From assembly GCA_937867415.1 (NCBI GenBank), contig CALMKO010000314.1, positions 1 through 37,411 on the forward strand: a stretch of DNA of 37,411 nucleotides, given 5' to 3'. A model generated the notes under the pieces. That model did no database searches, had not been told where the DNA came from, and saw only the letters and a program-made list of their open reading frames with translations. Of this stretch, positions 1 through 37,411 are shown piece after piece. This DNA is from an uncultured Verrucomicrobiota bacterium (GTDB lineage Bacteria; Verrucomicrobiota; Verrucomicrobiia; Verrucomicrobiales; Akkermansiaceae). Within the stretch, counting starts at the first letter, position 1. The number at the start of each line of letters is the position of its first letter. A program made the translations under genes and the position numbers.

Positions 1-266
1 CGGGAACCGCCTCTTCATTCACTCGGGCGGTCATAGACACGCCCCTACAAGCCCTCGCAGGAGCAGGCAGAAACCACCTCTTCCACGCATGAGCAAGCTT
101 GTAGCGGCGTCTCTATGAGCGCCGGAGCGAAAGAAAAAGCGGGAACCACCTCTTCATTCACTTGGTCAGTCACAGACACGCCCCTACCATGCTGCGCATG
201 AGCAAGCGGAAACCACCTCTTCATTCACTTGGTCAGTCACAGGCACGTCCCTACCATGCCGCGCCT
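1..266. repeat. Array of about four imperfect 67-72 nt repeat units
   Basis: A unit beginning GCGGGAACCACCTCTTCATT recurs with starts near 0 (its first base is cut by the window edge), 67, 139 and 206. The units at 139 and 206 are nearly identical over about 60 nt. The second unit diverges after its first 15 or so bases. Bases 31-51 and 98-118 are inverted copies of each other with only 2 mismatches in 21, so the unit can form a hairpin. The array continues beyond the left edge. The stop codon of the BatA-like gene (251-253 on the minus strand) lies inside the last unit. It may be a REP-like or intergenic repeat family; no associated transposase is in the window. Confidence 0.7.
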
Positions 267-2044
267 GGGTTGGCTGTTAGCAACGTTGATTGCCGGGCGT
301 TGGTTTTCCACGAAACGAGTAAGGCGGCGATGAGCAGTAGGATCCAAAGCCGCCAGAGCGGGTCGGGCTTGCTGTGGCGCTGGAGGGTGGATTGAAGGGC
401 GATACCGGTGGATTCCGATTTTCCACACTTGGAGAAATCCGCCTCGCGGGTGTCGGCGAAGATGACGGCGGCCTCGAGCAGGCGGGTTTCATTCTGATGG
501 ATCGTGAGAAAGCCGGGATTCTCGGGTGCATGGCTGAGTGAGGCGGGCGAGGGAAGGGGCCTGCCTGTGAGGTCTTGCGGGGTGATTCGAAGCGGGATCG
601 CGGGATCTGAGGCGATACGGATGGTCTGGCCGGTTTCGAGGTTGGCGGAGCTAGGAGCGACTTTGGCCTCACGAATGCTCTCGGCGAAGCGGTGGAGCAG
701 GACGATGAAAGCTGGCTGGTTCGAGGCGTTGGAGAGGCGCAGGTCGAAGTTGAAGCAAAGTTGCTGGGTGCGGGGCGATGTCTCGGTGGCAGGGTTCTCG
801 CGGAGGAAAATGAGCGGGCGTTTGTCCTGCCAGAGCAGCACGCTGTCGGTCGGAGAACGGTCGAGCTGGAGGCTCTCGCGGATGAGGGGGGCTTGCCAAT
901 TCAGATGATCTAACAAAGGGTGGGGCTCGGCGAGGATTCCGCCTTTAAGATACGAGCCGCCTTGGGTGCCGTCCTCGACAAAGATGATCGAATTTCCGGG
1001 CGGTAGCCGGGGATCGAGCGGGTCGTAGGAGGCGATGGATAGATCAGCAGCGGTGGCGTCGGTGGTGGGAACGGTGGCGTCGAGGGCGCGGAGAAGCTTT
1101 TGAGTCAGGTCTTCGAAAGCAGGGGAGGTGGCGGAGAATAGGGCGAGCGACTTGGGCTTGGGGGGCACCATGGGCAGGACATCGTCGAGCGGGAAGCGAT
1201 CTGGCGAAAGCACGACCCGAACCGAGGAGGTGTCGCCAGGAAAGGCGGCTTGGAGTGTGACGAGGGCGCCGGCGGCGAGTTTCAAGAGGCGGGGTTCGGT
1301 GGTTCCGGTGGCGCTTTGCAAGGACCAGGTGCGCTCGACGGGAGTTTGTGCGTAGTTTCTCACCATGGCGTTCCAGAGCAGCGTGCCGTCTTCACGGGTG
1401 AAAGTGACTCCGGTAAAGCCGACGTTGTCGATGGGTTCTCCCACGGCGATAATGCGGGCGTCGAAGGGTAGCGAATCGGCCGGGGTGTCGGTGAGGTAGA
1501 GCACGCTGCCTTCGCGAGCGACCAGCGAGCGGGCGAGACGGAGGGCTTGGGTGGGATCCGTGAGACCGGCGTGAGGCTGCCATTTTTGAAGCGCCGCTTT
1601 GAGTTCATGGACGGAAGTGCCCGCGTAGAGGCGGGGGCGGTTGGGTGAGGATTCGAGCAAGGTCAGCTCGACCGAGGCGGCGGGACCTTGAAATCCAGGG
1701 AGTTCGGCAGCGAGTCTTGCGATGGCGGCTTCCTTGAACACGCTCATGGAGGCGGATGAGTCCGCCACGATTGCGATGCGTTGCACGCTGCCAGATTTCT
1801 GGATCCTTGGCTCGGCTAGAAACCAGGACAAAAGCAAGACTGCGAGCAATTGCATCCACAATGGAATGGATGGGATGATTCGTTCGAGAGTTCGGCCGCT
1901 GGCAGCGTCACGCTGGGTGCGCTCCAGCAGAAACAAGGTGGAGACGGGGATTGCGACGGCCTTGCGTTGGAGGAAATGAATGGCCAGCACGGCGGGGATG
2001 CCAAGCAGGGCAAGGAGTCCGAGGGGATTTGCGAGGGTGAACAC
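251..2044 (-). CDS. BatA/VWA-domain membrane protein
   Basis: This 597-residue protein starts with a hydrophobic segment (about 5-25) typical of the aerotolerance-regulator N-terminal (BatA) domain. A second membrane segment follows at about 60-80, then a von Willebrand A-like region beginning IVADSSASMS (about 90), which has the D-x-S-x-S start of a MIDAS metal site. The middle is a long periplasmic-type region. A final membrane helix sits near the C-terminus (WILLLIAALLVSW). Such proteins usually sit with MoxR ATPase and DUF58 genes in a stress or envelope operon. Those partners are not visible here and may lie left of the window. The start is GTG at 2044, chosen because the BatA N-terminus begins right there. 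The last codons and stop fall inside the repeat array. The biochemical role of the family is poorly defined. Confidence 0.8.
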   Translation of the reverse strand: MFTLANPLGLLALLGIPAVLAIHFLQRKAVAIPVSTLFLLERTQRDAASGRTLERIIPSIPLWMQLLAVLLLSWFLAEPRIQKSGSVQRIAIVADSSASMSVFKEAAIARLAAELPGFQGPAASVELTLLESSPNRPRLYAGTSVHELKAALQKWQPHAGLTDPTQALRLARSLVAREGSVLYLTDTPADSLPFDARIIAVGEPIDNVGFTGVTFTREDGTLLWNAMVRNYAQTPVERTWSLQSATGTTEPRLLKLAAGALVTLQAAFPGDTSSVRVVLSPDRFPLDDVLPMVPPKPKSLALFSATSPAFEDLTQKLLRALDATVPTTDATAADLSIASYDPLDPRLPPGNSIIFVEDGTQGGSYLKGGILAEPHPLLDHLNWQAPLIRESLQLDRSPTDSVLLWQDKRPLIFLRENPATETSPRTQQLCFNFDLRLSNASNQPAFIVLLHRFAESIREAKVAPSSANLETGQTIRIASDPAIPLRITPQDLTGRPLPSPASLSHAPENPGFLTIHQNETRLLEAAVIFADTREADFSKCGKSESTGIALQSTLQRHSKPDPLWRLWILLLIAALLVSWKTNARQSTLLTANPGAAW

Positions 2045-2182
2045 GGGGCCGGTGGATGGACGAGACGTTGGGAATGCCTCGGACAGACTGAGATAGGTAG
2101 ATCAAGCTTTCGAGGGGAAACTAGGGTCTTGGGACGATTTTTTGGTGCTCAAGTTCTTGCCATGACGCGACCACCTACCAAG

Positions 2183-2213
2183 AAAAAAGCGAGGCCGCTT
2201 GCGCAGCCTCGCT
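2183..2213 (-). terminator. Rho-independent terminator of the rpsF-ssb operon
   Basis: The inverted repeat GCGAGGC (2189-2195) / GCCTCGC (2206-2212) has a 10-nt loop. On the minus strand it is followed by six U residues (A-run 2183-2188 on the plus strand). It lies about 25 nt past the ssb stop codon and separates ssb from the BatA-like gene. Confidence 0.85.
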
Positions 2214-2238
2214 GGAAGGTCTGGTGGTCCAACGGAAC

Positions 2239-2718
2239 TTAGAAGGGGATCTCGTCGTCCTCTTGGAAGTCATCGATGGGCGCCGCTGAGGCTCCCTGGG
2301 GCGGGCCGGAGTGCTGGGCCGGGGCGCTTGAGGACTGGGGAGCTGAGTAATTGCCGCCACCGCCACTTGCGGGAGATCCCCCGGACCTGCTGCCGAGGAG
2401 TTGTAGCACCTCGCCTACGACCCGCATTTTGGTGCGTTTTTTGCCGGTTTCCTTGTCATCCCAGGAGTCCATTTGCAGGCGGCCTTCGATATAGGCTGGG
2501 CTGCCTTTGGTGAGATACTGCTGTGCGACCTCGGCCTGGCGTCCCCAGAGGGTGACGTCCACGAAGGTGACATCCTCCTGCTTTTGGCCTTGATCGTTGT
2601 TCCACACGCGTTTGATCGCGAGGCCGAGTTCAGAAACGGCGGTCCCTTTGGGGGTATGCCGCAGTTCGGGGTCCCGGGTGAGATTCCCGATGAGCATGAC
2701 TTTGTTGAGATTGGCCAT
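2239..2718 (-). CDS. ssb: Single-stranded DNA-binding protein
   Basis: The protein has 159 residues counted from MANLNKVMLIGNL, the canonical SSB start; the open frame extends further upstream but that part is not SSB-like. An OB-fold covers about residues 1-108 with conserved blocks (NLTRDPE, FVDVTLWGRQAE, AYIEGRL). A low-complexity Gly/Ser/Ala/Pro linker follows, and the acidic C-terminal tip DDEIPF docks partner proteins. SSB coats single-stranded DNA during replication, recombination and repair. It lies 47 nt downstream of rpsF, as in the widespread rpsF-ssb arrangement. rpsR and rplI, which often follow, are absent here; the terminator comes directly after ssb. Confidence 0.96.
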   Translation of the reverse strand: MANLNKVMLIGNLTRDPELRHTPKGTAVSELGLAIKRVWNNDQGQKQEDVTFVDVTLWGRQAEVAQQYLTKGSPAYIEGRLQMDSWDDKETGKKRTKMRVVGEVLQLLGSRSGGSPASGGGGNYSAPQSSSAPAQHSGPPQGASAAPIDDFQEDDEIPF

Positions 2719-2765
2719 AACAGGGAGAGACTGTTGAGATTTGCCCGCGTTTACGAGCAGAAAAA

Positions 2766-3053
2766 TCAAGCGACCCGGACGAAGTGCTGAAGGTGCACGT
2801 GGTCGTTGAGACGCAGGCGGCTTTGAATCTTGGTGATGACGTCCGGGGAGCCTTGGAAGGTGTAGTTCACGTAATGTCCGGACTCGAGGTGACGGGCATT
2901 GTAAGCGAACTGGCGGCGGCCGAGTTGGGCGATTTTGTCGAGCTTGGCGCCCTCTGCTTCGAATTCCTTGGAAACGGAAGCGACAAGGTCATCGACGGTG
3001 CCGTCAAGCGATTTGGTATTAAGGACGATCAGGCCTTGGTATTTGCGACTCAT
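2766..3053 (-). CDS. rpsF: 30S ribosomal protein bS6
   Basis: The protein has 95 residues starting MSRKYQGLIVLNTK, matching the usual bS6 start and length (about 95-130). Family features include the GLIVLNTK first strand, GRRQFAYNARHLESGHYVNY, and a closing strand ending HFVRVA. It is a small-subunit platform protein that pairs with bS18. The open frame extends upstream, but that part overlaps pth in another frame and does not look like S6. With this start it still overlaps the end of pth by 35 nt. The short, overlapping arrangement implies co-transcription with pth and ssb. Confidence 0.94.
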   Translation of the reverse strand: MSRKYQGLIVLNTKSLDGTVDDLVASVSKEFEAEGAKLDKIAQLGRRQFAYNARHLESGHYVNYTFQGSPDVITKIQSRLRLNDHVHLQHFVRVA

Positions 3054-3636
3054 CTGTTGTGTGGAGTGGATTGTTACGAGTGTGAAAGCGATGCGCCGCG
3101 GTGGCGATGCCTTGGGAGCGCGCAAGCTGCACGGCATCGAGAGCGGTGGCAAGCATGTTTTCGAGAATGGGGCGCTCGTCGGGTGAAAATTTTCCAAGCA
3201 CATGGCCTACCATCTCACCGGGTTGGCTGTTGCCGATGCCGAGCTTGAGGCGTGGAAAGGCGTCGGTTCCGAGATGTTGGATGATGGATTTGATGCCGTT
3301 GTGGCCGCCTGCGGAGCCCTTTTCACGGAAGCGGAGGGTGCCCAGGGGGAGGGCGACGTCGTCATAGATGACCAGCATTTGCTCGGGCGTCCATTTGTGA
3401 AACGAGAGGATCTGCTGGATCGCGCGACCGCTCAAGTTCATGAATGTCTGGGGCTTAAGCAAAAGGGTGCCCAAGTCGGGGAGCTTCGCAAGGTGACTCT
3501 GCCACTTGGGCGAGGACTGGAAGGCGGTTCCTGTGGTGGCCGCCAGCCGATCCAACACCATGAACCCGACGTTGTGGCGGGTCTCTTCATATTGCCGCCC
3601 GGGGTTGCCAAGGCCGACGATGAGGGAAAAAGGCAT
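3019..3636 (-). CDS. pth: Peptidyl-tRNA hydrolase
   Basis: The protein has 205 residues from MPFSLIVGLGNPG and recycles peptidyl-tRNAs released from stalled ribosomes. Expected catalytic and binding residues are present: Asn11 (GLGNPG), His21 (ETRHNVGF), Asp92 (VIYDDVALP) and Asn113 (GGHNGIKS), together with the LLLKPQTFMNLSG block. Length is close to the bacterial norm (about 190-200). I chose the internal ATG because the family starts a few residues before the GLGNPG loop; the upstream extension is not Pth-like. It overlaps rpsF by 35 nt. In many bacteria rplY lies directly upstream of pth; here a nuclease gene separates them. Confidence 0.95.
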   Translation of the reverse strand: MPFSLIVGLGNPGRQYEETRHNVGFMVLDRLAATTGTAFQSSPKWQSHLAKLPDLGTLLLKPQTFMNLSGRAIQQILSFHKWTPEQMLVIYDDVALPLGTLRFREKGSAGGHNGIKSIIQHLGTDAFPRLKLGIGNSQPGEMVGHVLGKFSPDERPILENMLATALDAVQLARSQGIATAAHRFHTRNNPLHTTDESQIPRPDRP

Positions 3637-3951
3637 GGAAGGAGGATCGTGGATAGCGGATGGAAAATGGTGGGTGGAAGACTCCGAATCTTCGGCTGAC
3701 AATCGATGTTCTACAACCTCGAATCCCAAAAAAGCGGCACGGTCCCGTGAGCGGTGCGGGTGAGAAGGGCAGGATTCAAGAACGCGGTGTGAATGGTTGC
3801 TGCGCGTGTGGCGCTGCGTTACTAGACGACCAACGGGGTGTCTTTAAGGGTGGCGAGTCATCGAAAAATCGAACACAGTCTTCAGTGATGCATGTTCTCC
3901 GCAAGCCGTCTTCTAGGCTTGGCCTTGGCCCTTGATCGATGCCATGTGTCT
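3637..3951. other. Intergenic region between pth and the Rpn-like gene
   Basis: This 315-nt stretch has no convincing coding sequence on either strand. It must carry the promoter for pth-rpsF-ssb if the Rpn-like gene ends its own transcript. Near 3730-3755 a small inverted repeat (CACGG/CCGTG) is followed on the minus strand by six U residues, but the stem is too short to call a terminator. Nothing else stands out. Confidence 0.5.
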
Positions 3952-4932
3952 TCAGCGGCGCTTGAACCGGGCCTCGTATTCTTCGTGGAGTGTGAGGTAA
4001 CGGGCCTGAAGTTGCGTCAGGGAGAGTATTTCCAAATCCCCGCGGAAGCTTTGGTTTTTCTCGAGAAATTCTTCCAGAGTTTGGATTTTTCCGATCCAGA
4101 GCCCCTCCTCGCGGCCTTGGGAGATTCCTTGGGAGATTCCTTCGATTCGGCCTTCAGCTTTAAGTTTTTCTGCGACGGACATGGCTCGTTTCTCAAGTTC
4201 AGGATTCGCTTCCAAACTACGGTAAATTTGGCGGGCGTCAAGCTCACTGTCGGTATGGAGCGCGTAGAGTATAAGGCGTCCGAGCAGGCTCTCTGGCACT
4301 TGTTCGACAAAAATCTCCGCCAGCCAGTGGAAGTATTCGAGCAACTGGCGCTCGCGAGCGAGTTTCATGAGATGCAGCACCAGGCGGAGCTGGGTATCAC
4401 TTTCCTCCGCAGCCGGATCGCAGCAACTGAGGTCAAGAAGAGCATGGCGAAACTTCGGAAGGAAAGGCAACAGATCCGCGACGACCTCATCCGGCAGCTC
4501 GAACAGATCTTCGAAGGCGGTGGAAACATTCCAATGATCCGGCCCCTGATGGAGAACGAACGGCAGGACCGGCGGCAGCGGTAGGCCGTGTATCTTGTGC
4601 TGTTGGGTGAGGATCTCCCCGACGTAAATGAGCAAGCGCAGCGGCATGGTCGGATCGACCGTGCTTTGGTGCTCGAAAAGCAGGTATAGCAGCAATTCCC
4701 TGCCATCCAGGCCGACTGAGAATAGCAAATCCGAATGGACTTGCTGTAGGCTGGATTTTACGAATGAGGTAGGGATGACTGCGAGTGAACTCCATTCGAT
4801 GCGGTTGGCGATGGCAGGCGGGAGGTGGCTCTTAAAGAAGGCGACGGCGTGCTCCGGCTCTGAGAAGACCGACTTGAAGAACGCATCGTTGGGATGGGCA
4901 GCAAGGTCGGCATCGGGTGGAAATTCCTCCAT
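3952..4932 (-). CDS. Rpn/YhgA-like PD-(D/E)XK nuclease (transposase_31 family)
   Basis: This 326-residue protein begins (after MEEFPPDADLAAHP) with NDAFFKSVFSEPEHAVAFF, the hallmark N-terminus of the Rpn/YhgA family once annotated as putative transposases. The PD-(D/E)XK core is visible as SDLLFSVGL followed by LLYLLFEHQS (Asp then E-x-Q). The C-terminal part contains short repeats (GISQGISQGREEGL) and a charged helical tail, also typical. E. coli Rpn proteins are DNA endonucleases that promote RecA-independent recombination, and some have anti-phage activity; which applies here is unknown. The gene sits between rplY and pth, genes that usually adjoin, so it looks inserted. It is bounded upstream by the rplY terminator. 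The start was chosen at the ATG just before the conserved motif; the frame is open further upstream. Confidence 0.8.
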   Translation of the reverse strand: MEEFPPDADLAAHPNDAFFKSVFSEPEHAVAFFKSHLPPAIANRIEWSSLAVIPTSFVKSSLQQVHSDLLFSVGLDGRELLLYLLFEHQSTVDPTMPLRLLIYVGEILTQQHKIHGLPLPPVLPFVLHQGPDHWNVSTAFEDLFELPDEVVADLLPFLPKFRHALLDLSCCDPAAEESDTQLRLVLHLMKLARERQLLEYFHWLAEIFVEQVPESLLGRLILYALHTDSELDARQIYRSLEANPELEKRAMSVAEKLKAEGRIEGISQGISQGREEGLWIGKIQTLEEFLEKNQSFRGDLEILSLTQLQARYLTLHEEYEARFKRR

Positions 4933-5074
4933 GGCTTTTTCTAGCGGATACTTCTCGGGCTGGCAAGCGGTAGGGATGCCGTTGCCGGGCTGCGCATCAA
5001 AGAAGGGTAATGAAAAAAGCTGGCGGTTCGCAAGACGCCGAACCCTCAAAGGAGTGTGAGCTCAGATTTTGCAT

Positions 5075-5114
5075 AAAAAAACGCCCGGTCGCTTCTGCTT
5101 ACCGGGCGTTTTTT
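5075..5114 (-). terminator. Rho-independent terminator of rplY, potentially bidirectional
   Basis: A perfect inverted repeat AACGCCCGGT (5080-5089) / ACCGGGCGTT (5101-5110) has an 11-nt loop. An A-run precedes it on the plus strand and a T-run follows, so it can terminate in either direction. It lies about 22 nt after the rplY stop codon on the minus strand and insulates the Rpn-like gene from rplY transcription. Confidence 0.9.
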
Positions 5115-5136
5115 GGAAACAATGGATCTTTGGGAA

Positions 5137-5745
5137 TTACTTCTTGGCTGGTGCCGGAGTCGCTGCCGCAGCTTCTGAAACGGAAGCGGCTGGCTTGCCT
5201 ACGTGTGCCACAACGACCTCGGCGGCGTGGGTCGGGCGAACTCCCGCTGGATAGGTGATGTCACCGATGTGGAGGGAGGCTCCGACTTCCAAGTGGCTGA
5301 TATCGACTTCAATGGTCTCGGGGAGATCATTGGGAAGGCAGGTGATTTCGATGGCGTGCACGTATTGCTCGATGAGACCGCCGGCCTTGACTCCGACGCA
5401 TTCACCATTGAGGTGGGTCGGGATGTGGGCGGTGATGGCGGTGTTTTCGTCAATGGAACGGAAATCCGCATGGAGCGTGATGCCGGAGAGTGAGTCGTGC
5501 TGAATGGACTGGAGGAAGGCAAGACGGGTGCCGTGGCCTTCGATTTCCAGGTTCACGAGGATGTTTTCCGAGCTGCTGTGAGCAAGGAGATCGGCGAAAG
5601 TCTTGGCATCGACCTTGAGGTTGATGTTTTCAGTTCCCTTGCCGTAGATCACGGAGGGAACCCAGCCTTCGCGGCGCATTTGTTTGAGGCGTCCGGTTCC
5701 GCTGCGTGCGCGTGGGGCTGCTTTGAGTGATGTTTTCTTGGCCAT
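5137..5745 (-). CDS. rplY: 50S ribosomal protein bL25 (Ctc/TL5 form)
   Basis: This 202-residue protein has an N-terminal 5S rRNA-binding L25 domain (about 1-95: GTGRLKQMRREGWVPSVIYG and related blocks). A second beta-rich TL5/CTC domain follows (about 100-185), with the characteristic CLPNDLPETIEVDISHLEVG. The Ala/Pro/Lys-rich tail is common in the family. Length matches the long Ctc form (about 185-220) rather than the short E. coli L25 (94). It binds 5S rRNA on the large subunit. A strong terminator follows and a good promoter precedes, so it appears to be monocistronic, unlike the usual rplY-pth operon. Confidence 0.95.
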   Translation of the reverse strand: MAKKTSLKAAPRARSGTGRLKQMRREGWVPSVIYGKGTENINLKVDAKTFADLLAHSSSENILVNLEIEGHGTRLAFLQSIQHDSLSGITLHADFRSIDENTAITAHIPTHLNGECVGVKAGGLIEQYVHAIEITCLPNDLPETIEVDISHLEVGASLHIGDITYPAGVRPTHAAEVVVAHVGKPAASVSEAAAATPAPAKK

Positions 5746-5807
5746 AATGGTTTGTTCTTTGGTATTTATGGGCCGCCGGGGATTGAAGCACCCAGGTCGG
5801 GAGGCGG

Positions 5808-5836
5808 GGTGTAGCGGGCTGGCGTGGGCTTGTCAA
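5808..5836 (-). promoter_or_regulatory. Putative sigma-70 promoter of rplY
   Basis: On the minus strand there is a perfect -35 TTGACA (5831-5836), a 17-nt spacer and a -10-like TACACC (5808-5813). This would give a leader of about 55 nt before the rplY ATG. It was read by eye; the -10 is weak, as is common in GC-rich genomes. Confidence 0.5.
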
Positions 5837-6002
5837 AAATTTGTTTCGAAATTGTCCAGCCTCGTTCGTTGGCTCGCACGATGAGGCGGAAGCAGTTTAC
5901 ACTCATCTTTGAGGGAGGGTTCGGGCAGGGGGGGAAATCGGGAGCTAAAAAAATCCATTTTCTACACTGGCAAGGCGGCAGGCTTCGTGCTGTTTTCCGG
6001 CT

Positions 6003-7799
6003 GTGGCTGCCGTTACCAATATTTCCTGTTATCGCTTCGCTGAACTCAAGGGGCTCAAGGAGTTGCGAGAGGGCCTGGTCGCCGATTGCAAGAGTTGGGG
6101 GCTGAAGGGGACCATCCTGCTAAGCACCGAAGGTATTAATTTGTTCGTAGCGGGTGCCGCGGAGTCGATCGATCTCCTGATCAACCGGCTCCGGAGCATT
6201 CCGGGATTGGAGGGTTTGGTGCCGAAGGTGAGCATCAGTGAACAGCAGCCGTTCAACCGGATGCTGGTGCGTCTGAAAAAGGAGATCATCTCGTTCGGCA
6301 TGGAAAGCATCCGCCCGGCGGATTATACCTCGCCCAAGATCGCTGCCACGGAGTTGAAGCGCTGGCTTGATGAGGGGCGTCCGGTTACTCTGTTAGATAC
6401 GCGCAATGATTACGAGGTGAAACTCGGCACCTTCAAGGGGGCGTTGGTGCCGGACATCCGCACGTTCCGGGAGTTTCCTGAGGCGGTTCGGAAATTGCCC
6501 CCGGAGCTCAAAGACCAGCCGGTGGTGATGTTTTGCACGGGCGGCATCCGTTGTGAAAAGGCAGGTCCGTTCATGGAGCAGGAGGGATTCAATAACATCT
6601 ATCAGCTCGACGGTGGGATTCTCAAATACTTCGAGGAATGCGGTGGGGAGCACTATGATGGGGAATGTTTTGTTTTCGATCAACGCGTCGGGGTGGACCC
6701 GGGTCTGCGGGAGTCTGACTTCGCCGTTTGTTTCGCATGCCAGGCACCTTTGGATGCGGTGGATCAGGCGGACCCACGTCATGTGGAAGGGGTGAGTTGC
6801 CCGCATTGTTATGTCAGCGCGCCTGAGCGGATGGCACAGCGGATTGCCAAACTGCACGACGGTATTCATGAGGCGGTGAATCCCTTGCCTGGATCGGTTC
6901 CATGTGAAAACCGCAGACCCGTGAATATCCCGGCCGCTCTGGATCGGAAGACTTTGTTAGAGTCCTTGACCGAGCTTTTCCCGCAGGTAAGCCGTGAGGA
7001 GTGGGAGCGGCGTTGTGATGCCGGGCGTTTTGAAAGCTACGGTGGAGCCGTGCGCGGGAAGGATCATGTGGTGAGGGGGGGGGAGCGAGTGGTCCAGGTA
7101 TTTCCGCCGGATGTCGAGCCTGCGGTGGCGGTGGATATCAAGGTCTTGTATGAGGATGAGGCGCTGTTGCTCATTCACAAACCCGCGCCGCTGCCGATGC
7201 ATGCGAGCGGCCGGTTCCACCGCAATACGCTGCAGTATATTTTGAATCAGGTCTATGCGCCGAAGTATCCACGGCCGGTGCATCGGCTCGATGCCAACAC
7301 AAGCGGATTGGTGCTTTTCGCACGGACGCGGCATTATTGCCGTTTGATGCAGCAGCAGTTTCTCAATGGGTCGGTGGAAAAAATCTATCTGGTGAGGGTG
7401 CAGGGACACCCGATGGAGGATGTTTTTTTCTCAGACGCTCCCATCTCGGCCGGGCCGGATATCATGGGCACACGACGGATTGATGAAGTGGCGGGGCTAG
7501 CCTCGCGGACGGACTTCAAGGTGCTGCAACGATGCGAGGATGGCAGCACCCTCCTACAAGCCGCTCTCGGGACGGGCAGGACCAACCAAATCCGCGTTCA
7601 CCTTTGGCAACTCGGCCTGCCGGTCGTTGGGGATGCCGCCTATCTTCCAGATCAGCAGCTCGGCGATACCCAAACGCTCGACCTAGCTGCCCCACCACTC
7701 CAACTGCACGCTTGGAAACTCTCCATCCAGCACCCGGTAAGCGGTGGGCGGATGGACTTTGAAGCGGCTCCTCCTGCTTGGTCCGGTTTGGATTCCTGA
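6003..7799 (+). CDS. Fused tRNA U34 hydroxylase (TrhO/rhodanese) and RluA-family pseudouridine synthase
   Basis: This 598-residue protein has two RNA-modification modules. Residues about 1-290 match TrhO (YceA): an N-terminal acylphosphatase-like domain (LKGTILLSTEGINLFVAG), a rhodanese domain with active-site Cys178 in VVMFCTGGIRCEKAG, and a cysteine pair arrangement (C243/C246, C266/C269) like a zinc ribbon. TrhO makes 5-hydroxyuridine at tRNA position 34. Residues about 310-598 match RluA-type synthases: an S4-like start (about 310-370), then PVHRLDANTSGLVLFAR with catalytic Asp430, and later GRTNQIRVHLWQLG. There is no stop or frameshift between modules. The start is GTG at 6003; the conserved region begins within a few residues, so any shift would be small. 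A joint tRNA substrate is an inference. Confidence 0.9.
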   Translation: MAAVTNISCYRFAELKGLKELREGLVADCKSWGLKGTILLSTEGINLFVAGAAESIDLLINRLRSIPGLEGLVPKVSISEQQPFNRMLVRLKKEIISFGMESIRPADYTSPKIAATELKRWLDEGRPVTLLDTRNDYEVKLGTFKGALVPDIRTFREFPEAVRKLPPELKDQPVVMFCTGGIRCEKAGPFMEQEGFNNIYQLDGGILKYFEECGGEHYDGECFVFDQRVGVDPGLRESDFAVCFACQAPLDAVDQADPRHVEGVSCPHCYVSAPERMAQRIAKLHDGIHEAVNPLPGSVPCENRRPVNIPAALDRKTLLESLTELFPQVSREEWERRCDAGRFESYGGAVRGKDHVVRGGERVVQVFPPDVEPAVAVDIKVLYEDEALLLIHKPAPLPMHASGRFHRNTLQYILNQVYAPKYPRPVHRLDANTSGLVLFARTRHYCRLMQQQFLNGSVEKIYLVRVQGHPMEDVFFSDAPISAGPDIMGTRRIDEVAGLASRTDFKVLQRCEDGSTLLQAALGTGRTNQIRVHLWQLGLPVVGDAAYLPDQQLGDTQTLDLAAPPLQLHAWKLSIQHPVSGGRMDFEAAPPAWSGLDS

Positions 7800-7861
7800 A
7801 TCCGCCATGGCGGAGATCCGCAGAAATCATCCGATTCAAGGGTCATGCGAAATAGGCAGTC

Positions 7862-7889
7862 TTGACCTGAGCGGGTTTTTCCCTAGTTT
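7862..7889 (+). promoter_or_regulatory. Possible promoter of the aldehyde dehydrogenase-like gene
   Basis: TTGACC (7862-7867) and TAGTTT (7884-7889) are separated by 16 nt and lie just upstream of the ATG at 7904. This is a plausible but weak sigma-70 match read by eye. Confidence 0.35.
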
Positions 7890-7903
7890 TCAGGGGATTT
7901 CCC

Positions 7904-8770
7904 ATGACACGACTCCCCATCACGAAAACTCCCAAATGCTACGTCGGCGGTAGCTTCATCCGATCTGAAAGCGGTCGGGTCGTGCCGATGAATGATGCGT
8001 CCGGCTGTTTCTTCGCCAATATCCCGCTGTGCACCCGCAAGGATTTACGAAATGCGGTGGAGGCCGCTGCCAAGGCGGGGCCGGGTTGGGCGGCGCGAAA
8101 TGCTTACAATCGTGGCCAGATCCTCTATCGCCTTGCTGAAATGTTGGAGGCGCGGGCGGCTGAGATGGTGGCTGCCATCGCAATTTCCGCAGGCTCCGAG
8201 AAAGACGCGGAGCGCGAAGTGGTGGCCAGCATCGAGCGTATCGTCCACTACGCGGGCTGGACGGACAAATATCAGGCCCTGCTCGGCAGTGTGAACCCGG
8301 TAGCCTCGGCTCATTTCAACTTTACGGTGACTGAACCCATGGGGATCATCGGCATCATCGCGCCGGACGAGGTGCCATTGTTAGGCCTGCTTTCGCTCGT
8401 GATGCCGGCTATCACCAGTGGCAATACCGTTGTGGCGCTGGCATCCAGCAGCCAGCCCTATCCCGCGATTTTGTTAGGTGAAATGCTTGCCACCAGTGAT
8501 CTGCCCGGAGGAGTGATCAACCTGCTCACCGGTCGGCGTGATGAGTTGATACCCACCTTCGCGACCCACGCCCACATGCGGGGCTTGGCAGCGGTGGGGA
8601 CCTTGGAAGAACGCAAAGCGCTTCAAATCGGCGCGGCGGACAGCGTCAAGCGTTTGAAGTTGATTCCAGCGGAGGACGCATCCGACTGGTTTTCCGCAAA
8701 ATCCCAAGGCCTTTATGAAATCCGCGATCACCTAGAGTGCAAGACCACCTGGCACCCCATCGGTGCTTGA
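7904..8770 (+). CDS. Short aldehyde dehydrogenase-like protein lacking the catalytic domain
   Basis: This 288-residue protein aligns by eye with the N-terminal NAD-binding part of aldehyde dehydrogenases: [15 protein letters not shown] at the start, [16 protein letters not shown] (about 69-84), [20 protein letters not shown] (143-162), [14 protein letters not shown], then [11 protein letters not shown]. Family members run to about 480 residues. This one ends before the catalytic Cys and the general-base Glu (ELGGK) blocks. The usual PWN motif is replaced by APDE, so the catalytic Asn is also missing. The frame is clean, which argues for a conserved non-catalytic paralogue rather than a recent pseudogene. 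Short ALDH-like partners of full-length enzymes are known in other lineages, but no full-length ALDH is in this window. It lies 76 nt before the cyclophilin gene. Confidence 0.75.
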
Positions 8771-8846
8771 ATGGAGGGAAAGCAAGGCGTCCCCCCCCGC
8801 GAACAGCGCTTGCACTCTTCCGTGGCTTCACGTAACACTCCGCGCG

Positions 8847-9434
8847 ATGAAACGTCGTCTCGCCCTGGTTACCCTGTTGTTCTTCCCCGTCCTAGCCTCG
8901 TGTGAACCTGCCAAAGAAGCAGAAAAACCCGCAGCTGCTGCGCCTGCAAAGGCCGCCAAAGTCCGCCTCAAGACTACCAAGGGTGACATCGTCCTTGAAC
9001 TCAATGCTGAAAAAGCCCCCGTCACGGTGGCGAATTTCCTCGGTTATGTGAAAAAAAAGCACTATGATGGCACGGTCTTTCACCGCGTGATCGACGGCTT
9101 CATGATCCAAGGGGGCGGTATGAAATTGGAGGGTGGCAGCCTCTCCGAGCTGAGCACCGGCCCGGGCATCATCAATGAGAGCCAAAACGGCCTCAAAAAC
9201 GACCGTGGCACCATCGCCATGGCCCGCACCAGCGACCCGAACAGCGCCACCGCCCAGTTCTTCATCAATGTGGTGAACAACGACTCGCTCAACTACCCGA
9301 GCATGGGTGGTTATGCCGTGTTCGGAAAGGTCATCGAAGGGATGGATGTGGTGGACCAAATCAAGGCGGTCGCCACTCGCGGCGCTAACGTGCCGGTGGA
9401 GCCGATCACGATTCAATCCGCCACCGCCGAGTGA
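8847..9434 (+). CDS. Lipoprotein cyclophilin-type peptidyl-prolyl isomerase
   Basis: The protein has 195 residues. It starts with a lipoprotein signal peptide ([19 protein letters not shown], lipobox LASC, lipidated Cys19), followed by an Ala/Pro/Lys-rich tether. The cyclophilin domain spans about 38-195. The active-site block [14 protein letters not shown] has Arg80, Phe85 and Gln88, and [10 protein letters not shown] and [14 protein letters not shown] follow. It should isomerise X-Pro bonds during folding of periplasmic or outer-membrane proteins. I took the internal ATG because it gives a correct signal peptide; the frame is open upstream to 8763. Its stop overlaps the plsY start (TGATG), so translation is probably coupled. 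Confidence 0.92.
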
Positions 9435-10138
9435 TGCAACTCTGGCTTTGCCCACTGCTCGCCTTTCTGTTAGGATCCATCCCCTTTGGACTGATCATCG
9501 CCAAGGCAAAGGGGATCAATATCCGTGATCACGGCTCAGGCAACATCGGTGCGACCAATGTGCTGCGGGTGATCGGGAAAAAATACGGGATTTCCTGCCT
9601 GCTGCTCGATGCGCTCAAGGGCTTCATCCCGACGGTCATCGCCATCTCGTTGATCCAGTTTGAAGGGATGAAGAATCCGATGTCGGTCGCCGCCTTGGCG
9701 GATTATGCCCGTGATTTCCCGATGCTCACCGCGCAGGTCTTGCAAGTCATTACGGGCTTGTCTGCGGTGCTTGGTCACAACTACTCGCCGTGGGTCGGGT
9801 TCAAGGGAGGCAAGGGGATCGCCACCTCTGCGGGAGTTCTGATCGCGATGATGCCAGCGGCGATCGTGATCCTTCTGGTGATTTGGGCGGTGGTTTTTTT
9901 CATTACCCGTTATGTGTCGCTGGCTTCGATCCTCGCGGCTGCCGCGCTGCCCTTCATCACGCTTTGGGGTTCCTGGTTCCACGGGAAGATCCAGAACGGC
10001 ACTTGGAACAAGCCGCTGTTCGCCTTCGCGCTGATCCTCGCGGTGCTGGCGATTTGGAAGCACCGCTCGAACATCGCCCGCTTGAAAAATGGCACTGAAC
10101 ACCGCTTCACCCGCAAGCCAAAATCCAATCATGTCTGA
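9434..10138 (+). CDS. plsY: Glycerol-3-phosphate acyltransferase PlsY
   Basis: This 234-residue integral inner-membrane protein transfers acyl groups from acyl-phosphate to glycerol 3-phosphate, the first step of phospholipid synthesis. Diagnostic motifs are visible: LLGSIPFGLIIAK near the N-terminus, GSGNIGATNVLR (about 34-45), and the cytoplasmic GHNYSPWVGFKGGKGIAT (about 115-132). Several hydrophobic helices flank these. It is slightly longer than typical (about 200) because of insertions between helices. The ATG at 9434 overlaps the cyclophilin stop; GTG three bases earlier is an alternative. Its end overlaps gpsA, which supplies its substrate, so the pair forms a pathway unit. Confidence 0.95.
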   Translation: MQLWLCPLLAFLLGSIPFGLIIAKAKGINIRDHGSGNIGATNVLRVIGKKYGISCLLLDALKGFIPTVIAISLIQFEGMKNPMSVAALADYARDFPMLTAQVLQVITGLSAVLGHNYSPWVGFKGGKGIATSAGVLIAMMPAAIVILLVIWAVVFFITRYVSLASILAAAALPFITLWGSWFHGKIQNGTWNKPLFAFALILAVLAIWKHRSNIARLKNGTEHRFTRKPKSNHV

Positions 10139-11141
10139 CTCCCTGATCCAGTCCGCCGCGATCCTCGGCAGCGGCTCCTTCGGCATGGCGCTTGCCAAGT
10201 TGCTCGCACCCAGGCTGGGCTCGATTGTGCTTATCGGGCGCGATCAGGAAACCGTCCGGGCAATCCATGAGGAACATCGGAATCCTCACTATTTGAGCGG
10301 GATTTCCCTGCCTGACCACGTCACCGCCAGCACCAGCGCCGGGGATGCCGCGGCCCATGGGTTGGTAATTTTCGCCGTTCCCACCTCGGCCACTCGTGCG
10401 ATGGCTCATGCGCTTGCCGCCGCGAAGCTCTCAGAGACCACCACGCTGCTTTCCTGCGCCAAGGGGATCGAAAAATCCACGGGTGACCGGATGAGTCAGA
10501 TCCTGCGTGAGGTTTTTCCTCTCAATCCGATCGCTGTTCTGTCAGGACCGAATCATGCGGAGGAGATCGCCGCAGGCATGGCCACTTGCGCGGTGATCGG
10601 CTCGGACGATCATGCGCTCGCGGTGAAGCTCCAGGAACTGTTCACGCTCCCGCACTTCCGCTCATACACCAGTGATGATCTCGCAGGCATCGAGTTCGGC
10701 GGAGCGGTGAAGAACGTCTATGCCATCGCCGCCGGTATGGCCCACGGGCTTGGCCTCGGGGACAATGCGGTGGCCGCGCTGGTCACCCGCGCGCTCGCGG
10801 AAATGACCCGGCTCGGCATCGCGCTCGGCGGTCGATTGGAAACATTCTCAGGGCTCTCTGGCATGGGCGACCTCATCGTCACCTGTTTTTCCGAGCACTC
10901 GCGGAATCATCGGGTGGGCCTCGCTCTCGGCAGCGGAAAATCGCTTGAGGAGGCGGTGGCCTCGCTTGGCATGGTCGCCGAGGGTGTGCCTAACACCTTG
11001 TCCATTCATGAAGCCGCCCGCCGCATGAATGTCCGCACCCCCATCATCGACGCCGTCTTCAGCATTCTTTACGAAGGAAAATCCGTCCCGCTCGCGATGA
11101 AGGAGCTCCTGACCCGCGATCCACGCCCCGAACACAGCTAA
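10131..11141 (+). CDS. gpsA: Glycerol-3-phosphate dehydrogenase [NAD(P)+]
   Basis: This 336-residue protein makes sn-glycerol 3-phosphate from dihydroxyacetone phosphate. The Rossmann motif GSGSFG lies at about 13-18, and the catalytic Lys194 lies in GGAVKNVYAIAAG. Other family blocks include SCAKGIE, LSGPNHAEE and GLSGMGDLIVTC. Length is usual for GpsA. The start was placed at ATG 10131, giving an 8-nt overlap with plsY; the longer frame upstream would overlap plsY extensively. The product feeds PlsY directly, which explains the tight coupling. Confidence 0.95.
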   Translation: MSDSLIQSAAILGSGSFGMALAKLLAPRLGSIVLIGRDQETVRAIHEEHRNPHYLSGISLPDHVTASTSAGDAAAHGLVIFAVPTSATRAMAHALAAAKLSETTTLLSCAKGIEKSTGDRMSQILREVFPLNPIAVLSGPNHAEEIAAGMATCAVIGSDDHALAVKLQELFTLPHFRSYTSDDLAGIEFGGAVKNVYAIAAGMAHGLGLGDNAVAALVTRALAEMTRLGIALGGRLETFSGLSGMGDLIVTCFSEHSRNHRVGLALGSGKSLEEAVASLGMVAEGVPNTLSIHEAARRMNVRTPIIDAVFSILYEGKSVPLAMKELLTRDPRPEHS

Positions 11142-11145
11142 CATC

Positions 11146-11781
11146 ATGCAAGAATTTCTCGACCTTTTCCTCCACCTGCCCGAGCACCTTCGCACCTTCA
11201 TCAGTGTGAACGGCAATCTGGTTTACGGCCTGCTTTTCCTCATTATTTTCTGTGAAACCGGGCTCGTCATCACGCCGTTTTTACCCGGGGACTCGCTGCT
11301 TTTCGCCATCGGGGCGATTGCCGCAGATCCCACGGCGAATCTCAACGTGTGGGTCGCTGGCGGGATCATCCTGGTCGCGGCGATCCTTGGCGACACGGTG
11401 AACTACTGGATCGGGAGGAAATTTGGCGCTTGGACGATGAGGACCTTCCCGAAAATCGTGAAGCCGGGCCACATCCAGAAAACCAATGAATTCTTCGTGA
11501 AGTACGGCGGCAAGACCATCATCATCGCGCGCTTCGTGCCGATCGTCCGCACCTTCGCCCCCTTCGTCGCAGGCTCGGGGGAGATGGATTACAAGCGCTT
11601 CATGTTTTTCAACGTTTTGGGGGCGGTTCTCTGGGTCGTCACACTCGTGCCGTGCGGATGGTTTTTTGGAAACATTCCGGTCATCAAGGCCAACTTCGAA
11701 CTCGTCGTCCTCGGGATCATCGGGTTCTCCATTTTGCCGATGATCATCGAAATCGCGAAGGCGAAACTGAAAAAGCCCTAA
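11146..11781 (+). CDS. DedA-family membrane protein
   Basis: This 211-residue multi-spanning inner-membrane protein belongs to the DedA/SNARE-associated family. Visible hallmarks are FLPGDSLLFAIGAIA (about 45-59), GDTVNYWIGRKFG (about 85-97), and IIIARFVPIVRTFAPFVAG (about 124-142), which carries the conserved Arg residues. Four to six hydrophobic segments are present. DedA proteins are implicated in lipid flipping (undecaprenyl phosphate or phosphatidylethanolamine) and membrane homeostasis. That suits a location right after plsY-gpsA, with only 4 nt between gpsA and this start. Its stop codon overlaps that of the convergent LipM-like gene. Confidence 0.9.
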   Translation: MQEFLDLFLHLPEHLRTFISVNGNLVYGLLFLIIFCETGLVITPFLPGDSLLFAIGAIAADPTANLNVWVAGGIILVAAILGDTVNYWIGRKFGAWTMRTFPKIVKPGHIQKTNEFFVKYGGKTIIIARFVPIVRTFAPFVAGSGEMDYKRFMFFNVLGAVLWVVTLVPCGWFFGNIPVIKANFELVVLGIIGFSILPMIIEIAKAKLKKP

Positions 11782-12455
11782 CGCCGGTCGGTCCAGTCCT
11801 CGCGGGCGTAGCGGGCCGCCACTCGGCTGGCAAGGTCATCTGGATCAGGCGCGAGCGTCACCTCTTCCCAGCGTGTGGCGAGTTTTCCAGCCAGATATTC
11901 CGCCCGGCTGTGGGACTCTGCGGCTGACCCGCAAGCAAGCGCAACCGATCCCTGGTGCAGGAGTCCCAGTTTCGAGCGTCGCTGTCCTGCCCCGGCGATT
12001 TTTTGTCCGGTGGGCCCCAAGAGATCGAAATTAACCGGATTCTCAAAGCAAAGCGCGGCGCCGGTCTCGGCATCACCAGCGCTCAGGCGGGTCTGGATCC
12101 CAGTCATTTGGAGCGCGGCCAGCAGTGCCAGGTGGATGCTCCGGTAGCTTGCGTCGCCGCGGGTCCTTGCCAGGGCTTCGTGGTGGGGGGCGACCAGGGT
12201 GTAGGTCCAATCCTCCCGGTGATCCACCAATCCGCCCCCTGTCCAGCGCCGCACCCATTTCACCTGCGGACAGGATTCGCGGGCTTCTGTGATTTTTCCA
12301 AAATACCCCAAGCTCCCCCAAGCGCCCTGCCATTGATAGATCCGCAGCAAGGGATGGCGGGTGGTTTCCAGCAACCACTCATCCACCGCCATGGCCTCGG
12401 TGCCGGGACGTCTGACCGGATCCATCCATAGCCGTAATTCCTGAAACACTTCCAT
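11778..12455 (-). CDS. Lipoyl/octanoyl transferase family protein (LipM/LplA-like)
   Basis: The protein has 225 residues from MEVFQELRLWMDP. It shows the biotin/lipoyl ligase fold: MAVDEWLLE, WVRRWTGGGLVDHREDWTYTL (about 67-87; the GGG loop binds the acyl group) and QKIAGAGQRR with Lys152. It lacks the C-terminal domain of E. coli LplA. Cys136 in ALCFENPVNFDLL sits where the LipM nucleophile is found, whereas ATP-dependent ligases usually have Arg-Asn-Asp there. This favours octanoyl transfer from acyl-ACP over lipoate ligation, but the argument is from motif recall. The frame is open upstream to 12590, yet that part does not look conserved. It is divergent from the chelatase gene and convergent with DedA. 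Confidence 0.75.
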   Translation of the reverse strand: MEVFQELRLWMDPVRRPGTEAMAVDEWLLETTRHPLLRIYQWQGAWGSLGYFGKITEARESCPQVKWVRRWTGGGLVDHREDWTYTLVAPHHEALARTRGDASYRSIHLALLAALQMTGIQTRLSAGDAETGAALCFENPVNFDLLGPTGQKIAGAGQRRSKLGLLHQGSVALACGSAAESHSRAEYLAGKLATRWEEVTLAPDPDDLASRVAARYAREDWTDRR

Positions 12456-12542
12456 CTGCCAGAGGCTCGGCTGAAATCCGAAAACTGAAAACTCAAAACT
12501 TCCCTGTCTTGCATTCCAGCGATCACTCGCCACCTTCCAAGC

Positions 12543-13355
12543 ATGTCCATCGCGCCCAAGCCAACCAGTGCCCTGCTCATCGTGGGGCATGGCTCCACTG
12601 AGAATCCTGATTCATCGACACCCTACTTCGAGCACGCGGATGAAATCCGCCGTCGCGGGCTCTTCGCCGAGGTTCATTGTTGCTTTTGGAAGGAAGAGCC
12701 ATCGATGCGGGAGGCGATGTATCTGATTGATTCTGATGAGGTCTACGTGGTTCCCGACTTCATCAGTGAGGGGTATTTCACCCAGGATGTGATCCCGCGC
12801 GAGCTTCAGCTCACCGGACCGACCACCGAGGTTAAAGGGAAAACCTACCACTACTGCCTGCCCGTCGGGGTGCACCGCTCGATGACCGGGCTGATCTTGA
12901 AGCGGGCCAAGGAGGTGGCCCCCGGGGTGGATCCCGCCGACACCACCCTGATCATCACCGGCCACGGCACCGGGCTGAACCAGAATTCCACCAAGGCCAT
13001 CCGCGATCAGGTGGACCTCATCGCAGCGTCAGGGGCGGGCTATGCGGCGGTGCTCGACGCTTACATGGAAGAACAACCGTTCATCGCGGAATGGGACAAG
13101 ATGTCACAGACCCCGAATGTGGTCGTGGTGCCATTTTTCATCTCGGACGGCCTGCACTCTTACCAGGACATCCCGGTCATGCTCGGCATTGAGAGTGAGG
13201 TCGGTGCTGCCGCCAGCCAGCGTGAAATCTTCCGTCACAACCCTCATTCCTTGCGTGAAAAAATGCTCTATTACAGCTCCGCCATCGGAACCGAACGCCT
13301 ACTGGCTGATGTGATTCTGGATCAGGTCGCGGATTTTGATAAGATTCATCAATAA
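12543..13355 (+). CDS. Two-module CbiX-type chelatase-like protein
   Basis: The 270-residue protein contains two tandem CbiX/SirB-like modules. Module 1 (about 8-115) begins LLIVGHGSTE with His16 and has PDFISEGYFTQDVIP. Module 2 (about 135-260) begins LIITGHGTGLNQNST with His141 and has VPFFISDGLHSYQDIPVML with His205. In class II chelatases two such histidines bind the metal going into sirohydrochlorin. Module 1 has Tyr/Phe where the second His would be, while module 2 keeps both, so one active site is likely. The gene precedes a DR2241-type Fe-S protein; in Deinococcus DR2241 these parts are, as I recall, in one polypeptide. The substrate (sirohydrochlorin or another tetrapyrrole) is not shown by sequence. 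Confidence 0.82.
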   Translation: MSIAPKPTSALLIVGHGSTENPDSSTPYFEHADEIRRRGLFAEVHCCFWKEEPSMREAMYLIDSDEVYVVPDFISEGYFTQDVIPRELQLTGPTTEVKGKTYHYCLPVGVHRSMTGLILKRAKEVAPGVDPADTTLIITGHGTGLNQNSTKAIRDQVDLIAASGAGYAAVLDAYMEEQPFIAEWDKMSQTPNVVVVPFFISDGLHSYQDIPVMLGIESEVGAAASQREIFRHNPHSLREKMLYYSSAIGTERLLADVILDQVADFDKIHQ

Positions 13356-13390
13356 TTCATCCTAAAAGGTTTACTATAATTTTTATTCAA

Positions 13391-14065
13391 ATGACTGCAA
13401 CGGCCACCCAACTCGGGAATCTCATCAAATCCGGCGTCCACCGAATGGGTGAAATCGAGATTAAAATAGATGATTCAAACAACCGCTTCATCCTTCATCA
13501 CTTTGAAGATCCGCTAATTCTGAATGACCCGACTTTCGGCGGTCTGGTGGTGCACGAGGGCCCGGAGAATGCGCGCGATATCTCCACCTATGCGGAGGAT
13601 GGCACGTATCGGTTCACGAAAGGGCAGGTTAACCTCAAGCGGGGTTGGGTGATGTTGTTGCGAAGTGCGGAGGAGCTCCGATTGGCCTTGGATCAATTTT
13701 ACCCTGCCTGTGTCGGGCTGTTTCTTGCGCAGCAGGGTGGGACCTTGGAAGTGGAGATGCTTCGGGACAAGTTGAACCGCCAGACCGGGATGTATCGCTT
13801 CGCCCGGTCCATCAGCGACGCGGGGGCGCAGAAACTGGTGCAGGAAGTCTGCGGGCCCGCTCATCAGTGCGCGAAGAAGATCCTGTGGAAGCTGGACGCG
13901 CAAACTCCGCTCGAAGATAGCGAGGCAAGCCGCTTCAATGGGATTCCCGGAAACGTTCCCGAGTCCAAGGCGATCCCTCTGCTTTGCCGTGAGGCATGCA
14001 ACCACTTTGTCGCAGAGTGTCGGAAAGCCGCAAAGGCGGAGTTCGAGGCGAAAAATGTGCAATGA
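13391..14065 (+). CDS. DR2241-family 4Fe-4S cluster protein
   Basis: The 224-residue protein resembles the C-terminal part of Deinococcus DR2241, which is described as a stabilising domain plus a 4Fe-4S binding domain. The N-terminal half (about 1-100) is a mixed alpha/beta region (IKSGVHRMGEIEIKI, GGLVVHEGPENARDIS). The C-terminal half has a C-x5-C motif (Cys154, Cys160) and, 38 residues later, C-x3-C (Cys199, Cys203), plus Cys107 and Cys210. This spacing is that of the Fe4S4 ligands of sirohaem sulfite and nitrite reductases. The gene lies 35 nt after the chelatase. TATAAT occurs at 13375-13380 just before the ATG, but no matching -35 was found. Its stop overlaps the rhomboid start (ATGA). 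The catalytic role is unknown; coupling to the chelatase product is an inference. Confidence 0.75.
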   Translation: MTATATQLGNLIKSGVHRMGEIEIKIDDSNNRFILHHFEDPLILNDPTFGGLVVHEGPENARDISTYAEDGTYRFTKGQVNLKRGWVMLLRSAEELRLALDQFYPACVGLFLAQQGGTLEVEMLRDKLNRQTGMYRFARSISDAGAQKLVQEVCGPAHQCAKKILWKLDAQTPLEDSEASRFNGIPGNVPESKAIPLLCREACNHFVAECRKAAKAEFEAKNVQ

Positions 14066-14961
14066 CTTCGGCTGAGTTACCGCCTGATTTGCAAGACTCC
14101 GCCGAACCTGATTCCGAGGAATGGGTGGAGGTGGGGCATTTCGCGTCGCTCCATCAGGCTCATGAACACGGCTTGGTGATTCTAGCGATGGGAGAGGCGT
14201 GCCGGGTGGTAGAGACGGAAGTCGTCGGAGAGTATGAGTTACAGGCGGAAGCACACCCGGCGCCGAGGGTAACCACCGAGCTGGATGCCTATCGTCAGGA
14301 CGCGGCCGCAGCGTCTCCAATCCCGCAGCGGCTCGTGGAGGGAAAAACCCACCCGGCAGGGTGGTGGCTGATTTGTCTCTGGGTGCTAGCCTTGATGGTG
14401 GTCTTCGAGCAACAGTCCCGGGATCCCTCGCTCGTGAGTAGGGCGGCCTCGTCCAATCTGGCATTTTTCGATTCGAAGGAATGGTGGCGACCATTCACCG
14501 CGCTTTTTCTTCACGCCAACTTGTCTCATTTGGCGGGAAATCTCGTGAGCGGCGTGATTTTCGGCGCGCTCGTATCCCGTGCACTCGGAGCCATGAAGGC
14601 ATGGGCGGTGATTTTGGCTTGTGGGACCGTGGGAAACATCATCACCGCACGGATCACTTACCCCGTGGAATTTGTGTCCTTGGGAGCGTCCACGGCCGTC
14701 TTTGCCGCCTTGGGGATCCTCTCCGGCCTCGGCGTTTCCGAAACCCTGCGCGATCGTGCCCGCCTGCCCTGGGCAAGAATCGCCGCGCCGGTAGTGGCGG
14801 GCTTGATTTTACTCGGCTGGCTCGGCGGCAGCCACCAGGCGCAGACCGACGTGCTCGGGCACGTTTTCGGCTTCAGCTCGGGCTTGGTGGCGGGGGTGAC
14901 ACTCGGCTCCTTGCAGTTGAGATCCGGCGGCGATGCCAAATCCGCTGGGACGGAGGCTTGA
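14062..14961 (+). CDS. Rhomboid-family intramembrane serine protease
   Basis: The protein has 299 residues. It has a soluble N-terminal region (about 1-100) beginning WVEVGHFASLHQAHEHGLVI, resembling the small domain found before some rhomboids. A membrane domain of about six helices follows. Catalytic features are present: FLHANLSHLAGN (His151, His156, Asn160), SLGASTAVFAALG with Ser210 as the nucleophile, and LGHVFGFSSG with His267. The protein should therefore be active and cleave membrane-protein helices in the inner membrane. Start ATG 14062 overlaps the previous stop by 4 nt; a longer upstream frame overlaps the Fe-S gene and is less likely. The coupling to the Fe-S protein is notable, but no substrate is evident. 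Confidence 0.9.
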   Translation: MTSAELPPDLQDSAEPDSEEWVEVGHFASLHQAHEHGLVILAMGEACRVVETEVVGEYELQAEAHPAPRVTTELDAYRQDAAAASPIPQRLVEGKTHPAGWWLICLWVLALMVVFEQQSRDPSLVSRAASSNLAFFDSKEWWRPFTALFLHANLSHLAGNLVSGVIFGALVSRALGAMKAWAVILACGTVGNIITARITYPVEFVSLGASTAVFAALGILSGLGVSETLRDRARLPWARIAAPVVAGLILLGWLGGSHQAQTDVLGHVFGFSSGLVAGVTLGSLQLRSGGDAKSAGTEA

Positions 14962-14992
14962 TTCCGGACTCCAGACCGTGGAGGCTCGCGCC

Positions 14993-15853
14993 ATGCCGCG
15001 CATCGCCCTGCTCCAATCCGGAACTTTCGCCTCCAAGGCCGAATCCTTCGATCACCACGAAACGCTCATCCGCCAAGCTGCGGCGGGCGGCGCTAACATC
15101 GTGGTCACCCAGGAGCTTTTTTTGACACCCTACTTCTGCACGGTGGAGGATCCCGCTCTGTTCGACCTGGCGGATCCTTTGCCGGGTCCGGTCACGGACC
15201 GGCTCGGGAAACTGGCAGGGGAGCTGGGAATCGTCCTGATTTCCTCGCTTTTTGAGCACCGCGGCCCGGGGCTCTACCACAATACCGCTGCCATTCATGA
15301 TGCCGATGGCGGGTTGATGGGGCTGTATCGAAAGAGCCACATTCCACAGGATCCCGGGTTTGAGGAAAAATTCTATTTCACGCCCGGTGACAGCGGCTGG
15401 CCGGTGTGGGATACGCGGTTTGGGAAAATCGGGGTTCTGATTTGTTGGGATCAATGGTATCCCGAGGCTGCCCGCCTGATGGCCCTCGGGGGGGCGCAAA
15501 TCCTCGTGTATCCAACGGCGATCGGCTGGCTTCCCGAGGAAAAACCGGCGCTGGGAGACGCGCAGCACTGCGCCTGGGAGACTGTGCAGCGCGGCCATGC
15601 CGTCGCAAATGGCTGCTACCTCGCCGCGGTGAACCGCACCGGCTGCGAGGGCGATACCGAGTTCTGGGGGCGCTCGTTCATCGCCAACCCCTATGGTGAA
15701 ATCGTCGCCAAGGCATCCACCACCGAGCCGGAGATCCTCATACACGACGTGGATCTGCAAGCGGTCGAGAATTTCCGCAGGATCTGGCCCTTTTTCCGCG
15801 ACCGGCGCATTGATGCCTATGGTGACCTGACGCAGCGCTGGAGGTCGAGGTGA
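14993..15853 (+). CDS. Carbon-nitrogen hydrolase, probable N-carbamoylputrescine amidohydrolase
   Basis: This 286-residue nitrilase-superfamily enzyme has an intact Glu-Lys-Cys triad: Glu41 (TQELFLTPYFC), Lys114 (YRKSHIPQDPGF) and Cys151 (LICWDQWYPEAARL). Length and blocks (EKFYFTPGDSG, WGRSFIANPYGEI, RRIWPFFRDRR) match AguB, which converts N-carbamoylputrescine to putrescine. The usual partner, agmatine deiminase, is not in the window. Start ATG 14993 is 31 nt after the rhomboid stop and gives the standard beginning MPRIALLQ. Other amidohydrolase substrates cannot be excluded. Confidence 0.88.
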   Translation: MPRIALLQSGTFASKAESFDHHETLIRQAAAGGANIVVTQELFLTPYFCTVEDPALFDLADPLPGPVTDRLGKLAGELGIVLISSLFEHRGPGLYHNTAAIHDADGGLMGLYRKSHIPQDPGFEEKFYFTPGDSGWPVWDTRFGKIGVLICWDQWYPEAARLMALGGAQILVYPTAIGWLPEEKPALGDAQHCAWETVQRGHAVANGCYLAAVNRTGCEGDTEFWGRSFIANPYGEIVAKASTTEPEILIHDVDLQAVENFRRIWPFFRDRRIDAYGDLTQRWRSR

Positions 15854-15895
15854 TCTTGCTTCCCGCAGGCTCGAACCGTAAGATGGGAAAAGCAG

Positions 15896-15923
15896 TTGAT
15901 ACCGGAACCATGATGGGTATCAT
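15896..15923 (+). promoter_or_regulatory. Possible promoter of the LRR/ASH-repeat protein gene
   Basis: TTGATA (15896-15901) and TATCAT (15918-15923) are separated by 16 nt. If used, transcription starts near 15930, which would exclude the ATG and GTG codons upstream and favour the GTG at 15988 or TTG at 16027 as the start of the large secreted protein. Confidence 0.4.
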
Positions 15924-15987
15924 CCAGGGGAGGGGATCTTCAGGGATTTCCGTCTGTGAAATCCCATCGTTTCCAACCCAAAGCCAA

Positions 15988-18900
15988 GTGATCTCTCATC
16001 AGTCCTCAGATCCTGTTCATCATCCGTTGCGAGCCGTTTGGCTGTTCCTTGTCCTGCTCGCTTCCCTGATTGTGGCTCCTTTGGCGAGAGCGCAGGATTT
16101 TACTTTTTTTGTTTCGAACGGAGAGGCGACGATCACCTCTTACATCGGGACCTCACCGACGTTGAACATCCCGACGGTTATCAGTTCCTTTCCGGTTCGG
16201 GCGGTTGCGGACTATGCCTTCCAGTATAACTCGACCATCACCTCGGTGGTGATTCCAAATGGAGTCACCACCATCGGGGAGGGGGCTTTTCAGGGGTGCA
16301 GCGGCCTGACCACCATGAGCTTCCCGAACAGCATCGCCTCCATGGGGAACGATGCCTGTCGCGATTGTAGCGCGCTTGCGACCGTCACCATCGGGACGGG
16401 GCTTGCTTCGCTCGGAAGCAACGTGTTTGCAGGATGCTCGCTCTTGAGTTCCATCACCGTAGCAGTCGCCAATTTGTTCTACAGCAGCGAGGGCGGCGTC
16501 TTGTTTGACGAAGCGAGGACGCAGCTCATCCACTATCCTGCCAGGAAATCCGGGCCCTATGTGGTCCCTGCTACGGTGACGGGTATTGCCTCTTTCGCCT
16601 TTCAGGGAGCGGTCAATGCGTTCACGAGCGTGACTCTTCCTGCCGGCTTGACCAGCATCGGAGCCTATGCGTTTTCCGGTTGCACGCTGCTTACCAGCAT
16701 CACCATTCCTAACAGTGTGGTGCTGGTGGATCTTTTGGCATTCGGCGAATGCACGGGCATCACGAGCATCCATATCGGTTCCGGGGCTACCGATATTCGC
16801 ACCAGAGCCTTTTCCGGGTGTAGTAACCTGGTGGCGATCACGGTAGATCCGCTCAATCCCTCATACAGCAGTGTGGATGGTGTGTTTTTCGATAAATTCC
16901 AAACCCGATTGATTCAGTATCCCGCGAAAAAAGCCGGCCGCTATGTGGTGCCGACCGGTGTGGTGGTGCTGGAGCCATATGCCTTTGACTTCGCCACCAG
17001 CCTGACAAGCCTGAGCCTTCCTACGAGCGTGACCACCATCGGCGACTCTTGCTTTTCCCGTTGCAGTGCGCTGACGAGCATAGTCATTCCGGAAAGCGTC
17101 ACTCGGATCCTGGAATATACCTTCGAAGATTGCGCCAGGCTCACCAGTGTGACGGTCGGGAATGCGGTGACGGAAATCGGGAGTTTTGCTTTTTCCGGAT
17201 GTATCCGGCTCACAGGAGCCACCTTTGGCACAGGCCTGGCCAGTATTGGGGAAAATGCATTCAGCGGCTGCGGTCTTTTGGTAAGGGCGAGATTTTTCGG
17301 AAGTGCTCCAAGCATCGGCACGAGTGCCTTCTCGCCCGTTGGTGCCGGATTTACGGTTACCTATTCGGCGGGAGCCTCCGGTTTCACCAGCCCCACATGG
17401 AATGGTTTCGCGAGTGTCGCGAGCTCGACTTCTCCCCCTGAAATAGCGGTGGAACAACCGGCTACGAACACCCTGACTTCGGGAGTATCCGAGGTGGTTT
17501 TCGCGCCGGTGCTGGTCAATACGACCACCGTGAATACGTTCACCATCAGAAATTCAGGGGCAGATGTCCTTCGTGATATCGTGGCCACCCAGGACGGCCC
17601 CCATGCGGCGGAGTTCACGGTGAGCGCCGTCCCAGCCTTGTTGAACGGCGGGGCAAGCACCACCTTCACCGTCACATGCAGGCCTGCTGCCCAAGGGCTT
17701 CGCAAGGCGGTGCTTCATCTCTCAAGCAATGACTTCGATGAGAACCCGTTTGTGATCCATCTATCCGGATTTGGCAACGGACCCGCCATCGCGGTCGAGC
17801 AATTGCCCGCGAATACGCCACTTGCGGATGCCGCAAGCACGGTCGCATTCGGTGAGGTGCCACTCGTGACTCCTCAGGGAATCACCTTTACGATTCGGAA
17901 TCCCGGCACGGCGAGTTTGGCCAGCCTTCTCATCACCAAAAGCGGCACGCACAATGCGGAGTTCACGGTAGGCCCTCTGGGGGCTACCACGGTGGCCCCC
18001 GGTGGCAGCACCACCTTTACCGTGTCTTTCAGTCCCACCGCTATAGGCCTAAGAACCGCTGCGATCTCAATCGCGAGCAATGTGGTGGGTAGCATGAATC
18101 CTTTCACCTTCAACCTCACGGGGGTGGGAATCGCCCCGGAAATCGCGGCCGAGCTGGAAAACGGAACCAACCTCGTCGACAACGCCGCGGCGGTTTCCCA
18201 CGGGTCCACCCTCGTCGGGACCCAGATTTTGAGGAGTTACCTCATCCGTAACACCGGCGGCGCGAATCTCACGGGCCTCGCCATTACCAAGGCTGGCACC
18301 CACATGAATGATTTTGTGGTGACTCTGAGTCCGGTGGCTCCGGTTGCGCCGGGGAACTTTACCATGCTGACCGTTGCTTTCAATCCATCCGCAACGGGAG
18401 TCAGAACGGCAGTGATCCAGATCGCGAACAATGATACGGACGAAAATCCGTTTGACATCAATCTGTCAGGAACAGGCACGGCTCCTGACATTTCGGTGGA
18501 GCAGGTCACGGTCCTCGCCGATGCGGTATCGACGGTGGCTTACGGATCCTCAAACATCGGGACTGGTGTTGCCAGAGTTTTCACGGTCCGCAATCCAGGT
18601 AGCGCCAACCTTTTCAATCTGGCGCTGACCATCGACGGCACCCATGCCGCTGATTTCACCGTTACCGCGGCTCCGGTGAGCCCGGTTCTGCCCGCCGGGT
18701 TCACCACCTTCAGCGTGACCTTCAATCCCTCCGCCTCGGGAGCGCGCACCGCCACTTTGAGGATCGCCAGCAATGTGACCGGCACGAAAAATCCTTTTGA
18801 TATTGCACTCTCAGGGACCGGGCTTTTTCCTGAGATATCCGTGGAACAACCGGCAACCGTATTGCTCACTGATGACGTTTCCATCAGTAATTTCACTTCG

Positions 18901-20226
18901 ACCGTGGTCAATGCGACGACCGTCAACACCTTCACGATCCGTAATCTGGGGACCTCGGCGTTGACTGGCATCAGTATCACCAAGGACGGTGCCCATGCGG
19001 CGGACTTTACCGTCAGTGCGGTCGCGGCGAGTGTGGCGGTCGGAGTCAGCACCACCTTTACCGTCACCTTCCGACCTTCCGCGGTCGGGCTACGCACAGC
19101 AGCGATCCGCATCGCAAGCAACGACCTCAACGAAAACCCTTTCGATGTTCAGCTCGCAGGAACGGGGATCATCCCCGACATCGCCGTGGAACTGATGCCG
19201 AACAACGCTCCGTTGGTCGATGGTGTCAGCACCGTTCCGTTCGATATCGTCCCGATCAATACCACCAAGATCCTCTCATTCACGATTCGAAATTCCGGCA
19301 GTTCGAGTCTCACCAGCCTCGCGATCACCAAGACGGGAACGAACAACGCCGAGTTCACTGTGGGAGTTTTGGGTGCCACCACCCTGGCACCGGGGGCGAC
19401 CACCACGTTTACCATTTCCTTCAGGCCAACCGTCGTCGGTGCGCGGACCGCCGCCATTGCGATCGCAAGCAATGTCACGGGTGCGAAAAATCCGTTCAAC
19501 ATCAACCTCAACGGTGGGCTCTCCAGCCAAGCCGGCCTCGCTGCCTTGGCGCTCAGTCAAGGGACGCTAACACCCGCGTTTTCCACGACCATCGATCAGT
19601 ATTCAGCCAGCGTTGACAGCACGATTTCATCGCTAAGCGTGATTCCAACGGTCCTACAGGCCGGAGCCGTGGTGAGAGTGAATGGCGCGACGGTCGCCTC
19701 GGGGATATCAAGTTCGCCGATCCCGCTGGTGCTCGGGGCCAACCCGATCAGCGTGGTGGTCACCGCACCGGATGGGGTGACCACCCGCACTTATTCCGTC
19801 GAGGTCGGGAAAAACGACCCTTATGGAAGTTGGGCGCTGTCTGAGATGCTCACTACCGCCAATTCAGGCAGGTTGGATGATCCCGACCAAGACGGTATCC
19901 CCAACCTTCACGAGTATGCCTTCGGTACCGGACCGTTGGTCGGCGCGCCAGGCCCGCTCGCGCTCAACGGGGGGGCGATCAGCCGCCGGGGCACTCCTTG
20001 GGTTGAAAGTTCCGGGGCTGCGGTTAACCAGGCGGTTTTCATACGCCGTGCGGATTATCTAGCAGCCGGACTTGTCTATACCCCGCAGTTCTCCAGCGAT
20101 ATGATTCTGTGGACCGATTCGGCGGAGATTCCCACGGTGCGTGCCGATGACGGCTTGGTGCAGGCTGTCTCCGTGCCGTTTCCTGCCGACAGGCCGTTTT
20201 TCCGAGTCGCCGTTAGATTGCCTTGA
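15988..20226 (+). CDS. Giant secreted protein: BspA-type LRRs, six ASH repeats, cadherin-like domain
   Basis: The protein has about 1412 residues. A signal peptide (WLFLVLLASLIVAPLARAQD) is clear, so export is expected. Next come many BspA/LRR_5 leucine-rich repeats (about 16160-17340; units such as SVTTIGDSCFSRCSALTSIV). Six ASPM-SPD2-Hydin-like domains of about 115 residues follow (17438-19515), each opening like PEIAVEQ. Then there is a cadherin-like beta-sandwich (ALALSQGTLTPAFSTTIDQY) and a C-terminal region with DDPDQDGIPNLHEYAFG, common in verrucomicrobial exported proteins. The role is probably adhesion or surface binding. The start is uncertain: the frame is open from GTG 15850, which overlaps the previous stop. 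I chose GTG 15988 for its sensible signal peptide and the promoter-like site; TTG 16027 is equally possible. Confidence 0.82.
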   Translation: MISHQSSDPVHHPLRAVWLFLVLLASLIVAPLARAQDFTFFVSNGEATITSYIGTSPTLNIPTVISSFPVRAVADYAFQYNSTITSVVIPNGVTTIGEGAFQGCSGLTTMSFPNSIASMGNDACRDCSALATVTIGTGLASLGSNVFAGCSLLSSITVAVANLFYSSEGGVLFDEARTQLIHYPARKSGPYVVPATVTGIASFAFQGAVNAFTSVTLPAGLTSIGAYAFSGCTLLTSITIPNSVVLVDLLAFGECTGITSIHIGSGATDIRTRAFSGCSNLVAITVDPLNPSYSSVDGVFFDKFQTRLIQYPAKKAGRYVVPTGVVVLEPYAFDFATSLTSLSLPTSVTTIGDSCFSRCSALTSIVIPESVTRILEYTFEDCARLTSVTVGNAVTEIGSFAFSGCIRLTGATFGTGLASIGENAFSGCGLLVRARFFGSAPSIGTSAFSPVGAGFTVTYSAGASGFTSPTWNGFASVASSTSPPEIAVEQPATNTLTSGVSEVVFAPVLVNTTTVNTFTIRNSGADVLRDIVATQDGPHAAEFTVSAVPALLNGGASTTFTVTCRPAAQGLRKAVLHLSSNDFDENPFVIHLSGFGNGPAIAVEQLPANTPLADAASTVAFGEVPLVTPQGITFTIRNPGTASLASLLITKSGTHNAEFTVGPLGATTVAPGGSTTFTVSFSPTAIGLRTAAISIASNVVGSMNPFTFNLTGVGIAPEIAAELENGTNLVDNAAAVSHGSTLVGTQILRSYLIRNTGGANLTGLAITKAGTHMNDFVVTLSPVAPVAPGNFTMLTVAFNPSATGVRTAVIQIANNDTDENPFDINLSGTGTAPDISVEQVTVLADAVSTVAYGSSNIGTGVARVFTVRNPGSANLFNLALTIDGTHAADFTVTAAPVSPVLPAGFTTFSVTFNPSASGARTATLRIASNVTGTKNPFDIALSGTGLFPEISVEQPATVLLTDDVSISNFTSTVVNATTVNTFTIRNLGTSALTGISITKDGAHAADFTVSAVAASVAVGVSTTFTVTFRPSAVGLRTAAIRIASNDLNENPFDVQLAGTGIIPDIAVELMPNNAPLVDGVSTVPFDIVPINTTKILSFTIRNSGSSSLTSLAITKTGTNNAEFTVGVLGATTLAPGATTTFTISFRPTVVGARTAAIAIASNVTGAKNPFNINLNGGLSSQAGLAALALSQGTLTPAFSTTIDQYSASVDSTISSLSVIPTVLQAGAVVRVNGATVASGISSSPIPLVLGANPISVVVTAPDGVTTRTYSVEVGKNDPYGSWALSEMLTTANSGRLDDPDQDGIPNLHEYAFGTGPLVGAPGPLALNGGAISRRGTPWVESSGAAVNQAVFIRRADYLAAGLVYTPQFSSDMILWTDSAEIPTVRADDGLVQAVSVPFPADRPFFRVAVRLP
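17438..19515 (+). repeat. Six tandem ~345-bp in-frame repeats encoding ASH domains
   Basis: Units begin near 17438, 17782, 18136, 18484, 18830 and 19174, each encoding P-x-I-(A/S)-V/A-E-Q/L and ending near FxxxLSGxG. Unit lengths are 341-354 bp, a multiple-of-three array. Shared wording such as TFTVTFRP and IASN(V/D) marks each domain. The array probably expanded by duplication. Confidence 0.85.
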
Positions 20227-20261
20227 AATTTCTACAACCCTGATACCAAGCTTCGCAACGG

Positions 20262-21884
20262 ATGAGTGATGACCCGAATGAGTTTAATGAAAAGCGCCGC
20301 TTGAAACTCGAGCGGCTGGAGCTCGCGCTCCGGGCATCCAACGAGGGAATCTGGGATTGGAATCCTCACGAAGAGAAAATCTTTTATTCCCGGCGCATTC
20401 TTGAGTTTCTTGAATGTGGAAGCGACTACGCACCCAACTTGTTCATCCCCCCTTTCGAGCATGTCTTTGCGGGCGATCAGCAGGCTTTCTCAGCGGCAGT
20501 GAGCCAGGCGGTTCAGGAAGGCGGGCCGGAAACTCTCGCCATCGACGCAAGGATCCTCACGGGCGGGCGCAATTGGCGCTGGCTTAGAATCCGCGGCACC
20601 GTCGTGAGAAACCGCAGCGGTCAAGCGGTCCGTATCGCCGGTTCGATGATCGATATCAGCCGTCGCAAGGCGGCGGAGGTCCAGATCGAAGAAGAAAGGT
20701 TTCTGCTTCGCCAGCTCATCGACCATGTTCCCTTGAAAATTTATTTCAAGGATCTCGAATCTCGGTTCACGATGGCAAATCAGGACATTGCCGAACACCT
20801 TGGCTGTGCGAATGAAAGCGGGCTCATCGGCAAGCACGATAAGGATTTTTTCAGTGATGAACATTGGAAAAGCGCCGAGGCGGACGAACAACGAATCATT
20901 CGAACCGGCGAACCGGTGATCGATCTCCTGGAACGTGAAACGAGGTATCATGGCAGCCAAAGCTGGGTGATCACCTCCAAATTTCCCTTGCGGGATCGTC
21001 ACGGAAACATCAAGGGCACCTTCGGCGTTTCCAGTGATGTCACCAAGCTGGTCAATGCCCAGCAGGAGGCCGTCGATCTCGCCTTGCAGCTCCAAAAGAA
21101 AAACCAAGCTTATGAGGAGGAGCTCATGCTCGCTCGGGAAATCCAGCAGGCCCTGGCAGGCGAAGGTTTCCCCACGGTCAGCACGAATCGGAACTACCAG
21201 CTCAATTTCCTGGCAAGGTATATCCCCATTTCCGGCCTTGCTGGAGATTTCTTCGAGGTGCTCAAGATCAATGACGATTGCTACGGCTTGCTGATCTGTG
21301 ATGTCATGGGCCACGGCGTCCGCTCGGCCCTGGTGGTAGCGATGCTGCGTGGATTGCTGGAAAAGCAACGATTCCATGCCTTGGATCCGGGACTGTTCCT
21401 GCATGGACTCAACGATGGATTGGCGGCGATTCTCGAGCGTGCCGGGACCACCATGTTTGCGACGGCATTTTTCGGGATCATCGATCTGGCGAATGGAAAT
21501 TTCAGATACTCAAGCGCGGGCCACCCGGGGCCGATCGTCGCCGGCCCTGCAGGAGTGTGGCAGATTGCAAACGATCGCTCGCAAAAAGGTCCGGGTCTGG
21601 GGCTCTTCGGCGGAGCCTACTACCCGAACAATCAGATTCCATTGTCTGAAATCAACCGGTTGCTCTTGTTCACGGATGGTGTGCTCGAGGCTGAAAACAA
21701 AAATGGCGAACCCTTTTTTGAAAACCGGCTGATGGAAATCATCGCCAGCCACGCGGCGGAGCCGATGGATCGGATGTTGGATGGAGTCTTGGCAAGTGTT
21801 CTTGCTTTTTCCGAGGGCAACCACTTCGACGACGATGTGTGCCTGCTGGGTGTGGATCTAACGTGTGGATCCCAGGCCCCGTGA
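20262..21884 (+). CDS. PAS-PAS-SpoIIE/RsbU-type PP2C serine phosphatase
   Basis: The protein has 540 residues and no membrane segments. The first PAS domain (about 18-135) includes LRASNEGIWDWNP and WRWLRIRGTVV. The second (about 148-265) includes LIDHVPLKIYFKDLESRF. A coiled-coil linker (about 262-300) leads to a PP2C/SpoIIE domain (about 310-535). Metal-binding acidic residues are visible: Asp329 (LAGDFFEV), Asp347 (ICDVMGHGV), FTDGVLEAE and the final DDDVCLLGV. Such proteins sense a signal through PAS and dephosphorylate anti-sigma-factor antagonists. It begins 35 nt after the giant secreted protein, so the two may be co-transcribed. No anti-sigma or STAS partner is in the window. Confidence 0.9.
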   Translation: MSDDPNEFNEKRRLKLERLELALRASNEGIWDWNPHEEKIFYSRRILEFLECGSDYAPNLFIPPFEHVFAGDQQAFSAAVSQAVQEGGPETLAIDARILTGGRNWRWLRIRGTVVRNRSGQAVRIAGSMIDISRRKAAEVQIEEERFLLRQLIDHVPLKIYFKDLESRFTMANQDIAEHLGCANESGLIGKHDKDFFSDEHWKSAEADEQRIIRTGEPVIDLLERETRYHGSQSWVITSKFPLRDRHGNIKGTFGVSSDVTKLVNAQQEAVDLALQLQKKNQAYEEELMLAREIQQALAGEGFPTVSTNRNYQLNFLARYIPISGLAGDFFEVLKINDDCYGLLICDVMGHGVRSALVVAMLRGLLEKQRFHALDPGLFLHGLNDGLAAILERAGTTMFATAFFGIIDLANGNFRYSSAGHPGPIVAGPAGVWQIANDRSQKGPGLGLFGGAYYPNNQIPLSEINRLLLFTDGVLEAENKNGEPFFENRLMEIIASHAAEPMDRMLDGVLASVLAFSEGNHFDDDVCLLGVDLTCGSQAP

Positions 21885-21965
21885 TGCGAAGGGGAAAGCG
21901 CTGAGCGATCCGGCCCTGCGGCACTGACAAGTCATCCCATCAAATTCCCCGTGCGGGCAAGGGGT

Positions 21966-22460
21966 TTACAGGGATCCCCCCCGGGCGGCGAGGGCATTGA
22001 AAACCGGGTCGGGCACGTAGCGGCGGACGGTTTCTTCCCAGCCGGCAGGGCCTGTCAGGCTCTTGATCATGCTCGATGAAAGTTCGGCGATGTCGCGCGG
22101 TGGCATCAGAAAAACCGTGGTGATCTCAGGTGCCATATCGGCATTGATGTGGCGCATGACCCGCTCGTACTCGTAGTCGTTGGGTGAGCGAATACCGCGC
22201 AGGATGTATCTGGCATCTTTCCTTTTGGCGTAATCGACGAGGTAGCGATTGTTGAAGTGTGAGATCCTCAGTCGTTCGTTTTCACCCGTGCACTCCTTGA
22301 GCAGTTCAAGTCGTCTTTCCACGGTAAACGAGTAGCTTTTTGCCGGATTGTTGCCGATCGCGACAATCAAGCGATCAAACATTTCGAGCCCCCGTTCGAT
22401 CATCCAGAGGTGACCATTTGTCGGAGGGTCAAAAGAGCCTGCATAAACCGCGGTGCGCAT
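21966..22460 (-). CDS. coaD: Phosphopantetheine adenylyltransferase
   Basis: The protein has 164 residues, as usual for CoaD. It catalyses the adenylylation of 4'-phosphopantetheine, the penultimate step of coenzyme A synthesis. The nucleotidyltransferase motif is [18 protein letters not shown] with His17 (T/H-x-G-H), followed by [13 protein letters not shown]. The substrate-binding LSSSMIKSL corresponds to the usual ISSTxVK motif. It is convergent with the phosphatase gene, 81 nt apart, and no strong terminator was seen between them. Confidence 0.95.
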
Positions 22461-22529
22461 TAGGGGATTCTAAAGTGGAAACCGAGATTCCGAAACTCTA
22501 AAATGAGTTGAAAAAACCGCATCCGGATT

Positions 22530-22558
22530 TTGACTTCACCCGTAAACCTGTTTAGACA
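22530..22558 (+). promoter_or_regulatory. Putative tRNA-Arg promoter
   Basis: TTGACT (22530-22535) and TAGACA (22553-22558) are separated by 17 nt and lie 10 nt upstream of the mature tRNA. This is a reasonable sigma-70 match for a single tRNA gene. Confidence 0.5.
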
Positions 22559-22568
22559 CCTCTCGCAC

Positions 22569-22645
22569 GCGCTCGTAGCTCAGTTGGATAGAGCATCCGC
22601 CTTCTAAGCGGACGGTCACTGGTTCGAATCCAGTCGAGCGCGCCA
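22569..22645 (+). tRNA. tRNA-Arg (anticodon UCU)
   Basis: A complete cloverleaf of 77 nt including encoded CCA. The acceptor stem GCGCTCG pairs with CGAGCGC. The D arm is GCTC...GAGC, and the anticodon stem TCCGC/GCGGA encloses loop CTTCTAA with anticodon TCT (reads AGA). The T arm is ACTGG-TTCGAAT-CCAGT. Its last 19 nt are part of a 40-bp sequence repeated downstream. Confidence 0.97.
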
Positions 22646-22740
22646 AGCGCTTCCCTTACAACAGCCCGGAGGGTGCAAGCTGGCTGGACCGATGGCGGTC
22701 AATCCAGTCGAGCGCGCCAAGCGCTTCCCTTACAACAGCC
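22627..22740 (+). repeat. Perfect 40-bp direct repeat of the tRNA-Arg 3' end (att-like)
   Basis: Bases 22627-22666 are identical to 22701-22740, 74 nt apart start to start. Each copy begins AATCCAGTCGAGCGCGCCA, which is the end of the tRNA including CCA, and continues for 21 nt of 3' flank to ACAGCC. Between the copies lie 34 nt. Duplicated tRNA ends of this length are the classic trace of site-specific integration. No integrase or element lies between the copies. Confidence 0.85.
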
Positions 22741-22813
22741 TGTCAAATTTTCTCAAGCTGGACGGTTCGCTGACATCTTGTAAGGATCATCCGCAATCAG
22801 ACGTATCGACCCG

Positions 22814-23761
22814 ATGAATTTTTCGCATTTGTTTGCAATCGCTTCTCTTGGCTGTGCGCTCTCGGCCATGGTTTCAGGAGAGGTGCCATGGACTGCTATC
22901 GCGGGCGACGGCCGGGTTGAAGCCGCTCTGCAAGGTAAATCGTTGCTCGCGTGGCAACTCGAGCCATTGAGGGATCCCAAGGGCGGGGCTAAGTTCGCAG
23001 GCAGCGCGTTTCTTCATCCGTTGCGCACTCCCTCAGGTTTCGAATGGACGCAGATTCAGCCAGACGACCATAAGCACCATTTCGGGGTTTGGTGGCCCTG
23101 GAAATTCGTGGAAGTGAACGGTAAGACCTACAATTGCTGGGAGATCCAGGAAGGGCAGGGGGCGCATGTCGCCAAAAGCGCGAAACCGCTTGAATCGAAA
23201 TCCGGCGCTTTGGCTTGGGAGTTCGTCAATGAATTGGTGATCAAGCCCCCGGGCGCTGAACCCAAGGCCGTGATCCATGAACAGTCCACGGTTTCCATTT
23301 TTCAGGAAAAGGATGCCTGCGTTCTCGATGTGGCGATTCACCAACAAGCGGTGGATGTTCCGGTGAAGATTTTGAATTATCGATACAGCGGTTTTTCATG
23401 GCGAGGCACTGCTGCTTGGAACAAGGGTAACAGCACCCTTCTCACCAGCGGAGGTAAAGGTCGCCAGGATGCCAATGGCACGGAGTGCCGCTGGGTGCTT
23501 GTCAGCGGCACCAGCCCGGCGGGCATGGCGACGGTTCTCATCATGAGTGATGCTGCCACGCCCGAGAAACTCAGGGTCTGGGACGCATCAGCCCACAACG
23601 GCGCGCCTTTCATCAATTTCAATCCCGTCCAGGATCAAGCGCTTCCCTTGGATGATGCGCACCCGGCCGTTTCCAAGCGAAAATACCGGATCATCGCCGC
23701 TGACCATCTGATCGGTGCTGATGAGGCGGAGGCGGCATGGAAGAGCTGGACCGGGCGCTGA
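22814..23761 (+). CDS. DUF6807 (PmoA-like fold) secreted protein
   Basis: The 315-residue protein has an N-terminal signal peptide (LFAIASLGCALSAMVSGE), so it is probably periplasmic. The family marker PDDHKHHFGVWWPWKFV (about 83-99) matches the DH-x-HH-x-G-W block of DUF6807, a family first named after methane oxygenase but found mostly in carbohydrate-related loci of Verrucomicrobiota, Planctomycetota and Bacteroidota. Later blocks include NYRYSGFSWRGTAAW. The enzymatic role is unknown. It converges on uxuA with 23 nt between stops and may act in the same sugar-acid pathway. Confidence 0.8.
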   Translation: MNFSHLFAIASLGCALSAMVSGEVPWTAIAGDGRVEAALQGKSLLAWQLEPLRDPKGGAKFAGSAFLHPLRTPSGFEWTQIQPDDHKHHFGVWWPWKFVEVNGKTYNCWEIQEGQGAHVAKSAKPLESKSGALAWEFVNELVIKPPGAEPKAVIHEQSTVSIFQEKDACVLDVAIHQQAVDVPVKILNYRYSGFSWRGTAAWNKGNSTLLTSGGKGRQDANGTECRWVLVSGTSPAGMATVLIMSDAATPEKLRVWDASAHNGAPFINFNPVQDQALPLDDAHPAVSKRKYRIIAADHLIGADEAEAAWKSWTGR

Positions 23762-23784
23762 AACTTTGTTGGAGCGTGCGCGAT

Positions 23785-25005
23785 TCAGCGGATCCCCGAG
23801 CCACGGCTGTGGCGGATGCCGTGCATGACTCCGCGGAGCTCCGCCAGTCCCCGCAGACGGCCGATGATTGAATACCCCGGCGTGAGCGGGACGTAGTGGG
23901 TGAGGTCATGCATCATCACATGCCCATGGTCGGGCCGCAGGGGAAGTTGCCAGTCCGGGCGGCCCTCGGCGCGGCGGCGGTCTTGCTCGGAAAGTAGAAT
24001 ACCTAACAATTCCGGCATGTCCACATTGCCGTCGAGGTGGTCTGCCTCGCAAAACGAGCCATCGCTCGTGTGCCGGGTCGCACGGAGGTGCACGGCATGA
24101 ATCCGCGGTGCAAAGCGCCCGACCATGGCGGGCAGGTCGTTGTCGAGTCTCGCCCCGAAGGATCCGGAACAAAAGCAAAGCCCGTTCGCCGGGGAGTCGA
24201 CCAAGGCAAGAATGGCTGCGGCATCCGCCTCGGTGCTGACGATCCGCGGCAGTCCTAAAACGGAAAATGGGGGATCATCCGGGTGGACTGCGAGGCGCAC
24301 TCCGCACTCTTCTGCGGTGGGAATGACCGCTTCAAGAAAGCGGGCGAAGTTCTCCGTCAGTTCCACGCGACCGATGCCCTGAAAGCGGGCCAGGCGTTCA
24401 CGAATATCATCCAAGGTGAGTCCCCACTTCACCCCGGGAAAAACGTCCACGATATCGCGGATGAAGGCGTCACGTCCGGCTTGGGGAAGCGCACGCCACC
24501 AGTGCTCGGCTGCCTCGACCTGCTCCGGCGGGAAATCCTCTTCCGCTCCGGGGCGCTTGAGCGCATGGATCTCAAACGCGGCGAATTTGACCGGATTGTA
24601 GAGCAGGGACTCGGTGCCGTCCGGCATGACGTGGCGCATGTCCGTGCGAACCCAATCCAACACCGGCATGAAGTTGTAAATCACGTTGGCCACTCCTTCC
24701 GCCGCCAGATTCCGCAGGCTGTTGTTATAATTTGAAAACAACGTTTTCAAATCACCCCGGCCCGTCTTGATGTCCTCGTGCACCGGCACGGACTCCACCG
24801 TGGACCAGCGTAATCCGGCAGCTTCGATCTCCTCGCGGTGCTTGCGGATTTCCTCCCTCGGCCAAGCCTCGCCGTAAGGAATGTGATGCAGGGAGCTGAA
24901 GACACCCGCCGCTCCGGAGTGGCGGATGTAGGAAAGAGGAACCGGATCCTCCGGTCCGAACCAGCGGAGGCATTCTTCTAACAGCGGTGTCTTGGCGGCA
25001 CTCAT
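23785..25005 (-). CDS. uxuA: Mannonate dehydratase
   Basis: This 406-residue TIM-barrel enzyme converts D-mannonate to 2-keto-3-deoxygluconate in glucuronate breakdown. UxuA blocks are clear: WFGPEDPVPLSYIRHSGA near the N-terminus, GVFSSLHHIPYGEAW, VHPDDPPFSVLGLPRIVST, LCFCSGSFGARLDNDLP, and the C-terminal LRPDHGHVMMHDL. Several His, Cys and Asp residues there are expected to bind the metal. Length agrees with E. coli UxuA (about 394). It lies 18 nt downstream of an SDR dehydrogenase, which probably supplies mannonate, so the two form an operon. Confidence 0.95.
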   Translation of the reverse strand: MSAAKTPLLEECLRWFGPEDPVPLSYIRHSGAAGVFSSLHHIPYGEAWPREEIRKHREEIEAAGLRWSTVESVPVHEDIKTGRGDLKTLFSNYNNSLRNLAAEGVANVIYNFMPVLDWVRTDMRHVMPDGTESLLYNPVKFAAFEIHALKRPGAEEDFPPEQVEAAEHWWRALPQAGRDAFIRDIVDVFPGVKWGLTLDDIRERLARFQGIGRVELTENFARFLEAVIPTAEECGVRLAVHPDDPPFSVLGLPRIVSTEADAAAILALVDSPANGLCFCSGSFGARLDNDLPAMVGRFAPRIHAVHLRATRHTSDGSFCEADHLDGNVDMPELLGILLSEQDRRRAEGRPDWQLPLRPDHGHVMMHDLTHYVPLTPGYSIIGRLRGLAELRGVMHGIRHSRGSGIR

Positions 25006-25023
25006 CAGCGTGAAGAGGGGCGA

Positions 25024-25851
25024 TCAGACGCCGGAGTCGATGCAGAAGCCACCGTCGACCACCACGGTGGTGCCGGTCACAAAGCGGGACGCCTCGGTGA
25101 CAAGGAAATGGATTGCTCCATGCAGTTCATCCGCCTCGCCGAAGCGGCCGAAGGATGTTTGGCGGCAAATCGCCTGTCCGCGTTCTGTGAGCGAGCCATC
25201 TTCCTGGGTGAGGAGGCGGCGGTTCTGCTCGCCGATGAAGAATCCCGGCACCAGCGAGTTTACCCGGACCCCTCCCTGGGTGCGGCGCCCGAGATCGGCT
25301 GCGAGCCAGCGGGTGAAGTTGTCCACGGCGGCCTTCGCTGCGGAATATCCAACGACCCGGCTGATGGCTCGGGTGGACGAAGCTGAGGAGAAATTCACCA
25401 CACTCGCGCCGGGTGCTGCTGCCAGCAAGGCTGGTAAAAACGCAAGCGTCGGCAGCACCGTGCCGTGGAAATTCAAATTCATGACCTCGTGAAATGCCGC
25501 GAAATCCAAATCTGCAAATGTCTTGTCCGGTGTGATGGTAGCTCCGGGCTGATTTCCTCCCGCGCCATTGATCAACACGTCGATCCGGCCCCACTTGGCA
25601 AGGATGGCATCACGAGCGGCCTCCAGTGCTGCACGATCCGCGACATCCGCCACCAACCCGAGAACCTGGGCTGACGGATGCTTCGACAGCACCCCGGCCA
25701 GGGCAGCATCCAGCTTTGCCTGGGAACGCCCGAGATAAGCTACACGGGCTCCTTGACTTGCAAGGTAACCCGCGGCGGAGCCGGTGAGAGTTCCGGTAGC
25801 ACCAGTGATGGCGATGACTTTATCGGTGAGATCAAACAAGGTGGCGGGCAT
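25024..25851 (-). CDS. SDR-family oxidoreductase, probable D-mannonate (fructuronate) reductase
   Basis: This 275-residue short-chain dehydrogenase has the NAD(P)-binding motif ITGATGTLTGSAAG (about 14-27), NGAGG (about 95-99), and catalytic Ser and Tyr-x-x-x-Lys in NFSSASS and VGYSAAKAAVD. The C-terminal VVVDGGFCIDSGV is typical. In operons with uxuA such SDRs replace UxuB in reducing fructuronate to mannonate, so the context suggests that role; the sequence alone shows only the SDR fold. A -35/-10 pair and a small palindrome lie upstream. Confidence 0.85.
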   Translation of the reverse strand: MPATLFDLTDKVIAITGATGTLTGSAAGYLASQGARVAYLGRSQAKLDAALAGVLSKHPSAQVLGLVADVADRAALEAARDAILAKWGRIDVLINGAGGNQPGATITPDKTFADLDFAAFHEVMNLNFHGTVLPTLAFLPALLAAAPGASVVNFSSASSTRAISRVVGYSAAKAAVDNFTRWLAADLGRRTQGGVRVNSLVPGFFIGEQNRRLLTQEDGSLTERGQAICRQTSFGRFGEADELHGAIHFLVTEASRFVTGTTVVVDGGFCIDSGV

Positions 25852-25877
25852 GGTGAGTCGGGTTTAATGAATAGGCA

Positions 25878-25911
25878 GATAGCTATCGGTCGAATGACTG
25901 GCGGGTGTCAA
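25878..25911 (-). promoter_or_regulatory. Putative promoter and operator of the SDR-uxuA operon
   Basis: On the minus strand TTGACA (25906-25911) is followed after 18 nt by GATAGC (25882-25887). The -10 overlaps the perfect palindrome GATAGCTATC (25878-25887), which could bind a repressor. Only 30 nt separate this from the SDR start. Confidence 0.45.
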
Positions 25912-26031
25912 GAGTGGCTTCAGCTGCCACGTGAAGGTTCTGGTTTTTACGATGAGGACACTTGTCCACCCCGTCAAAAAAGCCTGCGAGGTTTCGATGC
26001 GGGTGGAGGCAGTGATGGCGTGGCTCTCGGC

Positions 26032-26589
26032 TCACTGGCGCAAGCTTGCGGCGATGTTTTCCGCCAGCCGCTCGATCAACCGGGATTGCGCGGCTACCAT
26101 AGGACCGTAGCCATCCGCTTGTAGCGGCTCGCGGTCCACGAAAGTCTTTGAGGCCTTTAAGGTGCGCTCCGGGAGGGAATAAACGCGCCAACCCGCTTCG
26201 ATGACCGCATAGCCGTCGGCTCCGCTATGGAGTTGGCGGATGTCGAGGGTGACTTGATAGCGGATCTCGTCATCTTTCAGCCACGGGTAGGTGCGGACGT
26301 TGCCGGACTTCATCTGGCGGCCGAGATTGGTCGCGGTAACGCGGGCGATCGATGCTGCGAGATCTCCGGCCCAGCGGTGATCTTCCGCGACGGCGAGTTG
26401 ATTTGGCTCCTGCTGGACGACGAGATTGGGTCGGTTCAGATATTCAGCCAGACTGACTGGACCGATTCCAATTCCGACTCCGCCCCCCGGAGGCATGGGG
26501 CCTGCGGCGGTAAGCATGTAAAAGGTTTTGCTGGGTTGGGCACAGCTACCGAGAAGCAGGACGGTGAATAAAGCAAAAAGGCGGTTCAT
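26032..26589 (-). CDS. pqiC: PqiC-like ABC-transport auxiliary lipoprotein
   Basis: The 185-residue protein has a lipoprotein signal peptide (FALFTVLLLGSC, lipidated Cys16). It continues with the family blocks FYMLTA, IGIGPVSLAEYLNRPNLV, WAGDLAASIARV and LIERLAENIAASL. PqiC-type lipoproteins bind the outer membrane and connect it to PqiB. It is the last gene of the pqi operon, starting 12 nt after pqiB. Length matches E. coli PqiC (about 187). Confidence 0.88.
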   Translation of the reverse strand: MNRLFALFTVLLLGSCAQPSKTFYMLTAAGPMPPGGGVGIGIGPVSLAEYLNRPNLVVQQEPNQLAVAEDHRWAGDLAASIARVTATNLGRQMKSGNVRTYPWLKDDEIRYQVTLDIRQLHSGADGYAVIEAGWRVYSLPERTLKASKTFVDREPLQADGYGPMVAAQSRLIERLAENIAASLRQ

Positions 26590-26601
26590 GTTGAGGTGGT
26601 G

Positions 26602-28287
26602 TCAGCGTCCGGCTTTCGGGGCCTTGGGAACGGTGTTTCTGGAGGATTCACGACCGAAAATCAATGAATCCGGATTCTCATCGATGGCGGTGGAAACTTG
26701 GTTTACCGCACGTAATGCAGCTCGGAGTTCATCCAAGGTTCGCAGGAGGTCACCCTGGATCGCTCCATCCGGGCCGATGCTCGCGACGGATTTTTCCAAG
26801 GCTGCAAGTGTCCCTCTGAGGTCTTTGGGAAGCTTGGCGAATTCCGGGGAATCGAGGGTTCTGGTAAGCGAAGCGGCGGTGAGCTCGATTTCCTTCAAGG
26901 CCTTGCGACTTTCCGCAGCGGTCGTCGCGGCCTCATCCGCAGCGGTCGCGATTTTTCTCATGGCATCCTCCAGCGGGAGTTGCTCGATTTTATCAAGAAT
27001 CGCCCCAAGTTTGGTTTCCAACTGCGCCAGGCCGGAGGAAATTGTGGGAATCGACGAAAATTCACCGACGGTGGAAAGTTCTGCGGGCATGGGGTGCTTG
27101 TAGTAGTCGAGGTCCACATACAAGGCTCCAGTGAGCAGGCTGCCGGTTTTGAGGGCGGCACGCAGGCCCCTTTGGACAGCGTCTTTGAGGTATTCGCTGT
27201 CGGGTTTGCTGATTTTTTCGGCCGCCTCCCTGCGGAGTAGGGAGGGGTCAAGCTCGATCAAGACCGGAATCCGCGAGTCGTCCGCCATCGGGGAGTAGTC
27301 AAAGGAGATTCCAGCCACCCGACCGATCGGGATGCCCCGGTATTCGACAGGTGCGCCCACTTGGAGTCCCCTCACGGATTGCTCGAAAAGCAGCACAAAC
27401 CTCATCGTAGGATTGAACGCGGCGCTGTTGGCCGCTTCCTCGTTACTGAACAAGGTGAAGGTGGCGCCGTCTTTCGCTGGCGGACCGGGATGAGTGCCTT
27501 CCGGTAGCCCAAAAGTGGCACCGCCTGCGACAAGCGCCTGGAGGGAAGGGGTTCGCAGCTTGAATCCATCCGCGCCGCCGCTGATGTCGATGCCGCTGGT
27601 GTTCCAAAAGCGGGTGTTTTCCTTGACCAAGTCACTGAATTCTTCACGGATGAAAGCGTCGTAGGTGAGTTGCTCACCGAGCATGTCGAGCTTCCGATTT
27701 TCGATCCGCCCGACCTCAAATCCCCGATAGTAAAGCGCGGACCCCGCCGTGAGGGAGCCCGCTTGGTTCGCCGTGAGAACGATTCGCAGTCCTGGAATGT
27801 CTCGGCTGGTTGCAGGAGGGGTCTCCAAACCGTCGTAGTGATTCGCCTCAGGACCATTCGGCGGCCCGGGATCGAGCTCAAGATACGCACCGGTAATCAG
27901 TGTCCCCAGACCCGAAACATCGGTGGCGGATACCCGTGGACGGACGACCCAGAACCGGGTTCCTTTTCTCAACAAGCCGCCCAGTTCCGGGTTGAGCTCC
28001 ACGGCGACGATCACGGAATTCAGGTCATCCGCCAGGTTCAATGCCTTGACCACTCCCACTCGCACCGAGCGGCAGCGGATTTCGGTCTTTCCTGCCGAAA
28101 GCCCATCGGCGGTCTCGAACCGGACGTAGGCCACCGGGCCCTGCGAGCTGAAATTTCGGTAAATCATCCAAGCGCCCAGCACGAGCGCCAGGATCGGAAC
28201 GACCCAGACGATGTTCCAGCGCTGGGCGGCGCGCAACTCGGGTGAGATCGCTGGCGTGGAGGGCGGATTGGTAGCTGGTTCGCTCAA
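26602..28287 (-). CDS. pqiB: PqiB-like MCE-domain lipid-transport protein
   Basis: The 561-residue protein has one N-terminal membrane helix (WNIVWVVPILALVLGAWMIY, about 24-43). Three MCE domains follow in order (about 50-145, 165-270 and 290-400), each containing a G-x-x-V-x-Y/C-R-G/S-x-x-V/I-G-x-V/I type block such as VEYRGIPIGRVAGI. A long helical C-terminal region (about 410-530) should form the needle. PqiB trimers stack into a tube that spans the periplasm and carries phospholipids. Length is close to E. coli PqiB (546). The start codon is TTG and overlaps the pqiA stop by 4 nt (TTGA), so expression is probably coupled. Confidence 0.9.
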   Translation of the reverse strand: MSEPATNPPSTPAISPELRAAQRWNIVWVVPILALVLGAWMIYRNFSSQGPVAYVRFETADGLSAGKTEIRCRSVRVGVVKALNLADDLNSVIVAVELNPELGGLLRKGTRFWVVRPRVSATDVSGLGTLITGAYLELDPGPPNGPEANHYDGLETPPATSRDIPGLRIVLTANQAGSLTAGSALYYRGFEVGRIENRKLDMLGEQLTYDAFIREEFSDLVKENTRFWNTSGIDISGGADGFKLRTPSLQALVAGGATFGLPEGTHPGPPAKDGATFTLFSNEEAANSAAFNPTMRFVLLFEQSVRGLQVGAPVEYRGIPIGRVAGISFDYSPMADDSRIPVLIELDPSLLRREAAEKISKPDSEYLKDAVQRGLRAALKTGSLLTGALYVDLDYYKHPMPAELSTVGEFSSIPTISSGLAQLETKLGAILDKIEQLPLEDAMRKIATAADEAATTAAESRKALKEIELTAASLTRTLDSPEFAKLPKDLRGTLAALEKSVASIGPDGAIQGDLLRTLDELRAALRAVNQVSTAIDENPDSLIFGRESSRNTVPKAPKAGR

Positions 28288-28934
28288 GAGTCGGATTCGT
28301 GGGTGAGTGATTGATTTGAATCGAGTTGGTCCATGCGGTCCCAGAGCAGTCGTGGGTCGAAACTCATTGCTGCAAGCATGGTTAAAACGACCACCCCGGC
28401 AAATGCAAGGGCTCCCGGGCCAGGAGTGATGGTCATGTAATTTCCCAATTGGACAAGCGCCACTAAAATCCCGACCACAAAAATGTCAATCATCGACCAA
28501 CGCCCGAGCAACTCGGTGAACCAGTAGACTTTGCCAAGCATTCCGGGCGAGGGGTGTAGCTTGCCAGAAGCCGCCAGACACAACCAGCCGAGCGCGACGA
28601 TTTTGAGCAATGGAATCAGGATCGAGGCGGTGAAGATGACCAGGGCGATCGGATAAGCCTCCTGTCTCCAGAAGGTGCGGATGCCGCTGACGATGGTGTT
28701 AGTCGAGACGTCCCCCAACTCGATCACCGTCATGATCGGTAAAATATTCGCCGGGACGTAAAGGGCGGCAGCCGCCAGCATGAGGGCGATGGTGGTGCGG
28801 ATGCTGTTGTGTTTTCGCAAATGGAGGCCGCTTCCACAGCGCGGGCACTTTCCCAAACCGACGGGGGAGACCCTCCCGCAGGTATGGCAGGCGGCAAGGC
28901 CCGAGGATGCCGCACGGGGGAAACGGGTCCTCAT
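28284..28934 (-). CDS. pqiA: PqiA-family membrane protein, second half
   Basis: The 216-residue protein has an N-terminal zinc-ribbon (Cys16/Cys19, Cys30/Cys33: CHTCGRVSPVGLGKCPRCG) and four predicted membrane helices, with LGRWSMIDIFVVGILVALVQLG as the family block. E. coli PqiA has two such modules in one chain of about 417 residues; here they are separate genes, this being the downstream one. It overlaps its partner by 4 nt (ATGA) and pqiB by 4 nt. It presumably forms the inner-membrane part of the Pqi lipid transporter. Confidence 0.88.
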   Translation of the reverse strand: MRTRFPRAASSGLAACHTCGRVSPVGLGKCPRCGSGLHLRKHNSIRTTIALMLAAAALYVPANILPIMTVIELGDVSTNTIVSGIRTFWRQEAYPIALVIFTASILIPLLKIVALGWLCLAASGKLHPSPGMLGKVYWFTELLGRWSMIDIFVVGILVALVQLGNYMTITPGPGALAFAGVVVLTMLAAMSFDPRLLWDRMDQLDSNQSLTHESDS

Positions 28935-29596
28935 GATTTGGCCACCTCCAAGCGGTCCCAGAGTTCGTGTCGGTCAATGGCCGCTACCGCAGCGGCCATC
29001 GACACCATGAGCGCGGCAAATGACCAGAATCCCAGCCCAAAGTGCACATCAGCGACTTTGTTCAGTTTCAGCAGGCTGACGAGTACTCCAAGGAGGAAGA
29101 CCTCGATCATGTTCCATGGCTCGGATTTGCTCATCCATTTGGCGACAAAGAATCCCCCCGGAGCGACCCGCCCGAACATCAGTGGCAGGCACACGTAAAG
29201 CAGTCCCCCCGCCAGAATCAGCGGCGTGATGACGGTGAATAGGATCACGACAATCCCGAGGATGGGACTGCCCTCGCGGATCAATGCCCCGGAAGCGGAT
29301 ATCAGGGAGAGATTGGTTCGGATCGATGCTGCATCCATCACCAAAAAGGGAAACGCGTGTACCACGACCATCAGAATCAAAGAAGTCAGCGCGAATGCGG
29401 TCGAGCGCACCAGTGACGCAGGGCGGTTTTGGTAGAGGACCGCACCGCAACACCGGCAGCGGGCGGCCATTCCTTCTTCGAGCGGAATCGCATCGTGCAG
29501 CGTGTCGCAAAAATGACAGACGGTGGTGTGCGGGGCACCCGGCGGGAGTGGCCAAGGGTGCAGCGCCCGCTTTGTTCTGGAAAATCGCTTGATCAT
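28931..29596 (-). CDS. pqiA: PqiA-family membrane protein, first half
   Basis: The 221-residue protein has an N-terminal zinc-ribbon (Cys27/Cys30 in VCHFCDTLH, then CRCCG at 47-51) and four membrane helices. The block SEPWNMIEVFLLGVLVSLLKL matches that in the neighbouring PqiA. It corresponds to the first module of a two-module PqiA. The ATG at 29596 was preferred because the conserved part begins about 20 residues later and the FAH-family stop lies only 2 nt upstream. The two PqiA proteins probably act as a heterodimer. Confidence 0.87.
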   Translation of the reverse strand: MIKRFSRTKRALHPWPLPPGAPHTTVCHFCDTLHDAIPLEEGMAARCRCCGAVLYQNRPASLVRSTAFALTSLILMVVVHAFPFLVMDAASIRTNLSLISASGALIREGSPILGIVVILFTVITPLILAGGLLYVCLPLMFGRVAPGGFFVAKWMSKSEPWNMIEVFLLGVLVSLLKLNKVADVHFGLGFWSFAALMVSMAAAVAAIDRHELWDRLEVAKS

Positions 29597-29598
29597 CC

Positions 29599-30453
29599 CT
29601 ATCGGTTCGCCACTACCCGTTGCCCGAGTTCTCCCAAGCCCTCGACGCCGCATTCCACGAAGTCACCGGCCTGCAAATACCGCGGCGGACTCATCCCCAT
29701 GGCCACACCGCCCGGTGTGCCGGTCGCAATCACATCGCCCGGCAGTAGGGTCATGAAACGGCTCACGTAACTGATCAACTGCTTCACGGAGAATAACATG
29801 TCGCCAGTCCAGCTGTTCTGGCGGATTTCACCGTTCACCTTGCACCACAAGCGCAGCTTCTGCGGGTCACTGACTTCGTCAGCCGTGACCAACCACGGCC
29901 CGATCGGGGCGAAGCTGTCCGCGCTCTTTCCCTTGGTCCACTGGCCACCCATTTCCTTTTGAAAGGCCCGTTCGGAGAAATCACAGAATGTCGAATACCC
30001 GGCGATGTAATCCATCGCTACCCGTTCATCCACATAGGAGGCGGTGCGCCCGATCACCACCGCAAGCTCCACTTCGTAGTCCAGCTTGGTAGACCCCCGT
30101 GGAATGATCACATCGTCCGTCGGTCCACTCCAGGCGCTGGTCGCCTTCATGAATATCGCGGGCTCCGAGGGGATTCCCTCATCCAGTTCTTTCGCATGAT
30201 CTAGGTAGTTCTTCCCGATACAGACCAGCTTTGACGGGCGGTTGAGCGGCGGTCCGAGCCTTGCGAGGGGATCTACTTCGCTGCCGCCCGGGCAACCGTC
30301 TGCAAGCCACTCGGCCAGTGACTCCAGGCCTCCCATGGCAAAAAAACCTTCGTCGTAGTCGGCAAACTCTCCGCTCGCGTCGATCCGTCGCCCGTCAGGC
30401 AGGAGAATTCCAGGCTCCTCGCGGCCTTCTTCGCCAAAGCGGATCAATTTCAT
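29599..30453 (-). CDS. FAH-family hydrolase (fumarylacetoacetase-like)
   Basis: The 284-residue protein shows the FAH fold: KLVCIGKNYLDHAKELDEG (about 75-93), KATSAWSGPTDDVIIPRG, and the metal-binding KLDYEVELAVVIGR (about 126-139), then GYSTFCDFSER and a closing PGDVIATGTPGGVAMGM. Members include 2,4-diketo-3-deoxy-fuconate hydrolase and acylpyruvases; the exact substrate is unknown. The internal ATG before KLIRFGEEG was chosen because the upstream frame is not FAH-like. The stop is only 2 nt before pqiA, so it may be transcribed with the pqi genes. A possible attenuator lies upstream. Confidence 0.88.
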   Translation of the reverse strand: MKLIRFGEEGREEPGILLPDGRRIDASGEFADYDEGFFAMGGLESLAEWLADGCPGGSEVDPLARLGPPLNRPSKLVCIGKNYLDHAKELDEGIPSEPAIFMKATSAWSGPTDDVIIPRGSTKLDYEVELAVVIGRTASYVDERVAMDYIAGYSTFCDFSERAFQKEMGGQWTKGKSADSFAPIGPWLVTADEVSDPQKLRLWCKVNGEIRQNSWTGDMLFSVKQLISYVSRFMTLLPGDVIATGTPGGVAMGMSPPRYLQAGDFVECGVEGLGELGQRVVANR

Positions 30454-30936
30454 GGTCGAATGATAACAAACGATCCACGCATCAGGAAGATACAATTTTC
30501 GGAATTCATCAGCCTTCTTCGCAAGCGCATGGAATGGGCAAAAAAATAAGCGGCCCGACTGATAATCACTCCTAGGAAAACCCATTAACCCGGGAGGCAT
30601 CTCAGTCGGACCGCCTTGTCTTGCGACGCAGAAGGATTAATCGATGGCGGACCGCTTGGCAAGATAAAAGACTCAAAAAAATCAAAATAATTCCGCAATC
30701 GGCAGTTTCGCCTCGGATTTAAGGCGTTTTCAACCCGGATTCGAGGGGGGGATCGGCGATGCTCTGGGGCATTACCGTGCTTGGTCAGGCCCGGCGCATC
30801 ATCGCGAATGCCTTGTTCCCAGACTCGCCAGAGCGGGTGATGACGCAAGCTGGAGCAGGGGAATGCCACGCTTGCGGCCTGCCGCTCTTGACGATTCGCG
30901 CTTGTCAGTTCCTGCGCCTCGCTCAAAATTCACCAC
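30454..30936. other. Intergenic region between FAH hydrolase and recQ
   Basis: No convincing gene is visible in these 483 nt; a 113-codon minus-strand frame (30585-30926) lacks recognisable features. The left part holds a strong inverted repeat (separate entry). Just before recQ, TTGTCA (30902-30907) and AAAATT (30925-30930) with a 17-nt gap could be its promoter. An AT-rich stretch lies near 30665-30700. Confidence 0.5.
30540..30654 (-). promoter_or_regulatory. Possible transcription attenuator or small-RNA terminator upstream of the FAH gene
   Basis: On the minus strand, AAGGCGGTCCGACTGA (30617 down to 30602) pairs with TCAGTCGGGCCGCTT (30562 down to 30548) with one bulge and one G-U pair, and seven U residues follow soon after (A-run 30540-30546 on the plus strand). 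This is a strong terminator 87 nt before the FAH ATG. An upstream segment CGGTCCGCC (30654 down to 30646) can pair with the terminator's 5' arm over 8 of 9 positions, a possible antiterminator. A segment starting AAGCGG there can also pair with the 3' arm. It may instead end a small RNA. Confidence 0.5.
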
Positions 30937-32838
30937 GTGCTTGATACCCTCCGCGCTGAATTCGGTCACGATTGCTTTCGGGATGGCCAGGAGCAGGTCG
31001 TGCGGGCCTTGCTTGATGGTCGGTCCGCTCTTGCCGTATTTCCAACTGGGGGAGGGAAGTCCCTCTGTTACCAATTGCCGGCCGTGTTGCTCGACGGGCT
31101 AACCTTGGTCGTCTCGCCGCTGATCGCCTTGATGCGGGATCAGGTCGACACGCTTACACGGCGAGGCATTCCGGCTGCCCGACTCGACTCGACTCTCGAT
31201 GCTGACCAACTCCGTGATGTTTATGCGCGGCTGGATGCGGGGGGGCTCAAGTTGCTCTACGTTGCACCGGAACGCTTTGGAAATGAATTGTTTAGAAATC
31301 GTTTAAAACGATTGTTTGTAGCGATTGTTGCAATCGATGAGGCGCATTGTATCTCAGAGTGGGGGCATAATTTTCGACCGGATTACTTAAAGCTGGCGCT
31401 CATGTGCCGTCGTATGAAGGTGCCGCGGGTTCTGTGCTTGACGGCGACGGCGACACCCAAGGTAGCTCGTGATATACGCAAGGCTTTCCGGATCGGGCGT
31501 GCGGATCATACGCAGTTGAGTTTTCATCGGCCGAATCTGGATTTGCGGGTGACCCCGTGCACCCAGAGTGAGCGCAAGCCATTGCTTCTGGAAAGGCTCC
31601 GCGAGGTGGATGGCGCGGCGGTGGTCTATGTCACTCGGCAGGAAACGGCAGAGGAAGTAGCGACCTATCTCGCCAAAAACGGCATCCAGGCTCAGGCGTA
31701 TCATGCAGGTTTGCCAGCCGATTTCCGGGCAACTGTGCAAAATCGCTTCATGGCGGGCGAGACCCGGGTGATCGTGGCGACCATTGCGTTCGGAATGGGC
31801 ATCGACAAATCGAATATCCGGGCGGTTTTTCATTACAATCTCCCGAAAAGCCTGGAAAATCACACTCAGGAAATCGGTCGGGCTGGTCGGGATGGGGAAT
31901 ATGCACGGTGCGAAATGCTCGCCTGTGGTGAGGATCTGACGGTTCTTGAGAATTTCATCTATGCCGATGCTCCTTCGTCGCGAGCATTGGGAAACTTGAT
32001 CGACCGCCTGCTGCGTTTGGGTTCTGTGTTCGATGTTTCGCCTTATGAATTGTCCACCATTTGCGACATCCGCCCGGGCGTCGTCGCGACGGTGGTGACC
32101 TATCTGGAAATCGACGGGGTTCTCGATGCGACAGGCACGTTCTACTCCACTTACCGGCTGAGATTGCTTCAACCACTGGAAAAAATCTTTGCAGGCCGGG
32201 CTGCCAAGGAACGGAAACTCATGCAGCAGATTCTCGATTCAGGAGAAAAAAAGCGCGGGTGGCTCTACATTTACCCGTCGATTCTTACGGAAAAGATAGG
32301 GGTGCAGCGGGAAAAGATCGTCAGCACGCTCAACAGCCTCCAGACGGCAGGGGACATCATGCTCAGCGTCTGGGGGGTGCGACAAGGATACAGACTCCGA
32401 AAAGATCCAGGCGATCTAGGCGCATTGACAAGCGCCCTTGCGGAAAAATTCCGGACCCGAGAGGCGGCGGATTTGGCAAGATTGCGACAGGTTCTCGGTT
32501 TGTCCGCGCATCGAGGCTGCCTAACGGGCTATCTGACCAAGCACTTTGGTGAGGCTTTGGAAGCTCCGTGCGGTCACTGTGATCGCTGTCGAGGCCGCGC
32601 CGCAACGGTGATCAAACGCCCAAAAATCCGCCGAATCCAGGATGAGGAAATCGCCGCCGTGCGCACCTTGATGGATGAAAAACACGCAGCCCTTGGAACC
32701 CCTCGCCAGTTGGCCCGTTTTTTATGCGGTATGGCAAGTCCAGCAGCGACGCGTGCCAGGCTCACACGCAATGCGGCCTTTGGAATGTTGGCTGACCTTC
32801 CATTTGCCGAGGTGATGATCATCGCCGAGGCCGCATAA
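30937..32838 (+). CDS. recQ: ATP-dependent DNA helicase RecQ
   Basis: This 633-residue superfamily 2 helicase acts in recombinational repair. Walker A is PTGGGKS (36-42), Walker B/DEAH is at 134-137 (AIDEAHCISEWGHNFRPDY), and later motifs include LTATATP and TIAFGMGIDKSNIR with QEIGRAGRDG. A RecQ-C zinc-binding and winged-helix region follows with Cys528, Cys545, Cys548 and Cys551 (CGHCDRC). Length is close to E. coli RecQ (about 609). A clear HRDC domain is not obvious; the tail is only about 80 residues. The start is GTG at 30937, placed by the family N-terminus. Confidence 0.95.
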   Translation: MLDTLRAEFGHDCFRDGQEQVVRALLDGRSALAVFPTGGGKSLCYQLPAVLLDGLTLVVSPLIALMRDQVDTLTRRGIPAARLDSTLDADQLRDVYARLDAGGLKLLYVAPERFGNELFRNRLKRLFVAIVAIDEAHCISEWGHNFRPDYLKLALMCRRMKVPRVLCLTATATPKVARDIRKAFRIGRADHTQLSFHRPNLDLRVTPCTQSERKPLLLERLREVDGAAVVYVTRQETAEEVATYLAKNGIQAQAYHAGLPADFRATVQNRFMAGETRVIVATIAFGMGIDKSNIRAVFHYNLPKSLENHTQEIGRAGRDGEYARCEMLACGEDLTVLENFIYADAPSSRALGNLIDRLLRLGSVFDVSPYELSTICDIRPGVVATVVTYLEIDGVLDATGTFYSTYRLRLLQPLEKIFAGRAAKERKLMQQILDSGEKKRGWLYIYPSILTEKIGVQREKIVSTLNSLQTAGDIMLSVWGVRQGYRLRKDPGDLGALTSALAEKFRTREAADLARLRQVLGLSAHRGCLTGYLTKHFGEALEAPCGHCDRCRGRAATVIKRPKIRRIQDEEIAAVRTLMDEKHAALGTPRQLARFLCGMASPAATRARLTRNAAFGMLADLPFAEVMIIAEAA

Positions 32839-32841
32839 AAG

Positions 32842-32872
32842 ACCTCCGTCCTGAAGCAGGACGGAGGTTTTC
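32842..32872. terminator. Bidirectional terminator between recQ and the autotransporter gene
   Basis: The perfect 11-bp stem ACCTCCGTCCT (32842-32852) / AGGACGGAGGT (32858-32868) has a 5-nt loop, with a T-run after it and an A-run before it. It lies 4 nt past the recQ stop and also suits the convergent autotransporter gene. Confidence 0.9.
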
Positions 32873-32901
32873 GTGAACCGGAGTGGAGTGCTTAAAACCG
32901 A

Positions 32902-35900
32902 TCAGAACGCGTAGTTGAATCCGAGCGACACACCATGATTGGTGATTCCGTCATCGGTTGCGATTTCGCCGCGGTATCCCAGGTCCAAGGCCAGTGACTG
33001 GGTGAGGGCGTAGCCGGTGCCTACGCTGATCAGGAATGCGGAACTTTGCTCCGCGCCTTCAACGGTGAATGGGACACCGCCTACGGTAGCGCTTGCCGTG
33101 TTAGAGCCGTCCTCGAACTCATGGGCATAGGCAAACGCCGCATAAGGATTGAATTTTCCGAGCGTTGCATCTACCCGATAGCCGACGAGCGCGCGGAAGG
33201 AATCAACGTCGTAATCATTGACCGAGATCGGAACCAGACCTTCCTGGGTGTAGCCATCCACATCCACTTGTTGGTATTCCAATCCGGCAAATGGGCCATG
33301 TTTGATTCTCTCGTCTCCCATGGTGTAGCCCACGGTCCACATTGCTTGCAAACTGCTTGCATCCGTCTCGCTTGAGAGGTTCCCGAATAGATCGAAACTC
33401 TTGGTATTGTTCAGGTTATGATCTCCGTAGCCGGCGAGGAAGTCGGAATAGAATCCCATCGCTCCACCCCAAGTGCCGTAAACGGCCGCACGGAAGCTGT
33501 CGATGTCCGTGCTGTTTGAACCTTCGCTGTCCAAGTCGGACTTGGAGCCATCAAACACCAGACCGAGGATCAGCTGCGGGGCCACCAACCAGTCAACTCC
33601 GGCGGTAAACGAGCCGGTATCTCCGTCGAAGTCAGCCTCGCTGAGGTTTCCCTCGAAGTCCTGGCGGTCGTATGACATCGTTCCCCACACATTTCCGCGA
33701 CCTGTGGTAGTGGTGGTCACTGGACCATTCACGATTGTGCCCTTGGCATCCTTGGAGGATGCTCCCACCTCGTTGCTGGTCTGCGAGCTTCCGCGGACTG
33801 CGGCCAGGTGGTTTTGTGTCAGTCGGTGGAGTCGGTAGTTGCTGTTCACCACCGACTGCACGACTCCGAATGAACTGCTTGGGTCAAGAGTTGCCAAGGC
33901 CGCCTGGGCAGTCGGAAGGTCTTGCATGGCCAGATCCTGCAAGGTTTCTCCAAGCGCTTGGAATTCGGCGTCCTCGATGTCACCCGGTGATTCGATGAAT
34001 ACGTCAAGTGCCTGCCCGAAGGAGGATTGATTTTCCGTGAGGCCTGGGAGAGCGGAAAAGTCATAGTTGATCTCCAAAACCAGATCCGTGCCAAGCTCAT
34101 CCATGGCCACGTCGTATCCTTCGATCCCGGTCCGGACCAGCGACGACACGTCGTCTGCGGGCACAGGATTTCTCAGGACAAGTTTGGAGAAGTAGTTCCC
34201 AAGAATCGTATCGTAGGAGACGGTGCTTGCTGAAGGCGCTCCAAAATCAGCGCGGAACGCCATTCCCACGTCATCGGGTGCGCTTTCATTTCTCACCACC
34301 ACGCCGATTTTCGTCGTCTCGGAATTAAACCCAACAATGTTTTGCTGGCTGTCGATGATCGTGTAAGAACCGGCGGTCAATGGCTGGTCTTGATTCGTCG
34401 GAGCGATCCAGACTTCCGCGCCAGTCATGTCATACACGCTGTCCAAGCCCGTCTGCACAATCAGGTCGCTGTTGACACCTTCCCAAATCGCGGTCCCTGG
34501 ATTGATGTCCACTCGGATGTAGGTCGGTGCGGGTTGAAGGGGAGTGATGCTCGATTTCTCCAAAGACCAGTCGCCGGATTGGTGGGTAATGTCACCTTGG
34601 ATCGCAAGCCGCCCGATCGACGAGGGGGATTCCCAGCTATGGTCGCGCGTTTCCACAGTATCCTGGTCTGGAAAGCTATTGAAGATGGTAGCGATGTCAG
34701 GCGGCTCAGAACCTGCACTGATCCCGCCTCCATTGCGAAGCGTGATGTTGGCAAGCCATGCGTTGGGCTCATCCGACACATAATCTCGGGACCTTAGATC
34801 CAAGTCTACAGGACCATAAAACAGGTCATTGATGCCGCCGATTTCCCCACCATCCGCGATGATTGAGGTCAGCGACATGATTTCCATCACCCCTCGGGCG
34901 CCATAACCATCGTAGTTGGGGCCTACGCCACCATTGATGTAAAGAGCGCCGCTGTTCACGAAAATCTCATTGGCTTGAACAACTCCCGACCCCAAGGGGC
35001 GGATCATATACCGGCTGTCGAGCGTCATGGATTCTGAATCAAGAGCGTATGGAAGGAAGGTATTCCGGATGATCGCTGTGCCGTAGCCGTTTTTCGTGAT
35101 CTTCTCCATCCCTAGAACGCTGCCATTGACGATGTTCCTGTCGCTGTCGAAAGCGAAACGGGCTCCATCGGTAAAGGTCAGCGTGTCGCATCCCTCTCCA
35201 CCATCAATGTTCCCATTGATGGTCGATCCAGCATTCAGTCGAATCGAATCGTTTCCTCCTTTGAGGTCCATCCCGAGGAAGAAAGCTCCGATCGTTCCCC
35301 AGTTTTCTACGGATTCAACCATTTCGGAGCCATCAATCCCAGCCTGCGCGCCCCCTTCGATAGCCCCGTAATTTTCGATCCGTGTTTCCACGGGGGTTTC
35401 TATCACTTCATCATAATTAAGATTGTATGGCGGCGGATCCAACTTGCTTGTGCTGATATTGATGCCATTCGTGGTTCCGAAAATCGTGCCGCGGTTGATA
35501 ATCTCTGCACCTGCCTGTGCCATTACGCCGTCCCCATCGTTTCCACGGATTTCTGCGTTGGTTTCGTTTGTCAGCTCCAGATCCGCCATTGCGACGAGCC
35601 CGCTTCCTTCAATTCCTAGGATGCTGCCTGAGTTCTTAAGTATAAGACCATCTCCGGCCGAGATCCCCAGCATCCCACCCGTGATCGAACCCGCCGTTAA
35701 ATCCTCGCTCCCGCTGAAAGCTACCTTATTCTCAATCAAAGCGTTATCTCCGACTGTGATGCCGGTGCCTGAGGTTGAAGAAATGATCCCCCAATTGAAA
35801 ATTTCGGCATCGTTGTCGGCGGCGATGGCGCTACCGTTGGTCGTGGTGATGGTGGCTTGGGTTCCGCCAAGCGAATCGGGCTTAAGCTCGGAATCCACGG

Positions 35901-36330
35901 GGGCTGGAACAAAAACATTGTTTAAAATCAACCCGTTGGAGGCCTTGATCCCATCCGCAACTCCCGTGATCGAACCTGAGTTGTTCACCGTGCCCCGGTC
36001 AGCCTCAAACCGGATCCCGTCTCGGGTGGCGGCGCTAAGCGAGCCGAAATTGTCAATCGTGTAGTCGCTCACGCTCACGCGGATGCCATCTTCAAAATCA
36101 ATGTCCCCCGTTAGCGTGGCGGTTTTGGCAATGGTGACGGTAAGCGGCGCCGTAGGATTCGAGCCTCCGTTCGCGTTAATCGATGCCGCACTCGTAAATC
36201 CCGGCAGGATGTTGATGCTGCCCAAGTCAGACACCTGCAAGACATCCGCAGGTGCGGTGGCGATCATGGCTGGAACGATAATGAATGCCGGCAAGGCATT
36301 GTTTACGAGACGTCGGAATTTTGGTTTCAT
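32902..36330 (-). CDS. Classical (type V) autotransporter
   Basis: The 1142-residue protein has a signal peptide (LPAFIIVPAMIATAPA). A long passenger (about 30-860) is rich in short beta-helix-like turns (for example NRGTIFGTTNGI, VENWGTIGAFF). A C-terminal autotransporter beta-barrel spans about 875-1142 (NVWGTMSYDRQDF, then alternating amphipathic strands) and ends GVSLGFNYAF with the terminal Phe needed for BAM assembly. The passenger is predicted to be exposed at the cell surface; its binding or enzymatic role is unknown. A bidirectional terminator follows. It is transcribed away from a second, autotransporter-repeat gene at the right edge. Confidence 0.88.
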   Translation of the reverse strand: MKPKFRRLVNNALPAFIIVPAMIATAPADVLQVSDLGSINILPGFTSAASINANGGSNPTAPLTVTIAKTATLTGDIDFEDGIRVSVSDYTIDNFGSLSAATRDGIRFEADRGTVNNSGSITGVADGIKASNGLILNNVFVPAPVDSELKPDSLGGTQATITTTNGSAIAADNDAEIFNWGIISSTSGTGITVGDNALIENKVAFSGSEDLTAGSITGGMLGISAGDGLILKNSGSILGIEGSGLVAMADLELTNETNAEIRGNDGDGVMAQAGAEIINRGTIFGTTNGINISTSKLDPPPYNLNYDEVIETPVETRIENYGAIEGGAQAGIDGSEMVESVENWGTIGAFFLGMDLKGGNDSIRLNAGSTINGNIDGGEGCDTLTFTDGARFAFDSDRNIVNGSVLGMEKITKNGYGTAIIRNTFLPYALDSESMTLDSRYMIRPLGSGVVQANEIFVNSGALYINGGVGPNYDGYGARGVMEIMSLTSIIADGGEIGGINDLFYGPVDLDLRSRDYVSDEPNAWLANITLRNGGGISAGSEPPDIATIFNSFPDQDTVETRDHSWESPSSIGRLAIQGDITHQSGDWSLEKSSITPLQPAPTYIRVDINPGTAIWEGVNSDLIVQTGLDSVYDMTGAEVWIAPTNQDQPLTAGSYTIIDSQQNIVGFNSETTKIGVVVRNESAPDDVGMAFRADFGAPSASTVSYDTILGNYFSKLVLRNPVPADDVSSLVRTGIEGYDVAMDELGTDLVLEINYDFSALPGLTENQSSFGQALDVFIESPGDIEDAEFQALGETLQDLAMQDLPTAQAALATLDPSSSFGVVQSVVNSNYRLHRLTQNHLAAVRGSSQTSNEVGASSKDAKGTIVNGPVTTTTTGRGNVWGTMSYDRQDFEGNLSEADFDGDTGSFTAGVDWLVAPQLILGLVFDGSKSDLDSEGSNSTDIDSFRAAVYGTWGGAMGFYSDFLAGYGDHNLNNTKSFDLFGNLSSETDASSLQAMWTVGYTMGDERIKHGPFAGLEYQQVDVDGYTQEGLVPISVNDYDVDSFRALVGYRVDATLGKFNPYAAFAYAHEFEDGSNTASATVGGVPFTVEGAEQSSAFLISVGTGYALTQSLALDLGYRGEIATDDGITNHGVSLGFNYAF

Positions 36331-36735
36331 CGTGGATCGTGGGTAGGGAAAGTTGAAATTGCCGGGTGGCTTGTGACTTTTTGAAAAGGGGGGTGGCCGA
36401 TTCTTCGATGGATCGGTATTTTTTGCAAGGTTTTATTTGAATATTAAGTCGATCCGATTACTTGAAATCGATGATTTTGTCAAAATTCTGAAAACATTTT
36501 CGGTTTCAGCTACTTTCAGGGAGGGGCTTTGCAGGCAGTGCTCAGGCTGAAACTGAAGAGCGCGGAAATGGCGAGCATCTCGCGAATCGATGTCGGACTT
36601 TTTGGAAATGCTCATGAGTGAAGAGTGATTTTTTTAGAAATTTTTTCTTGTGCATATCGGCGGCTTTGGATAGACGCAGCTGTATAGCAGTTAGTTTGAA
36701 TTCTCATTCTACCTTGTTAACTCCCCCCACCCCCC
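36331..36735. other. Divergent intergenic region between two autotransporter-type genes
   Basis: This 405-nt, AT-richer region must hold promoters for both flanking genes. The minus-strand -35 with overlapping palindrome is a separate entry. For the plus gene, TTGTGC (36648-36653) with TAGACG 17 nt later is only a weak candidate. A run of C residues (36723-36735) directly precedes its ATG and no Shine-Dalgarno is evident. A 60-codon minus frame (36433-36615) has no recognisable features. Confidence 0.5.
36455..36486 (-). promoter_or_regulatory. Possible promoter and operator of the autotransporter gene
   Basis: On the minus strand TTGACA (36478-36483) precedes TAATCG (36455-36460) with a 17-nt spacer. 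The -35 lies inside a perfect 13-nt palindrome, ATTTTGACAAAAT (36474-36486), which could bind a regulator. The leader to the ATG would be about 120 nt. Confidence 0.35.
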
Positions 36736-37411
36736 ATGAAACTTAAGAGATCGTGTGTCTTCGCGTCCGTCCTCCGAGCCGGTAAAAAACAATCACGCCG
36801 CTTCGGCTCAACCCAGCTCCTCCTTGGCGCTTCATTGATCACTCTCGTCGGCCAACAGGTCCAGGCGCAGGATCTTTTCTGGGATCCCAAGGTTCCTGAT
36901 GTTTCCCCAAGTGGAATCTGGAACTCTGCGGATCTGGACTGGGATCAATTTTCGAACTTGGGTGGCACGGATCAGACTTGGGTCGCTGGCTCGATCGCCA
37001 ACTTCCAACAGGTCGTCGGCGGCACCGTCACCCTCGTCGGAACTCAAACCGTGAGCGGACTCAATGCGTCTTCTCCAGATGCGTCAAACTGGGTGATCAC
37101 GGGCGGCAGCATCGCACTGCAGGGCGCGGGGGGCGTGGCCGCCGGTGCCGGCGACAGTCTCACGGTCGCTTCTGACATCGACGGGGCGGCTGCTGCACAA
37201 GCTCTCAACTTTACCTCGGGCGGAGGCACGGTCATCGTTTCGGGTGACATCGGAAGCAATGTGGGGACTGTGACCTCGGATGCCACTCTCACCTTGTCAG
37301 GTACCAACACCTTCAGCGGATCTCTTAATGTCAACTCGGGAACCACAACGCTTGCTGGCGGCGCGGCGGTTGCGGATACCTCAGGCCTCAACCTTACCGG
37401 GGCTGCCACCG
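36736..37411 (+). CDS. Autotransporter-associated beta-strand repeat protein, 3' end outside the window
   Basis: The frame runs open from ATG 36736 to the window edge (225 complete codons). The translation begins MKLKRSCVFASVLRAGKKQ, then a long hydrophobic stretch (QLLLGASLITLVGQ) and QVQAQD, a likely signal-peptide cleavage site; the n-region is unusually long. The rest is Gly/Ser/Thr-rich and ends in motifs like LSGTNTFSGSLNVNSGTTTLAGG, the autotransporter-associated repeat (PATR) pattern. WDPKVPDVSPSGIWNSADLDW near the mature N-terminus resembles openings of other verrucomicrobial PATR proteins. The C-terminal anchor or barrel lies beyond the window. It is divergent from the autotransporter gene and may be co-regulated. 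Confidence 0.8.
   Translation, partial: MKLKRSCVFASVLRAGKKQSRRFGSTQLLLGASLITLVGQQVQAQDLFWDPKVPDVSPSGIWNSADLDWDQFSNLGGTDQTWVAGSIANFQQVVGGTVTLVGTQTVSGLNASSPDASNWVITGGSIALQGAGGVAAGAGDSLTVASDIDGAAAAQALNFTSGGGTVIVSGDIGSNVGTVTSDATLTLSGTNTFSGSLNVNSGTTTLAGGAAVADTSGLNLTGAAT

Follow-up and report, generated by a model that had tools for sequence, protein, structure and literature searches.

A chelatase and a four-cysteine protein encoded side by side in an Akkermansiaceae genome, read from sequence and predicted fold as a split form of DR2241 that probably serves sirohaem formation

Why should a small protein whose four cysteines are spaced exactly as in sulfite reductase (SiR) be encoded directly behind a CbiX-type chelatase, and is it an enzyme in its own right? 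The question is raised by two neighbouring genes in a contig of an uncultured Akkermansiaceae bacterium (GCA_937867415.1, contig CALMKO010000314.1); the whole stretch analysed, 37,411 nucleotides long, is called the window. A first-pass annotation made from the letters alone had proposed a small, separate tetrapyrrole-FeS enzyme or carrier fed by its own chelatase. The two open reading frames that it described, ORF1 and ORF2 below, are confirmed; they lie on the same strand, 35 bp apart, and carry the following features:

12543..13355, + strand: ORF1, doubled CbiX chelatase, 270 aa (Pfam CbiX 3.9e-22 over two stretches), corresponding to the N-terminal half of DR2241
12588..12590, + strand: His16 codon (GHGS), N-terminal lobe of ORF1
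12963..12965, + strand: His141 codon (GHGT), C-terminal lobe of ORF1, candidate catalytic histidine
13155..13157, + strand: His205 codon (DGLHS), C-terminal lobe of ORF1, candidate catalytic histidine
13356..13390, + strand: gap of 35 bp between ORF1 and ORF2, the split point relative to DR2241
13391..14065, + strand: ORF2, Fe-S subunit, 224 aa, equivalent to the C-terminal half of DR2241 (Pfam; VIA-align to 2jh3_A)
13439..13714, + strand: DR2241 stabilising domain PF18069, ORF2 residues 17-108 (Pfam 1.8e-12)
13739..14026, + strand: Fer4_23 domain PF18009, ORF2 residues 117-212 (Pfam 2.8e-17)
13778..13798, + strand: RQTGMYR motif, ORF2 residues 130-136 (alignment of relatives)
13850..13852, + strand: Cys154 codon of ORF2
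13868..13870, + strand: Cys160 codon of ORF2
13985..13987, + strand: Cys199 codon of ORF2
13997..13999, + strand: Cys203 codon of ORF2

Judged by sequence, the pair is DR2241 of Deinococcus radiodurans (PDB 2JH3) divided into two genes, since ORF1 and a profile of the ORF2 family match opposite halves of that protein. By phmmer ORF1 matched 2jh3 residues 5-226 at 2.6e-21 and the sirohaem chelatase 4ccs at 2.9e-10; a 25-row ORF2-family profile matched 2jh3 residues 287-465 at 7.5e-28 with all four cysteines aligned. The Pfam bit scores of ORF2 are well above their cut-offs for both Fer4_23 (63.3; cut-off 27) and the DR2241 stabilising domain (47.5; cut-off 26.4), and membership of a Pfam family named for 4Fe-4S marks it as a predicted four-cysteine Fe-S protein. 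Residues Q131, G133 and Y135 of its RQTGMYR motif are invariant in an alignment of 25 of the 121 family members.

The predicted folds point the same way. An AlphaFold2 model of ORF2, for which 63 of 80 named loci were aligned besides the window protein, reached pLDDT 94.4 and pTM 0.88, and the only Foldseek matches at or below 0.001 were two 2jh3 chains. VIA-align placed the model on 2jh3_A with Z 19.7 over 189 aligned residues (rmsd 2.6 Å), the next best match having Z 4.5. The model of a fused relative (L195, 505 aa; pLDDT 90.3) aligned to 2jh3 with Z 35.5 over 433 residues, followed by SirB (20.4) and the sirohaem CbiX 4ccs (18.7). The first-pass annotation had named DR2241 as a relative, and sequence and fold agree with that choice. 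The likeness covers the sequence of both ORFs, the fold through the fused relative and the alignment of the four cysteines; the difference is that DR2241 is a single polypeptide with its cysteines at 2-24-3 (counted from alignments), whereas the window has two genes and a spacing of 5-38-3. The doubled CbiX is absent from the ORF2 polypeptide itself and lies in the separate gene 35 bp upstream, making this a split variant. The DR2241 type has already been described, and it is functionally uncharacterised as far as the literature searched shows.

The cysteine spacing that prompted the question is exact. In ORF2 it reads Cys154-x5-Cys160-x38-Cys199-x3-Cys203, and the first-pass annotation had given the E. 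coli K-12 CysI spacing correctly: 5-38-3 at Cys434/440/479/483. The window genome's own SiR has it too (cysteines 428/434/473/477); with this one counted, the spacing is present in 12 of 13 SiR frames that were read, the thirteenth (L033) ending at its contig end. Within the window the pattern C-x5-C-x38-C-x3-C occurs in ORF2 only, out of 332 open frames of at least 60 aa. The four cysteines were also expected to be conserved in homologues, and 120 of 121 Fer4_23 family members retain all of them. The exception (G063) is an open fused frame in which Tyr replaces the first cysteine and Ser the third, and it is left out of the spacing counts. The spacing is another matter: 5-38-3 is found in 73 of the 120 four-cysteine members, namely in 64/65 from the window's genus versus 9/55 elsewhere in the order, and in none of the 10 Fer4_23 genomes read outside the order (of 11 such genomes; G267 was left out). 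Among relatives the first gap ranges from 2 to 5 and the second from 22 to 41; the third is always 3, the C-x3-C of cysteines three and four being invariant wherever both are present.

ORF2 is like CysI in its 5-38-3 spacing and unlike it in lacking NIR_SIR and NIR_SIR_ferr domains (Pfam at E ≤ 1 returned Fer4_23 and DR2241 only) and in belonging to a family where the spacing varies. No SiR chain is among the listed Foldseek and VIA-align matches of the ORF2 model, whose sole strong fold match is DR2241. Kinship with sulfite reductase, suggested by the spacing, is set aside on domain content and spacing drift; because the spacing varies across ORF2's family, we read the match to CysI, from sequence, as a chance likeness established chiefly within a single lineage. 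The larger idea of the first-pass annotation, that ORF2 itself binds a metallo-tetrapyrrole beside its cluster and acts, supplied by the chelatase, as a small sirohaem-FeS enzyme or carrier, meets evidence of both kinds here. The invariant C-x3-C speaks for it, and against it count the missing sequence match to SiR, the drifting spacing and the loss of two of the four cysteines in G063, whose fused frame stays open.

How closely the two parts travel together bears on the same idea. Fer4_23 was found in 119 of 145 related genomes, at 121 places, of which 47 have CbiX in the same frame (fused), 68 have it adjoining on the same strand and 6 lack it. The co-occurrence with a chelatase across genomes that the first-pass annotation had looked to is therefore seen at 115/121 places, and five of the remaining six lie at contig ends; the sixth is a genuine exception: its genome, G101 (82% complete), has no match to CbiX or SiR. 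By genome, CbiX (E ≤ 0.001) is present in 113/119 Fer4_23-positive versus 10/26 Fer4_23-negative relatives (123/145 overall), and outside the order in 11/11 genomes with Fer4_23. A quick tree without bootstraps, built from members longer than 150 aa that have CbiX, implies at least eight changes between the fused and split states, and such repeated switching fits two parts working together. A wider scan with one motif, of which the best 80 of 230 confirmed loci were considered (many on contigs shared with the first set), gave 62 split and 13 fused loci and 5 without CbiX in the stretch. Their titles name Akkermansiaceae, Verrucomicrobia/-aceae, Akkermansia, Luteolibacter, Haloferula, Prosthecobacter and Roseibacillus, and one just 'Bacterium'. 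The pair is real and well conserved. Of the proposed small separate enzyme, the separate gene stands, but the 47 fusions to CbiX make ORF2 easier to understand as one half, split off, of a multi-domain chelatase that is already known; a protein so often fused to the chelatase looks like a subunit of it and less like an independent carrier.

What such a pair might make is suggested by the rest of the genome, which is 96% complete in 470 contigs. Within it, CbiX is matched by both lobes of ORF1 and by nothing else. A CysJ-type reductase, SiR and PAPS reductase (CysH) are clustered on one contig (C130), and HemA-HemC-SUMT/HemD lie on another (C62); CbiD gave no match, and no CysG/SirC was found. 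With a single CbiX, no CbiD and no CysG/SirC found in a genome of this completeness, ORF1 is the sole candidate seen for its sirohaem chelatase. We favour, with a probability of about 0.62, the reading that ORF1 and ORF2 together constitute a class II sirohydrochlorin ferrochelatase of two subunits, which supplies CysJ-SiR-CysH with sirohaem and in which the Fe-S cluster is accessory. ORF1 would insert Fe2+ into sirohydrochlorin through H141/H205 of its C-terminal lobe, and the sirohaem would go to the CysJ-SiR-CysH operon. ORF2, itself no sulfite reductase on this reading, would hold a four-cysteine Fe-S cluster and dock on ORF1 as the extra domains of DR2241 do. We infer iron as the metal from the SiR operon, SUMT and the absence of CbiD; the two proteins presumably bind each other, and the cluster may be structural or stabilising, or serve docking, or be redox- or iron-responsive, rather than catalytic.

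Among the relatives, NIR_SIR is found in 138/145 and SUMT in 133/145. In one (G111) SiR and the fused gene are 2.3 kb apart, and four others (G121, G124, G136, G141) have the gene no more than about 6 kb from SUMT. The candidate pair H141/H205 sits in one lobe, the C-terminal one. In the portion of PMC7689651 available, the histidine pair is in the C-terminal lobe in the Paracoccus sirohaem enzyme and in the N-terminal lobe in the Bacillus megaterium cobaltochelatase. The alphaproteobacterial Paracoccus CbiX (PDB 4CCS) resembles ORF1 further in being a doubled CbiX that makes sirohaem, and differs in that the available text of PMC4063343 mentions no Fe-S subunit. A CbiX-type enzyme has been proposed for sirohaem in haloarchaea too, where CbiX2 (HVO_1128 and orthologues) is a predicted sirohaem ferrochelatase in the passages available of PMC8305020 and PMC3403918; the Haloferax volcanii genome has a Fer4_23 match.

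The names given to relatives in the PDB and in papers suggest another metal: DR2241 is listed as a predicted sirohydrochlorin cobaltochelatase, and class II enzymes mostly lack metal specificity, according to the available part of PMC7689651. That the pair is a cobaltochelatase for vitamin B12 is nevertheless most improbable. CbiD is present in only 1/145 relatives (G051) and missing from the window's genome, which disfavours a role in cobalamin, and this lone relative has, in addition to a DR2241-type pair, a second and different CbiX beside its cbi genes with the histidines in the N-terminal lobe. The His141 column holds His in 18 of its 19 occupied rows (three genomes entering twice); the cobalamin-cluster CbiX has Arg.

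Supply of SiR does not seem to be the whole story, however. NIR_SIR is missing in 4 of the 119 Fer4_23-positive relatives (G008, G052, G053, G101) and in 4 of the 11 Fer4_23 genomes outside the order, and sulfite reductase supply therefore cannot be the family's only role. Nor does SiR presence separate the groups: 115/119 relatives with Fer4_23 have it, as do 23/26 without. Since 14 SiR-positive relatives, 10 of them at least 90% complete, have no CbiX, Fer4_23 or CysG/SirC above cut-off, an unrecognised chelatase seems to be present in the order and could occur in the window's genome as well. Some of the SiR-positive genomes that lack CbiX were inspected by eye around SUMT and SiR, and no shared chelatase candidate stood out.

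Three genomes, 96-98% complete (G084, G085, G095), bear directly on the role of the Fe-S part: each combines SiR with a related CbiX whose histidines are the same, and none has Fer4_23. They form long branches of unsure placement in a quick CbiX tree from which all but 12 members of the genus were left out. Given such genomes, the Fe-S part looks dispensable for sirohaem formation as such, and several chelatases contain Fe-S centres for reasons that the available part of PMC7689651 describes as unclear.

One answer would be that ORF2 is the missing precorrin-2 dehydrogenase, or its electron taker, handing the oxidised product straight to ORF1. The gap is there: cysG_Nterm (TIGR01470), the CysG/SirC model, is above cut-off in 0/145 relatives (41 weaker matches, of which those read are glutamyl-tRNA reductase), yet SUMT is in 133 of them, and among 193 genomes of the phylum SirC is above cut-off in 42 and Fer4_23 in 16, without overlap. 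That lack of overlap is an effect of clade, the 16 Fer4_23 genomes all belonging to the class of the window's genome and the 42 SirC genomes all falling outside that class. Two control genomes, Deinobacterium chartae and H. volcanii, match both Fer4_23 and cysG_Nterm; the three genomes with SiR and the same-histidine CbiX have neither Fer4_23 nor SirC above cut-off; and the fold matches of ORF2 other than 2jh3 stay at or below Z 4.5. An NCBIfam search with ORF2 at E ≤ 1 likewise gave no TIGR01470 match. Genomes with both and SiR genomes with neither weaken the replacement of SirC by the Fe-S subunit, and we regard the dehydrogenase role as quite unlikely. Weak NAD_binding_7 matches (128/145) were considered as SirC and set aside; near hemC, the ones read turned out to be glutamyl-tRNA reductase, as Pfam showed for L042 and inspection by eye for L035 and L039. 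The same search returned a second set of weak matches, frames of about 265-300 aa that occur in the genus and not in the window's genome.

A known parallel for a cluster on such an enzyme is B. megaterium CbiXL, a class II chelatase with a 4Fe-4S centre of unclear purpose; it differs in its MxCxxC motif, His-rich tail, N-lobe histidines and use of cobalt (all from the part of PMC7689651 available). The same source reports that its tail is dispensable for cobalt insertion and proposes metal storage or delivery. By analogy with this Fe-S/His-rich tail, the cluster of ORF2 could be a store or donor of the inserted Fe2+. No His-rich stretch was seen by eye in ORF1 or ORF2, and ORF2 lacks any CxxC and thus the MxCxxC of CbiXL; the four cysteines almost never vary, as expected for a stable cluster. 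Iron storage is accordingly an improbable function for it, and a two-subunit ferrochelatase with an accessory cluster is still the reading that we prefer.

The genomes without a NIR_SIR match leave room for a tetrapyrrole-FeS end user. Outside the order NIR_SIR is found in 7/11 Fer4_23 genomes; the other four (G156, G179, G200, G308; 98-100% complete) have CbiX and Fer4_23 and no match to it. Two of them, G179 and G200, each consist of one 0.9-Mb contig; the latter, with 917,278 bases, was searched by tblastn. In G200, hemL, hemA, hemB, hemC, SUMT/HemD, CbiX and Fer4_23 were all found; hemE and hemF gave no match at E 1. Best values were 0.08 for SiR, 0.034 for SirC, 0.15 for CbiD and 0.40 for CysH; E. 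coli CysI had no match, and hemH reached 0.007 over 68 residues within a frame matching the CcsB model. The absence of hemE and hemH is as seen with E. coli queries and sequence motifs; the corresponding queries for hemB and hemL succeeded in locating these genes, and a warning in the available part of PMC4607532 is that a diverged hemE may exist.

Pfam confirmed SUMT/HemD (the HemD domain being fused to SUMT), hemB, hemC, CbiX and Fer4_23 with the stabilising domain, and added a COX1 oxidase, a UbiA/CyoE-type protein and a CysJ-like FAD/NAD reductase without a flavodoxin domain. These cells thus encode a haem-copper oxidase. A haem route of the AHB type was expected, and no AhbC/AhbD-like protein was then found among the six radical SAM proteins (KamA-type, MiaB, HemW, MqnE, MqnC and LipA); these came from the eight open frames of at least 230 aa with CxxxCxxC, the other two not looking radical SAM-like by eye. 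A plasmid search with a stretch of G200 found nothing. The CbiX and Fer4_23 genes, about 14 kb apart in G200, retain their histidines and cysteines. In the single genome pair compared (G200 versus G179), dN/dS is 0.13 for CbiX and 0.14 for Fer4_23 by NG86 (0.19 and 0.22 by YN00). In this genome, then, the route to the chelatase product is retained, and no known user of the product was found.

These observations favour the idea of ORF2 as a small tetrapyrrole enzyme or carrier: four nearly complete genomes with the pair and no NIR_SIR match, no known sirohaem user in a single 917-kb contig, a retained CysJ-like reductase and low dN/dS in both genes. Weighed with the points against it given above, it is nonetheless very improbable for ORF2. 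For Verrucomicrobia without a sulfite/nitrite reductase, those with 0.9-Mb genomes included, we speculate on something broader, though unlikely: that their tetrapyrrole pathway ends at the pair and feeds an undescribed use of metallo-sirohydrochlorin, the Fe-S protein acting as a carrier or the product starting a novel haem route. Such a route would differ from the classical one, for which no hemE/hemH was found, and from the sirohaem-dependent one already known, for which no AhbC/AhbD-like radical SAM protein was found.

In the organism of the window, the pair probably makes sirohaem for sulfur assimilation. In the family at large, the retention of a product route without a known user is the most interesting result. 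The SiR-less genomes touch on a gap in the haem pathway noted by the authors of the genome of Xiphinematobacter, a nematode symbiont, who, in the part of PMC4607532 available, report haem genes missing, including hemD, hemE, hemY and hemH, and leave the intactness of the pathway undecided. The relatives offer natural controls: fused forms, the three chelatase-only genomes, the form that has lost two cysteines and the SiR-less genomes. Since the Fe-S part is encoded separately, one can delete, exchange or purify it and leave the chelatase as it is, and the split puts the long-standing question of what Fe-S centres do in these enzymes within direct experimental reach.

Three open frames lie beside or near the DR2241-type pair, which consists of ORF1 (doubled CbiX chelatase) and ORF2 (Fe-S subunit carrying the Fer4_23 domain), in the window:

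11778-12590 (minus strand), open frame resembling a lipoate ligase
14062-14961, rhomboid-type gene (Pfam 9.9e-23)
15850-20226, open frame of 1458 aa containing numerous repeated units; by eye it resembles a surface protein

The likely ATG of the rhomboid-type gene overlaps the stop of ORF2 (ATGA), and no homologue of this gene was found at 1e-10 in the 80 named loci (the best 80 of 230 confirmed). The lipoate-ligase-like frame is divergent from ORF1, overlaps the ORF1 start as listed and has a homologue in 37 of these 80 loci.

Two relatives from the window's order harbor exceptional Fer4_23 members. G063 encodes a fused DR2241-type protein (locus L145) with Tyr and Ser in place of two of the four cysteines; it is a natural variant that lacks the standard four-cysteine site. 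G101 presents a Fer4_23 gene without CbiX upstream (L016, L053), and neither CbiX nor sulfite reductase haemoprotein (SiR) had a match in this genome, which is 82% complete.

Outside the order, the neighbour of Fer4_23 was compared in four genomes that keep the pair (G200, G156, G179 and G308; loci L256-L259). In G200, Fer4_23 is followed by a gene for an aminofutalosine deaminase-type amidohydrolase (1.4e-35, under the cut-off for that model); frames adjoining Fer4_23 in G156 and G308 are similar to it by eye, and in G179 a frame lies at the equivalent position by Fer4_23. Both MqnC and MqnE are present in G200 (G200 loci, L284-L329). This 917-kb genome, a single contig in which neither hemE nor hemH was found, encodes a haem-copper oxidase, a CcsB-like protein and HemW, and it keeps a CysJ-like reductase, with no SiR found.

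Canonical precorrin-2 dehydrogenase, searched as cysG_Nterm, was over cut-off in none of the 145 relatives, 133 of which have SUMT. Across the phylum it was over cut-off in 42 of 193 genomes, every one outside the window's class. Fourteen SiR-positive relatives (G020, G025, G031, G041, G075, G077, G081, G083, G087, G089, G102, G104, G107 and G122), of which 10 are at least 90% complete, had no CbiX, Fer4_23 or CysG/SirC over cut-off. For part of these genomes the genes around SUMT and SiR were inspected by eye, and no shared chelatase candidate emerged. It seems that such SiR-positive relatives possess an unrecognised sirohaem chelatase.
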